Shown piece after piece: positions 1-64,000 of a DNA stretch of 64,000 nt; the first letter of the stretch is position 1; each line of letters begins with the position of its first letter. Under the pieces are notes generated by a model. The model did no database searches. It saw only the letters and a list, made by a program, of their open reading frames with translations, and was not told the origin of the DNA. Location: positions 248,001 to 312,000 of the forward strand of contig NZ_JAKZKV010000006.1 in NCBI RefSeq assembly GCF_022808675.1, given 5' to 3'. The stretch is from Parabacteroides sp. FAFU027. GTDB lineage: Bacteria > Bacteroidota > Bacteroidia > Bacteroidales > UBA7332. Made by a program: the position numbers and the translations under genes.

Positions 1-1
1 A

Positions 2-442
2 GCACTGGGCGATTTTCAGGGCGTGGAACACCGCCTGGAGAAGGTAACCCGCGTGCGTGGTGTGGAATATATCAACGACTCAAAAGCAACCAACGTAAAC
101 TCTTGCTGGTATGCGCTCCAAAGCATGAAGACTCCTGTGGTTCTCATCCTGGGAGGTACTGATAAAGGAAATGACTATACCGAAATCGAGGAACTGGTAA
201 AACAGAAAGTGAAAGCGATAGTTTGCCTGGGTGTGGACAATAGCAAACTGCATAAATTCTTCGATGGTAAAGTGGCTGTTATTACCGATGCCGGATCTAT
301 GAAGGAGGCGGTTGATAAATGCTACCAGTTATCGGATAAAGGCGATACCGTATTGCTCTCTCCGTGTTGTGCAAGCTTCGACCTTTTCCAAAGCTACGAA
401 GACCGCGGACGCCAGTTTAAGGAGTGCGTGCGTAACCTGTAA
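2..442 (+). CDS. murD: UDP-N-acetylmuramoylalanine--D-glutamate ligase, C-terminal part
   Basis: The 5' part lies outside the window; the reading frame is open from base 2, so an apparent GTG start at 23 is internal. The product is the C-terminal half of the cytoplasmic ligase that adds D-glutamate to UDP-MurNAc-L-Ala in peptidoglycan synthesis. The visible part has the Mur ligase motifs EYINDSKATN and LILGGTDKGNDY and a C-terminal SPCCASFDLFQSYEDRG stretch, all typical of MurD domain 3. ftsW follows 46 bp downstream, as expected in a dcw cluster. Identification is firm; only completeness is missing. Confidence 0.93.
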   Translation, partial: ALGDFQGVEHRLEKVTRVRGVEYINDSKATNVNSCWYALQSMKTPVVLILGGTDKGNDYTEIEELVKQKVKAIVCLGVDNSKLHKFFDGKVAVITDAGSMKEAVDKCYQLSDKGDTVLLSPCCASFDLFQSYEDRGRQFKECVRNL

Positions 443-488
443 TCCGGTATATCTGTTTAGAGAATTATAATCCAACAAAACGACAATT

Positions 489-1736
489 ATGGACTTGACC
501 AAAGCGCTGTTTAGGGGAGACCGGGTAATCTGGGCTATCTTTTTCATACTCTGTATGTTCTCTCTGGTAGAGGTGTACAGTGCTTCGAGTATGTTATCAT
601 ACAAGGCGACGGTTCGTCATTTCGACCCCATCATGCGTCATTCTACTTTCCTGTTGGGAGGTACGTTGCTGGTAATTGTCGTTCAGAATATTAACTATAA
701 AAAGTTCTCGACATTAGGATTCTATATTCTTATTTTTGCCTTTATCCTGTTGATTTATGCACTGGCAGGAGGAATGAAAGTTAATGATGCCCAACGTTGG
801 GTCAGTTTCGGAGGGGTGAGTTTTCAGCCTTCCGAATTTGCCAAATTGGGCGTTATTATCACAACCTCATATATATTAGCCCGTTTTCAGGATGAAAGCC
901 ATGCTTCGAATAATGCCTTCAAATGGGTCATGTGGATTGCAGGGTTCTTTTGTCTGTTGATTGTCAAGGAGAACTTCTCCACGGCCTTCTTACTTTTTGC
1001 CGTAGTGTATATTCTGATGTTTATCGGACGGGTCCAGTTTAGAAAGCTTTTTGTTATCGCGGCAGTGGGTATTGGATTTATCTTTATGGCGATCTATGTT
1101 GTTCCAAGCATGCATATTAAGGCTTTGGAAAAAACCCGTTATACAACCTGGATCAACCGACTCAAAGAGCATGACAATAAGAAAGAGGCAAAACTCGAGG
1201 ACCTGAAAATTACCGATAAAAACCGTCAGGTAATGACCGGCAAAATAGCCATTGCCAATGGCGGTTCATCTGTTTTTGGTATGTTGCCGGGAAACAGCCA
1301 GACGCGGGACTTTCTTCCGCAGGCATTTTCCGACTTTATCTATGCCATTATTCTGGAAGAGACCGGTTTTCTGGGTGGTTTTTTCGTCTTGTTCCTTTAT
1401 TTTGTCTTGTTGTTTCGGGTGGGAATTATAGCCCGAAGGTGCAATCACGCTTTTCCCGCATTGTTGATTATCGGTAGTGCCTTGCTCATCGTTTTCCAGG
1501 CGATCATCAACATGTCTGTAGCGGTGAATCTGATTCCCGTAACCGGACAACCTTTGCCGCTCATTAGCCGTGGTGGGACATCTACGATTCTGACATGTAT
1601 CTACTTCGGGATAATCCTCTCGGTAAGCCAGTATGCCAATGCCTGCGAAAATACCCGCAAGATGATTGCTGCCGGAGAGATGTCACCTGAAGAGGCGGAG
1701 TCGGAAGAGGTTGAAGAACAAGAAGAGAACTATTAA
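489..1736 (+). CDS. ftsW: Lipid II polymerase / cell-division protein FtsW (SEDS family)
   Basis: A polytopic SEDS-family protein of 415 residues that polymerises lipid II at the division septum with a partner class b PBP. About ten hydrophobic segments are visible. Signature stretches are WVSFGGVSFQPSEFAKLG in the middle and PLPLISRGGTST near the C-terminus, the latter being the classic FtsW/RodA motif. The C-terminal tail is acidic (repeated Glu). Its position between murD and murG argues for FtsW rather than RodA. Part of the plus-strand dcw operon. Confidence 0.94.
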   Translation: MDLTKALFRGDRVIWAIFFILCMFSLVEVYSASSMLSYKATVRHFDPIMRHSTFLLGGTLLVIVVQNINYKKFSTLGFYILIFAFILLIYALAGGMKVNDAQRWVSFGGVSFQPSEFAKLGVIITTSYILARFQDESHASNNAFKWVMWIAGFFCLLIVKENFSTAFLLFAVVYILMFIGRVQFRKLFVIAAVGIGFIFMAIYVVPSMHIKALEKTRYTTWINRLKEHDNKKEAKLEDLKITDKNRQVMTGKIAIANGGSSVFGMLPGNSQTRDFLPQAFSDFIYAIILEETGFLGGFFVLFLYFVLLFRVGIIARRCNHAFPALLIIGSALLIVFQAIINMSVAVNLIPVTGQPLPLISRGGTSTILTCIYFGIILSVSQYANACENTRKMIAAGEMSPEEAESEEVEEQEENY

Positions 1737-1762
1737 TTTGTAACTGAATAATCAGTTTTGAA

Positions 1763-2866
1763 ATGAAGAAAAATCCTCGCATAATCATTAGCGGAGGTGG
1801 TACCGGAGGCCATATTTTCCCGGCTATCTCCATCGCGAACGCAATAAAAGTGCTTCGTCCTGAAGCTGAATTTCTCTTTATCGGAGCCGAAAACCGCATG
1901 GAAATGGAAAAAGTTCCTGCGGCCGGATATAAGATCGTCGGTTTGCCTGTCAGTGGATTTGACCGGAAGAACCTGTTGAAGAATGTGGTCGTACTTTACC
2001 GTTTAGGCAAAAGTATGGTGAAGGCAATATCAACGGTTCGTCAGTTTAAGCCCGATGCGGCAGTTGGTGTGGGCGGTTATGCCAGTGGCCCGACGTTACG
2101 AGCAGCAGGCATGCTGGGTATCCCGACTGTCATTCAGGAACAGAACTCTTATGCGGGAGTAACCAATAAGCTTTTGGCTAAGAATGCCGCTAAGATTTGT
2201 GTGGCATACGACAAAATGGAGCGCTTTTTCCCGAAAGATAAAATCATTCTGACCGGTAACCCTGTTCGTCAGGATTTATTTACCGGGTCGGATAAGCGGG
2301 AGGTCGCGTACAGCTATTTCAACCTTAATCCGAACAAGAAAACCATACTAGTCGTGGGTGGGAGCCTCGGGGCCCGCACTGTTAATCAAAGTATGATAGC
2401 CGGACTTGCCGAAATCGGAAATTCGGATGTGCAGTTTATCTGGCAAACCGGTAAGTATTACTACGAAGATGCAAAAGCGGAACTCGAAAAACAAGATAAA
2501 GGAAATATCCATCTGACTGCATTTGTGAGCCGGATGGATTTGGCCTATGCCGTGGCTGATGTGATCATTTCACGTGCCGGGGCAAGCTCAATCTCGGAGT
2601 TTTGTCTGTTAGGAAAACCGGTTATTCTGGTTCCCTCTCCTAATGTGGCGGAAGATCACCAGACGAAGAATGCTATGGCTCTCGTTGAGAAAGAGGCTGC
2701 GATTATGATTCGGGATGCTGAAGCTAAGGAAAAGCTGGTTCCGGCAGCGTTGCAGCTGATAAATGATGAGGTGAAAATCGAACAACTTGGTAAGAATATC
2801 CTCACCCTGGCACAACACGACTCTGCCCGTCGCATTGCAGAAGAGGTATTGAAACTAATTGACTAA
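1763..2866 (+). CDS. murG: UDP-GlcNAc--lipid I N-acetylglucosaminyltransferase MurG
   Basis: Peripheral membrane GT-B glycosyltransferase that converts lipid I to lipid II. The 367-residue length is normal. The N-terminal glycine-rich loop ISGGGTGGHIFPAI, the GVGGYASGP loop and QEQNSYAGVTNK are all present. The C-terminal nucleotide-binding half contains VVGGSLGARTVN and the SRAGASSISE donor-binding motif. It lies 26 bp after ftsW and 9 bp before the glutamine amidotransferase gene, so it is co-transcribed with both. Confidence 0.95.
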   Translation: MKKNPRIIISGGGTGGHIFPAISIANAIKVLRPEAEFLFIGAENRMEMEKVPAAGYKIVGLPVSGFDRKNLLKNVVVLYRLGKSMVKAISTVRQFKPDAAVGVGGYASGPTLRAAGMLGIPTVIQEQNSYAGVTNKLLAKNAAKICVAYDKMERFFPKDKIILTGNPVRQDLFTGSDKREVAYSYFNLNPNKKTILVVGGSLGARTVNQSMIAGLAEIGNSDVQFIWQTGKYYYEDAKAELEKQDKGNIHLTAFVSRMDLAYAVADVIISRAGASSISEFCLLGKPVILVPSPNVAEDHQTKNAMALVEKEAAIMIRDAEAKEKLVPAALQLINDEVKIEQLGKNILTLAQHDSARRIAEEVLKLID

Positions 2867-2875
2867 AAACCCACT

Positions 2876-3586
2876 ATGAAGATTCACGTATTCAGACATC
2901 TGGAGTTCGAAGGGCTTGGCATGATCGGGGAGTGGATTCAGGAAAACGGATACACCTATACCGAAACCCGTTTTTGGGAAAATGCCCTGCAATATCCCGA
3001 TCCCAATCAGATTGATATGCTTATCATTATGGGCGGGTCGATGAATGTGGATGAGGAGGAGCAATACCCCTGGTTGGTTGGAGAAAAGCAATATATAAAA
3101 AAAGCCATTGAAGCGAATGTAAAGATTCTTGGCGTTTGCCTTGGAGCACAGTTGATCTCCCGGGCATCAGGCAAAGAGGTAATTCGGAGTCCGTATAAGG
3201 AAATCGGCTGGTTTGCGGTAAAGAAACTATTCTCTAATCACACCCTTTTCCCGAATCTGAAAGAAGAAGAGGTGACTGTCATGCAGTGGCACGGTGATAT
3301 GTTTGAGATTCCTGAAAATTCAGATCCGCTTTTTACCTCAGATGGTTGTCCGAATCAGGCATTTGCCTTGAATAACAATCGTGTAGTCGGCCTGCAATTT
3401 CATCTGGAATTATCCAAACAGTATATTCTGCCGTTTTTCGATAATGACGAAGATGAAGAGTTGAAAGTTAAAGCGCCTTATATTCAAACACCGGATGAAA
3501 TTAAATCCGGTTGTGGAAAATACGACGTTGTCACCCGTGATTTGCTATTTGACCTGCTGAATGTAATGGCTGAATTACCCAAATGA
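2876..3586 (+). CDS. Class I glutamine amidotransferase-like protein (GMP-synthase-like GATase)
   Basis: A stand-alone class I glutamine amidotransferase domain of 236 residues. The nucleophile elbow GVCLGAQL gives Cys88, and the catalytic His176 and Glu178 are in GLQFHLE, so hydrolysis of a gamma-glutamyl amide is predicted. There is no synthetase domain, so this is not GuaA itself. Relatives are annotated as GMP-synthase-like or gamma-glutamyl hydrolase-like proteins with unknown substrates. It sits inside the cell-wall cluster between murG and murC, 9 bp after murG and 1 bp before the exonuclease gene. That placement suggests co-expression but does not establish a role in the wall. Confidence 0.8.
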   Translation: MKIHVFRHLEFEGLGMIGEWIQENGYTYTETRFWENALQYPDPNQIDMLIIMGGSMNVDEEEQYPWLVGEKQYIKKAIEANVKILGVCLGAQLISRASGKEVIRSPYKEIGWFAVKKLFSNHTLFPNLKEEEVTVMQWHGDMFEIPENSDPLFTSDGCPNQAFALNNNRVVGLQFHLELSKQYILPFFDNDEDEELKVKAPYIQTPDEIKSGCGKYDVVTRDLLFDLLNVMAELPK

Positions 3587-3587
3587 T

Positions 3588-4331
3588 ATGAGTGCGAGCC
3601 CGAAAATAGACAAGATTCTGTTCCTCGATATCGAGACCGTTCCGCAAACGGCTGCATTGAGTGAAATGACTGCAGAGCTTCAGCTTTTGTGGGAAGAGAA
3701 ATTTGATGCGCAGAAACGCCGGATGCCGGATCGCTATTCCGATGATTTAGACGCTTCGGGAGCCTTCTCCAAAGAGGCCGGGATATATGCCGAGTTTGGA
3801 CGTATCGTCTGTATTTCAGTAGGTATGGTGTATTGGAAAAACGGGGAGAGCCATTTTCGACTCAAATCGTTTGCCGGTGAGGATGAAAAAGCGTTGCTGA
3901 CGGATTTTGCCACCTTGCTGAATAAGACCATTTCTCCGGAGCATAACCTGTGCGGACATAATATTAAGGAATTTGATGTCCCTTACATTGCCCGCCGGAT
4001 GCTGATTAATGGCATCGCATTGCCGGATGTCCTGAATATCGCCGGCAAAAAGCCCTGGGAGGTCCGTTTCCTGGATACATTGGAATTGTGGCGCTTCGGG
4101 GACTACAAAAATTACACCTCGTTGAAATTGCTGACCGCAGTTTTCGGGATTCCGACGCCGAAAGACGATATTGACGGAAGTCAGGTGGCTTCCGTATTTT
4201 ACGAAGAGAATAATATTGACCGGATAGCCACCTATTGCGAAAAAGATGTGTTGGCAACGGCTCAACTTTATCACAGATTTTGCGGATTGCCGCTGATCGA
4301 CAATAATAATGTCGAAATCGCCAGCCGCTAA
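3588..4331 (+). CDS. Predicted 3'-5' exonuclease (PolB-like DEDD superfamily)
   Basis: A 247-residue stand-alone exonuclease resembling the PF10108 PolB-type family. The Exo I motif FLDIETVPQ supplies Asp and Glu, the Exo II region contains CGHNIKEFDVPYIARR, and the Exo III-like YCEKDVLATAQLY supplies the last Asp. These are the acidic ligands for two-metal catalysis. No polymerase domain is attached. It follows the glutamine amidotransferase with a 1 bp gap and precedes murC by 38 bp, so it is an unexpected DNA-metabolism member of the cell-wall transcription unit. Substrate is unknown. Confidence 0.82.
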   Translation: MSASPKIDKILFLDIETVPQTAALSEMTAELQLLWEEKFDAQKRRMPDRYSDDLDASGAFSKEAGIYAEFGRIVCISVGMVYWKNGESHFRLKSFAGEDEKALLTDFATLLNKTISPEHNLCGHNIKEFDVPYIARRMLINGIALPDVLNIAGKKPWEVRFLDTLELWRFGDYKNYTSLKLLTAVFGIPTPKDDIDGSQVASVFYEENNIDRIATYCEKDVLATAQLYHRFCGLPLIDNNNVEIASR

Positions 4332-4369
4332 TTTGCAATTGTATAGAGTTTTACCTATTTTTACACGAG

Positions 4370-5746
4370 ATGAAAAGTCTGAAAGATATTAAATCGGTTT
4401 ACTTTGTGGGAGCCGGCGGCATCGGAATGAGCGCGCTGGTTCGCTATTTCCTGGCTAAGGGGAAAAAAGTGGCCGGTTACGATAAAACGGCAACCGAACT
4501 GACTGCTCAGTTGATCAAGGAAGGTGCCGATATTCACTACGAAGATAACTGTTCCCTGATCCCGGCATATTGCCTGGAGAAAGAGACCACATTGGTGGTG
4601 CTTACACCGGCAGTTCCCCATGACCATTCGGAGCTGACTTATTTCAGGACCAATGGTTTCTGGATGGCCAAACGTGCGGAGGTATTGGGCGAAATCACCA
4701 ATACAGACCGTGGTATATGTGTGGCAGGAACGCACGGTAAAACCACAACCTCGAGTATGACGGCTCATTTGCTGAAGCAGTCACCGGTGGATTGCAATGC
4801 TTTTTTGGGAGGAATCCTAAAGAACTACAACAGCAACCTGATGCTTTCCGATAAAAGTGACCTGACGGTGATTGAGGCTGACGAATACGATCGCTCTTTC
4901 CACTGGTTGCATCCCTATATGGCGGTGATTACCTCTTCTGATCCGGACCATTTAGATATTTATGGAACCGAGAAGGAGTATCTGAAAAGCTTTCGTATTT
5001 TCACTTCCCTGATCAAAGAGGGAGGTTGCCTGATCATGAAAAAAGGGTTGAAAGTGGAACCTGATCTGAAGTCTTCGGTAAAGCTTTATTCGTACTCCAT
5101 CGAAGAGGGTGATTTTCATGCAGAGCGAGTGCGTATCGGAAACGGAACCATTGTTTTTGACTTTGTGACTCCGACCGAAACGATCAAAGATATCGAGCTG
5201 GGTGTTCCGGTTCGCATCAATATCGAGAATTCCATTGCGGCTATGGCATTGGCCTGGTTGAATGGAGTAACCGGTGACGATTTACGTAAAGGGATGGCTT
5301 CATACCGTGGAGCCAAACGCCGTTTTGATTTCTATCTGAAATCAGATAACCTGGTGGTGTTGGACGATTACGGTCATCATCCGGAAGAGGTGAAGGCCAG
5401 TATTTCATCGTTGAAACAACTTTATCCGGACCGGAAGATTACGGTGATTTTCCAGCCGCACCTGTTTACGCGCACCCGCGATTTTTATGTGGAATTTGCG
5501 GAGCATTTATCACTGGCGGATGAACTGATTTTGCTGGAAATCTACCCGGCAAGGGAGCTTCCGATTCCGGGAGTTAGCTCGGAGATTATTTTTGAGAAAG
5601 TGACTTCTCCCAAGAAGACGCTTTGTTCGAAAAAAGAACTGTTGAACCAATTACGTGGTAAGGAGTACGATGTGGTGATGACACTGGGTGCCGGAGATAT
5701 CGATACTTATATTCCGCAAATTATTGATATATTGCAAGGTAAATGA
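4370..5746 (+). CDS. murC: UDP-N-acetylmuramate--L-alanine ligase
   Basis: Cytoplasmic ATP-dependent ligase joining L-alanine to UDP-MurNAc; 458 residues is the normal length. The N-terminal Rossmann-like start YFVGAGGIGMSALVRYF is followed by the ATP P-loop AGTHGKTTTSSM near residue 120 and the Mur-ligase stretches IEADEYDRSF and SSDPDHLDIYG. DDYGHHPEEV in the last third is the C-terminal domain motif. The stop overlaps the ftsQ start by 4 bp, so translation is probably coupled. The absence of murB or ddl beside it is usual in Bacteroidota. Confidence 0.95.
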   Translation: MKSLKDIKSVYFVGAGGIGMSALVRYFLAKGKKVAGYDKTATELTAQLIKEGADIHYEDNCSLIPAYCLEKETTLVVLTPAVPHDHSELTYFRTNGFWMAKRAEVLGEITNTDRGICVAGTHGKTTTSSMTAHLLKQSPVDCNAFLGGILKNYNSNLMLSDKSDLTVIEADEYDRSFHWLHPYMAVITSSDPDHLDIYGTEKEYLKSFRIFTSLIKEGGCLIMKKGLKVEPDLKSSVKLYSYSIEEGDFHAERVRIGNGTIVFDFVTPTETIKDIELGVPVRINIENSIAAMALAWLNGVTGDDLRKGMASYRGAKRRFDFYLKSDNLVVLDDYGHHPEEVKASISSLKQLYPDRKITVIFQPHLFTRTRDFYVEFAEHLSLADELILLEIYPARELPIPGVSSEIIFEKVTSPKKTLCSKKELLNQLRGKEYDVVMTLGAGDIDTYIPQIIDILQGK

Positions 5747-6471
5747 AACTGATCCTGAAAATAATTGCCGTCCTGCTACTGATCGGATATGTAGCTTTTG
5801 CTGCGGTTTCCTTCTATGGAAAGCCGCGGGGAGAGGTCTGTAAAGGGCTGGACGTAATTATTGTGGACAAAAACGAAATTCACCTGATTGATGAAAAAGA
5901 GGTTATTGCGATGATCAAATACGAAGATCTTTACCCTGTGGATAAAAAAATGGGCAAGATCAATACCGAGAAGATCGAGGAATGTATCAAGAAAGACCAG
6001 TTGATTCGTGAGGTGGAATGTTTCAAAACCAATGACAACAAAATCAGGGTGTTGATAAATCAACGGATCCCGGTTTTGCGCGTGATGTCGTTATTTGGTG
6101 ATTATTATATTGATAAAGAGGGAAAGGCAATGCCGATTTCCTATAAATACAGTGCCCGCTTGCCTATCGCATCGGGATTCATTCAAAAAAAACTGGCAGA
6201 AACCGACTTGTTTAGATTTGCACTATTTTTGCGCGGGAATCCATTCTGGAATGCTCAGATTCAGCAAATTGATGTTCAGCAAAATCAGGAAGTGATATTA
6301 ATCCCCACGGTGGGAGAACAGAAGATATTGTTAGGTAGGCTAACTGATTTTGAAGCCAAAATGGATAACCTCTTTGCGCTTTATAAACAGGGCCTTAATC
6401 ATTTCGGATGGAATAAATACAAAACAATCAATTTGCGTTATGACCGGCAAGTTATCTGCACACCCAATTAA
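5743..6471 (+). CDS. ftsQ: Cell-division protein FtsQ
   Basis: A bitopic divisome protein of 242 residues. Residues 2-24 form the single N-terminal membrane anchor, followed by a periplasmic POTRA-like region and a beta domain. Sequence similarity in FtsQ is weak across phyla; the call rests on topology, size, and position directly between murC (4 bp overlap) and ftsA (11 bp gap). The segment VECFKTNDNKIRVLINQRIP fits the POTRA/beta transition. FtsQ links early and late divisome proteins through FtsB/FtsL in model bacteria. Confidence 0.85.
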   Translation: MKLILKIIAVLLLIGYVAFAAVSFYGKPRGEVCKGLDVIIVDKNEIHLIDEKEVIAMIKYEDLYPVDKKMGKINTEKIEECIKKDQLIREVECFKTNDNKIRVLINQRIPVLRVMSLFGDYYIDKEGKAMPISYKYSARLPIASGFIQKKLAETDLFRFALFLRGNPFWNAQIQQIDVQQNQEVILIPTVGEQKILLGRLTDFEAKMDNLFALYKQGLNHFGWNKYKTINLRYDRQVICTPN

Positions 6472-6482
6472 TACTTTAACCT

Positions 6483-7829
6483 ATGGAACCTAAGGAATAT
6501 ATAGCAGCCATTGATTTTGGCTCATCGAAAATAGTCGGCATGGTTGGTATCAAAAACCAAAACACGCTCGAAGTGGTTGCCGTGGAGAAACACGAGACCA
6601 GTAGTTGTGTGCGCCGTGGAAATATCCACAACGTAGAAGAAGCTGCCATTCAGATGAAGAAAATAGTCAGTTTGTTGGAGAATCGAATTCACCAAAAGCT
6701 GGAAAAAATCTATGTTGGAGTCTCCGGACAGTCTGTTATTTCCCAGAATGAGAAGGCTTACATCAGAATGGAGCATGAGACACAGGTAAATGAGATTGTC
6801 ATCGACAATCTGGTAGAGGCCTGTCGTTTGCACAAATCCGATAATTACGAGATTCTGGATATTATTCCCAATGAATATAAACTGGATGGAAAAAAGACGG
6901 AGATCAATCCGATAGGTGTAACTTGCACCGAAATTGAGGGCCATTTCAAGTTAATCCTTGGACGTCCTACTTTGCTGCGTAATGTAAGCCGTGTGGTGGA
7001 AGAACGTTCCGGACTGATATTGGCCGGATATAAAGTGTCACCTATGGCAGCTGCATCAGTATTACTTAGCGAGGCCGATAAGGTGCTGGGTTGTGCTTTG
7101 ATAGACTTTGGAGCAGCGACTACTACCGTTTCAGTTTACAAAGACGGATTATTACGCCACATTGTCGTGATTCCTTTTGGCGGACAGGTGGTGACCCGTG
7201 ATATCAGCAGTGAGAATCTGGTAGAAGCGGATGCTGAGAAGCTGAAAAACACCTATGGTAGTGCTATCTTTAATCCAGATTCTGATAATAAGATATTTAG
7301 CCCCCGTAATAGCGGCGGTGTGGATGGTCCAAAGATTGATCTTCATACGCTGAATAATATCATCGAAGCCCGAATGGTGGAGATTATCCAGAATGCGTGG
7401 GCGCAGATTGAGGCTTCAGGTTTCTCCAAACAACTGGGGGCGGGCATCTATATCACCGGTGGTGCATCTCAACTGCGCAACATTACCGACCTGATTAAAC
7501 GCGAAACCGGAGTGGAGGCTAAAAAAGCCCAAATCTCCCGTCACATCACCAACGGAATGTCAACTACCGAATCAATGCAGAATCCGGCCTATGCCGTGGT
7601 ACTGGGCTTGTTAATGACCGGCACGCAACCTTGTGTCAAAGTGTTACCGAAAATTGAAGTTCCGGCGGTTGTGGAAAACGATGAGGAAACAGAAGATGAT
7701 GTTGAAGAAGAAGTTCAACCTGTTTTAGATACTAAAAAAGGGAAAAAGAAATCTGTATCGGAGCGACTCGGCGGTCTATTTGGCAGTCTGTTTGGTGAGA
7801 TGGAGAATGACAATTCAGAAATGGCCTAA
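6483..7829 (+). CDS. ftsA: Cell-division protein FtsA
   Basis: Actin-like protein that tethers FtsZ filaments to the inner membrane. The 448-residue product begins with the ATPase phosphate-1 loop AAIDFGSSKIVGMVG. A second phosphate loop, CALIDFGAATTTVSVY, and an adenosine motif, YITGGASQLRN, follow at the expected spacing. After an acidic linker rich in Glu, the last ~25 residues (SERLGGLFGSLFG) form a predicted amphipathic membrane-targeting helix. It lies 11 bp after ftsQ and 12 bp before ftsZ. Confidence 0.95.
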   Translation: MEPKEYIAAIDFGSSKIVGMVGIKNQNTLEVVAVEKHETSSCVRRGNIHNVEEAAIQMKKIVSLLENRIHQKLEKIYVGVSGQSVISQNEKAYIRMEHETQVNEIVIDNLVEACRLHKSDNYEILDIIPNEYKLDGKKTEINPIGVTCTEIEGHFKLILGRPTLLRNVSRVVEERSGLILAGYKVSPMAAASVLLSEADKVLGCALIDFGAATTTVSVYKDGLLRHIVVIPFGGQVVTRDISSENLVEADAEKLKNTYGSAIFNPDSDNKIFSPRNSGGVDGPKIDLHTLNNIIEARMVEIIQNAWAQIEASGFSKQLGAGIYITGGASQLRNITDLIKRETGVEAKKAQISRHITNGMSTTESMQNPAYAVVLGLLMTGTQPCVKVLPKIEVPAVVENDEETEDDVEEEVQPVLDTKKGKKKSVSERLGGLFGSLFGEMENDNSEMA

Positions 7830-7841
7830 TTATTCAGAACT

Positions 7842-9170
7842 ATGGCAACAATAACTAACGATATACTGGACTTTGTTTTTACTCAGTCAAATGCCTCAAT
7901 CATCAAGGTAATCGGTGTTGGTGGTGGTGGCGGTAATGCTGTTTCTCACATGTACAAAGAGGGAATCAACGACGTTTCTTTCGTACTTTGTAATACTGAT
8001 AACCAGGCATTAAACAAATCTTCAATTCCTTATAAGATTCAGTTGGGAATGAAGACTACCGAAGGCCTTGGAGCCGGTAACCGTCCAGAGCGTGCCCGTG
8101 AAGCCGCAGAAGAGAGCATTGAAGATATCAACCTGATGCTGGATGATGGCACCAAAATGGTATTTATCACCGCCGGAATGGGTGGTGGCACCGGTACAGG
8201 AGCAGCTCCTGTAGTGGCCCGATTGGCAAAAGAAAAAGATATTCTGACCGTAGGAATCGTAACCATCCCTTTCCTGTTTGAAGGTGAACCGAAGATTATT
8301 CAGGCGTTGAACGGGGTAGAGGAAATGAGTAAATATGTGGATGCTCTGCTTGTGATCAATAACGAGCGACTTCGCAGCATTTACCCTGACCTTAATATCC
8401 GGAATGCTTTTGAAAAGGCTGATGATACCCTGACCGTAGCTGCTAAAAGTATTGCTGAGATTATTACCAATCCGGGTATCGTCAACCTTGACTTTGCCGA
8501 TGTTCGTACCATCCTGAAAGACGGGGGCGTTGCCATCATGAGTACCGGTTACGGAGAAGGTGACCGTCGTGTGGAGTTGGCGATTGAAGATGCTCTGAAC
8601 TCACCATTGCTCAATAACAACAATCCGTTCGGAGCCCGCAAGGTGTTGTTTAACCTTTACTCAAGCGAGCAAAATCCGGTGAAAATGGAGGAGATGGCTC
8701 AGGTGCACGAGTTCATGAATAAATTTGACCAACAGAAGATTGAGGTGATCTGGGGGGTTGCGATTGACGATTCTCTGGGTGATTCTGTTAAACTGGCGCT
8801 TTTGGCAACCGGATTCGAAATGTCGAATATCCCCGGTATGGTGGAGAAAAACGAAAAGATCCGCAAAGAACAGGAAGCCATCGATCAGGAAGAGCAACGC
8901 AAACGCGAAGAGATGATTCGTGTGGTGTATGGCTCGGCAGCAGTGGCAAACCGTGGACGACTGAGACCCAAACCTGTTATCCTGTCAAACGTGCAACTTG
9001 ATGATGATGCTGTGATTGAGCAGTTGGAACAAACTCCTGCCTATAACCGGGAACCGAGTTTTGTGAATAAGTTTGCGACTCATGCACAAGCACCAGCAGC
9101 ACCGGCATTCATCCAGGAGAAAAAAACTCCTGAAGCACCAAAATCATCCGATAACAAAATCGTTTTTTAA
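7842..9170 (+). CDS. ftsZ: Cell-division GTPase FtsZ
   Basis: Tubulin-like GTPase that forms the Z ring. Residues ~1-320 are the globular domain, with VGGGGGNAVSHM, the tubulin signature GGGTGTGAAPV and the T7 loop region NLDFADVRTIL. The tail is long (442 residues in all): a charged EEQRKREE linker, a conserved-looking QLEQTPAYNRE segment, then about 35 extra residues rich in Ala and Pro ending in DNKIVF. The TPAY-type segment may be the partner-binding peptide, displaced from the extreme C-terminus. That assignment is inference. Confidence 0.97.
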   Translation: MATITNDILDFVFTQSNASIIKVIGVGGGGGNAVSHMYKEGINDVSFVLCNTDNQALNKSSIPYKIQLGMKTTEGLGAGNRPERAREAAEESIEDINLMLDDGTKMVFITAGMGGGTGTGAAPVVARLAKEKDILTVGIVTIPFLFEGEPKIIQALNGVEEMSKYVDALLVINNERLRSIYPDLNIRNAFEKADDTLTVAAKSIAEIITNPGIVNLDFADVRTILKDGGVAIMSTGYGEGDRRVELAIEDALNSPLLNNNNPFGARKVLFNLYSSEQNPVKMEEMAQVHEFMNKFDQQKIEVIWGVAIDDSLGDSVKLALLATGFEMSNIPGMVEKNEKIRKEQEAIDQEEQRKREEMIRVVYGSAAVANRGRLRPKPVILSNVQLDDDAVIEQLEQTPAYNREPSFVNKFATHAQAPAAPAFIQEKKTPEAPKSSDNKIVF

Positions 9171-9190
9171 CCCAATAATATTTTTCGAAA

Positions 9191-9640
9191 ATGAATCTTT
9201 TTGATCAAATAAGCGCAGACATCAAAGCTGCTATGCTGGCTAAAGATAAAATCAAACTTGAAGCTTTACGCGGTGTAAAGAAAGAGTTCATCGAGGCTAA
9301 AACCGCTAAAGGCGCTGACGGCGACCTTTCTGATGATGTAGCAAACAAAATCCTTCAGAAAATGGTGAAACAGCGTAAGGAGAGCGCTTCTATTTATACC
9401 ACTCAGAATCGTCCTGACCTGGCTGAAAAAGAGTTGGAAGAAGCTGCGGTCATCGAAGCCTATTTGCCTAAACAGATGAGTGCGGAAGAGCTGGAAGATG
9501 CTCTTAAAGTAATCATCGCAGAAGTGGGTGCTACAAGTGCAAAAGAGATGGGTAAAGTAATGGGTGTTGCTTCAAAACAGCTTGCAGGTAAAGCTGATGG
9601 CAAACTGATTTCTGAAACCGTAAAGAAACTGTTGGCATAA
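9191..9640 (+). CDS. yqeY: GatB/YqeY domain protein
   Basis: A 149-residue cytoplasmic protein of the YqeY family, related to the tail domain of the amidotransferase subunit GatB. The typical N-terminal stretch DIKAAMLAKDKIKLEALRGV and the EAYLPKQMS segment identify the family. Its role is uncertain; a link to tRNA-dependent amidation is inferred only from the GatB homology. It follows ftsZ by 20 bp, an arrangement common in Bacteroidota, and a hairpin terminator lies just downstream. Confidence 0.9.
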   Translation: MNLFDQISADIKAAMLAKDKIKLEALRGVKKEFIEAKTAKGADGDLSDDVANKILQKMVKQRKESASIYTTQNRPDLAEKELEEAAVIEAYLPKQMSAEELEDALKVIIAEVGATSAKEMGKVMGVASKQLAGKADGKLISETVKKLLA

Positions 9641-9672
9641 TACTATCGCCTTCCCCAATTAAAATATTTCAG

Positions 9673-9705
9673 CGCTGCTTTGGAAAAACGGGGGCAGCGT
9701 TTGTT
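9673..9705 (+). terminator. Probable terminator after yqeY
   Basis: CGCTGC (9673-9678) pairs with GCAGCG (9694-9699) and is followed by a T-rich stretch, just before nadD. The stem is only 6 bp with a 15-nt loop, so readthrough into nadD is likely. Confidence 0.5.
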
Positions 9706-9722
9706 CTATAAAAAGCGTTTTT

Positions 9723-10313
9723 ATGAAACGAACCGGCATTTTCTCAGGATCGTTTAATCCTATTCATATCGGTCACCTGGCATTGGCCAATTACATGTGC
9801 GAGTTTGAATCGCTCGATGAGGTGTGGTTTGTGGTTTCTCCCCATAATCCGTTGAAAAACAGTGATGATCTACTGGAGGATGATCTTCGTCTGAAGTGGG
9901 TTGAAACAGCCATCGGTACTTATGACCGTTTTCAGGCATCGGACATCGAATTTGCATTGCCCCGTCCGTCATTTACCTTCAATACCCTACAGGCATTGGA
10001 GGAGCAGTATCCCGACCATGAATTTGTCCTGATCATCGGAGCGGATAACTGGCTTTGCTTTGACCAGTGGAAAGATTATGACCGCATTCTGGCAGAATAT
10101 CCGGTACTGATCTATCCGCGCAAAGGATTTGAGATTGATCCGTTGAGCCTTCCGGCTGATGTGATTCTGACCAATGCCCCGCAGATCGAGATTTCATCTA
10201 CATTTATCCGGAAGTCATTGGCAGAGGGGAAGGATGTCCGTTTCTTTGTGCCTGCCCATCTGGCTGAAGAGATTGCCCTAAGCTATAAGAATCACCCGTT
10301 TACCGCAGAATAG
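9723..10313 (+). CDS. nadD: Nicotinate-nucleotide adenylyltransferase
   Basis: Enzyme of NAD synthesis that adenylates nicotinate mononucleotide. The 196-residue product opens with the nucleotidyltransferase motif [14 protein letters not shown] (GxFxPxHxGH). The second family motif, [15 protein letters not shown] (SSTxIR), sits near the C-terminus, and [14 protein letters not shown] is the central NadD segment. It lies 82 bp after yqeY behind a weak terminator and ends at a strong terminator, so it is probably the last gene of the division cluster transcript. Confidence 0.93.
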
Positions 10314-10340
10314 TCCTGTTCCGATAAACAATATCCCTAA

Positions 10341-10376
10341 GCGTCCGTTTCTAATGGTAGAATCGGACGTTTTTTG
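10341..10376 (+). terminator. Rho-independent terminator after nadD
   Basis: CGTCCGTTTCTA and TAGAATCGGACG form a stem (one mismatch) around a short ATGG loop, followed by a run of six T. This closes the nadD transcription unit. Confidence 0.85.
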
Positions 10377-10402
10377 TTTAATACCATAAATGACTGACCT
10401 TC

Positions 10403-11161
10403 ATGAAGAACACCGGCATTATTATCAGCTTATTACTTCTCCCTGTTTTTACCTTAAACCTGAAAGCCCAGACGTTAACAGCTACTGAAATCATTCAGAA
10501 AGCGGATAATAAGTCGCGGGGAAAAAGCAGTCAGGGAACGATGACACTAACAATTGTCCGCCCCGACTGGAAACGAAGCCTGACCTTTACGGCCTGGACC
10601 AAAGGACGTGATTATTCATTGATATACATTTCCGCACCGGCAAAGGAGAAGGGACAGGTATTTCTGAAACGCGGTAAAGAGATGTGGAACTGGATGCCCT
10701 CTATCGAACGGTTGATCAAGATACCACCGTCTATGATGATGCAGTCGTGGATGGGTTCGGATTTTACCAATGACGATTTGGTCAAAGAGTCTTCCATTAT
10801 CCATGATTATACCCATAAACTACTTGGGGAGGAGCTGGTACGCGATCAGCTCTGTTACAAAATCGAACTGGTACCCTTGCCCGATGCTCCTGTCGTTTGG
10901 GGAAAGATACTAACCTGGGTCTCTAAAAACGGTTTTGATATGTGGAAAGCCGTCTATTATGATGAAGACCAGCAGCCTGTCAATACGATGAATGCCTATA
11001 ATCTGAAACAGATGGGTGACCGCACGATTCTTACCACGATGGAGATTATTCCTGCGAATAAGAAAGGCAACAAAACCATCCTTCAAATCAATAATTTAGT
11101 GTTTGACCAGCCGATATCTGACAGTTTCTTTACCCAACAGAATATGAAGAAAGTCAGGTAA
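10403..11161 (+). CDS. Outer-membrane lipoprotein-sorting protein, LolA-like (TP_0789 family)
   Basis: A 252-residue exported protein: residues 1-22 form a signal peptide ending in LKAQ. The mature part resembles the TP_0789/LolA-like family (PF17131), whose members adopt a LolA-type half-barrel that binds acyl chains. Recognisable family stretches are ADNKSRGKSSQGTM near the start, MWNWMPSIERLIKIPPSMM in the middle and SWMGSDFTNDDLV after it. It starts a co-directional set with two FtsX-type permeases, an ABC ATPase and an outer-membrane barrel. A periplasmic carrier role between them is inferred from that context. Confidence 0.85.
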   Translation: MKNTGIIISLLLLPVFTLNLKAQTLTATEIIQKADNKSRGKSSQGTMTLTIVRPDWKRSLTFTAWTKGRDYSLIYISAPAKEKGQVFLKRGKEMWNWMPSIERLIKIPPSMMMQSWMGSDFTNDDLVKESSIIHDYTHKLLGEELVRDQLCYKIELVPLPDAPVVWGKILTWVSKNGFDMWKAVYYDEDQQPVNTMNAYNLKQMGDRTILTTMEIIPANKKGNKTILQINNLVFDQPISDSFFTQQNMKKVR

Positions 11162-11172
11162 ATAATATCCTT

Positions 11173-12393
11173 ATGACTGACCTGTTCAAACTGGCCTGGC
11201 GCAATCTCTGGCGCAATAAACGCCGGACATTGATAACGACTGCTTCCGTTTTTTTCGGGGTAGTCTTTGCTACGTTTGTCAGTTCCATGCAGGAGGGCTC
11301 CTATGCGCAATACATTCAGGCGATTGTCAGCTTTTATTCGGGATACATTCAGGTCCACCAGAAAGGGTATTGGGAGGATAGGACGATCAATAACCTGCTG
11401 GCTGATTCGCCTCAACTCGATTCTGCCATTAGTCGCATACCCCATGTAACTGTCGTTTCTCCGCGATTGGAGAATTTTGCATTGGCTTCATCTAAGGATT
11501 TGACAAAAGGAGCGTTGGTTTCAGGTATTTCTCCGGAAAAGGAAGACCGTATCTCCCGCCTTTCCCGCAAAATCATTCAGGGAAAATATCTGAAGAATGG
11601 CGAATCGGGAGTGATGATTGGCAGTGAACTAGCCCGGTATCTTAGACTTGGAGTTGGCGATACATTGGTGTTGATTAGCCAGGGCTATCACGGTACGAGT
11701 GCAGCCGGCAAATACCCTGTTCGTGGAATCATGCACCTGGCCTCACCTGAGCTTGACCGGACGTTGGTGTACATGGATATCCGGGAGTGCCAGATGCTTT
11801 TCTCGGCAGAAAAGCGATTAACCTCTTTGGTAATCATGGTGCCTGATGATAGCTATGTAACCGATGTGCAGCAGGAAATAAAGAAGCGAATCGGAGGTTC
11901 ATTCGAAGTGATGAACTGGAAGGAGATGAACAGCCTTCTGCTCAAACAAATCGAAAGTGACCGCGCCGGTGGATGGATCGAAAAAGGCATTCTTTACATG
12001 ATCATTGGGTTCGGTATATTGGGCACTATCATGATGATGATGGCCGAGCGCCGGAAGGAGTTTGGTGTGATGATGGCGGTAGGAACACAGAAATACCGGT
12101 TAGCCCTGATGGTAGTGATGGAGACAGTGTTCATCGGACTGCTGGGGACTGTTGCCGGGATTCTGGGCAGTCTTCCCGCGATTGCCTATTTCGTCGATCA
12201 CCCGATTCCCTTTACCGGACAGGGAGGAGAGATGTTGAAACAGATGGGATTCGAGCCCTATATGTGGTTTTCGATTGAACCCGGTCTCTTCTTTAAGCAG
12301 GCATTGATTATTTTCCTGTTTACCCTCATCATCGGACTTTATCCGGTCTATCTTATCAGCCGGTTGAAGATTGTCAAAGCATTAAAAGGATAA
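11173..12393 (+). CDS. ABC transporter permease, FtsX/MacB/LolCE type (1)
   Basis: A 406-residue permease with the topology of the FtsX family: one N-terminal membrane segment (about residues 18-38), a large periplasmic domain, then three membrane segments in the last third. The start LAWRNLWRNKRRTLIT is typical of LolC/E and MacB-like permeases. MMMMAERRKEFGVMMAVGT is the cytoplasmic coupling motif that contacts the ATPase. It lies 11 bp after the LolA-like gene. Such permeases usually move lipids, lipoproteins or signals to the periplasm; the substrate here is unknown. Confidence 0.9.
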   Translation: MTDLFKLAWRNLWRNKRRTLITTASVFFGVVFATFVSSMQEGSYAQYIQAIVSFYSGYIQVHQKGYWEDRTINNLLADSPQLDSAISRIPHVTVVSPRLENFALASSKDLTKGALVSGISPEKEDRISRLSRKIIQGKYLKNGESGVMIGSELARYLRLGVGDTLVLISQGYHGTSAAGKYPVRGIMHLASPELDRTLVYMDIRECQMLFSAEKRLTSLVIMVPDDSYVTDVQQEIKKRIGGSFEVMNWKEMNSLLLKQIESDRAGGWIEKGILYMIIGFGILGTIMMMMAERRKEFGVMMAVGTQKYRLALMVVMETVFIGLLGTVAGILGSLPAIAYFVDHPIPFTGQGGEMLKQMGFEPYMWFSIEPGLFFKQALIIFLFTLIIGLYPVYLISRLKIVKALKG

Positions 12394-12467
12394 TAGACAA
12401 AAGAACCAAGATGTTAGAACTAAGATGTAAGACTGTAGATAATTCAGTCCCTCATTCCTTATAACCT

Positions 12468-13682
12468 ATGATACCTGTACTGGCATGGCGAAATATCTGG
12501 CGGAATAAGCTGCGGAGTCTCGTGGTGATTGTTTCAGTGATGCTGGGGATATTCTCCGGGATATTCCTCATTGCCCTGACTAATGGAATGGTGAAGGATC
12601 GGGTAGATACCATCATCGGACTGGAGGTGTCACATATTCAGATTCACCGGCCCGGGTTTCAGCAAAATACGGAAACGAAGCTCTATATGCCGGAAGCGTC
12701 CCGGATGGTCAGTGATATCAAGAGACTCCCCCGGGTAAAAGCCTCTTCCAAACGCTGGGTGCTCAATGCGATGATATCTTCAGCCGAGACAGGTACAGGG
12801 GTAAAACTGGTCGGCATTGACCCGGCGGATGAAAAGCTGGTGACGATACTACATCAGAAAGTGGTTTCCGGTGAATATTTCCCCGAGCGATCCCGCAATG
12901 CTCTGTTGATCGGCGAACGCCTAGCGAAGAAGCTCAAAGTTGACCTGAAGAATAAATGCATCATTACCTTGCAGGATGCGGATAACAACATCACAGCGGG
13001 GGCTTTCCGTGTCGTGGGGATTTATCGGACGGAGAATTACATGTATGACGAGTCGGTGGTGTTCGTCCGAAACCGGGATGTGTCGCGGCTGGTTAATCTA
13101 CCCGAAACCGCAGCCCATGAAGTGGCGGTATTGCTCAAAGACGATGCATTTACCCCTCAGCTTAAACAGACTTTGGCGAAACGTTATCCCCATCTGGAAG
13201 TGCAGGAGTGGCAACAGTTGAGTCCCGAGGCCGGTTATCTGGTGAGCATCATGAGCCAGTATATGATTATCATCATGGTGGTCATCTTGTTGGCACTCTG
13301 TTTCGGGATCATCAATACGATGCTGATGGTGGTGCTCGAACGCGTTCATGAACTGGGCATGCTGATGGCTATCGGAATGAATCGCCGGAGGATTTTTGGG
13401 ATGATTATGCTGGAGACCATCTTCCTGTCGCTCACCGGTGGTGCATTGGGAATGGGTGTTGGCTCTTTGGTGATTCACCATTATTACCTGAATGGATTGG
13501 ACCTTTACTTTTGGAAGGAGGCTTATGAGAGCATCGGCTATTCTTCGGTCATCCATCCCTTTATTGCGGCAAAAGACCTGATACAGACCACGTCGATGAT
13601 TATTGTCACCGGTATTCTGTCGGCACTCTATCCGGCCTATAAAGCGTTGAAAATAAATCCCGCCGATGCGATAAGGAGTTGA
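12468..13682 (+). CDS. ABC transporter permease, FtsX/MacB/LolCE type (2)
   Basis: Second permease, 404 residues, paralogous to the gene upstream and with the same one-plus-three membrane layout. It begins LAWRNIWRNKLRSLVV and carries the coupling segment VLERVHELGMLMAIGMNRRR. Two different permeases with one ATPase imply a heterodimeric transporter, as in LolCDE. A 74 bp gap separates it from permease 1 and contains an AGAACCAAGATGTTAGAAC-type intergenic sequence. Downstream, 357 bp of repeat-rich DNA separate it from the ATPase. Confidence 0.9.
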   Translation: MIPVLAWRNIWRNKLRSLVVIVSVMLGIFSGIFLIALTNGMVKDRVDTIIGLEVSHIQIHRPGFQQNTETKLYMPEASRMVSDIKRLPRVKASSKRWVLNAMISSAETGTGVKLVGIDPADEKLVTILHQKVVSGEYFPERSRNALLIGERLAKKLKVDLKNKCIITLQDADNNITAGAFRVVGIYRTENYMYDESVVFVRNRDVSRLVNLPETAAHEVAVLLKDDAFTPQLKQTLAKRYPHLEVQEWQQLSPEAGYLVSIMSQYMIIIMVVILLALCFGIINTMLMVVLERVHELGMLMAIGMNRRRIFGMIMLETIFLSLTGGALGMGVGSLVIHHYYLNGLDLYFWKEAYESIGYSSVIHPFIAAKDLIQTTSMIIVTGILSALYPAYKALKINPADAIRS

Positions 13683-13773
13683 AAACAAGTCTGAAGCGAA
13701 AGTACAGAATTGAATAATACCGATACTTTCACAATGAGAGGTTGTGTGAAAACTAGCTCCCGACCCCTCCCGA

Positions 13774-13792
13774 CCTCCCCAAAGTGGGGAGG
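13774..13792. repeat. GC-rich hairpin CCTCCCC/GGGGAGG
   Basis: A perfect 7 bp stem with a 5-nt loop inside the MITE-like element, next to a CTCCCGACCCCTCCCGAC direct repeat. Similar GC-rich palindromes recur between genes in Bacteroidota. Confidence 0.6.
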
Positions 13793-13865
13793 AGTGGTGC
13801 AAACAACACCGTATTTTGGTTAAATCGGTCAATAAATGTGCTGATTTACCTGTTTTTACTGCTGC

Positions 13866-13901
13866 AAAGCCCCCTCCCGATAGCTATCGGGAGGGGGCTT
13901 T
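13866..13901. repeat. Perfect 36 bp palindrome
   Basis: The half-site AAAGCCCCCTCCCGATAG is followed immediately by its exact reverse complement, giving 18+18 bp with no spacer. RNA copies would form a very stable hairpin between permease 2 and the ATPase, so it could reduce ATPase expression or protect mRNA ends. No long T run follows, so it is not a standard terminator. Confidence 0.85.
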
Positions 13902-14039
13902 GGGGGGCGGACAGGCAAAGAGACTTGAGTTTTTTGTGAGTTTTCACACAGCCTCAATGAGCGAAAGGGTCGGGTTCGCTACTCGAAAGACTCGCTCATA
14001 GCGAGCCTTTCGATAAAGACAACAGTAAAATAGTACATC

Positions 14040-14732
14040 ATGAAAATCATCGAAATCAATCATCTGCATAAAATATATGACCCGAATACGCTGCCGGTGT
14101 ATGCGGTCAATGGCATCGACCTGAGTTTTGAAGCAGGGGAATTTGCCGCTATCGTGGGACCTTCCGGTTCGGGAAAGACGACTCTGCTCAACATAATGGG
14201 CGGATTGGATAATCCGACCGAAGGAGAGGTGATTATTGACCGGGTAAATATCGGTCACCTCAGCAACCGGCAGAAGACCAATTTTCGGATGAATCACATC
14301 GGCTTTGTCTTTCAGGCGTACAACCTGATTCCGGTGTTTACGGCGCTGGAGAATGTGGAGTTTGTGATGCAATTGCAGGGAATGCCGAAGAAAGAGCGTG
14401 AACGCCGGGCGAAGGAACTTCTTGAAGCTGTAGGGCTGAGCGATAAGATGAATAACCGTCCGGCCAAACTTTCCGGAGGACAACAACAACGGGTGGCAGT
14501 GGCACGGGCATTGGCCTCGAAGCCGAAGTTTATCCTTGCAGACGAACCGACGGCTAACCTTGACTCCCGTTCGACCGAAAACCTGTTGGAGATTATGGAG
14601 AAGCTCAATCACGAAGAGAACATCACCTTTATCTTCTCCACGCACGACCAGCGGGTGGTTAGTAAGGCGCACCGCGTGATTACTCTGGTGGATGGCAAGA
14701 TTGAATCGGATGAACTGAATATCCCTTTTTAG
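14040..14732 (+). CDS. ABC transporter ATP-binding protein, LolD/MacB type
   Basis: A 230-residue ATPase with all ABC motifs: Walker [10 protein letters not shown] at about residue 41, the signature LSGGQQQR, Walker [12 protein letters not shown] and the switch His in FSTHDQR. It belongs to the LolD/MacB/FtsE class that pairs with FtsX-type permeases, here the two genes upstream. The barrel gene begins 3 bp after its stop. The 357 bp gap before it, holding a MITE-like element and palindromes, is unusual within such an operon. Confidence 0.94.
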
Positions 14733-14735
14733 CAA

Positions 14736-15917
14736 ATGAAATTGTTGAGGCGAAATATCTGGTATGGGCTTATGCTTTGTGGATGGTTGGTCTGTATAAC
14801 GATGCTTCAGGCACAGGATTCCATTCCCCGCAACTGGTCGGTGAGCGGTTATCTGACCAATATGCAGTCGGTGATGTTTAATAATTGGCAGGAAAATTGG
14901 GTTACCGACAACCTGTTCCACAACCGCCTGAACCTGAACTGGCATACTTCTGATAAACGTTGGAATGTGGAGCTTGACCTTCGCAACCGTCTGCTCTATG
15001 GGGAATCGGTCAAGCTCATTCCCAACTATAAGGCGATGGTGGGAGCGGATGATAACTGGCTGAAGCTCTCCGGAACCATCGCTTCGGGGAAAAGCTACCT
15101 GCTGCACTCTGCTATTGACCGGGCTTATCTCGATTATAATGCCGGGAAAACGCAGGTGCGCCTCGGTCGTCAGCGCATCAACTGGGGACAGTGCATGGCG
15201 TGGAATCCCAACGACCTCTTCAATGCCTACTCCTTCTTTGATTTCGATTATGTGGAAAAGCCGGGGAGTGATGCTGTACGGTTGCAGTATTACCCATCGG
15301 GCACTTCGACCGTGGAGCTTGCCGCGAAGGCTAATGCAGAGAAGAAGATGACTGCCGCAGCCCTGTACCGAGCGAATCGTTGGGGGTATGATATCCAGTT
15401 GCTCGGGGGAGTGTTCAATGAGCAGGACTGGGTGCTTGGCGCAGGGTGGACGGGTAGCCTCGGTGGCGCTTCGTTTAGCGGGGAGTGCTCATACTTTCAT
15501 CCCCGGCAGCATTTTGCTGATACTACCGGCCTGTTTGTCGCTTCGGTGGGGGCATTGTATGTGTTCCGCAATTCGCTGAGCCTGCAAGGCGAGGTGCTTT
15601 ATAATCCGCTGAAAGGAAACAAACCTGCATCATTCAATTCATTCTACCTCTCCCAACTTTCGCCCAAACAGCTCTCCGTCTCCGAATGGAACGTGCTGAT
15701 TCAGGGCAGTTATCCCGTTACTCCTTTGTTTAATGCCTCATTTGCGGCCATGTGGTTTCCCGGATTGAATGGTTATTTCGTAGGGCCGACCCTGAGCTAT
15801 TCGATTGCAGAAAACTTTGAACTTTCGCTGATTACCCAGTCGTTTGTAGGAAAATTATCGGGTGGTCAGCAGGAGCATGTGCATTTGGGGTTTGTGAGGG
15901 TGAAGTGGAATTGGTGA
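14736..15917 (+). CDS. Predicted outer-membrane beta-barrel protein (DUF1302-like)
   Basis: A 393-residue protein with a signal peptide (residues 1-26, ending MLQAQ) and alternating amphipathic strands ending in the aromatic C-terminus KWNW, typical of outer-membrane barrels. The stretches RLGRQRINWGQCMAWNPND and FDYVEKPGSDAVRLQYY resemble DUF1302/porin-like proteins that elsewhere are linked to LolA-like proteins and MMPL/RND exporters. It is 3 bp downstream of the ATPase, hence part of the same unit. A role as the outer-membrane end of a lipid or lipoprotein path is inferred. Confidence 0.75.
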   Translation: MKLLRRNIWYGLMLCGWLVCITMLQAQDSIPRNWSVSGYLTNMQSVMFNNWQENWVTDNLFHNRLNLNWHTSDKRWNVELDLRNRLLYGESVKLIPNYKAMVGADDNWLKLSGTIASGKSYLLHSAIDRAYLDYNAGKTQVRLGRQRINWGQCMAWNPNDLFNAYSFFDFDYVEKPGSDAVRLQYYPSGTSTVELAAKANAEKKMTAAALYRANRWGYDIQLLGGVFNEQDWVLGAGWTGSLGGASFSGECSYFHPRQHFADTTGLFVASVGALYVFRNSLSLQGEVLYNPLKGNKPASFNSFYLSQLSPKQLSVSEWNVLIQGSYPVTPLFNASFAAMWFPGLNGYFVGPTLSYSIAENFELSLITQSFVGKLSGGQQEHVHLGFVRVKWNW

Positions 15918-16036
15918 TGTTCTTCTTCTTTTCGTTACAAGTCAGAGATTTGTTTTCAAAGAAAGCGTAAGCGGATCCATACGCTTAACGGTGAGTTTTT
16001 GGTAATTATTTGAGCAGGAATGTATGGACTTCAGCA

Positions 16037-16064
16037 TAAAAAAGGCGATCGTTTAGATCGCCTT
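16037..16064 (-). terminator. Terminator for the alpha/beta hydrolase gene
   Basis: AAGGCGATC and GATCGCCTT form a perfect 9 bp stem with a 5-nt loop. On the minus strand the stem is followed by a T run, 30 bp beyond the hydrolase stop. Confidence 0.85.
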
Positions 16065-16094
16065 GGTTGATATTAAAAACCGGATTGGGTAGAT

Positions 16095-17000
16095 TTATAA
16101 ATTGTCTTTGAAGAAGCAGACTGTTTTTTTAATGAATAATTCATGTTCTACAATTTCAGGAGCCTTATCAGAACCATGTTCTGCTTTTTCTACAATCCAG
16201 AGTTCTCGAACATTGCTTTTGACATTAGAAAGAATTTCTATCGAGTTTTCTTTTGGAGTACGAATATCTTTCTCTCCAACAACTAAAAATATAGGCTTTC
16301 TAAATGTACTCCAATTATTTCTTGGTGAATATTTATCCATCCCTTCTGGACAAAATAAGGTTCTTTTTGGTACTAGTTTCTGTAACCCAGGTGTGACGCT
16401 TTTATAATCTGTAAATATTCCTCTTGCAACGATAGCCTTAATTTCAGGTCGTTGTGAAGCAATGGCAAATGATAAAAAAGCTCCTGTGGAATAACCAAAT
16501 ACACCAATGCGATTAGAATCAACAATTGGAATCTGTTTTGCAAAATCAACTATTGCATTATAATCAGTAATAAACTCCGGATAAACAAGATAATCAGTAT
16601 TTATCGGAAAATATTGACTTTGACCAAAGCCGCGCCAGTCAAATGTTATCACATTAAACCCATATTGGCAATAGCGATATGCTAAACTCACATTTGGATA
16701 CATGTTACCTGCGTCTCCATTACAAATAATTATAGTTGGTCTTTTAGCATTGTCTATAACATATGGTCTTTGGAGAGGTTCTTTTGCTCCTTCACCAAAC
16801 AGAGAATCAATAGATGGAGCTGTTTGTGCAGGACAGAACCAGGCATTTAATGTATAACCATCTTTTGTTTTCACCTTATATTCTTTATACATTAATCCAT
16901 ATCTACTTGGTGTAATTAAATATGCAGTCGTATCTGGTTTAAGAGAATATGCATTAGAGACGAATAATAAAGATGCTATTAGAATTATTGTGAATTTCAT
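16095..17000 (-). CDS. Secreted alpha/beta hydrolase
   Basis: A 301-residue protein with an N-terminal signal peptide (about residues 1-19). It is an alpha/beta-hydrolase-fold enzyme: nucleophile elbow GYSTGAFLSF, acid region VVGEKDIRTP, and catalytic His in KAEHGSD. FDWRGFGQSQYF is the oxyanion-side HG-like loop. Families with this layout include serine aminopeptidase and DUF-type esterases; substrate is unknown. Base composition is clearly more AT-rich than the flanking operons, and the gene stands alone with its own terminator, both consistent with acquisition. No partner gene is apparent. Confidence 0.82.
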   Translation of the reverse strand: MKFTIILIASLLFVSNAYSLKPDTTAYLITPSRYGLMYKEYKVKTKDGYTLNAWFCPAQTAPSIDSLFGEGAKEPLQRPYVIDNAKRPTIIICNGDAGNMYPNVSLAYRYCQYGFNVITFDWRGFGQSQYFPINTDYLVYPEFITDYNAIVDFAKQIPIVDSNRIGVFGYSTGAFLSFAIASQRPEIKAIVARGIFTDYKSVTPGLQKLVPKRTLFCPEGMDKYSPRNNWSTFRKPIFLVVGEKDIRTPKENSIEILSNVKSNVRELWIVEKAEHGSDKAPEIVEHELFIKKTVCFFKDNL

Positions 17001-17237
17001 ATTTGGTTGATTACTAGATTGTAACTTTCGAATTATAAAATGAATACTTGTCCGTGATTTTATAATAAGGGGTATTTAAATATCTGCACTTCAGAATCTC
17101 GACAATTTCCTTTTCATTTTATTCATCGAAAAAGACTTATGCGAAAAGACGTTTTTACTTAGAATTTGGATTTCTCCGTAATATCCCCTCCTTAGCCTCT
17201 TTAGATGTCTATCTAATGAATTTTTATATGCACATTT

Positions 17238-17264
17238 AAGAAAGGGCAACCTTTGTGGTCGCCC
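17238..17264 (-). terminator. Terminator after the DUF3857/MORN operon
   Basis: On the minus strand GGGCGACC pairs with GGTTGCCC around ACAAA and is followed by TTTCTT, just past the stop of the degenerate transglutaminase-like gene. Confidence 0.7.
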
Positions 17265-17271
17265 ATTCTCA

Positions 17272-19236
17272 TCAAATCTTCTTCAGCAATATCGTTCTTT
17301 TATTGAAGTCGGCAGAAGCGTTGATCACGTTGCGGAACTCATCGTAGCGGCTGGCCGGATAGCTCTCTTCCATATAATATTCATCGGAGGTGATGACCAG
17401 CTGGTCGTTTTTGATCTCCGCTTGCGAGGTGAAGATGCAACTGGTCTTTCCTTCGTTTTTCATCTCCACGTGCATATTCAGGTTCTCGGGATTAGCCACC
17501 TTATAGCCCTGTGGGATATTGAATACAATTTTGCGGTAATATTTGTGCAGGGCCCCGATGTGGACGGGGATTGTCCTTGATTTCTCCTGGTAAAGCTCCC
17601 CCTGCTGTCCGATAGTCTCCCCGATGTGGAAGATGAGGTCTTTGCCTGCATTTTCCAACAACGAATTCGCCGTCAGATCCACCATCCAGGTGATTGGTTT
17701 TACTCCGATGTTGTCCGGTGATTCATTGCTAACCTGATAATTGTTGATTACCGAATTCTCTTTGCCCATACTGAAGAAGGAGGAAACGACCTCTTTCTTC
17801 TTCTCCTCATTCAGGTAATTGAAGAACGACTGGAAGGTTTGTCCCAATGCCCCTTTGGTCTGGCGTTTAACCTGAGCCGAAACAACCGACTCAGCAGGAT
17901 TTACATTCACGACTACATCAATCGTGTCGGTGTTGAGGGAGCAGTCGTGGATCGGAATCCGGCGGATATCGTAAGCCAAAGACTTCAGCTTGTCGCTGTA
18001 ACTGATCGGACGCAGGAAGAGGCCGTATTGTCCCTGGTAATCGGTAGGGATCAGTCCCAGACGGTAATCCGGAAAGCCGGGCGCCATGTATTGATTGATG
18101 GCAGGGAAATAGACCAGGTAGTCATCGAGGAAGTTCATGCAGTTGAAGTCCGGGTCGAAAGGACGGGTCTCGTTATTCCCGGTCTCTACAAACTCAAAGT
18201 TGATGTTTGCCGCATTCAGCAAAGCCACCATAATTCGCACCGCACCGTAGTGATTGGCCTGTTTGAGGCGGATCATCTCGCTCAGCTCCTTCTGTGCGTT
18301 GATCTCCTTCGAGATAGCAATGTTCTTCTTCACCCAGTTTTCAATGCTCCGGATTTGTTGGGTCAGATCTCCGGTGGGCGGATTGATTTGTGCCAACAAT
18401 GACAGGATGGTCGCTTTGTCTTTAGCTGAAAGGTCAAAGAGGCGGTTGTAAGTGTTTTCGCTCGCCGTCTTCCACGAATTGAGACGAAGGGCAGAACGGT
18501 AATGGTTGTATGCCATCGTGTATTCGAAACGCATCAGGCTCGCTTTGTAGTTAGCATACTTAACCTTCTCTTCCACCGCGGGAATGTATTTTACAGAGGC
18601 TTTCTGATAGGTTTTCTCCTCGTTGGAAGTATTTAGGGTAAATGCGGGAAACCCGTTATACCCCTTGATCTGATAAGAGAGTTTCGACGGATAGGCAAAG
18701 ATGATCTCAACATTCGCTTTCGGGATATCATCCTGGATGTAATAGCCCGAATAGGCGTCAAACTCCTTGCGAAGGGTATAGAAGTACTCAATCTGTCCGC
18801 CCACCTCTGCGCCTTCGATGGCGAACGTTTTATAATCGCCGTCATTTTCCAGGTTGGCAATCTGCTTGATGCTCTCCTTGGGCAGGTTGGTGATTTTACC
18901 GCTTGGAGAGATGAAGCGGGCCTGGATATTGAGGATTTCGAGCACGTTATTCAGGGGAATATAGATCTTGTTGTAATGATCCAGCGCATCGTGCGAATCC
19001 ACCTTTATCTTTTTGTGAAAGACGTAAACCTCTTCGAAGATGTTTTGCTTGTTGAGGAATACTTCGGTGATGCGCCGTTCGAGCGTGACGGCAGCGCCGT
19101 TAACGCATTTGATGGTGTCGCTCTTATTGTCGGAAGGGTAGGTGTTCCAGTTGTAGCTTCCGAATTCGGTTTGCCCGAATAAAACCATCGGGAGGACCAG
19201 CAAGGTCAGGAAAAATATCTTTCTCATAGGATTCAA
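17272..19236 (-). CDS. DUF3857/transglutaminase-like protein lacking the catalytic triad
   Basis: A 654-residue exported protein (signal peptide about 1-22). It has the layout of DUF3857 proteins: an N-terminal DUF3857 beta domain (about 50-230), a transglutaminase-like region (about 290-390) and a C-terminal beta domain. Where active relatives have YGDCKDKS, this protein has ANHYGAVR, and the downstream His and Asp positions are also replaced. It is therefore probably a non-catalytic paralogue of the neighbouring gene upstream, 12 bp away. It is last in a three-gene operon and may act as a scaffold or binding partner. Confidence 0.8.
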   Translation of the reverse strand: MNPMRKIFFLTLLVLPMVLFGQTEFGSYNWNTYPSDNKSDTIKCVNGAAVTLERRITEVFLNKQNIFEEVYVFHKKIKVDSHDALDHYNKIYIPLNNVLEILNIQARFISPSGKITNLPKESIKQIANLENDGDYKTFAIEGAEVGGQIEYFYTLRKEFDAYSGYYIQDDIPKANVEIIFAYPSKLSYQIKGYNGFPAFTLNTSNEEKTYQKASVKYIPAVEEKVKYANYKASLMRFEYTMAYNHYRSALRLNSWKTASENTYNRLFDLSAKDKATILSLLAQINPPTGDLTQQIRSIENWVKKNIAISKEINAQKELSEMIRLKQANHYGAVRIMVALLNAANINFEFVETGNNETRPFDPDFNCMNFLDDYLVYFPAINQYMAPGFPDYRLGLIPTDYQGQYGLFLRPISYSDKLKSLAYDIRRIPIHDCSLNTDTIDVVVNVNPAESVVSAQVKRQTKGALGQTFQSFFNYLNEEKKKEVVSSFFSMGKENSVINNYQVSNESPDNIGVKPITWMVDLTANSLLENAGKDLIFHIGETIGQQGELYQEKSRTIPVHIGALHKYYRKIVFNIPQGYKVANPENLNMHVEMKNEGKTSCIFTSQAEIKNDQLVITSDEYYMEESYPASRYDEFRNVINASADFNKRTILLKKI

Positions 19237-19248
19237 TGTTTTGCGGAA

Positions 19249-21219
19249 TTAATTCTTTTCAAGGATAATGGTGTTTCGGTAAGCCTGTTTCATCAGGTTG
19301 ACCATTTTGTAAAACTCAGCGATATCGTTGCCTTTGAGCAAAAGCTGGTTGTAGATGTGGGTGCTGCTCATCACGATCCGGTTGCCCTGCTTCTCGTATT
19401 TCTGGGTGTAGCTGAATTTCGGGCTGTCGTATGTCGTGGCATTGGGCACATCGGTTACCTTTAGCTGTTTGGGGATATCGAGGATACAGACCAGATTGTG
19501 CTTCATCGGCATTTCAAATTCGATCGGCATCTTCCGGTCTTTCTTCAGCTCGGTATTGTTGAGGCTCTTTTCGATATTCATATTCAGGTAAGAGCTGTTG
19601 TTTCCTGTGGTGATGTAATCGGGAATCTGAAACTCGAAGCGGATCTTCAACGGCTGATCGATCTCCTTCAGGTCGGAGGTTTCGATACGGGTAATGGTAA
19701 ACTTATCGCTCGGTTTGGCAAAAACATCCTCCCACAGGGTGCTGTACTTCTCCTTTTCTGTCCGTGCAAACCGGGCAATGATCTCCGACTTTTTTTCGCC
19801 ATCGAAAACGGAGATGCCGCTTCCTTTCAACATTCCGTTTTCAATCCGGAGATGAATGGTGTCATTGACAGTATTCACCGATGGTGCGCAGAAGGGGATG
19901 CGGTAAAGCTGATACTCCTTTTCGTTTTTGGAAATGATACACTCCTTGCCCTGAATGGCGGAAGGGACATCTTCCATCCGGAGGTACTGCGTGGTTCCGT
20001 CCAGTAAGACAGGTTGGTTTTGTTCATTCCACCACACCGCGATCATGTGATTGCCGGCAGAGATGGTGGGGTATTCCGAATACTTGTAAGGCAAATGCCT
20101 TGTGCCTAACCAGGCCAGGGATGCGGGTTGCTTGATGGCACGCAACATGGAGGTAAGCAGGCTCGACTTGTCTTTGCAGTCGCCGTATCTCCGGCTCAAC
20201 ACCAAAGAAGCCTCCCTCGGCACCAATCCGTTGGAACCATCCTCGATAGCGATGTAACGGATGTTGTTTTGCACCCATTTGTATATCGCACGCACCTTTT
20301 CCCGCGGCGATTGTATCCCTGCGGTGATGGAGTCGGCAATGGCTTTTACTTCCGGAGATTCCGTCAGGTTCAATTTGCTGATGTTGGCGTACTCCACTTT
20401 GTAAAGATCATCCAGGGTAAGGACATGCCGGGTCGTTTTGCCCTTAAACTCCGACTCCGCAATCTGCACCACGATTTGGGGAACATAATAACGGATATTA
20501 GGAGCCAGACGGTCGTGATCGTATCCCTTCGGACAAGTGCTTGTCCAGCGGTAAGTGATCTCATCTCCTTTTGTTGATTGGGAAAAACGGATGCGCGTGG
20601 TATCCTCTCCGAAGAGGTGATAGGTGATCTTCACGCTGGCAGGGAATGTTACCGAAAACTCGGCCTGCTCCACCGGATAGCTGCTGTCGAAATAAAACCA
20701 GAGCGGATAGTTGGGATCTTTGATCTCGACTTCGGTGTTTTTGCAACGTTTGCCCCCTTTGCCCGGTGCGGGAAAGTTGAAGTTGTAGCAATAGACGTCA
20801 TCAAAGTAGGAGTCATCCACTTCGGTCGTCTTGACAAACTTCGAAACGGGAACTTTCCGGAATTTCTCCTGCTCGGGAATCAGACTGTAGGCCTCAAGCT
20901 TTTTGATTTCTGTCTTACCGTTGAAGAACTCCTTCGAGTCAGTGTACAACGAAGCGCTCTCCTCCAGAATCATCTCTACGCTCGACTCTTTCATCCGGAT
21001 CTGAGGAACGCCCGATTTCTTATCCTGGGTGATCGTAACCTCGCATTTATCCAGCAAGCCGATGATCTGCTCTTTTGGATACTTAGCCTGGTATTGAGCC
21101 AGCTCGGTAGCCGGTTGTGCCAGGGCAGGAATGATTCCTATCCCCAGGCAACCGGCAAGAAGCAAGCCTTTATACCCCTGTTTTAATTTATCGGATATCA
21201 TAGATCTCGTCATTTTCAT
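19249..21219 (-). CDS. DUF3857 and transglutaminase-core protein
   Basis: A 656-residue protein with a signal peptide (cleavage near PALAQ, residue 35). The order is DUF3857 (about 80-270), transglutaminase-like core (about 295-415) and a C-terminal DUF3858-like beta domain. The papain-like triad is complete: Cys348 in YGDCKDKS, His391 in AGNHMIAV and Asp407 in LLDGTTQ. A protease or amide-transfer role in the periplasm is plausible; no substrate is known. Its start overlaps the end of the MORN gene by 32 bp, which suggests translational coupling. An internal ATG six codons in would still overlap. Confidence 0.85.
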   Translation of the reverse strand: MKMTRSMISDKLKQGYKGLLLAGCLGIGIIPALAQPATELAQYQAKYPKEQIIGLLDKCEVTITQDKKSGVPQIRMKESSVEMILEESASLYTDSKEFFNGKTEIKKLEAYSLIPEQEKFRKVPVSKFVKTTEVDDSYFDDVYCYNFNFPAPGKGGKRCKNTEVEIKDPNYPLWFYFDSSYPVEQAEFSVTFPASVKITYHLFGEDTTRIRFSQSTKGDEITYRWTSTCPKGYDHDRLAPNIRYYVPQIVVQIAESEFKGKTTRHVLTLDDLYKVEYANISKLNLTESPEVKAIADSITAGIQSPREKVRAIYKWVQNNIRYIAIEDGSNGLVPREASLVLSRRYGDCKDKSSLLTSMLRAIKQPASLAWLGTRHLPYKYSEYPTISAGNHMIAVWWNEQNQPVLLDGTTQYLRMEDVPSAIQGKECIISKNEKEYQLYRIPFCAPSVNTVNDTIHLRIENGMLKGSGISVFDGEKKSEIIARFARTEKEKYSTLWEDVFAKPSDKFTITRIETSDLKEIDQPLKIRFEFQIPDYITTGNNSSYLNMNIEKSLNNTELKKDRKMPIEFEMPMKHNLVCILDIPKQLKVTDVPNATTYDSPKFSYTQKYEKQGNRIVMSSTHIYNQLLLKGNDIAEFYKMVNLMKQAYRNTIILEKN

Positions 21220-24200
21220 AGAATAGTGTTTCGGTTAGCTTTCCGGTCTTGTCATACACCAGCCATTTGCCGCTCTTCTTATCCGCCAGGTATTCACCCT
21301 CCATCTCTTTCTGTCCGTTTTCAAAATAAGAGACGTAATGACCGTTGCGGTTGTCGTTCCGGTATTCGCTGGTCTCTTTCAGTTTACCTGAAGCATAATA
21401 ATATTTGTTTGTACCGTTCAGCGCATCGTTGACAAAAGTGCGTTCGCGCATCACATTACCATTCGGATAATAGTTGACATTCACACCATCGAATATTCCT
21501 TTTTTCAACGGTACTTTAGCCGATAGTTTTCCGTTTGGATAGTAGCAAAGCAGATCCGAGTTGAATTGAGATATAGGTTGCTCTTTCAGCAGATTGTTTT
21601 TGTTATCGCGGTAAGAGATGCCGGTCAGGTTCTGTTTGAAATAGTGCAGGCTAAACATCCAGGTGCTGTCCGGTGCGAAGTAGTCCGTATTTCCCTGACG
21701 TTCTCCATCTTCAAAGTTAATCTGGCGGAATACCTTGCCATTCGGATAAAACTCCTGATAAAGTCCCTGCTCTTTTCCGTTTTCATAAATCGTTTTGAAA
21801 TCCGGTTTCCCGTTTTCAAAAGAATAGTGCACACCTTCCGGCTCATTCATGATATAGTTTTGCTCGTCGCTCTTTACACCGTGGTAATCCCAATTGGTTG
21901 ACAATCCCTGCTCTTTGCCAAAGAGGTAATGCTGGCGGCTTTTCAATTTTCCATTCGGATAATAGGTCTCCTGGATACCGTTTCGCTCGTTGTCACAAAT
22001 GGAGATTTTAGCTTTCACCTTTCCATTCGGATAGTGCTGGATGTAGTTGAGGGAGTCGTATTCAAACTTCAGATCGTCACTCACTTTACCCTGAAGGTCA
22101 AAGTAAATCTCTTCGGTTTGCTCTCCATTACGGTTAAACCGTTCTTCGAGCAACAGTTTGCCTGAAGGGCTATAACTCATACGGCGACCCACCAGATGAT
22201 TGTCCTTGTAAAATCCGCGGCTTTGCAGCGAATCGTTGCTATAGTAAGAGAGAGACTCTCCGGTATATCCCTCTTTGTCGTAATAACCATGCGCTCTGAG
22301 GTGGCCGTTAGCATAATAGAGGTTGTAAGGGCCGACAACCCGGTTACTGTCACAGCTATATGCCGTCTTTATTGAACCATCGTAGAAGTAACCTTTCTGA
22401 CTTCCCGATTGCATGCCATCTTTCCAGTTTTCCTCTTCAAGCACAACACCGGCAGGCGTGTATGTTTTCCAGTTGCCCTCTTTTTTCCCTTTTCTGTAAA
22501 CGCCCTCTTGTCTTAGAGAGCCATCCGGATAATAAGATTTGAAAGGCAGCTCGCCGTTCTGGTTTGTTGCCGCATATAATTTCTTACCGCTTTTGTCAAA
22601 CCATTCCAGCTGCATAATCTCATCCTCCTTGTAATTGAGAATGCCTTGTTTAGCCCCATCAGGGAAATAGAAAGTCTGGACGCCGGTCAGTTTTCCGGCT
22701 TTGTAGCTTTCAGAAAGCGAAAGAAGTTTTCCGTTACGGTCATATTCGCGATATGTTCCGGTCAGTTCTCCCGACTCATCATACTCCCCTTCCAGTTTTT
22801 TCACTCCGTTGGCATGATAAGTCACAAATTTCCCCGTTGCTTTATCTGCTTTGTGATTGAAGACAGATTCCGGTTTGCCATTGGCATACCATCTTTTCAC
22901 GGAACCTTCCAGTAAACTGTCTTTATAGAATGCTTCGGTTTTGAGGCCTCCGCTTAACCATTTCTCGGTACAAGGACCCTCTTTCTTACCATTCTTATAT
23001 GCGGTTTCGCGTTGGAGTCCGTCGCCATATTCTACCTCAAGCAGGGTTCCTTCGCTCTTGTCATTCTTATACGGATGGCGGAAAAGCAACTTGCCGCACG
23101 AGGTATATTCTTCCTCCATACCTTCCCGTTTTCCGTTGAGGCGTGGATAAATACCCGATTTCACCCCATTGGGATGATAGGTGATATTTTGTCCGTCCAG
23201 CTCATCGTTTTTATAATTCAGATCTTGCTTGACCGGACCCTGCTCCCAAAAGAGAAGCCACTTTCCTTCTATTTTGTCCTCTTTATAGACGCCTTCCTCT
23301 GAACGGCCGCCTTCATCGTTGACCACTACCCAATGACCTTCTTTGGAAGGTTTGTTTCCCTCTTTGAGCATACCCAGGCTTTCCAGATCGCCGTTATCAT
23401 CGAAATGATATTGCTTGATCTGTTTCTGCTCATTATCCGTAGAGAATCCATATTCGCGCCAGTTGTTCAGTTTCTGTTTCGAACGTGCTACAAACCGATC
23501 ATACTGTTTCTTGTTTTTCTTGATCCAGTCAGTGACGGTTTTATCCTCCGTATTCTGGAAGAAGTAATAGGTGTAAGTCTCAAAATCATTCTCCTTCATC
23601 AAATCCGCGAAGAAGCGCACGTAACACTGGTTGTAAAACGAAGGGTCATTCCCCTCGAATGCCATTTTGCGAAACAACATCAGCGACTGTCGCGTGGTGA
23701 TATAGTTGATCTTAAAGTTATAAGGAAAGTCATTCTTGAAGGCCAGTTCCGAATTAAGCAATCCGGTCAGCTCATCCCATTTTTCATGTTTAAGATCTTT
23801 CGGATAGCTATATTGATAAGGATGAGAGATGGAGTCGTTTTCTCCGGTTACCGCCTTTTCGAAGCTCGATATATTCCGGTTTGAAGTATTTAACAGTACC
23901 CCCATGTTATAAGCCAGAAAAGCCTGCGCTTTGCGCCCCATGATATAGTTGGCCTTGGCCAGCGCCATGTGTGAAGAGGAGTGGTAAGGATTGTATTTCA
24001 AGCCGGTGATGAGAAGCTCTTCGGCTTTTTGCGGATCATTATTATTGAGGTAACATACAGCCAGGTTAAAGATCAACCGTTGATTGTATGGCCAGCGCTT
24101 ATAGGCAGCATTCAGCCATTGAATCGCTTCCCCGGTCTTGCCCATATCATCAAGCAGATTCCCTTTAAGAGTAGCTGTGTTGGGATCGTTGGGGTTGAGG

Positions 24201-24478
24201 GATTCCGCTTCAAGGCATTTCAGGTAAGCCGGTTCCGCCTTGTCGGAATTACTGTAGGTAAGGGCTGTTTCGTAGCAGGCCCACGCATAGTCGGGATCAC
24301 ACGGACTCACCCGGCCAAACATCCGGATGGCTTCGTCATACTTGCCGTTGTCGTTCAGCTCAATACCTTTCTTGATGATTTCATTGCCGGAAGCCGGAAT
24401 GGTGTCCTTCGCCTGTGCATTTGCCTCAAACGCGCAAATGGAAATACAGGCTAATGGAAGCAGAAAAAACTTCTTCAT
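21188..24478 (-). CDS. Giant TPR and MORN-repeat (YwqK-like) exported protein
   Basis: A 1096-residue protein. A signal peptide (about 1-21) is followed by TPR-type helices (about 30-200), a helical linker with KLNNWREYGFS, then some 25 MORN_2-type repeats to the end, with units such as YYPNGKLSAKV, YHANGVKKLEGEY and FYENGKPDF. Databases often label such repeats as YwqK antitoxin, but there is no toxin here, so that name would mislead. The repeats probably form a long beta-solenoid surface. It is the first gene of the operon with the two DUF3857 proteins and has a TAnnTTTG promoter upstream. Confidence 0.85.
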   Translation of the reverse strand: MKKFFLLPLACISICAFEANAQAKDTIPASGNEIIKKGIELNDNGKYDEAIRMFGRVSPCDPDYAWACYETALTYSNSDKAEPAYLKCLEAESLNPNDPNTATLKGNLLDDMGKTGEAIQWLNAAYKRWPYNQRLIFNLAVCYLNNNDPQKAEELLITGLKYNPYHSSSHMALAKANYIMGRKAQAFLAYNMGVLLNTSNRNISSFEKAVTGENDSISHPYQYSYPKDLKHEKWDELTGLLNSELAFKNDFPYNFKINYITTRQSLMLFRKMAFEGNDPSFYNQCYVRFFADLMKENDFETYTYYFFQNTEDKTVTDWIKKNKKQYDRFVARSKQKLNNWREYGFSTDNEQKQIKQYHFDDNGDLESLGMLKEGNKPSKEGHWVVVNDEGGRSEEGVYKEDKIEGKWLLFWEQGPVKQDLNYKNDELDGQNITYHPNGVKSGIYPRLNGKREGMEEEYTSCGKLLFRHPYKNDKSEGTLLEVEYGDGLQRETAYKNGKKEGPCTEKWLSGGLKTEAFYKDSLLEGSVKRWYANGKPESVFNHKADKATGKFVTYHANGVKKLEGEYDESGELTGTYREYDRNGKLLSLSESYKAGKLTGVQTFYFPDGAKQGILNYKEDEIMQLEWFDKSGKKLYAATNQNGELPFKSYYPDGSLRQEGVYRKGKKEGNWKTYTPAGVVLEEENWKDGMQSGSQKGYFYDGSIKTAYSCDSNRVVGPYNLYYANGHLRAHGYYDKEGYTGESLSYYSNDSLQSRGFYKDNHLVGRRMSYSPSGKLLLEERFNRNGEQTEEIYFDLQGKVSDDLKFEYDSLNYIQHYPNGKVKAKISICDNERNGIQETYYPNGKLKSRQHYLFGKEQGLSTNWDYHGVKSDEQNYIMNEPEGVHYSFENGKPDFKTIYENGKEQGLYQEFYPNGKVFRQINFEDGERQGNTDYFAPDSTWMFSLHYFKQNLTGISYRDNKNNLLKEQPISQFNSDLLCYYPNGKLSAKVPLKKGIFDGVNVNYYPNGNVMRERTFVNDALNGTNKYYYASGKLKETSEYRNDNRNGHYVSYFENGQKEMEGEYLADKKSGKWLVYDKTGKLTETLFYENDEIYDIR

Positions 24479-24576
24479 ACTTAATGTTATTTCAGGAATT
24501 ATTGATGTCTTTGAATGATCTGTTTCAGAAAATAGGAAATGATAAGCTATGATAGGTATCAGATTGTAAAACTGAA

Positions 24577-24584
24577 CAAATATA
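24577..24584 (-). promoter_or_regulatory. -7 element TATATTTG for the MORN/DUF3857 operon
   Basis: Minus-strand TATATTTG matches the Bacteroidota TAnnTTTG consensus about 100 bp ahead of the start codon. A clear -33 TTTG is not present at the usual spacing. Confidence 0.55.
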
Positions 24585-24775
24585 ATTAAAGTATTTTCCC
24601 CTAAAAGGGATAGAATTGCTTTTTTGTAAATAAATGTCGAAAAGAATGTGTTGTGAGAGGAGAATAGGTGAAATTAGGAGTTGTATATCAAAGCACTTTC
24701 TGTTTTGATCGCTTGCTATTATACATAGAGTCATGGTTGTATAGCAAAAGATCAAACATAATAAGCAGATGCCTT

Positions 24776-25355
24776 TGCATGCTTTTATAAGCCCTTGCAT
24801 GTTTTACATATCCAAAAACAAGTTATGCAAAAGGCTTTGTTCAATTAACATAGCTCTATGTTCGTTTTACATTGAGCTATGCTTGTTATGCAAAGGGGCA
24901 TACATAACATGCAGAAGCTTTTGCATGTTTTGTAAAAGGCTATGCATGTTTTGTAAAGAGTCACTCACAATTAGCAGACGCCTTTGCTTGTTTTGCATGA
25001 AGCTTTGCATGTTTTGCAGAGCCAAAAACAAATTATGCAAGAGGCTTTACATAATCTACATAGACCTATGTTCATTTTACATAGAGCTATGTTTGTTTTA
25101 CATGGAGCTTTGCATGTTTTGCATAGTGGCATGCATAACTTGCAGAAGCCTATGTTTGTTTTGCATAAGGCCATGCCTGTTTTGCAAAGCCAAGAACAAG
25201 TTATGCAAAAGGCTTTGCATAACTTGCAGAAGCCCTTGCGTGTTTTGTGTACGGCTTTACATGTTTTGCAAAGCCAAAAACAAGTTATGCAAAAGGCCTT
25301 GCGTAACTTGCAGAAGCCTTTACAAGTTTTGCAAAGGGCTTTGCATGTTATGCAA
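24776..25355. repeat. Degenerate 21-bp-period tandem array (about 28 units)
   Basis: Successive 21 bp units follow the pattern TGCATGTTTTGCAAAGCC plus three bases, alternating with AACAAGTTATGCAAAAGGC and TGCATAACTTGCAGAAGCC forms. A ~63 bp higher-order order of these three forms recurs several times. Because 21 is divisible by 3, several frames on both strands stay open, giving Cys-rich or Leu/Gln-heptad translations. No ribosome-binding site or promoter supports any of them, so I call this a repeat. Adjacent unit pairs are inverted: 25197-25226 is a perfect 13 bp stem around AGGC. It lies upstream of the MORN operon promoter. Confidence 0.85.
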
Positions 25356-25544
25356 ACAACTGTTTGGTATTTAGTATTTGTCTGTAATTTAGTAATATAG
25401 CGAAAATGGGTGGTTTTTAGTCCTGTTTGAGCGTCGTTTTTTGTTATGAGATTAATTTAGAACACAGAATCTTGATGATTGAATAAAATGTTTAATTTTA
25501 GAGCGGAAATAGTTTGTTGTTGGATTGGAAGTTCTGACAATATT

Positions 25545-25615
25545 AAGGAGATAGGATTGCAAATCTCATCGACGTTTCCGCTAATTCCTTCGGTGTATAT
25601 ATCCGATGGGACAAG
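25545..25615 (+). repeat. REP-like element, copy A
   Basis: Contains an imperfect stem around GGATTGCAAATC, then CCGCTAATTCCTTCGGT and ATATATCCGATGGGACA. It shares these blocks with copies B, D and E, and lies directly ahead of a lipoprotein gene. No gene is supported between 25356 and 25658. Confidence 0.75.
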
Positions 25616-25658
25616 ATAGAACAACCTAAAATACCAGAAATCCAAATTCCTTAATCCA

Positions 25659-26108
25659 ATGAATAAAATATTTTTGATTTTAGTCTTCTTGATTGGTTTG
25701 ATCTCAGGTGGCTGTAATAGTAAATCTAAAATCAAAGAAGAGATAAAGCATCTAGAAGATACGACTTCCCTTGCTCGAACAGAAAAGAAGGAGGGTTTTG
25801 ACGTTTTTTTTAATCGGTTTCAAAAAGACTCGGTTTTTCAAAAAGACAGGATTGTTTTTCCTCTTAAAAACCTTTCGTATAACACTGAAACAAATTCATT
25901 TGATGAAAAGATGATTAATAAAAAAGAATGGACATTCACTGATTTCTCGAAGCTGCCTAAAAAATACTTGAAGAGTATTACTAAGTTAAGTGATGATGAG
26001 TTCGATTATAATATTCAAATTGAAGATACTGGAGTTAGTGTAATGTATATTTTCAAGATCTATAACGACAAATGGTATTTGGTTGTGATAAAAGATGAAA
26101 GTACCTAA
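25659..26108 (+). CDS. Small predicted lipoprotein (possibly DUF4348-like)
   Basis: A 149-residue protein whose N-terminus has a lipoprotein signal with lipobox LISGGC, placing the modified Cys at residue 19. The mature part is charged and has no other membrane segment. The stretch DVFFNRFQKDSVFQKDRIV resembles Bacteroidales lipoproteins annotated with DUF4348, but I cannot confirm that. It is AT-rich like the rest of the island and is bracketed by REP-like copies A and B. Function is unknown. Confidence 0.65.
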   Translation: MNKIFLILVFLIGLISGGCNSKSKIKEEIKHLEDTTSLARTEKKEGFDVFFNRFQKDSVFQKDRIVFPLKNLSYNTETNSFDEKMINKKEWTFTDFSKLPKKYLKSITKLSDDEFDYNIQIEDTGVSVMYIFKIYNDKWYLVVIKDEST

Positions 26109-26138
26109 TTATGATAGCCCTTGTCACATAGGAGTATT

Positions 26139-26213
26139 AAAGAGGTAGGATTGAAATTCCATTGGCGGTTTCGCTAATTCCTTCGGTATGGATACCTGGC
26201 GGGATAGGGATAA
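26139..26213 (+). repeat. REP-like element, copy B
   Basis: AGAGGTAGGATTGAAATTCC, GGTTTCGCTAATTCCTTCGG and GGATACCTGGCGGGA follow the same block order as copies A and D, with more divergence in the last block. An apparent upstream ATG for the next gene (26188) lies inside this repeat. Confidence 0.7.
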
Positions 26214-26247
26214 GGGTTTAGTGGTGTTCGAAACAAAATATTTTAGG

Positions 26248-26595
26248 ATGAAAGTGAATTTGAAATATTGTTTGTTCGGTTTTTCTTTTGCAGTCCTTAT
26301 TGCTTTTTACTTTGTGGATAAAGACTGCTTTATGAAAAACAGAGTGTTAAGACATAAATTATGGGAGTATGATAGTGGAGCCGACTTTGGGGATTTTATT
26401 TATATTGACGACATGATCCGTTTTGACGGTAATAAGATGGTTTTTCGTCATAAATGTGTTGATAAATATAATCAGGAAGTCTTAATCTTGAAATGGCAAT
26501 ATTTTAGTTGTATGAAAGTTCAAGACCCTAAGAAAGGCGAAACTGCAATATATTGTATGAAAGGGGCAAATTGGATGGATTATATTCTTAAATAG
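26248..26595 (+). CDS. Small hypothetical membrane-anchored protein
   Basis: I chose the ATG at 26248 (115 codons) because the 20 codons before it are REP-like repeat sequence. The protein begins with an uncleaved-looking hydrophobic segment (about residues 7-23, FGFSFAVLIAFYFV) followed by a short soluble domain. The phrase ISYVDDM-like IYIDDMIRFDGNKMVF suggests a small beta-rich domain. No family is recognised. It is AT-rich and lies between two small lipoprotein genes in the accessory island. Confidence 0.5.
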   Translation: MKVNLKYCLFGFSFAVLIAFYFVDKDCFMKNRVLRHKLWEYDSGADFGDFIYIDDMIRFDGNKMVFRHKCVDKYNQEVLILKWQYFSCMKVQDPKKGETAIYCMKGANWMDYILK

Positions 26596-26615
26596 GATAT
26601 TCAGATGAATATGAT

Positions 26616-26942
26616 ATGAATATAGATAACACAAAAGCGTTTAAAGCATTTACAAAATCATCAGGTCTAATTGTGCTAATATCTCTTTTTACTGCTTGCA
26701 ATAATCCAACATGCAAAGATTATGTTGAGAATGATTTCCGTAAACAATCATATAATATTGTTATTCTAGAGAAATATCAAGATACAAGATATTATAGAAT
26801 TATTGGAGTTGATAAATTAGGAAATCTAGATACTACAGAAGAATGTGCAATTCAAAAGGATTTATATGAAAAGGCAATGTTAGGAGATACGTTGAAAAAA
26901 GAAAGGTGCAAATTAGAAATGACCCCGTCGCACCGGATATAA
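26616..26942 (+). CDS. Small predicted lipoprotein, C-terminus formed by a repeat
   Basis: A 108-residue product with an N-terminal hydrophobic segment ending in the lipobox LFTAC (Cys28). The mature domain contains NIVILEKYQDTRYYRIIGVD and AMLGDTLKKERCKLEM, a layout seen in small Bacteroidales lipoproteins. The final residues (TPSHRI and stop) fall within inverted REP-like copy C, so the original C-terminus may have been replaced. Function is unknown. The start is followed by a second in-frame Met-free stretch, so the ATG at 26616 is the only reasonable choice. Confidence 0.5.
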   Translation: MNIDNTKAFKAFTKSSGLIVLISLFTACNNPTCKDYVENDFRKQSYNIVILEKYQDTRYYRIIGVDKLGNLDTTEECAIQKDLYEKAMLGDTLKKERCKLEMTPSHRI

Positions 26943-26990
26943 AACCGAATAAAAGAAGGTGAGCCGTTGGCGGGATTTGCAATCCCGCCT
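26922..26990 (-). repeat. REP-like element, copy C (inverted)
   Basis: Read on the minus strand it gives the hairpin GGCGGGATTGCAAATCCCGC (9 bp stem, 3-nt loop, 26969-26989), then AACGGCTCACC and TTTTATATCCGGTGCGACGG. This parallels copy D in block order but in opposite orientation. It lies directly upstream of the transposase gene. Confidence 0.8.
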
Positions 26991-27054
26991 TCTTCATGCT
27001 ATGAGCATTTGTAATGCGAAAAGAAATAACTTTGAAACATTTAAAGATCAAATA

Positions 27055-27597
27055 ATGAACATTGCAAACTGTATCACCGGAGAAGTCTGGTTCGTGACAG
27101 ACACCGTGGTCGACTGGGTGGATATATTTACCCGACCGAGGTATAAGCATATTATCATGGATTCATTACGGTATTGCCAGGCTGAAAAGGGATTGATCAT
27201 TTATGCGTGGGTGCTGATGTCGAATCATTTGCATATGATTGTCGGCTCGGAAGGCGATGATAAAGTGTCGGATATAATGCGGGATTTCAAGAAGTTTACG
27301 AGCAAGGAAATTCTTCGTACCTTGCAGACGGATCCACAGGAAAGTAGGCGGGAGTGGATGCTTAATCGCTTCGAATACGCCGGTCGTAACGATAAGAAGA
27401 TCAAGAACTATCGTTTCTGGCAGGAAGGGAATGATCATCAGGAGATATTTCTTGTCGATTATTTTGATCAGAAGCTCAATTATATCCATAATAATCCCGT
27501 TACGGCTGAACTGGTCAATCGCCCCGAAGATTACCGGTATAGCTCTGCGATTGATTACGCGGGAAGCTCGGGATTGCTGAAAGTGATGGTGGTTTAG
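27055..27597 (+). CDS. REP-associated tyrosine transposase (RAYT, Y1_Tnp)
   Basis: A 180-residue single-strand transposase of the IS200/RAYT (HUH) family. The HUH metal motif is HLH at residues 58-60 in VLMSNHLHMIVG, and the probable nucleophile is Tyr143 in KLNYIHNNPV. The C-terminal RPEDYRYSSAIDYAG is a standard RAYT ending. I start at 27055 because EVWFVTDTVVDWVDIF begins the family domain shortly after; ATGs at 27001 or 26959 would add repeat-derived residues. A TAACTTTG element sits at 27027-27034. It is flanked by inverted copies C and D of a REP-like hairpin, as expected for a domesticated transposase and its targets. Confidence 0.88.
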   Translation: MNIANCITGEVWFVTDTVVDWVDIFTRPRYKHIIMDSLRYCQAEKGLIIYAWVLMSNHLHMIVGSEGDDKVSDIMRDFKKFTSKEILRTLQTDPQESRREWMLNRFEYAGRNDKKIKNYRFWQEGNDHQEIFLVDYFDQKLNYIHNNPVTAELVNRPEDYRYSSAIDYAGSSGLLKVMVV

Positions 27598-27630
27598 TTT
27601 GTTGTCGGATTACAAATCCTTATAGTATTT

Positions 27631-27697
27631 AAGAGGTGGGATTACAAATCCCACCGACGGTTTCGCTCCTTTTTACGATATATCCGACGGGACAGGA
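27631..27697 (+). repeat. REP-like element, copy D
   Basis: Perfect 9 bp stem GGTGGGATT / AATCCCACC with an ACA loop (27635-27655), then GACGGTTTCGCTCC and ATATATCCGACGGGACA. It lies just downstream of the transposase and abuts the DUF4253 remnant. Confidence 0.82.
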
Positions 27698-27699
27698 AA

Positions 27700-27915
27700 A
27701 TATCTGAATGGAAAGCGAAGTATGGATTAATCATAATAGGTTGTAGTGGAGATTGGCTTCAAATAGAATTTGACAAATTACCAACAGATTTAGACGCATT
27801 TGCAAAAGAAGTATATGAATTTTGTCCGGATTCTGTTGATCAAGGAGTAGGAACAATAGATAAACTAAAACAAACAATTAAGGAGATGAAAGGTGTTTGG
27901 TTGTGGTGGGATTAA
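27700..27915 (+). pseudogene. Remnant of a DUF4253-type gene (C-terminal ~70 codons)
   Basis: The frame reads SEWKAKYGLIIIGCSGDWLQ and ends with YEFCPDSVDQGVGTIDKL and WLWWD before a TAA stop. This matches my memory of the C-terminus of DUF4253 proteins, which end in a FCPD..DQGVGTI..WWD pattern. There is no start codon: the frame begins right after REP-like copy D, and copy E begins two bases after its stop. The rest of the gene is absent from the window. I read it as a truncated gene, by insertion or rearrangement at the repeats. Confidence 0.7.
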
Positions 27916-27916
27916 T

Positions 27917-27965
27917 TAGTTCCGGTTCCGCTACTTTCTACGGTGTATATATCCGATGGGACAAG
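27917..27965 (+). repeat. REP-like element, copy E (partial)
   Basis: Retains only the right-hand blocks TTCCGCTACTTTCTACGGTG and ATATATCCGATGGGACAAG shared with copies A and D; the left hairpin is missing. Confidence 0.7.
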
Positions 27966-27992
27966 AAGAATTAATATTTAAGACAATTAGAA

Positions 27993-28436
27993 ATGAAACC
28001 AAGATTAAAGTATAAAAGGATCGAAGATATTGACATGACAGGTAGAACTGTCAATGGGGTCTTACACCAAATTGTACACGAATTGAAAGTGATGAAGACT
28101 ACAGAGATTCATGTCGAGAATAACAAAGTGTTGTTTAAGAATAAAAGTTTCGAATGGAGATATAGCTGGGACCTTATGGGAATTGTAACCGATGGCTTTA
28201 TAGAGGTTGTAGAAACTCCTTCCGGTGCTCAACTATACATAGAATGTTACCATCCCTTTTGGTCTCACTTCATTTTTATTTTAGTTGGTTTAGTTGTGGC
28301 ATTTACAACAGGAGCATATGTAATATCTTTCCTTTTTAGTTTGGGAAGTTTAGCGAGCATAGCTATAGCTAATTCCATGGTTTCAAATGGATGTGATGAT
28401 ATGATCTCAAGAATAATACCAACGCAAAATGATTGA
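27993..28436 (+). CDS. Small hypothetical membrane protein (paralogue 1)
   Basis: A 147-residue protein with a soluble N-terminal ~90 residues containing FEWRYSWDLMGIVTDGFIEV, then two membrane segments (about 90-108 and 112-130). No signal peptide and no recognised family. The next gene has the same length, topology and a corresponding FQLTLMGVLSGGEFDI stretch, so the two are probably diverged tandem paralogues. The stop overlaps the next start by 8 bp. AT-rich, in the accessory island. Confidence 0.55.
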   Translation: MKPRLKYKRIEDIDMTGRTVNGVLHQIVHELKVMKTTEIHVENNKVLFKNKSFEWRYSWDLMGIVTDGFIEVVETPSGAQLYIECYHPFWSHFIFILVGLVVAFTTGAYVISFLFSLGSLASIAIANSMVSNGCDDMISRIIPTQND

Positions 28437-28920
28437 TTTAAATAAGGATACATTTATGGCGAAGATTCAAATAAATAGTTTTCGGTTAGAAATAAAACAG
28501 TTGCTCATGCACTATTCGATCTGTAAAATCGCATTGCCTGAGGAAAAGAGTATTGACGATATAAAGTCAGATATAAAAGAAGAATTAGGTTATTTGGAAG
28601 CCAGGAATATTCAATCGGTTGATAACCGGATTACCTTTCGAAATAGTATAATTGACAGGAAGTTTCAACTTACTCTGATGGGTGTATTAAGTGGTGGTGA
28701 ATTTGATATAATTCAATCAAATGGTAAATCAGAATTGGACTTCAGATGTAACTATTCTCTTATGTATGATTTAGCCTTTATAGTGTTGGGTATCGTATTT
28801 TCAATCTTCATAAATACGCAATATTCTATTTGGTGTTTAGGGGGAGTTATTGGTTTTTTCTTGAGATTATATGTTGTCTCTACAAAATGTAATGAGTTGA
28901 TTACTAAAATAACTGGATAA
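28429..28920 (+). CDS. Small hypothetical membrane protein (paralogue 2)
   Basis: A 163-residue protein with a soluble charged N-terminal part and two C-terminal membrane segments (about 115-133 and 136-152). It resembles the gene upstream in layout and in the LMGVLSGGEFDI block. The start ATG overlaps the previous stop (ATGATTGA), suggesting coupling; a second ATG nine codons later (MAKIQINSF) is an alternative. No family recognised. Confidence 0.55.
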   Translation: MIDLNKDTFMAKIQINSFRLEIKQLLMHYSICKIALPEEKSIDDIKSDIKEELGYLEARNIQSVDNRITFRNSIIDRKFQLTLMGVLSGGEFDIIQSNGKSELDFRCNYSLMYDLAFIVLGIVFSIFINTQYSIWCLGGVIGFFLRLYVVSTKCNELITKITG

Positions 28921-28974
28921 CTCTTCGTTGCCGGTAGGCTGCGATAACCGTAGTTCGGTCGTTAGGTCGTTTGG

Positions 28975-28991
28975 CATAGCGTCTCGCTATG
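28975..28991. repeat. Short perfect hairpin CATAGCG-TCT-CGCTATG
   Basis: A 7 bp stem with a 3-nt loop, followed 20 bp later by a GCAAGC...GCTTGC pair. It resembles a small interspersed palindrome at the edge of the accessory island; only one copy is visible here. Confidence 0.5.
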
Positions 28992-29042
28992 TCATTTCTA
29001 TAAGCAAGCCTCCCAGCTTGCAAAAGTATCGACAGTAAAAAT

Positions 29043-29081
29043 AAAAAAGCAGCTTCAGGATTAATTCCCTGAGCTGCTTTC
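29043..29081 (-). terminator. Terminator for the 29.1 kb gene
   Basis: On the minus strand AAAGCAGCT and AGCTGCTTT pair, with a further AGG/CCT inside, and a T run follows. Confidence 0.85.
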
Positions 29082-29107
29082 TTGTATACATAAGGTTCCT
29101 TTCCGTA

Positions 29108-29602
29108 TCAGATCAACTGCAACGGAATATCTTCCCGGTTTTGCATCAACCAGTTGCGCAAAGCATCGGTCATTTCCACACCGTTCTTGGGATTCTCACA
29201 ATAAGCGCTCACCTGCTTGATGGCGTATTCCTTTACCTTCTTGTCCCCTTTCTTCAGTTTGTGTTCCAGTGTGTATTGGGTAATCGCGGCCATATAAACC
29301 GGCAGAAGAGTCTGGTTGATTTTGCTCAGTTCGGCAACGGTTTCATCTAAATCGAAAGTGTAGTCAGGAGTCCCTTGCATCCACTGGAACATAAAATTAG
29401 CCGCGATATCGCGCTTCTCCTTCTCCTTCGTAACCGGATTGTTGAGCAGGTATTTGCAGCAGGCAGTGACTGACTTTTCGGCTTTGGCATAATCCTTCGG
29501 TTGGGTCATGCGTAGCTCTTTCAACTTAGAGAAGTTCTGGGCAAACGAATTGGAGATAAATCCAATCAGGATTAGGCTGAGTGCAATGATTTTTAGCTTC
29601 AT
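29108..29602 (-). CDS. Hypothetical periplasmic protein
   Basis: A 164-residue protein. I chose the ATG at 29602 because it opens a clean signal peptide (MKLKIIALSLILIGFISN, cleavage after SFAQ); the frame extends upstream without signal character. The mature protein looks all-helical, with LRMTQPKDYAKAEKSV and MFQWMQGTPDYTFDLDE. No catalytic motif or known domain is seen. It has its own terminator and runs divergently from parC. Confidence 0.7.
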   Translation of the reverse strand: MKLKIIALSLILIGFISNSFAQNFSKLKELRMTQPKDYAKAEKSVTACCKYLLNNPVTKEKEKRDIAANFMFQWMQGTPDYTFDLDETVAELSKINQTLLPVYMAAITQYTLEHKLKKGDKKVKEYAIKQVSAYCENPKNGVEMTDALRNWLMQNREDIPLQLI

Positions 29603-29824
29603 ATTGAATAGGATTGATAATGAGTAAATAAGGAAGGACAAAAGATTGTCCGGGGTAAAATTAAGAAATATGACGATATAATGTTTCTGTGACCCACCAG
29701 AAAGATACAAAAGGGATACCTTATCATTCATTTCCGGATTCATGGCAGATCTTTTTTTATTTATTTAGCTCGCAAAATAACCTTCGGAGCTGTGGCATAA
29801 ATCTTTTCAAACGGGATAATTTAT

Positions 29825-29832
29825 TAATTTTG
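29825..29832 (+). promoter_or_regulatory. -7 element TAATTTTG for parC
   Basis: Fits the TAnnTTTG consensus 55 bp ahead of the start codon; a -33 TTTG is not obvious at the expected spacing. Confidence 0.5.
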
Positions 29833-29887
29833 CAGGAATCAGAATATTAACAGGCAGATTCCCCTAAAATAAGAAGAGCAAAGACCT

Positions 29888-32593
29888 ATGTCAGACGAAA
29901 TCCTGGACAACCTTCCCGAAGAAGAACCTATTGAAAACGAAGCAGTGGAGAACGAAGACACGGCTTCCGATTCATCCGCTCATTCCAAATACAGAGTTCC
30001 CGAGAAAACCGTGGAGGGGCTTAAATACCATCTCTCCGGTATGTATCAAAGCTGGTTTCTGGACTATGCATCATACGTAATTCTGGAACGTGCCGTGCCG
30101 CACATCAATGATGGACTAAAGCCCGTACAGCGACGTATCCTTCACTCGATGAAGCGACTCGACGACGGCCGCTACAACAAGGTGGCGAACATCATTGGTC
30201 ATACCATGCAGTTTCACCCGCACGGTGATGCTTCTATCGGCGATGCGTTGGTGCAACTCGGACAAAAGGATATTCTGGTGGATTGCCAGGGAAACTGGGG
30301 TAACATCCTGACCGGCGATGGTGCGGCTGCTCCCCGTTACATTGAGGCTCGCCTTTCGAAGTTTGCCCTCGATGTGGTCTTCAATCCCAAAACAACGGAC
30401 TGGAAACTCTCATACGACGGACGTAACAAGGAGCCGATTACCCTACCGGTGAAATTCCCGTTGCTGCTCGCTCAAGGCGTGGAAGGTATCGCCGTTGGTC
30501 TTTCGTCCAAAATTCTGCCGCACAACTTCAACGAATTGATTGAGGCTTCCATTTCCTACCTGAAAGGGGAATCGTTCCAGATTTATCCTGACTTTCAGAC
30601 GGGAGGTTATATCGATGTATGGAAATACAACGACGGCGAGCGCGGCGGTTCGGTAAAAGTCCGTTCCAAGATAGAGAAACGCGATAACAAAACGCTTGCC
30701 ATCACAGAGATTCCTTACGGAAAGACAACCTCGTCACTGATTGATTCTATCCTGAAGGCAACGGATAAAGGGAAAATCAAGATCCGCAAGGTGGACGACA
30801 ATACGGCGAAAGATGTGGAGATTCTGGTGCATCTGCAACCGGGCGTATCGTCTGACAAGACCATTGATGCGCTGTATGCTTTCACCGATTGCGAGGTGAG
30901 CATTTCACCAAACTGTTGCGTGATTTCGGATAACAGACCACACTTCCTGACAGTCAGTACCGTATTGAAACACAATACCGACCATACACTGCTTCTACTC
31001 CGTAGTGAGCTGGAGATTGAGAAAAACGAATTGCAGGAGCACCTGCACTTTGCATCGCTGGAGAAAATCTTCATTGAGGAGCGCATTTATAAAGATAAAG
31101 AATTTGAAAACTCCCGCTCGATGGATGAGGCGATAGCTCACATCGACAAACGATTGGAGCCGTTCAAGCCTAACTTCATCCGCGAGGTAACTTCCGATGA
31201 TATCCTTCGCCTGATGGAGATTAAGATGGGACGTATCCTGAAATTCAACTCCGACAAGGCGGAAGAGCACATTGCCAATATCCTGCAACAGATCGAAACC
31301 ATCGATCATCACCTGGCACACATCGTGGACTATACCATCGCCTGGTACCAGAAGCTGAAAGATAAGTACGGCAAATTCTTCCCTCGTATGACCGAAATCC
31401 GCAGTTTCGATACCATCGTGGCTACGAAGGTGGTAGAGGCCAACGAAAAGCTTTACATCAACCGTGAGGAGGGCTTCCTTGGTACATCGTTGCGTAAGGA
31501 TGAGTTTGTCTGCAACTGTTCGGACATCGACGATATTATCCTTTTCTATAAGGATGGAAAATACAAAATCGTGAAAGTCGCCGACAAGCTCTTTGTGGGC
31601 AAAGGAGTGATTCACGTCAATGTGTTCAAGAAAAACGATAAACGCACCATTTACAATGCCGTTTACCAGGACGGCAAAGGTGGAGCATATTACTTCAAAC
31701 GTTTTGCTGCAACCGGCCTCACCCGCGATAAGGAGTACGATATGTCGCAAGGCAAACCGGGATCGAAAGTGCTTTACTTCACCGCCAACCCGAACGGGGA
31801 AGCTGAGGTAATCCGCATTGTCCTGAAACCGAATCCGAGACTGCGCAAGACAGTATTCGAAGAAGACTTCAGTAAGCTGGCCATCAAAGGTCGCCAGTCG
31901 ATGGGGAATGTGTTGACCAAGAACGAAATCTTCCGCATTACATTGAAGATCCGTGGCGGTTCCACGTTGGGTGGACGTCAGGTGTGGTTTGACTGGGATG
32001 TCTTCCGCCTCAATTACGATGGACGCGGCGAGCATCTGGGAGAATTCCACAGCGACGATCTTATCCTGGTGGTGCTCAAAAACGGAGAGTATTATACTTC
32101 AAACTTCGATGCGGGTAATCACTACGAATCGAATATACAGCGCATTGAGAAGTTTGACCCGAATAAAGTGTGGTCCGTTGCATTGTTTGATGCCGACCAG
32201 GGTTATCCGTACATCAAACGTTTCAGCTTCGAAGCCTCTGCAAAGAAACAGAGCTTCCTCGGTGAGAATCCTAAATCGGAACTGTGGCTGTTGACTGATG
32301 AAACCTATCCGCGCTTCGAAGTGCTCTTCGGGGGAAGTGATAACTTCCGCGATCCGCTTGAGATTGACGTGGAAGAGTTTATCGGCGTGAAGAGCTTCCG
32401 GGCAAAAGGAAAACGGATTTCTACCTTTGCCATTGACAAGGTGACTGAACTGGAACCGACCCGTTTCCCCGAACCGGAAGAGGAGTCAATCGATTCAGAC
32501 GAGCCGGATGAAAATGTAAAGCCGACTGATCTGCCGGATGAATCGGATAATGAGATTATTGATGAAATTACCGGTCAGAAAAGACTTTTCTAA
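29888..32593 (+). CDS. parC: DNA topoisomerase IV subunit A
   Basis: A 901-residue type IIA topoisomerase A subunit, which cuts and religates DNA to decatenate chromosomes. The active-site Tyr is Y151 in APRYIEARL. The quinolone-determining stretch reads HPHGDASIGDA (residues 110-120), so Ala115 takes the place of GyrA Ser83 and Asp119 that of Asp87. The N-terminal ~40 residues are an acidic extension. The C-terminal domain lacks a clear GyrA box (QRRGGKG), which favours ParC over GyrA. No parE gene is adjacent. Confidence 0.9.
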   Translation: MSDEILDNLPEEEPIENEAVENEDTASDSSAHSKYRVPEKTVEGLKYHLSGMYQSWFLDYASYVILERAVPHINDGLKPVQRRILHSMKRLDDGRYNKVANIIGHTMQFHPHGDASIGDALVQLGQKDILVDCQGNWGNILTGDGAAAPRYIEARLSKFALDVVFNPKTTDWKLSYDGRNKEPITLPVKFPLLLAQGVEGIAVGLSSKILPHNFNELIEASISYLKGESFQIYPDFQTGGYIDVWKYNDGERGGSVKVRSKIEKRDNKTLAITEIPYGKTTSSLIDSILKATDKGKIKIRKVDDNTAKDVEILVHLQPGVSSDKTIDALYAFTDCEVSISPNCCVISDNRPHFLTVSTVLKHNTDHTLLLLRSELEIEKNELQEHLHFASLEKIFIEERIYKDKEFENSRSMDEAIAHIDKRLEPFKPNFIREVTSDDILRLMEIKMGRILKFNSDKAEEHIANILQQIETIDHHLAHIVDYTIAWYQKLKDKYGKFFPRMTEIRSFDTIVATKVVEANEKLYINREEGFLGTSLRKDEFVCNCSDIDDIILFYKDGKYKIVKVADKLFVGKGVIHVNVFKKNDKRTIYNAVYQDGKGGAYYFKRFAATGLTRDKEYDMSQGKPGSKVLYFTANPNGEAEVIRIVLKPNPRLRKTVFEEDFSKLAIKGRQSMGNVLTKNEIFRITLKIRGGSTLGGRQVWFDWDVFRLNYDGRGEHLGEFHSDDLILVVLKNGEYYTSNFDAGNHYESNIQRIEKFDPNKVWSVALFDADQGYPYIKRFSFEASAKKQSFLGENPKSELWLLTDETYPRFEVLFGGSDNFRDPLEIDVEEFIGVKSFRAKGKRISTFAIDKVTELEPTRFPEPEEESIDSDEPDENVKPTDLPDESDNEIIDEITGQKRLF

Positions 32594-32602
32594 CCTCATA
32601 TC

Positions 32603-32656
32603 AAAGAGCGCAATGCCTGATTTTTTTGTTATAAGAATCGGGTGTTGCGCTTTTTT
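32603..32656 (+). terminator. Terminator after parC
   Basis: AAGAGCGCAA and TTGCGCTTTT pair, with an inner CCTGATT/AATCGGG stem, followed by a T run. Confidence 0.85.
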
Positions 32657-32737
32657 GTTTGAAAGTATCACTACTGAGTCGGGATTTTCTGTTTTCAAGC
32701 GGTTATTAATTCAGTATAATTAATTTCAGGAGATGTA

Positions 32738-33580
32738 ATGAATTCCACAATGACCTACTATAGAATCTGTTTAGCGATACTTCTAACCGTTTGCCTCTCG
32801 CGGACTTCTTATTCGCAAGAGAGTGAAAACGGGAAATTGCAGACCCGGACATTGCTGTTTGGCCTTGGTCAAAGTTCTGTCATCGAAACCTATCTGAGTC
32901 CGTATAAATACACGGGAATAAACTACAGGCTTGATTTTAGTCTGGATAAGGATAGTAAAGACGGGTTGGTTACCTGGCAGCACGACATTAATCTGGATTA
33001 TGCCCACGCCAGCAACTATTCTGACCGCGGACTCTATCACACCGCTTTTCTGGATTACACCTTCTCTTATTTACGAAAAGTCGTTTCAACCGATAAGTTT
33101 CATGCAAAAATCGGACTGGCTCCTGACTTCCTTTTGGGTGTTGTTTATAATAACCGAAACGATAACAATCCGGCCGAAGCCAAGGTAAATCTCAATCTGG
33201 ATTTTGCCGGCAGGTTGGATTATCGCTTCCGGTGGAAACAAACTCCCATTTTGCTGAGCTATGATTTAAGAATGCCGGTTCTGGGTGCAGGATTCTCTCC
33301 GGATTACGGACAATCGTACTATGAGATATTTGAATTGGGCAACCGTTCGAATATTGTTCACCTGCTCTCCCTGCATAACCAATGGACGTTTAATAACAAG
33401 CTGACGATGGAACTACCCGTTGGAAAGTATTCGCTGAAGTTCGGTTATTTGTTTAATCTGTATCAGACCCGCATCAGCAACATCGAGACATCAGTGATGA
33501 ACCATAATCTGCTGATTGGCATTTCCGGAGATATTTTACATCTGAGTCGCAAGAAACATTTGCAGGGAAAATCGTTCTAA
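32738..33580 (+). CDS. Predicted outer-membrane protein (possibly DUF3316)
   Basis: A 280-residue exported protein with a signal peptide (about 1-26, ending SYSQ). The mature region is a series of amphipathic strands with many aromatic residues, for example KYTGINYRLDF and YLRKVVSTDKFHAKIGL, consistent with a small outer-membrane barrel. It resembles Bacteroidales proteins annotated as DUF3316; I cannot verify that. The S41 protease starts 6 bp after its stop, so they are co-transcribed. Confidence 0.65.
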   Translation: MNSTMTYYRICLAILLTVCLSRTSYSQESENGKLQTRTLLFGLGQSSVIETYLSPYKYTGINYRLDFSLDKDSKDGLVTWQHDINLDYAHASNYSDRGLYHTAFLDYTFSYLRKVVSTDKFHAKIGLAPDFLLGVVYNNRNDNNPAEAKVNLNLDFAGRLDYRFRWKQTPILLSYDLRMPVLGAGFSPDYGQSYYEIFELGNRSNIVHLLSLHNQWTFNNKLTMELPVGKYSLKFGYLFNLYQTRISNIETSVMNHNLLIGISGDILHLSRKKHLQGKSF

Positions 33581-33586
33581 CCGCCT

Positions 33587-34597
33587 ATGAAGAAGATAAT
33601 TTGCTTACTGTTTGCCGTAATCATGCTTTCCTGCATCAAGGAGCCTGATTATTCGAATACCCCAAAGGGAAACTTTGAGGCGCTCTGGCACCTGATGGAT
33701 GAACGGTATTGCTTTTTTACATATAAGAACATCAACTGGGATAGCATCCATAATGTCTATGCAAAGCGAATCAACGACAATATGAATGAGGAACAGTTGT
33801 TTGAGGTGTTGTCGAAGATGCTCAACGAGCTGAAGGATGGTCACGTCAATCTGTATGCGTCGTTTGATGTCTCCCGCTACTGGGCCTGGTTTGAGAAATA
33901 TGCGCCCAACTTCAACGATAGCATTGTCAAGAATAATTATCTGGGAACCGACTATAAGATAGCCTCGGGGATTGATTACAAAGTGCTCGATGACAATGTC
34001 GGGTACATGTATTATGAGAGTTTTGCCGATGCGGTGGGTGAAGGGAATCTGGATCAGATAATCTCTAAATTCAGCATCTGTAACGGGATTATTATTGATG
34101 TGCGGAATAATGGGGGAGGTGATTTGACGAATGTCAATGTGATTGCTTCCCGATTTATCAATGAACGGAAACTGGTCGGTTATATCTCCCACAAAACCGG
34201 AAAAGGTCACGACGACTTTTCTCCTCTGTTTCCCAAATACCTCGATGCAACTACACGCTTGCGATACCAGAAGCCGGTTATTGTATTGACAAACCGGCAA
34301 TGTTACAGTGCAGCGAATGACTTCATCAGTGTAATGAAGCAACTCCCCAACGTAACCATCATGGGTGATCGTACAGGAGGGGGCAGCGGTCTGCCTTTCC
34401 ACTCTGAACTGCCCAATGGATGGTCCATCCGTTTCTCTGCTTCCCCGATGTATGATGCGGATAAAACACAGACAGAGTTTGGAATTGATCCTGACGTAAA
34501 TGTGCAGATAAAAAGAAGCGATACACTGAAAGGACTGGATACCATTATTGAGGAAGCCCGGAAACTGATTGCCGAAAAGGCAAAACAATCGTTGTAA
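33587..34597 (+). CDS. S41-family peptidase, lipoprotein
   Basis: A 336-residue tail-specific-protease-like enzyme anchored as a lipoprotein (lipobox IMLSC, Cys16). The catalytic Ser is in TNRQCYSAANDF. Upstream, IIIDVRNNGGGDLTNV is the conserved strand-loop of C-terminal processing peptidases, and GDRTGGGSGLP follows it. There is no PDZ domain between the N-terminal helical part and the core, so it fits the short tricorn-core S41 subtype. It lies 6 bp after the DUF3316-like gene. Confidence 0.88.
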   Translation: MKKIICLLFAVIMLSCIKEPDYSNTPKGNFEALWHLMDERYCFFTYKNINWDSIHNVYAKRINDNMNEEQLFEVLSKMLNELKDGHVNLYASFDVSRYWAWFEKYAPNFNDSIVKNNYLGTDYKIASGIDYKVLDDNVGYMYYESFADAVGEGNLDQIISKFSICNGIIIDVRNNGGGDLTNVNVIASRFINERKLVGYISHKTGKGHDDFSPLFPKYLDATTRLRYQKPVIVLTNRQCYSAANDFISVMKQLPNVTIMGDRTGGGSGLPFHSELPNGWSIRFSASPMYDADKTQTEFGIDPDVNVQIKRSDTLKGLDTIIEEARKLIAEKAKQSL

Positions 34598-34638
34598 AAC
34601 AAAATCACCTGCTTCATCGAAGCAGGTGATTTTGTTTT
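34596..34638. terminator. Bidirectional terminator
   Basis: AAAACAAAATCACCTGCTTC and its reverse complement form a perfect stem around ATC, flanked by A and T runs. It separates the convergent S41 protease and pectate lyase genes. Confidence 0.92.
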
Positions 34639-34645
34639 GGGAATG

Positions 34646-35992
34646 TTATTTAACCAGAGAATTGAGGTAAACCTCAAGGTTTGTATATTGTTTGTCAAGA
34701 CTTGATTTTGCTCCATCTGACGGATCTTTCGGATTGAGCTTATTTTTGATTTCCCAACTGTCTGGCATGCCGTCGTTGTCACTGTCAATAGGAGCTGCCG
34801 TGCTTTTCAGTTCCGGCCATCCGCCCACATCTTTTTGTGAATTGATATGTCCGTTAGTTCCGAAAGGAGCCTTGCCTGTACGCACTTCATCCACGACACG
34901 GGCATCTACCGGATCCCGGTGCAGATTCGCCCCCGCACTCTTCAGAACCGATTCGAAGGCTTGCTGAGCCGTTTCGGTTTTTATACCGGCATTATCCAGC
35001 GGTTTGGTAAACAGGATAGAGTCAAGGCTGACGGGTGATTGAGGTTTTATGCCTTTGTGGTTATCCTGATTGATGGCGTTATTCCCTTCCAGAATATTTC
35101 CCGAAACATAGAATTTTCCAAAGCCAGTTGCCTTACCACCGGTCTCATTCGAAGGATTGAAGAAGTACTTCTTACGGCTATCCGGAGTAGCGGGTCCGGG
35201 TTTGTAGTAGTTGTTGACTACATTGGCTACGTGAGTCTCACCACCATAAGTACTGTTTCCTCCCCAGTTGTAGATGACATTGTTGCGCAGGTCTGTAATG
35301 CCGGTGATTTGCGTAATGCCCGGGTGATCGAGTCGCGGATTGCGGCTATCGTGGTGTGCCAGCAGATTGTGGTGAAAAGTTGCATTCTTTCCACCCCAGA
35401 TACCGCCATAACCGTGCGCGCCTTTGTGATGGACACTCATCTTCAGGCTTTCGGAGAGGATGCTCCATTGTAGTGTAAAGTTTTCATTACCATAAAATGA
35501 GCCGCATTCATCTGTACTCCAGCTCATCGAGCAATGGTCGATGATGATATTTTTGTGAAAACGGCCTCCGAAAGCATCATCCTCTATGGCATTCAAATCA
35601 CCCATACGGAAGCGCAGGTAACGGACAATGACATTGTCAGCACTGATGGAAGTAGGTGCGCCAGCGATACAGATACCGTCACCCGGAGCCGATTGTCCGG
35701 CGATGGTCACATCTCCGCTGCTGATATTGAGTTTTGTTTTCAGGTAAATGGTACCCGATACCTTGAATAGAACCGTGTGCGGACCTTTTGTTTTTAGCGC
35801 CTGGCGAAGTGAGCCCGGGCCATCGTCGTCCAGATTGGTGACATAGACTGCCTTGCCGCCACGTCCGCCTGTGGTATATTTACCAAAGCCTTCCGCTCCG
35901 GGAAAAGCCGTAACCTTTTTCTGCGCAATCGCATTTCCTCCCAACAGGAGCGAAATACCCAATACTGCAGTTTTAATGGATTGTAGTTTCAT
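34646..35992 (-). CDS. Pectate lyase, polysaccharide lyase family 1-like
   Basis: A 448-residue secreted lyase. I start at 35992, where MKLQSIKTAVLGISLLLGG opens a signal peptide ending NAIAQ; the frame continues upstream without need. FPGAEGFGKYTTGGRGG is the usual start of Bacteroidota PL1-type lyases. The parallel-beta-helix core has IIDHCSMSWSTDE and ITDLRNNVIYNWGG. A C-terminal SDNDGMPDSWEIKNKLNP stretch looks like a thrombospondin-3-type calcium repeat. It follows a GH105 gene on the same strand, consistent with pectin breakdown. Confidence 0.88.
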   Translation of the reverse strand: MKLQSIKTAVLGISLLLGGNAIAQKKVTAFPGAEGFGKYTTGGRGGKAVYVTNLDDDGPGSLRQALKTKGPHTVLFKVSGTIYLKTKLNISSGDVTIAGQSAPGDGICIAGAPTSISADNVIVRYLRFRMGDLNAIEDDAFGGRFHKNIIIDHCSMSWSTDECGSFYGNENFTLQWSILSESLKMSVHHKGAHGYGGIWGGKNATFHHNLLAHHDSRNPRLDHPGITQITGITDLRNNVIYNWGGNSTYGGETHVANVVNNYYKPGPATPDSRKKYFFNPSNETGGKATGFGKFYVSGNILEGNNAINQDNHKGIKPQSPVSLDSILFTKPLDNAGIKTETAQQAFESVLKSAGANLHRDPVDARVVDEVRTGKAPFGTNGHINSQKDVGGWPELKSTAAPIDSDNDGMPDSWEIKNKLNPKDPSDGAKSSLDKQYTNLEVYLNSLVK

Positions 35993-36044
35993 TTCAGATG
36001 TGTTTATCGTTAGTAGAAGAAAGGTGAAGAGAAGAGAGGAAGAA

Positions 36045-36077
36045 AGCTTTTCCAAAGTTTAGAACTTTGGAAAAGCT
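36045..36077. repeat. Perfect 15-3-15 palindrome between the pectin genes
   Basis: AGCTTTTCCAAAGTT, spacer TAG, then the exact reverse complement. It lies in the short gap between the GH105 and pectate lyase genes. Such AACTTTGGAAAAG palindromes recur between genes in Bacteroidota. It could attenuate or process the two-gene transcript. Confidence 0.8.
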
Positions 36078-36114
36078 GAAGTTATTCAGATAATCCTGGG
36101 TATGAATAGTGAGA

Positions 36115-37323
36115 TTATTTCTTGTTTTTGTTGAGGCTTTCCACCTCAAGGCTGGCCATGATGAAGGGGCCCACACCTTTCGGGTCATTATCGCGAATCA
36201 ATTCGTGTACGTAGTAATCAAACGAACCGTCACGGTAAGGATTTCCACCTAATCCGGCTACACCGCAGCAACGGGTCAGTGAAACAATCCCGTTATCATC
36301 TACCTTGATGAAGTTCTTGATCAGTCCGTTGTAGGCTTTGAGTGCCACAGCGCGGTATTGAACGGGAAGATATCCTTTGCGCACGCCTTTCAACATGGCA
36401 TAGGCAAACATTGAGGTGCAGGTCGCTTCCTGGTAATTGCCTGCGCGGTCGGGCATATCAAGCACCTGGTACCAGGCTCCGGTGGTTTTATCCTGATATT
36501 TCAGTAATGATTTTGCACCGTTTTGCAGGATGACAATCATAGAGTCTCTGCCTGGTTGGTTCTTCGGAAGGAAGTCAAGTGCATCCACGATGGCCATCAT
36601 ATACCATCCCATCGCACGTCCCCATACGTGAGGCGCCTGTCCGGTTGTCTTGTCAGCCCAGGGCATTGCCTTGCTGGCATCCCACGCGTGGCGGAAGAGT
36701 CCGGTTTTAGGATCATAAGTATGTTTGGCAACGAGCAGGAACTGTTTCACCACATCAGCCTGTGCTTTGGGATGATTAAAGGTCTTGTTGTATTCAGCAT
36801 AGAAAGGTGCGCCCATGTAAAGCCCGTCCAGCCACATTTGGTTTGGATAAACTTTCTTGTGCCAGAATCCGCCTTGTGGGGTGCGCGGATGAGTTTTCAA
36901 CTGAGCGTACAACGAGTCTAGCGCATTCTTCAGGCGTTTATCGCCGGTGCGGGCATACATCCGGAAGAGGATTTTACCCGGATTGACCATATCGAGTGAA
37001 TAGTTGTTTTTATTGTATGTCAGGATTTTTCCGTCTTTATCAATGATGGTGTCGGTATAGGCTTTTACGTAGTTGTAAAGGCTTTTATCTCCGTATCGGT
37101 CATACACATCGAGGAATGCCTGACAACCCAATCCCTGGCAATAGTTCCACTTCAACTCTTTAGTGAAGTCGAGCATCCAGGCTTTGGGATTGCGGATAAT
37201 ATCCGACTTTGTCATACGGACAGACCAGGGCTGATATTTATCTACTTTCTGAGTTTGGGCAAATGCACCCACGACGAATAGTGCGGCAACAATTGTACAA
37301 AATAGTTTTGATGATTTTCTCAT
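36115..37323 (-). CDS. Glycoside hydrolase family 88/105 (unsaturated rhamnogalacturonyl hydrolase)
   Basis: A 402-residue secreted enzyme with a signal peptide (about 1-22, ending GAFAQ). The (alpha/alpha)6-barrel family is recognised by GGFWHKKVYPNQMWLDGLYM, where the Asp in WLDG is catalytic, and by GRAMGWYMMAIVDALDFLP. Family members remove the unsaturated sugar left by pectin or rhamnogalacturonan lyases. It is upstream of the pectate lyase on the same strand, so the pair forms a lyase-hydrolase pathway. No SusC/SusD genes are in the window. The short CCGVAGLGG loop near the C-terminus is also typical of GH105. Confidence 0.88.
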   Translation of the reverse strand: MRKSSKLFCTIVAALFVVGAFAQTQKVDKYQPWSVRMTKSDIIRNPKAWMLDFTKELKWNYCQGLGCQAFLDVYDRYGDKSLYNYVKAYTDTIIDKDGKILTYNKNNYSLDMVNPGKILFRMYARTGDKRLKNALDSLYAQLKTHPRTPQGGFWHKKVYPNQMWLDGLYMGAPFYAEYNKTFNHPKAQADVVKQFLLVAKHTYDPKTGLFRHAWDASKAMPWADKTTGQAPHVWGRAMGWYMMAIVDALDFLPKNQPGRDSMIVILQNGAKSLLKYQDKTTGAWYQVLDMPDRAGNYQEATCTSMFAYAMLKGVRKGYLPVQYRAVALKAYNGLIKNFIKVDDNGIVSLTRCCGVAGLGGNPYRDGSFDYYVHELIRDNDPKGVGPFIMASLEVESLNKNKK

Positions 37324-37355
37324 AGGTTATAAAGGGATTCAATATTTCTATGATG

Positions 37356-37363
37356 CAAAAATA
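37356..37363 (-). promoter_or_regulatory. -7 element TATTTTTG for the GH105 gene
   Basis: Minus-strand match to TAnnTTTG about 33 bp ahead of the start codon; no good -33 partner. Confidence 0.45.
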
Positions 37364-37544
37364 ATATCGACAACCCATGAACTTGTGGAATATTTGGTAG
37401 AAAATGAGCAATATTTAGCGGGGAATGGTTGTCGCTCATCTGCGAACACCTGTCTCGAAGTAACTTACGGAAGGAGAGGTTGGAGAGCGGTGCGCTTAAG
37501 TGGCGTCAGGTTATAGCATTTGTGATTTGCAAATTATTGAATAC

Positions 37545-37582
37545 GAAAACGGCTTCGGGTTTCTACCTGAAGCCGCTTTTTT
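37545..37582. terminator. Terminator, possibly bidirectional
   Basis: CGGCTTCGGGT and ACCTGAAGCCG form a stem around TTCT, followed by T on the plus strand and on the minus strand after AAAACGG. It could end the small minus-strand gene at 37665. The remaining stretch 37364-37544 shows no gene. Confidence 0.75.
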
Positions 37583-37664
37583 AGCTACTAACACCAGCCG
37601 CGAAAAATTGCGGGCAGTACGCCCCGGGGCTAGTATGTTAAAGGTGAACGGGATAAATACCCAT

Positions 37665-37907
37665 TTATCTTGGTCGGTAGGCCAAAGTACAGACAATAGT
37701 GTCTCCAACTTTCGCCTTTTGATATTGCTCTTTGGGGATAGACGCAATGTGCTTCCCGTCTTCGGTGTAATAGACGATTTTATACTCCATTTTTGAGAAT
37801 AAACTTTGTTTCCCTCTTTTCTTTTCAAGAATTCTGTTAACAACCGGTTTGCCGGGATAGGCTTGTAACGCTGTCATGTAAAGCGCAAATAATAAAATAC
37901 CTCTCAT
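37665..37907 (-). CDS. Small hypothetical exported protein
   Basis: An 80-residue product with a short signal-like N-terminus (MRGILLFALYMTALQAYPGK). The mature part is basic then contains YKIVYYTEDGKHIASIPK and AKVGDTIVC, resembling small secreted Bacteroidales proteins, though no family is recognised. Support for it being real comes from context: a TACCTTTG -7 element lies at 38010-38017 upstream, and a terminator hairpin lies about 80 bp downstream. A longer overlapping frame at 37511-37843 is judged a shadow. Confidence 0.5.
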   Translation of the reverse strand: MRGILLFALYMTALQAYPGKPVVNRILEKKRGKQSLFSKMEYKIVYYTEDGKHIASIPKEQYQKAKVGDTIVCTLAYRPR

Positions 37908-38202
37908 CTCTATTTTGAAAATAATAAAATACCGCCCAATAGTATGTCTGCCTATTAAAAGGCAGGGTTTAGGTTATCGTGTTTTTTGTTTGTGTATCCA
38001 ATTGCTTCGCAAAGGTATGTAATAAATTTGTAGCAATATATTTGTTTGGTGGTTAATTAATGTCAAGATACAGGCGGGTGGAAGTACTGAAGCCGTTCTC
38101 AAGAGTATGCTACATGCAGTTTTGAGAGGAGTAGCTTCATAGAAGCGGGATTTACCTCAAAAATATACAGATATCGCCAATTATCACATCCGGATATATA
38201 TG
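37908..38202. other. Gene-free stretch with one promoter element
   Basis: About 300 bp without a supported gene. Minus-strand TACCTTTG at 38010-38017 fits the -7 consensus for the small gene at 37907. The rest, including AGGCGGGTGGAAGTACTGAAG near 38070, shows no recognised RNA or repeat. Confidence 0.5.
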
Positions 38203-38242
38203 AAAAACGACCAACTGCCCTCTCGGCAATTGGTCGCTTTTT
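38203..38242 (-). terminator. Terminator after der
   Basis: Minus-strand GCGACCAATTGCC pairs with GGCAGTTGGTCG around GAGAGG and is followed by TTTTTC. Confidence 0.85.
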
Positions 38243-38258
38243 ATATAGTAAATATCGT

Positions 38259-39572
38259 TTACTTTTCGCGGATAAAGATATTAATCGGAGTTCCGGTAAA
38301 GTTCCAGTACTGGCGAATCTTGTTTTCGAGGAAACGGCGGTACGGCTCTTTCACCCATTGCGGCAGGTTGGCAAAGAATACGAAACTTGGCACATAAGTG
38401 TTTGGCAACTGCGTTACGTATTTAATCTTCACATATTTGCCTTTGTGAGCCGGTGGTGGGTAGTTCTCGATGATCGGGAGCAACACCTCATTCAGCTCGC
38501 TGGTCTTCACTTTATTGTGACGGGTCTGATAAACTTCTACGGCTGTTTCCAGTACCTTGAAGATACGTTGTTTGGTTGTTGCAGAGGTAAAGATGATCGG
38601 GAAGTCAACAAACGGAGCCAGACGTTCGCGGATCGCGTTCTCGAAAGTCTTGATCGCCTGCTGTGATTTGTCTTCTACCAGGTCCCATTTGTTGATACAA
38701 ACCACCAGACCCTTTTTGTTTTTCTGAATCAGGGAGAAGATGTTCATATCCTGTCCTTCGATACCGCGGGTTGCGTCGATCATCAGGACACATACGTCTG
38801 AGTTTTCGATGGCGCGGATAGAGCGGATTACCGAGTAATATTCGAGGTCCTCAGTTACTTTACCTTTTTTGCGGATACCTGCTGTATCCACGAGATAGAA
38901 GTCGAATCCGTATTTAGAATAACGGGTATAAATAGAGTCGCGGGTAGTACCGGCAATGTCGGTTACGATGTTGCGGTCTTCATCCATGAAAGCATTCACG
39001 ATAGAAGATTTACCTGCGTTCGGACGGCCTACGATTGCAAAACGGGGCAATACCTCCATCGGCTCTTCTTCCGGTTTCTTGGTGAATTTCGAAATCACCA
39101 AATCCAGAAAGTCTCCGGTTCCCAATCCGTTGATAGCCGAAAGAATAATCGGATCACCCAGCCCAAGTCCGTAGAACTCGGCAGCCTGGTATTGCAATTC
39201 GTGGATATCCACTTTATTGGCAACCAGAATCACCGGTTTATCAGTACGGCGAAGGATCTTAGCCACATGCTCATCGAGATCGGTAATACCGCTGATTACA
39301 TCAACTACGAAAAGAATCACGTCGGCCTCTTCCATAGCGATGCCCACCTGTTTGTTGATCTCCTCTTCGAATACGTCATCCGAGTTAACCACCCAACCGC
39401 CGGTGTCAATGATTGAAAATTCCTGACCACCCCATTCAACCTTACCGTATTGGCGGTCGCGGGTAGTTCCGGCTTGTTCATTTACGATGGCCTGGCGACT
39501 CTCTGTCAGGCGGTTAAACAGCGTCGATTTTCCCACGTTGGGGCGTCCAACAATTGCAGCTATATTTCCCAT
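38259..39572 (-). CDS. der: Ribosome assembly GTPase Der (EngA)
   Basis: A 437-residue double GTPase needed for large-subunit maturation. Two G domains are in tandem: the first starts [18 protein letters not shown] with DTGGW and NKVD; the second starts [18 protein letters not shown] with [10 protein letters not shown] and NKWDLV. The C-terminal KH-like domain contains [20 protein letters not shown] -7 element (TATCTTTG) lies at 39645-39652. In related genomes der follows era; here mntH lies between them. Confidence 0.96.
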
Positions 39573-39644
39573 GTAGCAAATAATTTCCTTATGAATGAAT
39601 CAAAATGCAGGCTAAAAAATCCTCAGACGGGATTTTTCAGCCCG

Positions 39645-39652
39645 CAAAGATA
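39645..39652 (-). promoter_or_regulatory. -7 element TATCTTTG for der
   Basis: Minus-strand match to TAnnTTTG about 73 bp ahead of the start; a TTTT sits 20 bp further up as a weak -33. Confidence 0.55.
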
Positions 39653-39729
39653 CGACTTTACTTTGGATAAATAAAACTAAATCAAAAGCTTACGGACTTA
39701 ATCCATCATAAAAGAGCATGCTGTTTCGG

Positions 39730-40986
39730 TCAATTAAACAGCGTAATTAACAATCTAATGTTCAAATAGGTAACGATGGCTGCGATGGTCAGGAGTACAA
39801 ACTTCAGATATGTGCCGTTGGCGTATTGTCCCATCACCTTCTTCGACGAGGTCAGGTAGATTTGCAGGAAAATGGTAAACGGAAGTTGGATACTGAGCGC
39901 CATTTGCGAGTATATCAGACCTTTAAACGGATCACCGATGAAGAATATAATAAGCAATGCCGTAAACAATGAAATATAAACCCCCATCCGGCTGTGGTTA
40001 TCTTTCAGGTCAATAGGTTCCCCGTACAATCCGGCAAAGATAGAGCCGCCCGCCATGGCTGAAGTAATCGTGGATGATATCCCCGATAAAAGCAAGGCCA
40101 GGGCAAAAATCACCGCCGCCGCATTCCCCAACAACGGGACAAGCATATCCCGGGCCTGCTGAAGTTCAGAGGCATGCACATGATTCTTGAAAAATACCGC
40201 CGCTGCCATGATAATCATCGAGCTATTGATCGCCCATCCCACAATCATCGAAAGCAAGGTGTCGTAAAATTCATACTTCAGTTGTTTGCGAATGACAGCG
40301 TCATCTTCCAGATTCCAATGGCGGCTCTGGATAATTTCGGAGTGCAGGAAAAGGTTGTGCGGCATGACCACAGCGCCCAATACGCTCATCACAATCACCA
40401 TGGCTCCATCTGGAATTTCCGGTTTTACCCATCCAATGGCCGCTTCGTGCCAACTGATATCTGCAATGGCAAGCTCATAAATAAAAGACAAGCCGATGAG
40501 AGAAACGAATCCGACAATCCAGCGTTCCAGTTTCCGGTAGCTATTTGATAATACAATAGCCAGAATGGTAACCACAACGATTACCGCTCCGATTTTTATG
40601 GGAATATGAAACAGCATCTTCAATGCGATGGCTCCCCCAAGTATTTCCGCGAGAGAGGTGGATATGGAGGCAAGAATAGCGGAACCGATTATCGGGCGGG
40701 AGACCACCCGGGGCAGATATTTATTGGCCGCTTCACTCAGGCAGAGACCGGTCGCTATCCCTAAGTGCGCCACGTTGTGCTGGAGCACGATGAGCATGAT
40801 GGTGGACAATGTCACCATCCAGAGTAAAGTATATCCGTATTCCGCTCCGGCGGCCAGATTCGATGCCCAGTTACCCGGATCGATAAATCCGACGGTTACC
40901 AGCAATCCCGGCCCGATGTATTTGAAGACCTCAAAGCTGATGGGCTTATGGTCTTTGCGTTTTAAGTCTTTGAAAAATCCTAGCAT
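39730..40986 (-). CDS. mntH: Nramp-family Mn2+/Fe2+ : H+ symporter
   Basis: A 418-residue polytopic transporter with about 11 membrane segments. The metal site is canonical: DPGN at residues 36-39 in helix 1 (GFIDPGNWASN) and MPH in helix 6 (GAVVMPHNLFLHS), with the Met that selects transition metals over Mg2+ and Ca2+. This contrasts with the second Nramp gene at 56.1 kb, which has lost both the Asn and the Met. It stands between era and der on the same strand and is probably an insertion in that housekeeping run. Confidence 0.92.
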   Translation of the reverse strand: MLGFFKDLKRKDHKPISFEVFKYIGPGLLVTVGFIDPGNWASNLAAGAEYGYTLLWMVTLSTIMLIVLQHNVAHLGIATGLCLSEAANKYLPRVVSRPIIGSAILASISTSLAEILGGAIALKMLFHIPIKIGAVIVVVTILAIVLSNSYRKLERWIVGFVSLIGLSFIYELAIADISWHEAAIGWVKPEIPDGAMVIVMSVLGAVVMPHNLFLHSEIIQSRHWNLEDDAVIRKQLKYEFYDTLLSMIVGWAINSSMIIMAAAVFFKNHVHASELQQARDMLVPLLGNAAAVIFALALLLSGISSTITSAMAGGSIFAGLYGEPIDLKDNHSRMGVYISLFTALLIIFFIGDPFKGLIYSQMALSIQLPFTIFLQIYLTSSKKVMGQYANGTYLKFVLLTIAAIVTYLNIRLLITLFN

Positions 40987-41101
40987 AGAAATATCCTATT
41001 GATGTAGTATCTGTTCATTTTATCGCTAATGTAACAATAGGAGTTGAATGTTTGTTGCCCCGGAAGTATAGAAAGACTGATTTGTGTTGAATTTGTAGAA
41101 T

Positions 41102-41135
41102 AAAAAAACCGCAAAGCGGCTGGCTTTACGGTTTT
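41102..41135 (-). terminator. Terminator after era
   Basis: Minus-strand AAAACCGTAAAGC pairs with GCTTTGCGGTTTT around CAGCC, followed by a T run. Confidence 0.85.
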
Positions 41136-41155
41136 GAAGGATATTTCGGGGATAA

Positions 41156-42037
41156 TTATTTCAGGTCATAACCAAAGTTGCGCAGTGCGCGATCCTTGTT
41201 TCTCCAGTCTTTCTCGACTTTAACATAGAGCTCGAGGAATACTTTCTTGCCAAAGAAGGCTTCGATATCCTTACGGGCTTCCATTCCCACACCTTTAAGT
41301 GATTTCCCACCTTTACCGATGATAATCCCTTTCTGGCTGTCGCGTTCCACGTTAATGACAGCACCAATGCGGATCAATTTGTCATCTTCCTTGAATTGCT
41401 CAACTACGACTTCTACCGCGTAAGGAATTTCCTCTTTGTAGTAAAGAAGAATCTTCTCACGGATAATCTCGGTAACGAAGAAACGGGCCGGCTTGTCGGT
41501 CATCGCATCTTTATCGAAGAAGGGAGGAGACTCAGGCAGCAACTCCTGAATACGTTTCAATAGGTATGCCGTATTGAATTTCTCTTTGGCAGAGATTGGT
41601 ATGATTTCCGCTTTCGGGAATAGGGATCTCAGTTGCTCTACCTGCTGCTCCAGTTTTTCCTGGGTAGTTAGGTCGATTTTGTTGATGAGCAAAAGTACAG
41701 GAACTTCCACTCCATTTACCTTTTTCAGGAACGATTCGTTTTTAGTCACTTTCTCCACCGTGTCGGTGACGTAAAGCAATACGTCAGCGTCCACCAGTGC
41801 CGAAGTGGAAAAGTTCAGCATCGATTCCTGAAGCTTGTAGTTGGGTTCTAATACTCCCGGGGTATCGGAATAAACGATTTGCATCTCTTCGGTATTGACA
41901 ATACCCATGATGCGGTGACGCGTTGTTTGCGCCTTTGAGGTGATAATAGAGATGCGTTCGCCGACAAGGGCGTTCATCAGTGTGGACTTGCCCACATTGG
42001 GGTTTCCTACGATATTTACAAAACCTGCTTTGTGCAT
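41156..42037 (-). CDS. era: Ribosome assembly GTPase Era
   Basis: A 293-residue GTPase that binds 16S rRNA during small-subunit maturation. I start at 42037 (MHKAGFVNIVG), the normal Era opening; an upstream ATG at 42100 would add 21 residues overlapping the promoter. Motifs: P-loop [23 protein letters not shown]. The C-terminal KH domain has SQKGIIIGKGGKSLKGVG, the RNA-binding loop. It follows fabH behind a terminator and has its own -7 element. Confidence 0.95.
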   Translation of the reverse strand: MHKAGFVNIVGNPNVGKSTLMNALVGERISIITSKAQTTRHRIMGIVNTEEMQIVYSDTPGVLEPNYKLQESMLNFSTSALVDADVLLYVTDTVEKVTKNESFLKKVNGVEVPVLLLINKIDLTTQEKLEQQVEQLRSLFPKAEIIPISAKEKFNTAYLLKRIQELLPESPPFFDKDAMTDKPARFFVTEIIREKILLYYKEEIPYAVEVVVEQFKEDDKLIRIGAVINVERDSQKGIIIGKGGKSLKGVGMEARKDIEAFFGKKVFLELYVKVEKDWRNKDRALRNFGYDLK

Positions 42038-42078
42038 AAGTTGTTGATTACAGGATGTTAAGTGTTCGATTTGGGATA

Positions 42079-42086
42079 CAAAGATA
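42079..42086 (-). promoter_or_regulatory. -7 element TATCTTTG for era
   Basis: Minus-strand consensus match about 42 bp ahead of the era start, downstream of the fabH terminator. Confidence 0.55.
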
Positions 42087-42099
42087 CGTATCAAAAGCA

Positions 42100-42130
42100 A
42101 AAAAACGCACCTTTATAAAGATGCGTTTTT
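42100..42130 (-). terminator. Terminator after fabH
   Basis: AAAACGCATCTTTAT and ATAAAGGTGCGTTTT form a near-perfect stem followed by T residues on the minus strand. Confidence 0.85.
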
Positions 42131-42154
42131 GAGTATATGGATTGGTATTTAATC

Positions 42155-43153
42155 TTATTTACCGTCGTATCCCCATTTGAGGTAGACTGCACCCCAGGTA
42201 AATCCGGCTCCGAATGCTGAGAGGATGATGTTGTCACCTTTTTTCAGTTGTGGTTCCCATTCTGACAAGCAGAGAGGAAGAGTCGCAGCGCTGGTATTTC
42301 CATATTTCTGGATGTTTATCATTACCTTGTCTTTTGACAATCCCATGCGGTTGGCAGCCGCATCGATGATACGGAGGTTAGCCTGGTGAGGTACGAACCA
42401 TGCGATATCTTCGTGAGTCAGGTTGTTTTTCTCCATGATTTCGGCAGAAACATCTGACATATTCGATACGGCATGTTTGAATACGACCTGACCTTCCTGG
42501 TAAACAGTGTGCATGTGCTGGTCAACGGTTTCGTGGTCAGCAGGACGAACCGATCCACCCGCTTTCATTTGCAGGTTAGAATATCCGATACCGTCAGTTT
42601 TGAGGATTGCATCCATTACACCGATTTTCTCTTCAGTCGGTTCTAACAATACAGCCGCAGAAGCATCTCCGAAAAGCGGACAGGTAGTACGGTCGGTATA
42701 GTTAGTAATGGATGACATTTTTTCAGCCGCCACCACAATGATTTTTTTATATTTTCCGGACTTAATAAATGCCGTTGCAGTCTCCAGTGCAAACAGGAAG
42801 CCAGAACAAGCTGCTGATAAGTCGTATGCAAATGCGTTTTTGATGCCGTTTTGCTCACCGATAATCGATGCTGTTGAAGGGAAAATATGGTCAGGGGTAG
42901 AAGTTGCACAAATGATAAGTTCTACTTCTTCGGGTTTGGTAGCGGTTTTTTCGAGCAGTTGTTTTACTGCGCGGGCACCCATGTAAGATGAGCCGGCACC
43001 TTCTTCTTTGAGGATTCTGCGCTCTTTGATACCGATGCGGGTCATGATCCACTCATCAGTGGTATCTACCATTTTGGCAAGTTCTTCGTTATCAAGAATG
43101 TAATCAGGTACGTATGAGCCGACACCTGTGATTACAGCATTAAGTTCTTTCAT
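42155..43153 (-). CDS. fabH: 3-oxoacyl-ACP synthase III
   Basis: A 332-residue condensing enzyme that starts fatty-acid synthesis from acyl-CoA and malonyl-ACP. The triad is complete: Cys116 in [10 protein letters not shown], His in [10 protein letters not shown] and Asn in [12 protein letters not shown]. The 332-residue length is normal. It lies in the usual order DUF177, rpmF, fabH, era. A hairpin with a T run separates it from rpmF, so expression may be attenuated relative to the ribosomal gene. Confidence 0.95.
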
Positions 43154-43171
43154 TGTATCAGAGGAAATAGC

Positions 43172-43212
43172 ATTAAAAAAAATGCCCTAAAAAATAGTCT
43201 CTTTTAGGGCTA
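43172..43212 (-). terminator. Hairpin with T run between rpmF and fabH
   Basis: Minus-strand GCCCTAAAAGAG and a TTTTTTAGGGC partner form a stem followed by eight T residues, just ahead of fabH. It may be a partial terminator because no other fabH promoter is clear. Confidence 0.7.
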
Positions 43213-43243
43213 TAATTTGATTAAGCTCAAATCTTTTTTGTGA

Positions 43244-43429
43244 TTATACAGCAGCTTCTTTTTCGATAGCTAATTTTCCTCTGTAGTATCCACATTCACC
43301 ACATACTGTGTGGTATAGGTGCCATGCGCCACAGTTAGGACATACTGCCATTGTAGGAGCGATAGCTTTGTCGTGCGTTCTTCTTTTCGCTGTTCTTGTT
43401 TTCGATTGTTTTCTCTTAGGATGTGCCAT
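43244..43429 (-). CDS. rpmF: 50S ribosomal protein L32
   Basis: A 61-residue basic ribosomal protein of the large subunit. AHPKRKQSKTRTAKRRTHDK is the standard N-terminus. Four Cys in CPNCGAWHLYHTVCGECGY form a zinc ribbon, so this is the zinc-binding (C+) form. It follows the DUF177 gene by 14 bp, as in most bacteria. Confidence 0.97.
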   Translation of the reverse strand: MAHPKRKQSKTRTAKRRTHDKAIAPTMAVCPNCGAWHLYHTVCGECGYYRGKLAIEKEAAV

Positions 43430-43443
43430 TTTAATAAAACGTT

Positions 43444-44016
43444 TTAATTATTATCCGTAAATTTCTTGAGTTCGTCCCATCGCGGGTCGGTTTCTATTGT
43501 ATTGTCTTCGGTTTCAATCTCTTCAGTTTCGTATTCGACGCTATCTTCGTCATCTTCACTACTTCTGGTAGAGTGTTTCTTCAATTTTGAAGACATAGTT
43601 TTGTTGCATTTTCCCGGAGCATGTACATGCTTCATCGGGATTGCAAGCGCGATGAATTCGTACAAAAACCAGGCAACATTGATTTCTCCCTCATCTTCGG
43701 GGATGACAATCAGGTTGTCGCTTTCTTCGGAATACTCTTTGCCCAATTTGACAAACAGCTTCTCTTCCGTTTCAATGGGGATCTCCACATCATCAAGACA
43801 TCGGTCACAGGGAACGAAAGCCACACCGTTAATCTCGAATTTGAATTCATGCTGGTATGCCGATTTCTTCACCGTCAGCTCGACATTGACTTTGCCTTTC
43901 TGCACCTCATTGCCATCGATGTTCTTAAAGAACTCGTTGTCCAGGTGAAATTCGAATGTTCGAACATCTGCCTGGTTGCCCTTGAGCGATATGTTGTATG
44001 CGTTAAACTTTCCCAA
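43444..44016 (-). CDS. DUF177/YceD protein
   Basis: A 190-residue cytoplasmic protein of the YceD (DUF177) family, always found next to rpmF and linked to large-subunit rRNA accumulation in other species. Family features: FVPCDRCLDDVEIPIE with the paired Cys, and EGEINVAWFLYEFIALAIP. The C-terminus is acidic (SSEDDEDSVEYETEEIE). It is first in the DUF177-rpmF-fabH run and has a -7 element upstream. Confidence 0.9.
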   Translation of the reverse strand: MGKFNAYNISLKGNQADVRTFEFHLDNEFFKNIDGNEVQKGKVNVELTVKKSAYQHEFKFEINGVAFVPCDRCLDDVEIPIETEEKLFVKLGKEYSEESDNLIVIPEDEGEINVAWFLYEFIALAIPMKHVHAPGKCNKTMSSKLKKHSTRSSEDDEDSVEYETEEIETEDNTIETDPRWDELKKFTDNN

Positions 44017-44039
44017 AGCTTCTACTGGTAAAACTGCGC

Positions 44040-44047
44040 AAAAGTAC
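44040..44047 (-). promoter_or_regulatory. -7 element TACTTTTG for the DUF177-rpmF-fabH run
   Basis: Minus-strand match to TAnnTTTG 24 bp ahead of the DUF177 start; no clear -33 TTTG. Confidence 0.55.
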
Positions 44048-44099
44048 GAAAAAAAACTGATTTACAATACCCTCGCTTTTATTTTTTGGAGGAAATGCC

Positions 44100-45290
44100 T
44101 CAGTTTGCAGCTTTTAACTCGATGCGAAAAGTGGTCCCTTTATTGATTTCAGAGGATTTCACGTAGATTTTTCCTTCGTGATATTCTTCAATAATTCTTT
44201 TCACCAAAGTGAGTCCAAGTCCCCATCCTCTGGCTTTTGTGGTAAATCCGGGGCGGAAGATAGTTTTGAACTTTGATTTCGGGATTCCTTTTCCGGTATC
44301 GGAAACGTCAATGATTACCATTCCTTCGGCATTGGTTTTCATTGTGATGGAAATATATCCCACACCATCCATCGCGTCGATTGCATTTTTGCAAAGATTC
44401 TCCACGACCCACTCGAAAAGAGGAACACAGAGGCAGACCGGAATAGGTTCATTGGGCAGGAAGGTTTCAATTTTAACCTTAGCTGAGGTGCGCTTGTTGA
44501 TGTAGTTGGTCGCATTCTGCAATGTAGGGACAATATCCACCGGGATGATTTCCGGTTTGGAACCGATTTTGGAAAAACGGTCGGCTATGATTTTGAGCCG
44601 GTTCACGTCTTTGCTCATATCCTGAAGCAGATTCTCATCTACATTCTTCATGCGTAAAAATTCGGTCCAGGCCATGAGGGATGAAATCGGGGTGCCCAGT
44701 TGGTGGGCGGTCTCTTTGGATAGCCCCACCCAGAGTTGATTCTGTTCGGCCCGCTTGGCACTCCGCACGGCAAAATAGACCACCAGCAGGAATATAGTCA
44801 TCACCAGAAGCTGGACAAAGGGGTAGTAATTCAGTTTCTTCAGCAAAATGGAATCATCGTAGTAAAGGTACTGGTAGTTCGCTTCGCTCAGGTTGATAAT
44901 GATTTTGTTGTCCTGAGCCTTTAACCGTTGCACCTCCTTCTTCATAAATGCAGCAGAGTCTTTGGTGGGAATGTCGATATTTTTGTAGGTAATCACATTA
45001 TCCTTTTCATCAATCAGAACGACAGGGATAGTGCGGTTACTCTGAAGCACTTTTAGAATCAGCGGAATATCACCTTCATTGGAATCACTGGAAAGAATGC
45101 GCATGGCTTCGGCCCATATTTCCACTTTATTACGCTCTTCATGAGCGAGTTCGTCAACGAGTTTCCTTGAAAAATAGAGGAAAATGCTCACCAGGGAAAT
45201 TGAGATGCCGACAATGATAATCGTACCTTTCTGGCGGTTTTCGTATATCGAATGCATGAAATTTTTCAGGGCAATGCGAAGTTTTTTCAT
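44100..45290 (-). CDS. Orphan sensor histidine kinase
   Basis: A 396-residue membrane kinase. I start at 45290 (MKKLRIALKNFMHSIY); an upstream ATG would add repeat and terminator sequence. Two membrane segments (about 24-42 and 154-172) enclose a ~110-residue periplasmic sensor. The phosphoacceptor is in the H-box KETAHQLGTPISSL. The ATPase domain has the N-box ENLCKNAIDA, DTGKGIPKSKF (G1) and GWGLGLTLVKRI (G2). No response regulator is next to it, so its partner lies elsewhere. Signal is unknown. Confidence 0.88.
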   Translation of the reverse strand: MKKLRIALKNFMHSIYENRQKGTIIIVGISISLVSIFLYFSRKLVDELAHEERNKVEIWAEAMRILSSDSNEGDIPLILKVLQSNRTIPVVLIDEKDNVITYKNIDIPTKDSAAFMKKEVQRLKAQDNKIIINLSEANYQYLYYDDSILLKKLNYYPFVQLLVMTIFLLVVYFAVRSAKRAEQNQLWVGLSKETAHQLGTPISSLMAWTEFLRMKNVDENLLQDMSKDVNRLKIIADRFSKIGSKPEIIPVDIVPTLQNATNYINKRTSAKVKIETFLPNEPIPVCLCVPLFEWVVENLCKNAIDAMDGVGYISITMKTNAEGMVIIDVSDTGKGIPKSKFKTIFRPGFTTKARGWGLGLTLVKRIIEEYHEGKIYVKSSEINKGTTFRIELKAAN

Positions 45291-45312
45291 GAGCTTATAT
45301 CTCTTCTTTTTG

Positions 45313-45320
45313 CAAATATA
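45313..45320 (-). promoter_or_regulatory. -7 element TATATTTG for the histidine kinase
   Basis: Minus-strand consensus match directly after the argD terminator stem, so terminator T tract and promoter overlap. Confidence 0.55.
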
Positions 45321-45352
45321 AAAATAGTGAGCCAATCGGATTGACTCACTAT
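45319..45352 (-). terminator. Terminator after argD
   Basis: Minus-strand ATAGTGAGTCAATC pairs with GATTGGCTCACTAT (one mismatch) and is followed by TTTTTA. Confidence 0.85.
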
Positions 45353-45381
45353 CTGTTTATGCGATGTCTTTTTGCTGAAAA

Positions 45382-46503
45382 TCAAATGCAACGGGCAAAA
45401 CGTTCCAGGAAGATATCTGCCTGCGCTTTGGTCAGACAAAGCGGCGGCAACAGACGGATTACGTTGGTACCGGTAACGCCGGTAAATACCTTCTGCTCAA
45501 ACAATAGCTTGCTGCGGATTTCCTTTACCGGTTGCTCAAACTCCAATCCAATCATCAAACCGAGACCACGAACGTCCTTGATTTGCGGGAATTTTTTCAG
45601 TTTGGCCATCAGGTATTCACCCACTTCCAACGCATTATCAATCAGTTTTTCGTCTTCCATAATATCAATGACAGAGATAGCAGCCGCACATGCCAGGTGG
45701 TTCCCTCCGAAGGTAGTTCCCAGCTGTCCGTGAACAGCGGTAAACATCGGGCTAATTAACACACCTCCGATTGGAAATCCGTTGCCCATCCCTTTTGCCA
45801 CGGTGATGATGTCCGGTTTGATACCGGCATACTGGTAAGCAAAGAATTTACCGCTACGACCGTAACCGGATTGGATTTCATCCAGAATCAGGATTGTGCC
45901 GGTTTTGGTACAAAGCTCACGAAGCTGTTGCAGGAAGCCGTAGTCAGGTACTTTAATACCACCAATTCCCTGAATACCTTCAATAATCACGGCGCAAACG
46001 TCCCCTTTTTCAAGTTCCGACTCTACGGCGTCGAAGTCGTTCCACGGCAGGAAAGTCACTGGAATATTGTCATTAATCGGAGCAACGATTTTGGGATTGT
46101 CAGTCACTTTTACAGCAGCCGAAGTTCTTCCGTGAAAGCTCTTTTCAAATGAAATCACGCGTGTGCGGCCGGTATGGAAAGAAGCCAGTTTTAGTGCGTT
46201 TTCATTCGCCTCTGCTCCTGAGTTAATCAGGAAAAGGCTGTACTCTTCGCAACCTGAAAGTTTGCCCAGTTTCTCTGCCAGCTCCACTTGCAGCGGATTC
46301 TGAACAGAGTTTGAGTAAAAGCCCAGTTTGGCAGATTGCTCGCTGATGGCTTTTACATATTTCGGATGAGTGTGACCCACCGAAATTACGGCATGTCCGC
46401 CGTAAAGGTCGAGGTATTCATTACCCTCGTTATCGTAAACCTGGCATCCGCTTCCTTTTTCAATGGTAATATTGAAGAGCGGATATACGTCGAATAGTTT
46501 CAT
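45382..46503 (-). CDS. argD: N-acylornithine aminotransferase
   Basis: A 373-residue class III PLP aminotransferase that converts N-acyl-glutamate semialdehyde to N-acylornithine. The Schiff-base Lys is in TVAKGMGNGFPIGG; NSGAEANENALK binds phosphate and ILDEIQSGYGR carries the PLP-contacting Asp. The acyl group in Bacteroidota is likely succinyl rather than acetyl, from published work on the Bacteroides transcarbamylase; that is inference here. It is the last gene of the arg operon, after a 33 bp palindrome. Confidence 0.9.
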   Translation of the reverse strand: MKLFDVYPLFNITIEKGSGCQVYDNEGNEYLDLYGGHAVISVGHTHPKYVKAISEQSAKLGFYSNSVQNPLQVELAEKLGKLSGCEEYSLFLINSGAEANENALKLASFHTGRTRVISFEKSFHGRTSAAVKVTDNPKIVAPINDNIPVTFLPWNDFDAVESELEKGDVCAVIIEGIQGIGGIKVPDYGFLQQLRELCTKTGTILILDEIQSGYGRSGKFFAYQYAGIKPDIITVAKGMGNGFPIGGVLISPMFTAVHGQLGTTFGGNHLACAAAISVIDIMEDEKLIDNALEVGEYLMAKLKKFPQIKDVRGLGLMIGLEFEQPVKEIRSKLLFEQKVFTGVTGTNVIRLLPPLCLTKAQADIFLERFARCI

Positions 46504-46602
46504 TTTACGTTTTAGGTTTTAGGTTATACGTTTTACGTTTTGAGGCGTTCCGTATAAATTAGGTTGTGTTATTTTTAGCTGAACTTGTTTCATCGGCAAA
46601 CT

Positions 46603-46635
46603 AGACCTGACAGGTTTTCAAAACCTGTCAGGTCT
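46603..46635. repeat. Perfect 16-1-16 palindrome between argC and argD
   Basis: AGACCTGACAGGTTTT, a single C, then its exact reverse complement. This CCTGACAGGTTTT family of palindromes is widespread between Bacteroidota genes. The stretch 46504-46545 beside it has short ACGTTTTAGGTTTTA direct repeats. Confidence 0.85.
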
Positions 46636-46654
46636 AAGTTCCCTTGAAACTTAT

Positions 46655-47629
46655 TTAAAACGCACTCGGTTTCAAGTGCAGACCTGCTTTTTCATCCAGG
46701 CCAAACATCAGGTTCATGTTGTGAACCGCTTGTCCCGATGCACCTTTCAGCAGATTGTCGATAATGGAAGTAACGAGCAGCTTGTTGCCGTATTTTTCTA
46801 CCTGAACGATGCCTTTGTTGGTATTCACCACCTGTTTCAGATCGATGGTTTTGTTTGCCACAAAGGTAAAAGACTGACCCGCATAAAACTCTTCATACAT
46901 GCGTATTACATCAGCTACTTCAAGTTCGCAATCCAGATAGATAGATGCGAAAATTCCGCGTGGAAAGTCACCACGCACCGGAATGAAGTTAATCACGCCA
47001 TCGTAACCCGCCTGCAGCTGAGCCAACGATTGCTTGATTTCAGGCAAATGCTGGTGTTTGAACGGTTTGTAGATGGAGATGTTGTTGTTTCTCCAGCTGA
47101 AGTGGCTGGTAGCCCCCGGTTTCACCCCAGCGCCGGTAGAGCCGGTAATGGCATTGACGTGTACTTCTCCTTTCAGTAAACCGTTTTTAGCCAATGGCAA
47201 CAATGCCAGCTGGATACAAGTCGCAAAGCAGCCCGGATTAGCTACGTACTGGCTTTTTTTAATCTCTTCGCGGTTCAGTTCAGGCAGACCGTAGATGAAT
47301 TTATTGCCGTCAGCTTTGAGGCGGAAGTCATTTGCAAGGTCAATGATTTTCAACGATGCAGGCAGTTCAGCCCCGTTCGTTTCCATAAACTTCTGACTGT
47401 CGCCGTGCCCCATGCAAAGGAATAGCACGTCGATTTTATCAAAGAGCATCTGGTCGGTAAATTCCAAATCAGTTTCTCCGTACAGTCCCGAGTGGACGTC
47501 CGTGATTTTGTTCCCGGCGTTACTGCTACTGTTTACGAATACGATTTCCACCTCGGGGTGGTTGATTAAAAGTCTCAGCAGTTCGCCGGCCGTATAGCCC
47601 GCACCGCCTATGATTCCGGTTTTTATCAT
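46655..47629 (-). CDS. argC: N-acyl-gamma-glutamyl-phosphate reductase
   Basis: A 324-residue NADPH-dependent reductase making N-acyl-glutamate semialdehyde. The N-terminal Rossmann loop GIIGGAGYTAGELLRL and the active Cys134 in VANPGCFATCIQ identify it. HVNAITGSTGAGVKPG is a further family stretch. It lies in the arg operon between the ygbA-like gene and argD. Confidence 0.95.
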   Translation of the reverse strand: MIKTGIIGGAGYTAGELLRLLINHPEVEIVFVNSSSNAGNKITDVHSGLYGETDLEFTDQMLFDKIDVLFLCMGHGDSQKFMETNGAELPASLKIIDLANDFRLKADGNKFIYGLPELNREEIKKSQYVANPGCFATCIQLALLPLAKNGLLKGEVHVNAITGSTGAGVKPGATSHFSWRNNNISIYKPFKHQHLPEIKQSLAQLQAGYDGVINFIPVRGDFPRGIFASIYLDCELEVADVIRMYEEFYAGQSFTFVANKTIDLKQVVNTNKGIVQVEKYGNKLLVTSIIDNLLKGASGQAVHNMNLMFGLDEKAGLHLKPSAF

Positions 47630-47665
47630 TTTATTTTTGCATTAAGGAGAATGAGTTTCAACGAT

Positions 47666-47995
47666 TCAAAAACGCATTAAATCAAAAATGTGCCACGTTG
47701 CCAGTATCGGATGGTGAAAAAGCATCCGTGGTCCTGAGAAACGCATGACCTCACGAGTGATTTTTGCCATATCCGGTTTGTAACAATGTATATTACATTT
47801 TTTACAAGCCGGTTTTTTCTCTTTAAACGGGCAATGGTCAATCCGCTGAAATGCGTATTCTAACTGTTTCTGACACTTTTCGCAAAGTTGTTTTCCGTGA
47901 TTATGCTTTGACCGGCAAAAGATATGCATCATCTTTTCGATGGTCTTCCGCTCACGTTGAAGTCTTTTCTCTCTCAAACTTAATCGGATTATATT
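47666..47995 (-). CDS. Nitrous-oxide-stimulated promoter family protein (YgbA-like)
   Basis: The core is a YgbA-type protein: LQRERKTIEKMMHIFCRS, then Cys-rich LCEKCQKQLEYAFQRIDHCP and KPACKKCNIHCYKPDM, ending RFSGPRMLFHHPILAT. The Cys pairs suggest metal binding; in E. coli ygbA is linked to nitrosative stress. The frame is open back to 48172, but residues before about 47995 derive from an inverted-repeat element (48016-48144), so I place the start near 47995 at a non-ATG codon (uncertain). It sits between argG and argC, an odd position for this family. Confidence 0.7.
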   Translation of the reverse strand, partial: NIIRLSLREKRLQRERKTIEKMMHIFCRSKHNHGKQLCEKCQKQLEYAFQRIDHCPFKEKKPACKKCNIHCYKPDMAKITREVMRFSGPRMLFHHPILATWHIFDLMRF

Positions 47996-48015
47996 TTTCC
48001 AAAGGTTTGTTTTTT

Positions 48016-48144
48016 GCCACGAATCCACGAATAAAAAGGGTAACTTCTCTCTTTTTCTGACATGAAAAAGATTGGTGTGATTCGATTGAATTAAATCGAA
48101 TTCTTTCATTCGTGAATCGTAGATCAACGAAGTTAATTCGTGGC
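48016..48144. repeat. Inverted-repeat-bounded element, copy 3 (diverged)
   Basis: Left end GCCACGAATCCACGAAT and right end ATTCGTGGC match the ends of the two elements at 59977-60394. The interior TTCTGACATGAAAAAGATTG resembles their TTTCAGAAACTGAAAAAGAT. It lies between argG and the ygbA-like gene. Confidence 0.6.
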
Positions 48145-48262
48145 GTGATTTTCTATGTAGAGAATTCCACAAATATTTGAGGATATTTCCTCAATAGATT
48201 TCTTCGTGGTAATCTGCAACTAAATCAACCTTTGTGTCTTATTCAAACAAGATAAATTCAGA

Positions 48263-49465
48263 CTATTCCTTGCCGTTTCTTTTTTGAACGTTGTGGTATA
48301 TCTTCATTTGATTGCCCAGGATTTTGGTAAATCCTTTTACGTCGTCTGCTGTCCAGGCTTTGTTTACCTCACCATATTCACCGAAATCGGTTTTCATTAA
48401 ATCAAATGGGCTATCCACACCTACCAAAACGTAACGATATGGAGCCAGATTAACGATTACTTTTCCGGTTACATTTTCCTGAGAGCTTTGCAGGAATGCT
48501 TCCATGTCGCGCATTACCGGCTCCAGGTATTGTGATTCGTGAAGGAACATACCGTACCAGTTGCCCAACTGGTCTTTCCAGTATTGCTGCCATTTGGTCA
48601 GGGTATGTTTTTCCAGCATTTTGTGTGCATTGATAATAATCATCGGCGCAGCAGCTTCGAAACCTACACGGCCTTTGATACCGATGATGGTATCGCCGAT
48701 GTGCATGTCACGGCCAATAGCGTATTTTGCAGCAATCTCTTCGATTTTCTGGATTGCTGAAACTTTGTTCTCAAATTTCTCGCCGTTAACAGCTGCGATT
48801 TCACCTTTTTCGAATTCGATAGTCAGTGTTTCGGTGCCGGTAGCGGTCATTTGTGAAGGATAAGCTTCTTCAGGAAGAGTCTGGTCAGATTTCAAAGTCT
48901 CTTTACCACCGATGCTGGTTCCCCAGAGACCTTTGTTGATAGAGTATTCCATCTTTTTGAAATCCGCTTCGTAACCGTGATCTTTCAGGTAGTTGATTTC
49001 GTATTCACGGGTTAACACCATATCGCGGGTCGGAGTCAGGATTTTGATATTCGGAGCCAAAACTTCGAAAGTCAGGTCAAAACGAACCTGGTCGTTACCT
49101 GCTCCGGTAGAACCGTGAGCTACATAGTCCGCACCGATTTCTTTAGCACAGTTGATAATGGCAATCGCCTGGAAGATACGCTCCGAACTTACCGAGATAG
49201 GGTAAGTGCCGTTGCGTAATACGTTACCATACACCATGTATTTGATGCTTTTTTCGTAATACTCCTCAGTAACGTCAAGCGTAAAGTGTTTGGTAGCGCC
49301 GAGTTTGTAAGCGCGCTCTTCTACTGCTTTCAACTCTTCAGCGCTGAACCCTCCGGTATTGGCAATCGCTGTATAAAGTTCGTACCCTTTTTCTTCAGTC
49401 AGATATTTAGCGCAGAATGAAGTGTCAAGCCCGCCGCTAAACGCCAATAATACTTTTTCTTTCAT
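48263..49465 (-). CDS. argG: Argininosuccinate synthase
   Basis: A 400-residue ATP-dependent ligase joining citrulline and aspartate. The N-type ATP-pyrophosphatase loop is FSGGLDTSFCAKYL; AHGSTGAGNDQVRFDL is the citrulline/Asp-binding stretch, and YSINKGLWGTSIGG is typical. It follows the GNAT gene by 21 bp. Downstream, the inverted-repeat element and ygbA separate it from argC. Confidence 0.95.
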   Translation of the reverse strand: MKEKVLLAFSGGLDTSFCAKYLTEEKGYELYTAIANTGGFSAEELKAVEERAYKLGATKHFTLDVTEEYYEKSIKYMVYGNVLRNGTYPISVSSERIFQAIAIINCAKEIGADYVAHGSTGAGNDQVRFDLTFEVLAPNIKILTPTRDMVLTREYEINYLKDHGYEADFKKMEYSINKGLWGTSIGGKETLKSDQTLPEEAYPSQMTATGTETLTIEFEKGEIAAVNGEKFENKVSAIQKIEEIAAKYAIGRDMHIGDTIIGIKGRVGFEAAAPMIIINAHKMLEKHTLTKWQQYWKDQLGNWYGMFLHESQYLEPVMRDMEAFLQSSQENVTGKVIVNLAPYRYVLVGVDSPFDLMKTDFGEYGEVNKAWTADDVKGFTKILGNQMKIYHNVQKRNGKE

Positions 49466-49486
49466 ACTATAGTGATGTTGTGATTA

Positions 49487-50080
49487 TTATTCGATTATAA
49501 TGTCTTTATCAATATCGTCCAGAATATCCTTTTTCTTCAGGTCATTCGGATCGAAAAGCATTCCGGTACACATACAGAAGCGGCGGTTTTTGCTCTCCAG
49601 AATCGGGTAGTTTACGCAGCTCTGGCAACCTTTCCAGAAGGATTCATCATCGGTAAGTTCGGAATAGGGAACAGGACGGTAGCCCAGTTCGGTATTGATT
49701 TTCATTACAGCCACACCAGTGGTCAGACCGAATATTTTGGAATTCGGATATTTTTCACGACTCAGGTCGAACGCTCTTTTCTTAATGGCTTTAGCCAGGC
49801 CTTTACCGCGGAACTTGTCCACCACGATCAATCCTGAGTTTGCCACAAACTGTTTGTTACCCCACGTTTCGATGTAGCAGAATCCAGCAAATTCCATTTC
49901 TTCTCCGGCCAGCGCGATGATGGCTTTGCCTTCGCGCATTTTTTGTTCAATATATTCGTTGGTTCTTCGTGCGATACCAGTTCCGCGTACTTTCGCAGCC
50001 GCTTCAATTGTGTCCAGGATAATCTGTACGTACGGAATGTGGCTCTCGCTTGCCACCATTACTTTAATCATTTGGCTCAT
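49487..50080 (-). CDS. GNAT acyltransferase, candidate N-acylglutamate synthase
   Basis: A 197-residue GNAT-fold protein. The acyl-CoA-binding stretch is VVDKFRGKGLAKAIKKRAF (R/Q-x-x-G-x-G/A type). The N-terminus has RGTGIARRTNEYIEQKMREG and the C-terminus has Cys residues in FWKGCQSCVNYP and RRFCMC. It sits between argR and argG, 21 bp from argG. In this phylum the arginine pathway uses N-succinylated intermediates and the first acyltransferase is often not annotated, so a role making N-acylglutamate is the obvious inference. Not proven by sequence alone. Confidence 0.8.
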   Translation of the reverse strand: MSQMIKVMVASESHIPYVQIILDTIEAAAKVRGTGIARRTNEYIEQKMREGKAIIALAGEEMEFAGFCYIETWGNKQFVANSGLIVVDKFRGKGLAKAIKKRAFDLSREKYPNSKIFGLTTGVAVMKINTELGYRPVPYSELTDDESFWKGCQSCVNYPILESKNRRFCMCTGMLFDPNDLKKKDILDDIDKDIIIE

Positions 50081-50190
50081 TTCTTTTTTTACCTGTATTC
50101 TAGTTAGAAACCATAATGAAGCACGAGGGATCTTTAACGCAGGGAAGCTCCTGTGAAAAATCTCCGTGGGTCTGTGGTTAATAAAATGTC

Positions 50191-50667
50191 TTATTTCAAG
50201 TTGGGGATAAACATACCCAAAGTCTCCATGATCTGTCGTCGGGAGATATTTTCCCGCGGAACAATCAGGATGGTATCATCACCGGCTACTGTCCCCAGGA
50301 TAATATGCGGCGCTTTGGTGTCGATTTCGTAAGCGATGGCGCTGGCATGTCCCGGACGTGTCTTCATCACGGCCAATTGACCCGAAAATTCGATCGATAA
50401 AAATCCTTCAGCCATGAATTCATAATTTATCGTCTGCCGTTGGGGCATGTCAATGGTCCGGATGTTGTTGGGTAGCATATATACATAAATTCCTGCATAG
50501 TTCGGATTCTTGCTGATTTTCAGTTGTTTCAGGTCGCGGGATAAGGTTGCCTGAGTTACTTCATAGCCCTCTTCGCGCAGAAGGGCAAGCAGCATATCCT
50601 GGTTTTCGATTTCATGTTGGGCAACCAGGCGTCGCATGACATTTAATCTTTCTGATTTGATACTCAT
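50191..50667 (-). CDS. argR: Arginine repressor
   Basis: A 158-residue regulator with an N-terminal winged helix (DMLLALLREEGYEVTQATLS, then RDLKQLKIS) and a C-terminal oligomerisation/arginine-binding domain with GTVAGDDTILIVP. It probably represses the genes that follow it on the same strand, and itself. A TAATTTTG -7 element precedes it and a TGAAT-N4-TTTCA-like site lies in the shared region with rnhB. Confidence 0.93.
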   Translation of the reverse strand: MSIKSERLNVMRRLVAQHEIENQDMLLALLREEGYEVTQATLSRDLKQLKISKNPNYAGIYVYMLPNNIRTIDMPQRQTINYEFMAEGFLSIEFSGQLAVMKTRPGHASAIAYEIDTKAPHIILGTVAGDDTILIVPRENISRRQIMETLGMFIPNLK

Positions 50668-50693
50668 AGCGTATATTTATTCGATTGGGACTG

Positions 50694-50701
50694 CAAAATT
50701 A
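50694..50701 (-). promoter_or_regulatory. -7 element TAATTTTG for argR
   Basis: Minus-strand consensus match about 27 bp ahead of the argR start. Confidence 0.55.
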
Positions 50702-50733
50702 TACATTATATCCGATTGTGATTGTCGTTAGCG

Positions 50734-50747
50734 TGAATATTTTTTCA
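50734..50747. promoter_or_regulatory. Possible ArgR-binding site
   Basis: TGAATATTTTTTCA is a near-palindrome like the ARG-box half-site pair TGAAT/ATTCA, placed between the divergent argR and rnhB starts. Match is partial; low confidence. Confidence 0.25.
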
Positions 50748-50797
50748 AAATATAGTACTTTCGCTTTCGATTTCACTCATTTTATACCTTACACGAT

Positions 50798-51397
50798 ATG
50801 TTGCTGCCCTATTTAGAAAAAGGCCGGATTGAAGCCGGATGTGACGAAGCCGGACGCGGATGTCTGGCCGGAGCTGTCTTTGCCGCTGCTGTGATTTTGC
50901 CGGAAGGTTTTCACTGTGAGGCTCTTAATGACTCCAAAAAGCTGACAGAGAAGATGCGTTACGAACTTCGTCCGTTGATTGAACGGGAGGCTATATCCTG
51001 GGCAGTGGGGATAGTTTCTCCTCAGGAGATTGATGAGATTAATATCCTGAATGCCTCGTTTCTGGCCATGCACCGGGCGGTGGAGCAGCTCAGGGTGCGT
51101 CCGGAGCACTTGCTGATAGATGGTAACCGCTTTAAGGCTTATCCGGAAATCTCTCACACCTGTATCGTAAAAGGAGATGGGAAAATGCTCTCCATTGCTG
51201 CAGCTTCGGTTTTAGCCAAAACCTACCGGGACGACTACATGATGCAACTGCACGAAGAATTTCCACAATATGCCTGGGATAAGAATAAGGGATATCCCAC
51301 CAAAGCGCATCGTAAGGCCATTGCCGAACATGGCGCAACTCCTTATCACCGTCAGACCTTTCAGTTGCTGGAACGGCAGTTGAGTCTGTTTGACTAA
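50798..51397 (+). CDS. rnhB: Ribonuclease HII
   Basis: A 199-residue nuclease that cuts RNA in RNA-DNA hybrids. The acidic active-site residues appear in [18 protein letters not shown] and LLIDGNRFK, and [20 protein letters not shown] is the RNase HII loop. ATG at 50798 gives a normal length. It runs divergently from argR and ends at a terminator. Confidence 0.95.
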
Positions 51398-51403
51398 ATA
51401 GAT

Positions 51404-51441
51404 AAAAAAGGAATCTTTGCGATGCTGAGGTTCCTTTTTTA
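51404..51441 (+). terminator. Terminator after rnhB
   Basis: AAAAAAGGAATCTT pairs with GAGGTTCCTTTTTT around TGCGATGCT, followed by TATTTT. Confidence 0.85.
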
Positions 51442-51458
51442 TTTTGAAGCCGGTTCAG

Positions 51459-51668
51459 GCTTGCTCCGCTCTTGTTACATAGTTGCTCCGTTATTGTTAT
51501 GCTAATAATCAATTAGCCTCCCAATCTCAAATTATAGTTGTTCAATAGATAACCCATACCTTTTTATGTATGGTATAAGTATGGGATATGTATGAAATAT
51601 ATATGGGATGACTATGGAATATAGGTTTATCAACAGCGGAACAACAGTAGAGCATCAACGGAGCAAGC
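51459..51668. repeat. AT-rich intergenic segment with imperfect inverted ends
   Basis: GCTTGCTCCGCTCTTG (left) and the reverse complement of CAACGGAGCAAGC (right) give inverted ends of about ten good positions. Between them is an AT-rich run of TATGGGATATGTATG-like units. No gene is supported in 51442-51812. Confidence 0.4.
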
Positions 51669-51812
51669 TATCTGTATATTCACAAGAATATTGCATTCTG
51701 ACTGTCTTTTGTACTAACGAAAATTGTTGTTTTAGTACTTATCCGATAAAAAAATAGACCTCGGTGTCACAAAATTGGATAGCTTCGTGTCAATATAGTA
51801 AACCGCCTTAGT

Positions 51813-52319
51813 TTGAAACAGTTTGACGATATATACCGACAACACTATACCATGATTTTTCGTCTGGTATCGAAGTTTATCTCTGATCGGCAGGAGATAG
51901 AAGACGTTGTACAGGAGGTTTTTATGAAACTGTTTCTGGAAATGCAGGCAAAACGAACGATGGATTATCCGAAAACCTGGCTTTATAAGGTAGCTTCTAA
52001 TCAATGCGTAAATATCGTAGGCAGGAGACAGGAGACCTATTCTATTGATGACGCTTCAGTATATGCCCTGTGTGATAATGAATGTGTGATGCAAAAGTAT
52101 GAAGAGGACGAACAAAAGTCAGTCATCCGACAAGCTTTAGCCCGGCTTGAAGAACACGAACGCATGATAATTATACTCTATTCGGAAGGGCTTTCCTACA
52201 AGGAGATTGCAGAGATCAGCGGCGTGAAATTTACTTCCGTAGGGAAAACCCTGTCGAGGACGCTTGACAAACTTAAACCATTATTGAAAAGACAATACGA
52301 TGCAATGCTTAACAAATGA
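51813..52319 (+). CDS. ECF-family RNA polymerase sigma factor
   Basis: A 168-residue sigma-70 type ECF factor with region 2 (IYRQHYTMIFRLVSKFIS, DVVQEVFMKLF) and region 4 (YSEGLSYKEIAEISGV). The start is a TTG at 51813; no better ATG exists before region 2 begins. The stop overlaps the anti-sigma start by 20 bp, so the two are translationally coupled. It probably directs its own operon; no target promoter can be read from the sequence. Confidence 0.9.
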   Translation: MKQFDDIYRQHYTMIFRLVSKFISDRQEIEDVVQEVFMKLFLEMQAKRTMDYPKTWLYKVASNQCVNIVGRRQETYSIDDASVYALCDNECVMQKYEEDEQKSVIRQALARLEEHERMIIILYSEGLSYKEIAEISGVKFTSVGKTLSRTLDKLKPLLKRQYDAMLNK

Positions 52320-52764
52320 ACAGATACAATTGCTGATTGACGGTGAAATGAAGGAGAAACAGATGGCTGTATGTGAGGAGCATCTGTCTCATTGCCCCGA
52401 CTGCCAACGGCATTATGAAGAGCAGATGCGAAACTCTCTGCGGATTTCTGAAATGATAAACTTTACCACAGTAAAGCCGGAGCAGATTCCCGTGTTTAAT
52501 TTCCCCGAAAATAAAGCTCCGGTTAAAAAGCACTACAGCTCAATATCCATTTGGCTGAAAATAGCCGCCGTTTTAATCCCCATCATCGTTTGCTGGCAAT
52601 TCTGGCCTCAAAAAACGGAAAAGCAATTTAACCCGACGCAGGAAGCGATAATGAAATATGAACTCTGCAACAGCGTGGACGCCAATACCGCCTGGCAGGA
52701 AAACATGATTATAACGACGGTTACCGACGAAAATGGGAAAGTGATTGAATGTTCAACCAATTAA
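52300..52764 (+). CDS. Anti-sigma factor with zinc-finger domain
   Basis: A 154-residue membrane protein. The N-terminal zf-HC2/ZAS domain has the H-x3-C-x2-C motif in CEEHLSHCPDCQRHY, then a linker and one membrane segment (about 84-103, IWLKIAAVLIPIIVCW). The periplasmic tail is ~50 residues. It starts inside the sigma gene. It should hold the sigma factor at the membrane until a signal arrives. Confidence 0.88.
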   Translation: MQCLTNEQIQLLIDGEMKEKQMAVCEEHLSHCPDCQRHYEEQMRNSLRISEMINFTTVKPEQIPVFNFPENKAPVKKHYSSISIWLKIAAVLIPIIVCWQFWPQKTEKQFNPTQEAIMKYELCNSVDANTAWQENMIITTVTDENGKVIECSTN

Positions 52765-52775
52765 AATAGTATGTT

Positions 52776-53168
52776 ATGAAATGCGTAAAATGGATTTTTC
52801 TGGTGATGCTTATCTCTTTTCCCGCGATCATGCAAGGTCAGACAAAAGACGAGAAATTGTCAGAATTGAAAGAGATACTAAAAAGGTCGCTTTATCAGTC
52901 TGATGTGCAGATTGATAAACAGGGGATAATAAATCGTTCCGATAACAATGGAAATCGATTCAGGTATTCCCTTGAGGATATCCGTGAAGTATCTTCAGAC
53001 TTTGATGGTTTCCACAATCTGTTGATTTCTATGAAGGAGGAAAAATCTGTTCAGCCCATTGTCAATGGGCAGGAGAGCGAGCTGAAAATGAATGTCTTCT
53101 CGTTTGCAAATCAGGAGGATTGCGAAAAGGCAAAGGGGATATTGAATGAACTGATTCAGATGAAGTAG
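52776..53168 (+). CDS. Hypothetical periplasmic protein of the sigma operon
   Basis: A 130-residue protein with a signal peptide (about 1-22, ending IMQGQ). The mature part contains DVQIDKQGIINRSDNNGN and DIREVSSDFDGFHNLLISM; it may be a small beta-rich fold. No known domain recognised. It lies 11 bp after the anti-sigma gene and 24 bp before the propeller gene, so it belongs to the same operon. Confidence 0.75.
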   Translation: MKCVKWIFLVMLISFPAIMQGQTKDEKLSELKEILKRSLYQSDVQIDKQGIINRSDNNGNRFRYSLEDIREVSSDFDGFHNLLISMKEEKSVQPIVNGQESELKMNVFSFANQEDCEKAKGILNELIQMK

Positions 53169-53192
53169 TTTTTCAGGCTAAATAAAACTCAA

Positions 53193-54488
53193 ATGAAACG
53201 ACTATTTTTTTTATTTCTCATCGTATTGGCGCTGTCCGTACAGGCGCAACATCGGAGTTCGATGTACAAAGATGGTGAGATACAGTTAGTGCCCGATGCG
53301 GCTTACGCAAAACATGCTGACCTGAACCAGCTTTTTCCGGACGCCAGTCAGTCCGAACCGTCTAAAAGCAGGGGAGCTGTACGCAGTATGGTCGTTGCGC
53401 CAGATGGATCTGTCTTTATGAGTCTGCGCACAAAGCATTTGATCTGCAAGTTTGATAAGCAGGGTAATTTCGTAAAGACCTTTGGTAAAAAAGGGGGAAA
53501 GAAGCCATGTGACTTTATTTATGAGCCCACTGTGCAGGGGATACTGGATGGAAAATATGTATATACCATAGCGGTGGATGGCCGTATGCACTTCTTCGAT
53601 CTGAATGGCAAATGGGTGAAAACGATTACTCTGAAGTATATGCCGCTCAATACCTATCCGCTAAAAGGCGGTAAAATAGCTATTGTTGGATTTAGTGTCG
53701 GTAAGCAGAACCGGACCTCTGTTCGGATTCTGGACTTTAGGAATGGTGTAGAGAGGGAGATCTTTTCTGAAATACAACCTAACCAGGATAAAGCAAGTAT
53801 TGTCATTACGCCCAACTCCAGAGGTGAAATCGATAACGAGGGCAAATACCATGTGGCAACTTCCTATAAACCGCCTGTTATCGGCTGTTTACTGCCTTTC
53901 TCACACGATATGTATTACAGGGTAAGGATTACGTCTTCAACGGACGGTAATCTCATCGTGGCAAATCCTTCAAACGGGCAGATTGCGGTGTATAATCCTT
54001 TAGGTCAGAAGATAAAACAATTCGTAGCAGACATCAAACCGGAAGTCATCAGCAAAGAAGATAGGGAAGAGTATTACCAGAAAGCGGTCAAAGAACTTAA
54101 AAAGCTGGAGGAGGATGTGCAGAAATCCGACAAAAACAAGGAGTATTGGAACGAATATATTTTCCAATACAAAGCGCAGCTCTATAAATTCAGGGAGCCT
54201 GCCAGTTACCCCGACCATCTGCCTTACTTCTCGGAAATGATGATTGATGAGGATGATAATATTCTTCTGTTCCGCTTTACCCGCGAAGAGGGGTCGAATA
54301 AATTTGATGTTTACACTTATGATCATAAAGGCGTCCGGATTGCTTCATCCAGTTTTGTCTCAGATAGTTATGAGTTGAAAATCAATCCGGCTGTTTTCAG
54401 GTTTCACAATCGTTGTATCTATTCCTATGTCAGCAAAAAGGATGCAGGAAATGGTGGGTATGAGTTGGTGAGATTCAACCTTCGATGA
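53193..54488 (+). CDS. Six-bladed beta-propeller protein (NHL-like)
   Basis: A 431-residue exported protein (signal peptide about 1-18, ending VQAQ). Repeated blades with the pattern DGSVFMSLRTKHLICKFD and GNLIVANPSNGQIAVYN fit the six-bladed propeller family common in Bacteroidota. A charged helical insert (EEYYQKAVKELKKLEEDVQK) interrupts the propeller. As the last gene of the sigma/anti-sigma operon it may be the regulated output or the signal sensor; neither is shown. Confidence 0.82.
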   Translation: MKRLFFLFLIVLALSVQAQHRSSMYKDGEIQLVPDAAYAKHADLNQLFPDASQSEPSKSRGAVRSMVVAPDGSVFMSLRTKHLICKFDKQGNFVKTFGKKGGKKPCDFIYEPTVQGILDGKYVYTIAVDGRMHFFDLNGKWVKTITLKYMPLNTYPLKGGKIAIVGFSVGKQNRTSVRILDFRNGVEREIFSEIQPNQDKASIVITPNSRGEIDNEGKYHVATSYKPPVIGCLLPFSHDMYYRVRITSSTDGNLIVANPSNGQIAVYNPLGQKIKQFVADIKPEVISKEDREEYYQKAVKELKKLEEDVQKSDKNKEYWNEYIFQYKAQLYKFREPASYPDHLPYFSEMMIDEDDNILLFRFTREEGSNKFDVYTYDHKGVRIASSSFVSDSYELKINPAVFRFHNRCIYSYVSKKDAGNGGYELVRFNLR

Positions 54489-54540
54489 ATGGAGTAGAAG
54501 GTTTTGTTGAGAAATAAGAGGGTAACAATACAACTTTGAA

Positions 54541-54595
54541 CGCAAAGGCGCAAAAACGCGAAGGAATAAACACTTTGCGTTTTTGCGCCTTTGCG
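54541..54595. repeat. 23 bp inverted repeat with 9-nt loop
   Basis: CGCAAAGGCGCAAAAACGCG and its partner TTTGCGTTTTTGCGCCTTTG pair with one mismatch over 23 bp. It lies between the propeller gene and the CBS gene and could act as a terminator or an interspersed Bacteroidota palindrome. Confidence 0.85.
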
Positions 54596-54712
54596 TTTGA
54601 TCTCTTTATATAATGGGAGGTTCAATAACTTTTAAAGCAATTCGCTTCAATCCCTGAACCGAATATTGAAACGTTAACAGCCTGATGTGGCTATTCCTGC
54701 GAAAATAAGTAG

Positions 54713-54720
54713 TACTTTTG
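54713..54720 (+). promoter_or_regulatory. -7 element TACTTTTG for the CBS/Nramp operon
   Basis: Exact TAnnTTTG match. The predicted start near 54727 leaves a ~125-nt untranslated leader. Confidence 0.6.
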
Positions 54721-54726
54721 CACCGC

Positions 54727-54851
54727 AAATAAAAATCTTTATTCCAAATGGACGGAGACCCGGCACATATATTCATATTACTAACCTGACCTGGCCGGGG
54801 AATTACCTCTTCGTAACCTCCTGCTGAGTCATAACGCAAGGAGGTGACTTC
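54727..54851 (+). ncRNA. Structured 5' leader with sequestered ribosome-binding site (candidate riboswitch)
   Basis: CCCGGC (54759-54764) pairs with GCCGGG (54794-54799); outside it ACGGAG (54752-54757) pairs with CTTCGT (54809-54814), giving an aptamer-like arm. Next, ACCTCCT (54816-54822) is exactly complementary to AGGAGGT (54839-54845), the unusually strong Shine-Dalgarno 6 nt before the ATG. Translation should be off when that hairpin forms. I do not recognise a known class: the M-box and yybP-ykoY signatures are not evident. Ligand Mg2+ is a guess from the downstream genes. Confidence 0.5.
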
Positions 54852-56120
54852 ATGACATCTTTCACAACCTTTTACCTGAGTCGCATTATCGGCTCACGCG
54901 TTTATGATGCGCACAACCAATTTGTGGGCATTGTAAAAGACCTGTTCATTCTTCCCAATTATATATCGGAAGGAGTGGAGCGCCCTTTAGTTGCAGCGAT
55001 TAAGCTCAAAAAGGGGAAAACAACTTTGATTTATTCATTTGACGGTTTTGTTGTCACAAAAGTCAACGGGAAAATATCAGTTGCCTGTGAAGAACTGATT
55101 CCTTATGACCAGGAAAAACTGGACGATGGTGTTTTCCTCGGGGAAGGCATTTTGGATAAACAGATCGTAGACCTGAACGGTCGTAAACTGGTTCGGGTGA
55201 ATGACATACGACTGGTGTCGGTACCTACGGGAACTTTTGCACTGGCAGTGGATATCGGAGTGGAAGGATTGCTTCGCCGCATTGGCCTTGCCAAGCCGTT
55301 AAAGAAATTCCTGCTCCTGTTCCGGGTAACCATTCCTGCTAAATTTATCGTGTGGGATGACATCGAGGCGGTGGATTTCTCCAATTTCAATATCAAACTT
55401 TCCAAAAGCCATAAGAAGCTCGAAACACTTCACCCTTCTGACCTTGCCGATATTATCGAGGATTTGGGCAAACAGACCCGTCTCTCTGTGTTCGAAGCGT
55501 TGGATGAAGAGAAGGCTGCCGATGTGATGGAAGAGCTGGAGGTAGAAGCTCAGATTCACCTACTGGAAAACCTTTCAGTCGCAAAAGCTGCCGATGTGCT
55601 TGAAAAGATGCCGGCAGATGAGGTGGCCGACATTCTCGATGAGCTCGAAGAGGAAAAAGCGGAACAAATCCTTCGGGAGATGGAGAAAGATTCTTCCGAA
55701 GAGGTGCGCGAGCTGTTGGAATATCCCGACGATTCAGTGGGAAGTATCATGTCCACCGAATACCTTTCCTTCAATAAGGATAATACCGTTGAGGAGGTGT
55801 TAGCGGAGCTTCGCCTGAAGAAACCGGAAGCGGAAGAATTATATAACCTCTTTGTGGTCAATGATAAAGAGAAGCTGATTGCGACCTTCTCGCTTCGCGA
55901 CCTGGTGATTTCAGAACCCAATGCAGCTATCAGCGAGATCATGAAACCATCACCGGTGCACTTGCACGACGATCAGGAGATTAACGAGATTGCCGAATTT
56001 ATTTCCAAATACAACCTGTTGGCTATCCCGGTAGTTGATAAGGAAAATATCCTGCAAGGAATGGTGGTTATCGACGACGTGGTCGAGGACTTGATTGGTA
56101 AACGCAAAACGAATAAATAA
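54852..56120 (+). CDS. Soluble PRC-barrel / MgtE_N / CBS protein
   Basis: A 422-residue cytoplasmic protein. Residues ~1-185 carry two PRC-barrel-like beta segments (RIIGSRVYDAHNQFVGIV, LVRVNDIRLVSV). Residues ~190-290 are the MgtE N-domain helical repeats (HPSDLADIIEDLG, KMPADEVADILDELEEEKA). Residues ~300-420 hold a CBS pair (VGSIMSTEYLSF, ISEIMKPSPVHL). In MgtE these N/CBS domains sense Mg2+ and gate the pore, but here there is no membrane domain. The Nramp-like gene begins 14 bp later, so this is probably its regulator. Confidence 0.85.
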   Translation: MTSFTTFYLSRIIGSRVYDAHNQFVGIVKDLFILPNYISEGVERPLVAAIKLKKGKTTLIYSFDGFVVTKVNGKISVACEELIPYDQEKLDDGVFLGEGILDKQIVDLNGRKLVRVNDIRLVSVPTGTFALAVDIGVEGLLRRIGLAKPLKKFLLLFRVTIPAKFIVWDDIEAVDFSNFNIKLSKSHKKLETLHPSDLADIIEDLGKQTRLSVFEALDEEKAADVMEELEVEAQIHLLENLSVAKAADVLEKMPADEVADILDELEEEKAEQILREMEKDSSEEVRELLEYPDDSVGSIMSTEYLSFNKDNTVEEVLAELRLKKPEAEELYNLFVVNDKEKLIATFSLRDLVISEPNAAISEIMKPSPVHLHDDQEINEIAEFISKYNLLAIPVVDKENILQGMVVIDDVVEDLIGKRKTNK

Positions 56121-56134
56121 AAGGAGACCCCGGA

Positions 56135-57376
56135 ATGTTTAAGAATAAGAAACTATGGAGCCGGATCGGCCTGTTCCTGGCTATCCTTGGGCCGGGAATC
56201 ATTACCGGAAGCGTGGATAATGATGCGGGAGGTATCACTACCTATGCTGTAAGCGGTGCGGTGTATGGCTATAACATGATTTGGACGTTGATTCCCTCCT
56301 TTATCGTACTGATAATTATTCAGGAGATGAATGCCCGTATGGGTATCGTAACCGGCAAAGGTTTGGCTGATTTGATTCGTGAGAATGCCGGCGTGAAAAT
56401 TACCTTCCTGATATTCATCGGATTATTGATTGCAGATATTGGCAACACTACGACCGAATTTGCCGGTGTGGCGGGAAGTCTTGAAGTGTTTGGCGTCAGT
56501 AAATATATATCGGTCCCGTTGGTTGGGGCGTTGGTCTGGATACTTGTGGTAAAAGGAACTTATCAGCTTGCGGAACGGATCTTTCTGATTTTTAGCGTCT
56601 CATTATTGACTTATGTGGTTTCTGCTATTATGGGACATCCACACTGGGGAGAGATTGGAACCGCGATTGTTCATCCGCAGGTGGAGATCAACTCAAAAAG
56701 TCTGGCGATGATGATCGGAATTGTCGGTACTACTATTGCTCCCTGGATGCAGTTTTACATGCAATCGTCTGTGATTGAAAAGGGTTTGGAGATTAAGAAC
56801 TTCAAATACTCGATGATTGATATTGTGGTGGGATGTATTGCAACTGTGGTGGTGGCTTTCTTCATCATTGTGGCGTGCGCATCGACTCTGCACGAAAAAG
56901 GCATTCAAATCAATGAAGCAAAAGATGCGGCATTGGCACTGAAGCCGCTGGCAGGAGAGTTTGCATCACAAGTATTTGCCTTTGGTTTGTTTGTTGCTTC
57001 GATATTCTCGGCGACGATTTTGCCATTGGCCACTGCTTTCTATGTTTGCGAGGCGTTTGGCTTTGAGGCGGGTATTGATAAAAAATGGGAAGAGGCGCCT
57101 GAGTTCTATGTGCTTTATACGATAATTCTGGTTCTTTCGGTATTGATAATCCTTTGGCCGAATGCACCGCTGATTGCAATCTCGCTATGGTCGCAGGTCA
57201 TCAACGGATTGCTGTTGCCGGTGGTACTGGTCAGTATGATGTTACTGGTCAATAACAAAAAGATCATGGGTGAATATGTCAATAAGCCTTTGCAGAATGT
57301 AATCGGCTGGGGAGCGGTGACCGTATTGATCGGATTGACCGTGACGTTGTTGGTGATGCCTTTGTTTGGGAAATAA
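56135..57376 (+). CDS. Nramp-related transporter, NRMT-like (candidate Mg2+ transporter)
   Basis: A 413-residue Nramp-fold membrane protein with about 11 segments. Helix 1 reads SVDNDAGGITTY, so Asp30 is kept but the Asn of DPGN is Gly33; helix 6 reads GTTIAPWMQFYMQ, so the Met of MPH is Ala. Loss of the soft Met ligand is the mark of the NRMT magnesium clade described in Clostridia and Eggerthella. The canonical mntH at 39.7 kb keeps both residues. It is 14 bp after the MgtE_N/CBS gene. Mg2+ as substrate is inference. Confidence 0.85.
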   Translation: MFKNKKLWSRIGLFLAILGPGIITGSVDNDAGGITTYAVSGAVYGYNMIWTLIPSFIVLIIIQEMNARMGIVTGKGLADLIRENAGVKITFLIFIGLLIADIGNTTTEFAGVAGSLEVFGVSKYISVPLVGALVWILVVKGTYQLAERIFLIFSVSLLTYVVSAIMGHPHWGEIGTAIVHPQVEINSKSLAMMIGIVGTTIAPWMQFYMQSSVIEKGLEIKNFKYSMIDIVVGCIATVVVAFFIIVACASTLHEKGIQINEAKDAALALKPLAGEFASQVFAFGLFVASIFSATILPLATAFYVCEAFGFEAGIDKKWEEAPEFYVLYTIILVLSVLIILWPNAPLIAISLWSQVINGLLLPVVLVSMMLLVNNKKIMGEYVNKPLQNVIGWGAVTVLIGLTVTLLVMPLFGK

Positions 57377-57397
57377 GCAATTTCCCTATACTATGAG

Positions 57398-57435
57398 AAA
57401 AGCGCCCAAGCAAAAAAACATGCTTCGGCGCTTTT
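57398..57435. terminator. Bidirectional terminator
   Basis: AAAAGCGCC and GGCGCTTTT with inner AGCA/TGCT form a stem between the convergent Nramp and sufE genes; A and T runs flank both sides. Confidence 0.85.
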
Positions 57436-57457
57436 CATATTATACCTTTTTGGTGAA

Positions 57458-57877
57458 TTATGCTTTCGCCTTAAACGCCAGCGCATACAAGCGCATTTGC
57501 TTAACCATCGACACTAAGCCGTTGGAGCGGGTGGGAGAGAGGTGTTCTTTCAATCCGATCTGTTCAATAAAGTAGAGGTCGGTATTGATAATTTCATCGG
57601 GAGTATGCCCCGAAAGCACCTGAATCAATAGAGATACGATCCCTTTTACGATTACGGCATCGCTTTCTGCTTTGAAAATAACCAGCCCGTTTTCATATTC
57701 TGCCTGAAGCCATACGCGGCTTTGGCAACCTTCGATCAGGTATTGCGGTACTTTATACTTCTCGTCAATGGGTGCTAAAGAGTTGCCCAGGTCTATGATG
57801 AGTTGGTATTTATCCATCCAGTCTTCAAATTCTGAGAATTCGTCGATGATGTTGTCTTGAATTTCGTTGATAGTCAT
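57458..57877 (-). CDS. sufE: SufE-family sulfur acceptor protein
   Basis: A 139-residue Fe-S cluster assembly protein that takes persulfide from the SufS cysteine desulfurase. The active Cys51 is in YLIEGCQSRVWL. SFDLMDKYQ-like EFEDWMDKYQLIIDLG is the usual N-terminus. No sufS or sufBCD genes are nearby. It runs opposite to the Nramp gene. Confidence 0.93.
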   Translation of the reverse strand: MTINEIQDNIIDEFSEFEDWMDKYQLIIDLGNSLAPIDEKYKVPQYLIEGCQSRVWLQAEYENGLVIFKAESDAVIVKGIVSLLIQVLSGHTPDEIINTDLYFIEQIGLKEHLSPTRSNGLVSMVKQMRLYALAFKAKA

Positions 57878-58004
57878 CAGTCTATGTAATTAAGGAATTA
57901 AAACAATTAAAGTAATTAAAGGGGAAAGGGGAAGAATGAATGTAATTCAATTTACAAATCTTCGAATTCCCGAGTTTTCCAATTGGCTGATCAGCTAATT
58001 GAGT

Positions 58005-58988
58005 TTATTTTTCTTCGTAAATAATTTCCGCTAAAGTCTGGCCAACCACTTTGAGGGTCTCTTTGGAGATATTCTTCATCGTGTCATCAATGGTGTGCCA
58101 GTGTGCAGGGAATCCCTGGCGGGAATTGGGGTCAAAGTTAATGATGTCCACGCAGGGGATTTTGGCCAGTTTGTTGATGTAAACGTGGTCATCAGTAATA
58201 CTTCCTCCCTGTCCGTCACGGAAATATTGTCCGTAACCCAGGCTTTGTCCTTTCTTCCAGATGCGGTCGGCAACACCGGACGCGTAATTCAGGGATACAT
58301 TGTCTTTATAGAAAACGGCTCCACCGGCACCGACCATATCGAGCAGGATTCCGAAGCGGGCGGTATATCCCGGCGTGTGTGGATTCTTTGCCCAGTATTG
58401 GGAGCCCAGGCACCAGTCATCTTCACTGCTTTCTCCCTGATAATATTGAGGAGCTCCCACATCTTCTGCATCTACACAAAGGAGGTCAATACCGATAGCA
58501 GGATTCTTTTTTGCCATCATGCGGGCAAGTTCGAGCATAACACCGACTCCGCTGGCCCCGTCATCAATACCATCTACCGGTTTGCTGTAATTGGCCGGGT
58601 TAGGGTCGTTGTCGGCAAAGGGACGAGAATCCCAGTGGGTAAGAATCAGGATACGGTCGCTTTTATCCGGATTGTATGAGGCGATGATGTTGCGTGATTT
58701 GAGCACCACTTTATCAAACCGGGTCAGATCTGCCTTTTGCTCGGTAACAGTTGCCCCGAAGCGTTTAAACTGTGAAACGATATAATCACCGCAATTCACA
58801 TGGGCCTGGGTGTTTGGCAATCGGGGACCGAATAAGCTTTGTTTTTCAACATAGGCATATGCACTATCAGCGCTGAAGGCCGGAGTTGTTGAAGTAACTT
58901 TTTCAGTCGTTGCGCTTGTTTCTTTAGGCTTAGAACTGCAAGAGAGTAATGATATAGTAATTAATCCTATATAAATTAGCTTATTCAT
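58005..58988 (-). CDS. M28-family glutaminyl-peptide cyclotransferase-like lipoprotein
   Basis: A 327-residue lipoprotein: I start at 58988 (MNKLIYIGLITISLLSC, Cys17), since the frame upstream adds promoter sequence. The M28 zinc fold shows LTHWDSRPFADNDPNP, DGIDDGASGVGVMLELAR and CVDAEDVGAPQYY. The HWDSRP and DGASG pattern matches the glutaminyl cyclases of Porphyromonas and relatives rather than aminopeptidases. That enzyme forms N-terminal pyroglutamate on exported proteins. The promoter has a perfect TTTG-N20-TACTTTTG. Confidence 0.85.
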   Translation of the reverse strand: MNKLIYIGLITISLLSCSSKPKETSATTEKVTSTTPAFSADSAYAYVEKQSLFGPRLPNTQAHVNCGDYIVSQFKRFGATVTEQKADLTRFDKVVLKSRNIIASYNPDKSDRILILTHWDSRPFADNDPNPANYSKPVDGIDDGASGVGVMLELARMMAKKNPAIGIDLLCVDAEDVGAPQYYQGESSEDDWCLGSQYWAKNPHTPGYTARFGILLDMVGAGGAVFYKDNVSLNYASGVADRIWKKGQSLGYGQYFRDGQGGSITDDHVYINKLAKIPCVDIINFDPNSRQGFPAHWHTIDDTMKNISKETLKVVGQTLAEIIYEEK

Positions 58989-59015
58989 AGGCTGTTTGCT
59001 CTTTATTTGAAACGT

Positions 59016-59047
59016 CAAAAGTACAAATCCGGCAGTGAAATCCCAAA
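59016..59047 (-). promoter_or_regulatory. Full Bacteroidota promoter for the cyclase gene
   Basis: Minus-strand -33 TTTG (59044-59047), 20 bp spacer and -7 TACTTTTG (59016-59023). Confidence 0.75.
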
Positions 59048-59064
59048 AGATAGCCGAAAATTCA

Positions 59065-59072
59065 TAGATTTG
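59065..59072 (+). promoter_or_regulatory. -7 element TAGATTTG for folP
   Basis: Consensus match 20 bp ahead of the folP start, divergent from the cyclase promoter. Confidence 0.6.
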
Positions 59073-59092
59073 CACTACATAACAGACTACGC

Positions 59093-59935
59093 ATGAAACT
59101 TTCTTATCACCAGATTAATCTCAACGGAACCTTATATGACCTCTCTACCCCTGTCGTCATGGGTATTCTCAATGTTACGCCGGACTCCTTTTACGGAGGA
59201 AGCCGCTATCAGACTGAGAAGGACATCGCCGAACGTACAGAACAAATTCTGGCGGAAGGTGCGTTGATGATTGATTTGGGAGCCTATTCCTCCCGTCCCG
59301 ACGGTGTGGATATTTCACCGGAGGAGGAAATGGAACGACTCGATTTTGCATTGAAAATTATCCAAAAGACAGCTCCTGAAGCGTTGATTTCAGTGGATAC
59401 TTTTCGGGCTTCGGTTGCCGAACGATGCGTAAAGGAGTATGGGGTATCGGTGATTAATGACATTTCAGGTGGAATCATTGATGATAAAATGTTTGAAACG
59501 GTGGCAGACCTGCATGTCCCTTACGTGTTGATGCACATGCGTGGAGTTCCGCAGACGATGCAGCAATTTTGCCAGTACGATAATCTCTTGCCGGATATCC
59601 TGTTTGATTTGGCAAAGAAGGTGGAGCAACTGCGCAAGCTAGGCGTTTGTGATATCATCATCGACCCCGGCTTTGGCTTTAGCAAGACACTGGACCAGAA
59701 TTATGAATTGATGCACCATTTACGTGAATTTGGGATATTCGATCTGCCGTTGCTGGTGGGGATTTCACGAAAGTCTATGATTTACAAGTTTCTGGGTGGT
59801 TCGCCGGAAACCAGTCTGAACGGAACAATCGTATTAAACACACTGGCACTGCTGGGTGGAGCTTCGATTCTTCGGGTGCATGATGTGAAAGAGGCGGTGG
59901 AGACCATTAAGCTGGTGCAAAAAGTGGGAGTTTGA
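59093..59935 (+). CDS. folP: Dihydropteroate synthase
   Basis: A 280-residue TIM-barrel enzyme of folate synthesis, the target of sulfonamides. Motifs: MGILNVTPDSFYGGSRY (N-terminal), ISVDTFRASVAERCV, VINDISGGI and IIIDPGFGFSKTLDQNY. Length is normal. In Bacteroidota folP is often followed by cdaA; here ~875 bp with repeats and a GxxExxY gene separate them, so an insertion is likely. Confidence 0.95.
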   Translation: MKLSYHQINLNGTLYDLSTPVVMGILNVTPDSFYGGSRYQTEKDIAERTEQILAEGALMIDLGAYSSRPDGVDISPEEEMERLDFALKIIQKTAPEALISVDTFRASVAERCVKEYGVSVINDISGGIIDDKMFETVADLHVPYVLMHMRGVPQTMQQFCQYDNLLPDILFDLAKKVEQLRKLGVCDIIIDPGFGFSKTLDQNYELMHHLREFGIFDLPLLVGISRKSMIYKFLGGSPETSLNGTIVLNTLALLGGASILRVHDVKEAVETIKLVQKVGV

Positions 59936-59976
59936 ATATAAGCTTTTAAGAATTAATACTATAAATGGTATTTTTG

Positions 59977-60169
59977 GCCACGAATACACGAATAGATTTT
60001 TATACGAACATATTCGAAGCAAGAATTAATATAGAATCAAAAAACACGAATGTTTTTCAAAGTTGAAAAAAGAAAAGATAGTCAGGCTATCATTTCTTTT
60101 TCAGAAACTGAAAAAGATAGGTGTTCTTTCGTAGATATTCGATGAAATAACTATTCGTGCATTCGTGGC
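59977..60169. mobile_element. Inverted-repeat-bounded element, copy 1
   Basis: Left GCCACGAATACACGAATA and right TATTCGTGCATTCGTGGC are inverted with 17 of 18 matches. The interior has ACACGAATGTTTTTCAAA, CAGGCTATCAT and a perfect CTTTTTCAG-AAA-CTGAAAAAG hairpin. It is 193 bp with no gene. A second copy follows 30 bp away. Confidence 0.75.
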
Positions 60170-60199
60170 GAATATATTTATATAATGGACTATTTGTCA

Positions 60200-60394
60200 G
60201 CCACGAATCCACGAATATAATTCGAGTTTGAACGGTATTTGATATGGGAATAATACAGTCTTAAAAAAACACGAATGTTTTTCAAAAATGAAAAACGAAA
60301 ATACAGTCAGGCTATCATCACTTTTTCAGAAACTGAAAAAGATAGGTGTTCTTTCGAAAATATTCGATGAAATAACTATTCGTGTATTCGTGGC
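60200..60394. mobile_element. Inverted-repeat-bounded element, copy 2
   Basis: Left GCCACGAATCCACGAATA and right TATTCGTGTATTCGTGGC are inverted with 17 of 18 matches. The interior blocks are the same as in copy 1 (ACACGAATGTTTTTCAAA, CAGTCAGGCTATCATC, CTTTTTCAG-AAA-CTGAAAAAG). It ends 20 bp before the GxxExxY gene. Confidence 0.75.
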
Positions 60395-60414
60395 GAATAT
60401 AAAATAACGATATT

Positions 60415-60790
60415 ATGACTGAGATACTTTACAAGAAAGAATCTTATGAAATAATAGGAAAATGCATGGAGGTTTATAATACCCTTGGAGGTGGATTCCT
60501 TGAAGTGGTATATAAAGATGCATTGGAAATAGAGTTTCAACTGGCCGGAATACCCTATGAGAGGGAAAAGGAATACGAGATCAATTACAAAGGGAACATT
60601 CTTCAACGCAAATTCGTAGCAGACTTTGTTGTTATGGGTAAGATTATTCTTGAAGTGAAAGCAGCAATGGAAATCCATGATGCAAACATTTCTCAGTCGA
60701 TCAATTATCTTGCTATCTCAAAAAAATAAGTTGGCTCTTTGTGTGAATTTTGGGAAAAGAGGGTTGGACTATAAAAGAGTGCTTCTATAA
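60415..60790 (+). pseudogene. GxxExxY-family nuclease-like gene with a frameshift
   Basis: A GxxExxY protein: the naming motif is GFLEVVY (residues 27-33) and a PD-(D/E)xK-like site is Asp70, Glu80 and Lys82 in VADFVVMGKIILEVKAA. The frame stops at 60729 after SKK. In the next frame the usual C-terminus continues, LALCVNFGKRGLDYKRVLL, to a stop at 60790. Removing one A from the run at 60721-60726 restores SKNKLALCV. So there is a one-base insertion, a sequencing error, or slippage. It directly follows two inverted-repeat elements. Confidence 0.78.
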
Positions 60791-60810
60791 ATTGTGAAAA
60801 CCAATACAAC

Positions 60811-61578
60811 ATGTTAGCATACCTGACAATAAAAGACATAATTGATATTCTGCTGGTGGCGTTTTTGCTCTACTACACCTACCGGCTGATGAAGGCCTCG
60901 GGCACGATCAACGTGTTTATCGGGGTGCTGACCATTATCGGTATCTGGTTGTTGGTGAGTCACGTGCTGGGGATGCGATTGCTTGGTTCCATCATGGATA
61001 AGCTGGTGAGCGTTGGGGTGATTGCACTGGTAATTCTGTTTCAGGATGAAATACGACGGTTCCTGATTAACCTGGGTTCCCACAAGCGTTGGCGCTACCT
61101 GCTGAAGTTTTTTATCAGTGAGCGGAATGTCGATAAAGACCAAACATCGGTAATGCCCATCGTTATAGCCTGCCGCAATATGGCAAACAAAAAAACCGGT
61201 GCATTGATTGTTATTGCCGGAGAGATGAGCCTGATTAGCTATGAAAAAACCGGAGAACCCATCAACGGAGATGTCGGCACGAGCCTGATAGAGAATATTT
61301 TCTTCAAGAACAGCCCCCTTCATGACGGCGCCATGATTATCGTCAATGATAAGATTGTCGCAGCCGGTTGCATTCTTCCCGTTTCGCACGATACTCAATT
61401 GCCCAAGGAGCTTGGATTGAGGCACCGGGCAGCGCTGGGGATCACCCAGGAGACGGATGCGAAAGTGATCGTCGTTTCGGAAGAGCGGGGTACGATTTCT
61501 CTGGCGCATAAAAATCAGTTATTCAGCCATATCAATCCGGAAGAGTTGGAAAGCCTGCTGACCAGGTCGGAATTCTAA
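60811..61578 (+). CDS. cdaA: Diadenylate cyclase CdaA
   Basis: A 255-residue membrane-bound cyclase making c-di-AMP. Three N-terminal membrane segments (about 10-75) are followed by the DAC domain with DGA (172-174, PLHDGAMI) and RHRAA (204-208, LGLRHRAALG). These are the catalytic motifs. No CdaR gene is next to it. c-di-AMP controls potassium and osmolyte balance in other bacteria, and a cation/proton antiporter gene follows 38 bp downstream. Confidence 0.93.
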   Translation: MLAYLTIKDIIDILLVAFLLYYTYRLMKASGTINVFIGVLTIIGIWLLVSHVLGMRLLGSIMDKLVSVGVIALVILFQDEIRRFLINLGSHKRWRYLLKFFISERNVDKDQTSVMPIVIACRNMANKKTGALIVIAGEMSLISYEKTGEPINGDVGTSLIENIFFKNSPLHDGAMIIVNDKIVAAGCILPVSHDTQLPKELGLRHRAALGITQETDAKVIVVSEERGTISLAHKNQLFSHINPEELESLLTRSEF

Positions 61579-61616
61579 TCAGTCCGTTTGTAGAATCTGT
61601 TCATCAATATATTATC

Positions 61617-63674
61617 ATGCTAAGTCATTTTCACCTTCCCATAACCGACCCGACCCTGATTTTCTCGATCGTGTTGGCCATTATCCTGTTTGCTCCGTTA
61701 CTCCTGAATAAAATCAAGATTCCGCATATCATCGGACTGATTCTGGCCGGGATGTTTATCGGGCCGAATGGTATTGGGTTGGTTCTTTCAGACCGAAGTT
61801 TCGAGATTTTTGGTAAGGTGGGGTTGATTTATCTGATGTTTCTGGCTTCTTTAGAGCTTAATGTTAACGACTTCCGGCAAAACCAGTCCAAAGGAATTGT
61901 ATTTGGTCTTACGACCTTCTCTTTTCAGATGTTACTGGGAACCTTTGCCGGATTCTATATTTTACATTATCCCATATTGAAGTCGGTATTGCTGGCGTCC
62001 ATGTTTGCCTCGCACACGCTGATTACTTATCCGCTGCTTTACCGTTATGGGATTACACGGCAACGTGCAGTAATTGTTACTGTAGCAGGAACAATTATTA
62101 CTGACCTTTTTGCACTTCTTGTCCTGGCTGGGGTGGTCTCAATCCATAAAGGAGAGATGAGTGAATGGTTTTGGATAAAACTGGGTGGTTCATTTACGCT
62201 ATATGTGGTTGGTGTCATATTTTTCTATCCACGTATCGTGAAGTATTTCTTTAAAAAGTACAATGACAATATTCTCCAATACATTTTTATCCTGTCATTG
62301 GTGTTCTTGTCCGCCTGGATTGCTGAGGTGATTGGGTTGGAAGGCATCATCGGTGCCTTTCTGGCCGGAATCGTACTGAATCGCTACATTCCGAAGATTT
62401 CACCGTTGATGAACCGAATTGAGTTTGTGGGAAATGCTCTGTTTATACCTTATTTCCTTATCGGAGTGGGTATGCGGATTGATCTCGGTGTTCTGTTTAA
62501 GGGCGTGGATTCATTGATCGTAGTGGCAACCATGACTGTCCTGGCTATTTTTGGTAAATGGTTCTCAGCCTATATTACCCAGAAAATCTTCCGTATGGGC
62601 AAATACGAAGGGCTGATGATTTTTGGTCTCAGTAATTCGCATGCGGCAGCCACATTGGCAGTGGTATTGGTCGGTTATAACGTTGGGATTTTCGATATCA
62701 ATGTGATGAACGGGGCAATTATCCTGATACTTGTTTCCTGTACGGTCAGCTCTTTCGTGACGGAGCGAGCGGCAAAAGCGCTGGCTAAAGAGCATGTTCA
62801 GGAATCCAAAACGGTCATTGACCAGCGACAGGAGAGAATATTGATTCCATTGTCCAATCCCTCTACGGTGGGTAACCTGGTCAATCTGGCCTTGCTGATG
62901 AAAGACCCGCGGAGGAAATCCCGACTGGTTGCGCTGACCGTTGTCAGCAAAGACAACAATGAGAAGGCTCTTTCAAATGGGAACAAGTTGCTTGATATGG
63001 CCTCGCAGGTGGCTTCTTCTGCGGATACCTATGTCAAGAAGATTCTTCGCATAGACATGAACGTTTCCAGTGGTATTCTCCATACGATTAAGGAAAAAGA
63101 GATTACGGAGGTGATTGTGGGACTGCACCGCAGGGCTAATATTGTGGATACCTTCTTCGGGACAATGACGGATAATGTACTGGATGGCACCAATAAAATG
63201 CTCACGATTGCCAAATGTACCACGCCGGTCAACATGTTTACGCGCATCGTGGTCGCCGTTCCCGATAAAGCGGAAATGGAGACCGGATTCCGTCTGTGGG
63301 TGGACCGTTTGTCCAATATGACCCGCCAGATTGGTTGTCGTATCATTTTTTACTCTACACCTAATACGTTGAAGAGTATCAAAAGCCTGATTCGTCGTTA
63401 CAATATCCGCGCTGAGTTTGAATTGATGGAAGATTGGGATGAATTCCTCTCTTTGACCAAGGTGGTGATTCCGGATGACCTTTTTGTAATCATAGCAGCC
63501 CGTAAGTCCTCCAACTCCTACCATCCCGATTTTGATAAACTTCCGGTCTTCCTATCGCGTTATTTTGCCGATAATAATATTGCGTTGATCTATCCGGCAC
63601 AGTTTGGGCACGAGGAGCACGAGGTGATGCAGGAAGCCGAAGCACCTTCCATTTTATCCAATCTGGCTAAATGA
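61617..63674 (+). CDS. Cation:proton antiporter, CPA2 (KefB/NapA-like)
   Basis: A 685-residue protein with about 12 membrane segments (1-380) and a cytoplasmic tail (390-685) containing two UspA-like halves. The core has IIGLILAGMFIGPNGIGLVL and EVIGLEGIIGAFLAGIVLN, and NSHAAATLAVVLVGY is the conserved helix. The tail has ILIPLSNPSTVGNLVNLAL. It lies directly downstream of cdaA, so control by c-di-AMP is plausible but not shown. Confidence 0.88.
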   Translation: MLSHFHLPITDPTLIFSIVLAIILFAPLLLNKIKIPHIIGLILAGMFIGPNGIGLVLSDRSFEIFGKVGLIYLMFLASLELNVNDFRQNQSKGIVFGLTTFSFQMLLGTFAGFYILHYPILKSVLLASMFASHTLITYPLLYRYGITRQRAVIVTVAGTIITDLFALLVLAGVVSIHKGEMSEWFWIKLGGSFTLYVVGVIFFYPRIVKYFFKKYNDNILQYIFILSLVFLSAWIAEVIGLEGIIGAFLAGIVLNRYIPKISPLMNRIEFVGNALFIPYFLIGVGMRIDLGVLFKGVDSLIVVATMTVLAIFGKWFSAYITQKIFRMGKYEGLMIFGLSNSHAAATLAVVLVGYNVGIFDINVMNGAIILILVSCTVSSFVTERAAKALAKEHVQESKTVIDQRQERILIPLSNPSTVGNLVNLALLMKDPRRKSRLVALTVVSKDNNEKALSNGNKLLDMASQVASSADTYVKKILRIDMNVSSGILHTIKEKEITEVIVGLHRRANIVDTFFGTMTDNVLDGTNKMLTIAKCTTPVNMFTRIVVAVPDKAEMETGFRLWVDRLSNMTRQIGCRIIFYSTPNTLKSIKSLIRRYNIRAEFELMEDWDEFLSLTKVVIPDDLFVIIAARKSSNSYHPDFDKLPVFLSRYFADNNIALIYPAQFGHEEHEVMQEAEAPSILSNLAK

Positions 63675-63687
63675 TAACAATAGTGGA

Positions 63688-63719
63688 TTTGCTGAAAGCA
63701 TTAAGATACACTACCTTTG
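63688..63719 (+). promoter_or_regulatory. Full Bacteroidota promoter for metA
   Basis: -33 TTTG (63688-63691), 20 bp spacer and -7 TACCTTTG (63712-63719). The leader to the ATG is about 67 nt and shows no recognised riboswitch. Confidence 0.75.
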
Positions 63720-63792
63720 CCGTTACGATTTGTGTTACCGTTTGTGTTTGCTGACGGAAAATCATGTTTAATTCTCTATCAAATAATATACT

Positions 63793-64000
63793 ATGCCAGT
63801 CACATTACCATCTAATTTGCCGGCGATTGAGTTACTGAAAAAGGAAAATATCTTCGTGATGGATGAATCGCGGGCCTCCTCGCAGGATATTCGTCCGTTG
63901 AAAATCCTCGTGCTCAATCTGATGCCGCTCAAGATTACGACTGAAACCGATATAGTCCGACTTCTGTCGAATACCCCTTTGCAGATTGAACTCACTCTGA
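63793..64000 (+). CDS. metA: Homoserine O-acyltransferase, N-terminal part
   Basis: The first 69 codons before the window ends. [20 protein letters not shown] and [20 protein letters not shown] are the standard MetA N-terminus. The enzyme acylates homoserine at the start of methionine synthesis. The acyl specificity residue lies beyond the window. Confidence 0.9.

Follow-up and report, generated by a model that had tools for sequence, protein, structure and literature searches.

A candidate Mg2+-responsive leader-peptide attenuator ahead of a CBS protein–NRMT operon in Bacteroidota

In the 64,000-nucleotide stretch of Parabacteroides sp. FAFU027 DNA analysed here (the window), two genes separated by 14 nt follow a leader that contains a putative promoter, a short upstream open reading frame (uORF) and several segments that can pair with one another in alternative ways (Table 1). 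The first gene encodes a soluble CBS protein and the second, nrmT, a transporter related to the Nramp family. An earlier note on this DNA had described the leader as a structured RNA that masks a strong Shine–Dalgarno sequence (SD); the promoter, the uORF and the helix that competes with the masking hairpin (helix 2:3) were absent from it.

Table 1. Features of the leader and operon, with coordinates in the window
Feature	Position	Strand	Description	Remarks
Promoter −7 element	54713..54720	+	Bacteroidota-type, TACTTTTG (TANNTTTG)	TANNTTT[GA] conserved in leaders
uORF, leader peptide	54748..54789	+	13 codons, MDGDPAHIFILLT and stop; without SD	Conserved M-D-[DE]-[GD]-P-A; third-position-biased substitutions
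uORF codons 2–5	54751..54762	+	Asp-Gly-Asp-Pro, presumed ribosome-destabilising acidic/proline motif	Acidic and proline start conserved
Region 1	54759..54764	+	CCCGGC, can pair with region 2 (54794–54799, GCCGGG)	Window fold; optional
Region 2	54787..54800	+	TGACCTGGCCGGGG, holds the uORF stop (TGA); 5′ strand of the anti-masking helix 2:3	Covaries
Region 3	54816..54831	+	ACCTCCTGCTGAGTCA, anti-SD	Pairs with region 2 (54818–54831) or region 4 (54816–54822)
Region 4	54838..54847	+	AAGGAGGTGA, extended SD	Masked by helix 3:4 (54816–54822 with 54839–54845)
CBS gene	54852..56120	+	Soluble, 422 aa; PRC-barrel-type domain(s) at the N-terminus, an MgtE N-domain and paired CBS domains	No pore
nrmT	56135..57376	+	Nramp-related Mg2+ transporter (by sequence), 413 aa	

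The product of the CBS gene matches the MgtE N-domain and CBS families (MgtE_N and CBS), and also the cytosolic domain of MgtE structures. The PRC-barrel falls below the Pfam cut-off in the window protein and is present in all 38 homologs tested, with a best value of 4e-9. A predicted model of the protein, of which the domains alone were used (pTM 0.43, inter-domain confidence low), shows the first ~170 residues as beta-rich domains. The MgtE pore domain PF01769 is absent from the protein and was found nowhere in this genome, which has two corA genes elsewhere. The earlier note's account of the first gene, as the MgtE_N and CBS parts of MgtE without a pore, is thus borne out, and the candidate role of the protein as an MgtE transporter is ruled out, as it comprises MgtE_N and CBS only, without the transmembrane pore.

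The second gene was correctly recognised in the same note as an Nramp with an altered metal site, and it is clearly an NRMT, the Mg2+-type Nramp, as judged from its sequence. NrmT scores 385 bits against EleNRMT (7qia) and 92 bits against the best MntH, and the assignment was made on these bit scores. When aligned to 7qia and MntH, its metal-site positions read DAGG and TTIA, the latter followed by PW, and thus contain DxxG in TM1 and TxxA/T in TM6, replacing DxxN and A/CxxM; the DxxG/TxxA signature of NRMTs was defined previously (PMC8806188). The order of CBS gene and then nrmT is kept in nearly all related loci. That an NRMT can be paired with an MgtE-type protein encoded by its own gene, thought at first to be undescribed, has been known since 2014, when Shin et al. 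reported that a gene for an MgtE N-terminal domain adjoins most nrmT genes (PMC4072509). Co-expression of the MgtE-N gene brought no better rescue by the transporter of A. capsulatum (PMC4072509). The CBS protein studied here may gate or tune NrmT. The SD of nrmT itself (56121–56134) is moderately strong (−9.3 kcal/mol) and is also unusual when set against other genes of the window.

On the upstream side, a row of genes at 51813–54488 would encode, from their translations only, ECF sigma factor-like, zinc-finger anti-sigma-like and secreted 6-bladed-propeller-like proteins. Between the upstream gene and the operon promoter lies a near-perfect long inverted repeat at 54530–54600 (ACGCAAAGGCGCAAAAACGC ... 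GCGTTTTTGCGCCTTTGCGT), perhaps a terminator serving both directions, perhaps a dispersed repeat.

The leader was compared in 79 loci, namely the window itself, four relatives that a genome search had turned up and 74 drawn from public genomes; a few of these may be one genome counted twice, and an 80% identity filter removes such duplicates. In 73 of the 79, an ATG uORF of 9–23 codons lies at the same place, −93 to −122 nt. Other uORF peptides are MDEGPASILFINLI, MDDDPANILI, MDPYPARNNSVIIP, MDEGEPNILLINTRA and MEEGSSRNKLFILM, with one further example from outside the class, MDDDPGGLTNLNNHE (L121). Residue 2 is acidic (Asp or Glu) without exception (73/73), codon 3 is GAC, GAA, GAT or GAG in 68 uORFs, and codon 5 is CCT, CCG or CCC, again in 68. 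Two or more acidic residues in positions 2–5 together with a proline in positions 3–6 occur in 68 of the 73, the exceptions being three uORFs without proline (MEEGSS) and two with a single acidic residue (MDPYP). Such an acidic and proline start is found in ~1% of the short ATG ORFs of the same loci, which served as the control, a share made up largely of the uORFs themselves. When codons 2–6 were compared between the 55 leaders less than 80% identical, differences fell at codon positions 1, 2 and 3 in 9.5, 18 and 47% of comparisons, respectively. This pattern of substitution indicates that the short acidic/proline peptide is under selection at the protein level. No SD precedes the uORF (median −1.5 kcal/mol).

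The uORF is not universal. Some homologous operons (L095, L105 and L107) are without it, and in L107 the promoter sits directly 5′ of the SD. Another locus, L077, has no ATG uORF, and ATA stands where the uORF ATG would be (ATAGATGACGACCC). In two loci from more distant Bacteroidota (L122 and L123) the CBS gene is present and there is no acidic uORF; MKSTPG followed by a stop lies just upstream in L123, and none was recognised in L122. Neither of the corA genes in this genome shows such a leader, nor do the MgtE genes of relatives. When 395 genomes belonging to the class were scanned for the same uORF before other genes, matches turned up only inside or beside unrelated genes, but this is a weak negative, as the pattern used missed the window's own uORF with its Gly3.

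The two ends of the leader are conserved as well. Of 73 leaders, 71 carry the element TANNTTT[GA] no more than 62 nt from the uORF, at a median of 26 nt ahead of it, as compared with 6% of random 62-nt windows, and the transcript is predicted to start at about 54725–54730. At the 3′ end, pairing between the 16S tail and the SD of the CBS gene amounts to −17.0 kcal/mol for the window, and its median over the 73 leaders is −15.7; among the 36 other window genes, used as the reference, the median is −1.3 and the best −8.3 kcal/mol. Ribosomes of Bacteroidia reportedly ignore SDs, their anti-SD being hidden by bS21, bS18 and bS6, and rpsU of Flavobacterium is a known exception whose extended SD is read by ribosomes lacking bS21 (PMC9976891). 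The SD of the uORF-less L095, L105 and L107 is still strong (−13.4 to −15.3), which makes it probable that selection acts on the SD in its own right, beyond its part as a pairing partner.

Helices 2:3 and 3:4 have region 3 in common and are mutually exclusive, and the uORF stop codon falls in or beside the region 2 strand of helix 2:3. Conservation of pairing was assessed by comparing the native pairing energy with that of partners swapped between species, the segments being kept strictly separate, in 51–53 non-redundant leaders. This test was preferred to formal pair counting on a MAFFT alignment of the leaders, in which the anti-SD stretch was misaligned between subgroups. Native partners pair better than swapped ones in both helix 2:3 (z −7.8 to −9.0) and helix 3:4 (z −6.3 to −7.9), with p ≤ 0.00005 in each case. 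The control between non-neighbours, 1:4, is null in this test, and the control 2:4 is weak or null (z −0.7 to −2.2). Relatives keep both helices while their sequences differ, with 2:3 stems of the AUAUAGCAGG/CUUUGCUAUAU type and 3:4 stems of the CACUUCCU/AGGAGGUG or UUGCUUCC/GGAGGCAA type. The earlier note had singled out two stems to be checked for covariation. The exact pairing by which ACCTCCT (54816–54822) masks AGGAGGT (54839–54845) is confirmed, this hairpin recurring and covarying in relatives. The other stem, CCCGGC (54759–54764) with GCCGGG (54794–54799), does exist in the window but fails to covary: in the swap test a leader's own region 2 is no better a partner for region 1 than the region 2 of another species, which holds too when leaders are grouped by uORF length, and stem 1:2 is ruled out as a conserved element.

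Folding of the leader with a ribosome in place suggests how the two helices may alternate. In the window, helix 2:3 amounts to −14.5 kcal/mol when the SD has not yet been made and a ribosome stands near codon 5, and with the ribosome at the uORF stop 3:4 alone remains. In 66 of 73 leaders the SD is modelled as more accessible when the ribosome stands at codon 5 than when it occupies the stop codon (p 2e-11), these being the positions of highest and lowest accessibility, and this effect at codon 5 is lost when region 2 is shuffled (0.23 falling to 0.09). The absolute accessibilities are low, close to zero in the window, and at equilibrium helix 3:4 wins in the window even when region 2 is free; the switch must therefore, we infer, act kinetically, during transcription, as attenuators generally do. 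The uORF and the switch are well supported by these comparisons.

The leader thus displays what is expected of a known class of attenuator, namely a short ORF conserved as coding sequence, early acidic residues and mutually exclusive structures downstream. We consider it to be a translational attenuator built on a leader peptide and responsive to Mg2+, with a probability of about 0.7. Transcription would begin just 5′ of the 13-codon uORF. When Mg2+ is sufficient, the uORF would be translated through to its stop, where the terminating ribosome covers region 2 and blocks helix 2:3; region 3 would then pair with region 4, masking the SD of the CBS gene and turning the CBS-nrmT operon off. When Mg2+ is low, ribosomes would pause or drop off at the acidic and proline codons 2–5, leaving region 2 free to pair with region 3 once the latter is transcribed, so that the SD stays open and both the sensor protein and the NRMT importer are made. 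Low Mg2+ is proposed as the signal because the operon encodes an NRMT and because acidic/proline N-termini destabilise ribosomes at low Mg2+ (MgtL, CorL and MgtQ). At the motif itself, abortion of translation seems more probable than stalling. That the locus forms one Mg2+-homeostasis unit under RNA-based control, as the earlier note held, is well supported, although the control would lie in a leader-peptide attenuator with its uORF and not in a plain structured leader.

The same attenuator might answer to something else, with pausing at the Asp-Glu-Gly-Pro-Ala codons of the uORF reporting the supply of EF-P or ABC-F proteins, the charging of proline tRNA, ribosome stress or another metal. The architecture names no signal, proline stands at codon 5 in 68 of 73 uORFs, and mgtM and mgtP of Salmonella respond to ATP and charged tRNA-Pro and not directly to Mg2+ (PMC8092293); the NrmT of A. 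capsulatum, moreover, acted as a Mn2+ transporter (PMC4072509). However, there is one proline and there are no runs of codons, and the best-conserved property is the acidity at codons 2–4, the very feature through which ribosomes are destabilised at low Mg2+ (PMC11282234, PMC8092293). The target gene is, in addition, an NRMT with the Mg2+-type DxxG/TxxA site (PMC8806188). A signal other than Mg2+ is on balance unlikely.

A metal-binding RNA controlling the operon, as the structured leader of the earlier note would suggest, with the uORF incidental to it, is very improbable. An M-box precedes NRMT operons in Clostridia (PMC4072509) and the present leader is structured, but the Rfam search advised in the earlier note produced no family for the leader even at relaxed threshold, and in the window and 20 related loci no M-box or other family reached the gathering score except for tRNAs. 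The relaxed-threshold matches at 54525–54641 stem from the unrelated inverted repeat upstream. Also against a riboswitch are the coding-type conservation inside the uORF, the position of its stop codon within helix 2:3, the lack of covariation in stem 1:2 and the short competing helices, among which no conserved aptamer-like junction was seen. Scarcely credible is a constitutive mRNA with a strong SD, a chance hairpin and a uORF that is a fossil or untranslated, for although the folding energy of the leader as a single sequence is marginal (z −1.79) and a few homologs without the uORF still have the SD, two exclusive helices covary and coding conservation is seen across many families.

Attenuation by the same logic has been demonstrated for mgtQ-mgtB of Salmonella (PMC8092293) and likewise for MgtL of E. 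coli (PMC11282234). In mgtQ-mgtB, a short ORF with early acidic residues (Asp2 and Glu5) precedes a Mg2+ transporter gene, stems 1:2 and 3:4 compete with 2:3, the RBS of the transporter gene lies within 3:4, and control is translational (PMC8092293). It differs in its place within a PhoP-controlled operon, where it sits between mgtC and mgtB, and in having an SD for the uORF, a P-type ATPase as transporter and a functional stem 1:2 (PMC8092293), whereas in the Bacteroidota leader the uORF is at the 5′ end of the operon and has no SD, the target SD is strong and stem 1:2 is unsupported. No sequence relation was seen between the two. MgtL-mgtA and CorL-corA of E. coli and Salmonella share the acidic/proline N-terminus (EPDP in MgtL), and full translation of their leader peptides turns the Mg2+ transporter gene off (PMC11282234, PMC11552253). 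Their output is mainly Rho-dependent termination of transcription (PMC11282234, PMC11552253), as opposed to the SD masking proposed here, and they belong to another phylum and serve another transporter family. The M-box ahead of nrmT in Clostridia and Deltaproteobacteria is also an RNA-based Mg2+ control of an NRMT operon with an MgtE-N-domain gene, but it is a Mg2+-binding aptamer (PMC4072509), of which none was found in the Bacteroidota leader. EleNRMT of Eggerthella lenta (7qia), of the same clade as NrmT and with the same DxxG/TxxA site, comes from another phylum (PMC8806188). We found no report in the open-access literature of an acidic/proline leader-peptide attenuator on an NRMT operon of Bacteroidota; enterobacteria are among the systems in which ribosome destabilisation has been demonstrated, and the same literature yielded no case from Bacteroidota.

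If the Mg2+-responsive attenuator is real, the sensing of Mg2+ through destabilisation of the ribosome by a nascent peptide, described only for enterobacteria in the papers found, would reach into Bacteroidota and involve a different transporter family. The stability of the ribosome would then look like a Mg2+ gauge that has been recruited repeatedly. The attenuator would take the place of the M-box found ahead of nrmT in other phyla. The ~70 natural variants of the leader peptide form a mutational series for the importance of the residues at codons 2–6, and the conserved, very strong SD of this operon, in a phylum whose ribosomes for the most part ignore SDs, offers a ready test gene for anti-SD occlusion. 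It is even conceivable, though quite doubtful, that the operon is held by two keys, the masked SD being readable solely by ribosomes with a free anti-SD, such as those lacking bS21. Were this so, Mg2+ starvation would both abort translation of the uORF and change which ribosomes start on the operon, amounting to a specialised-ribosome response to Mg2+ in Bacteroidota.
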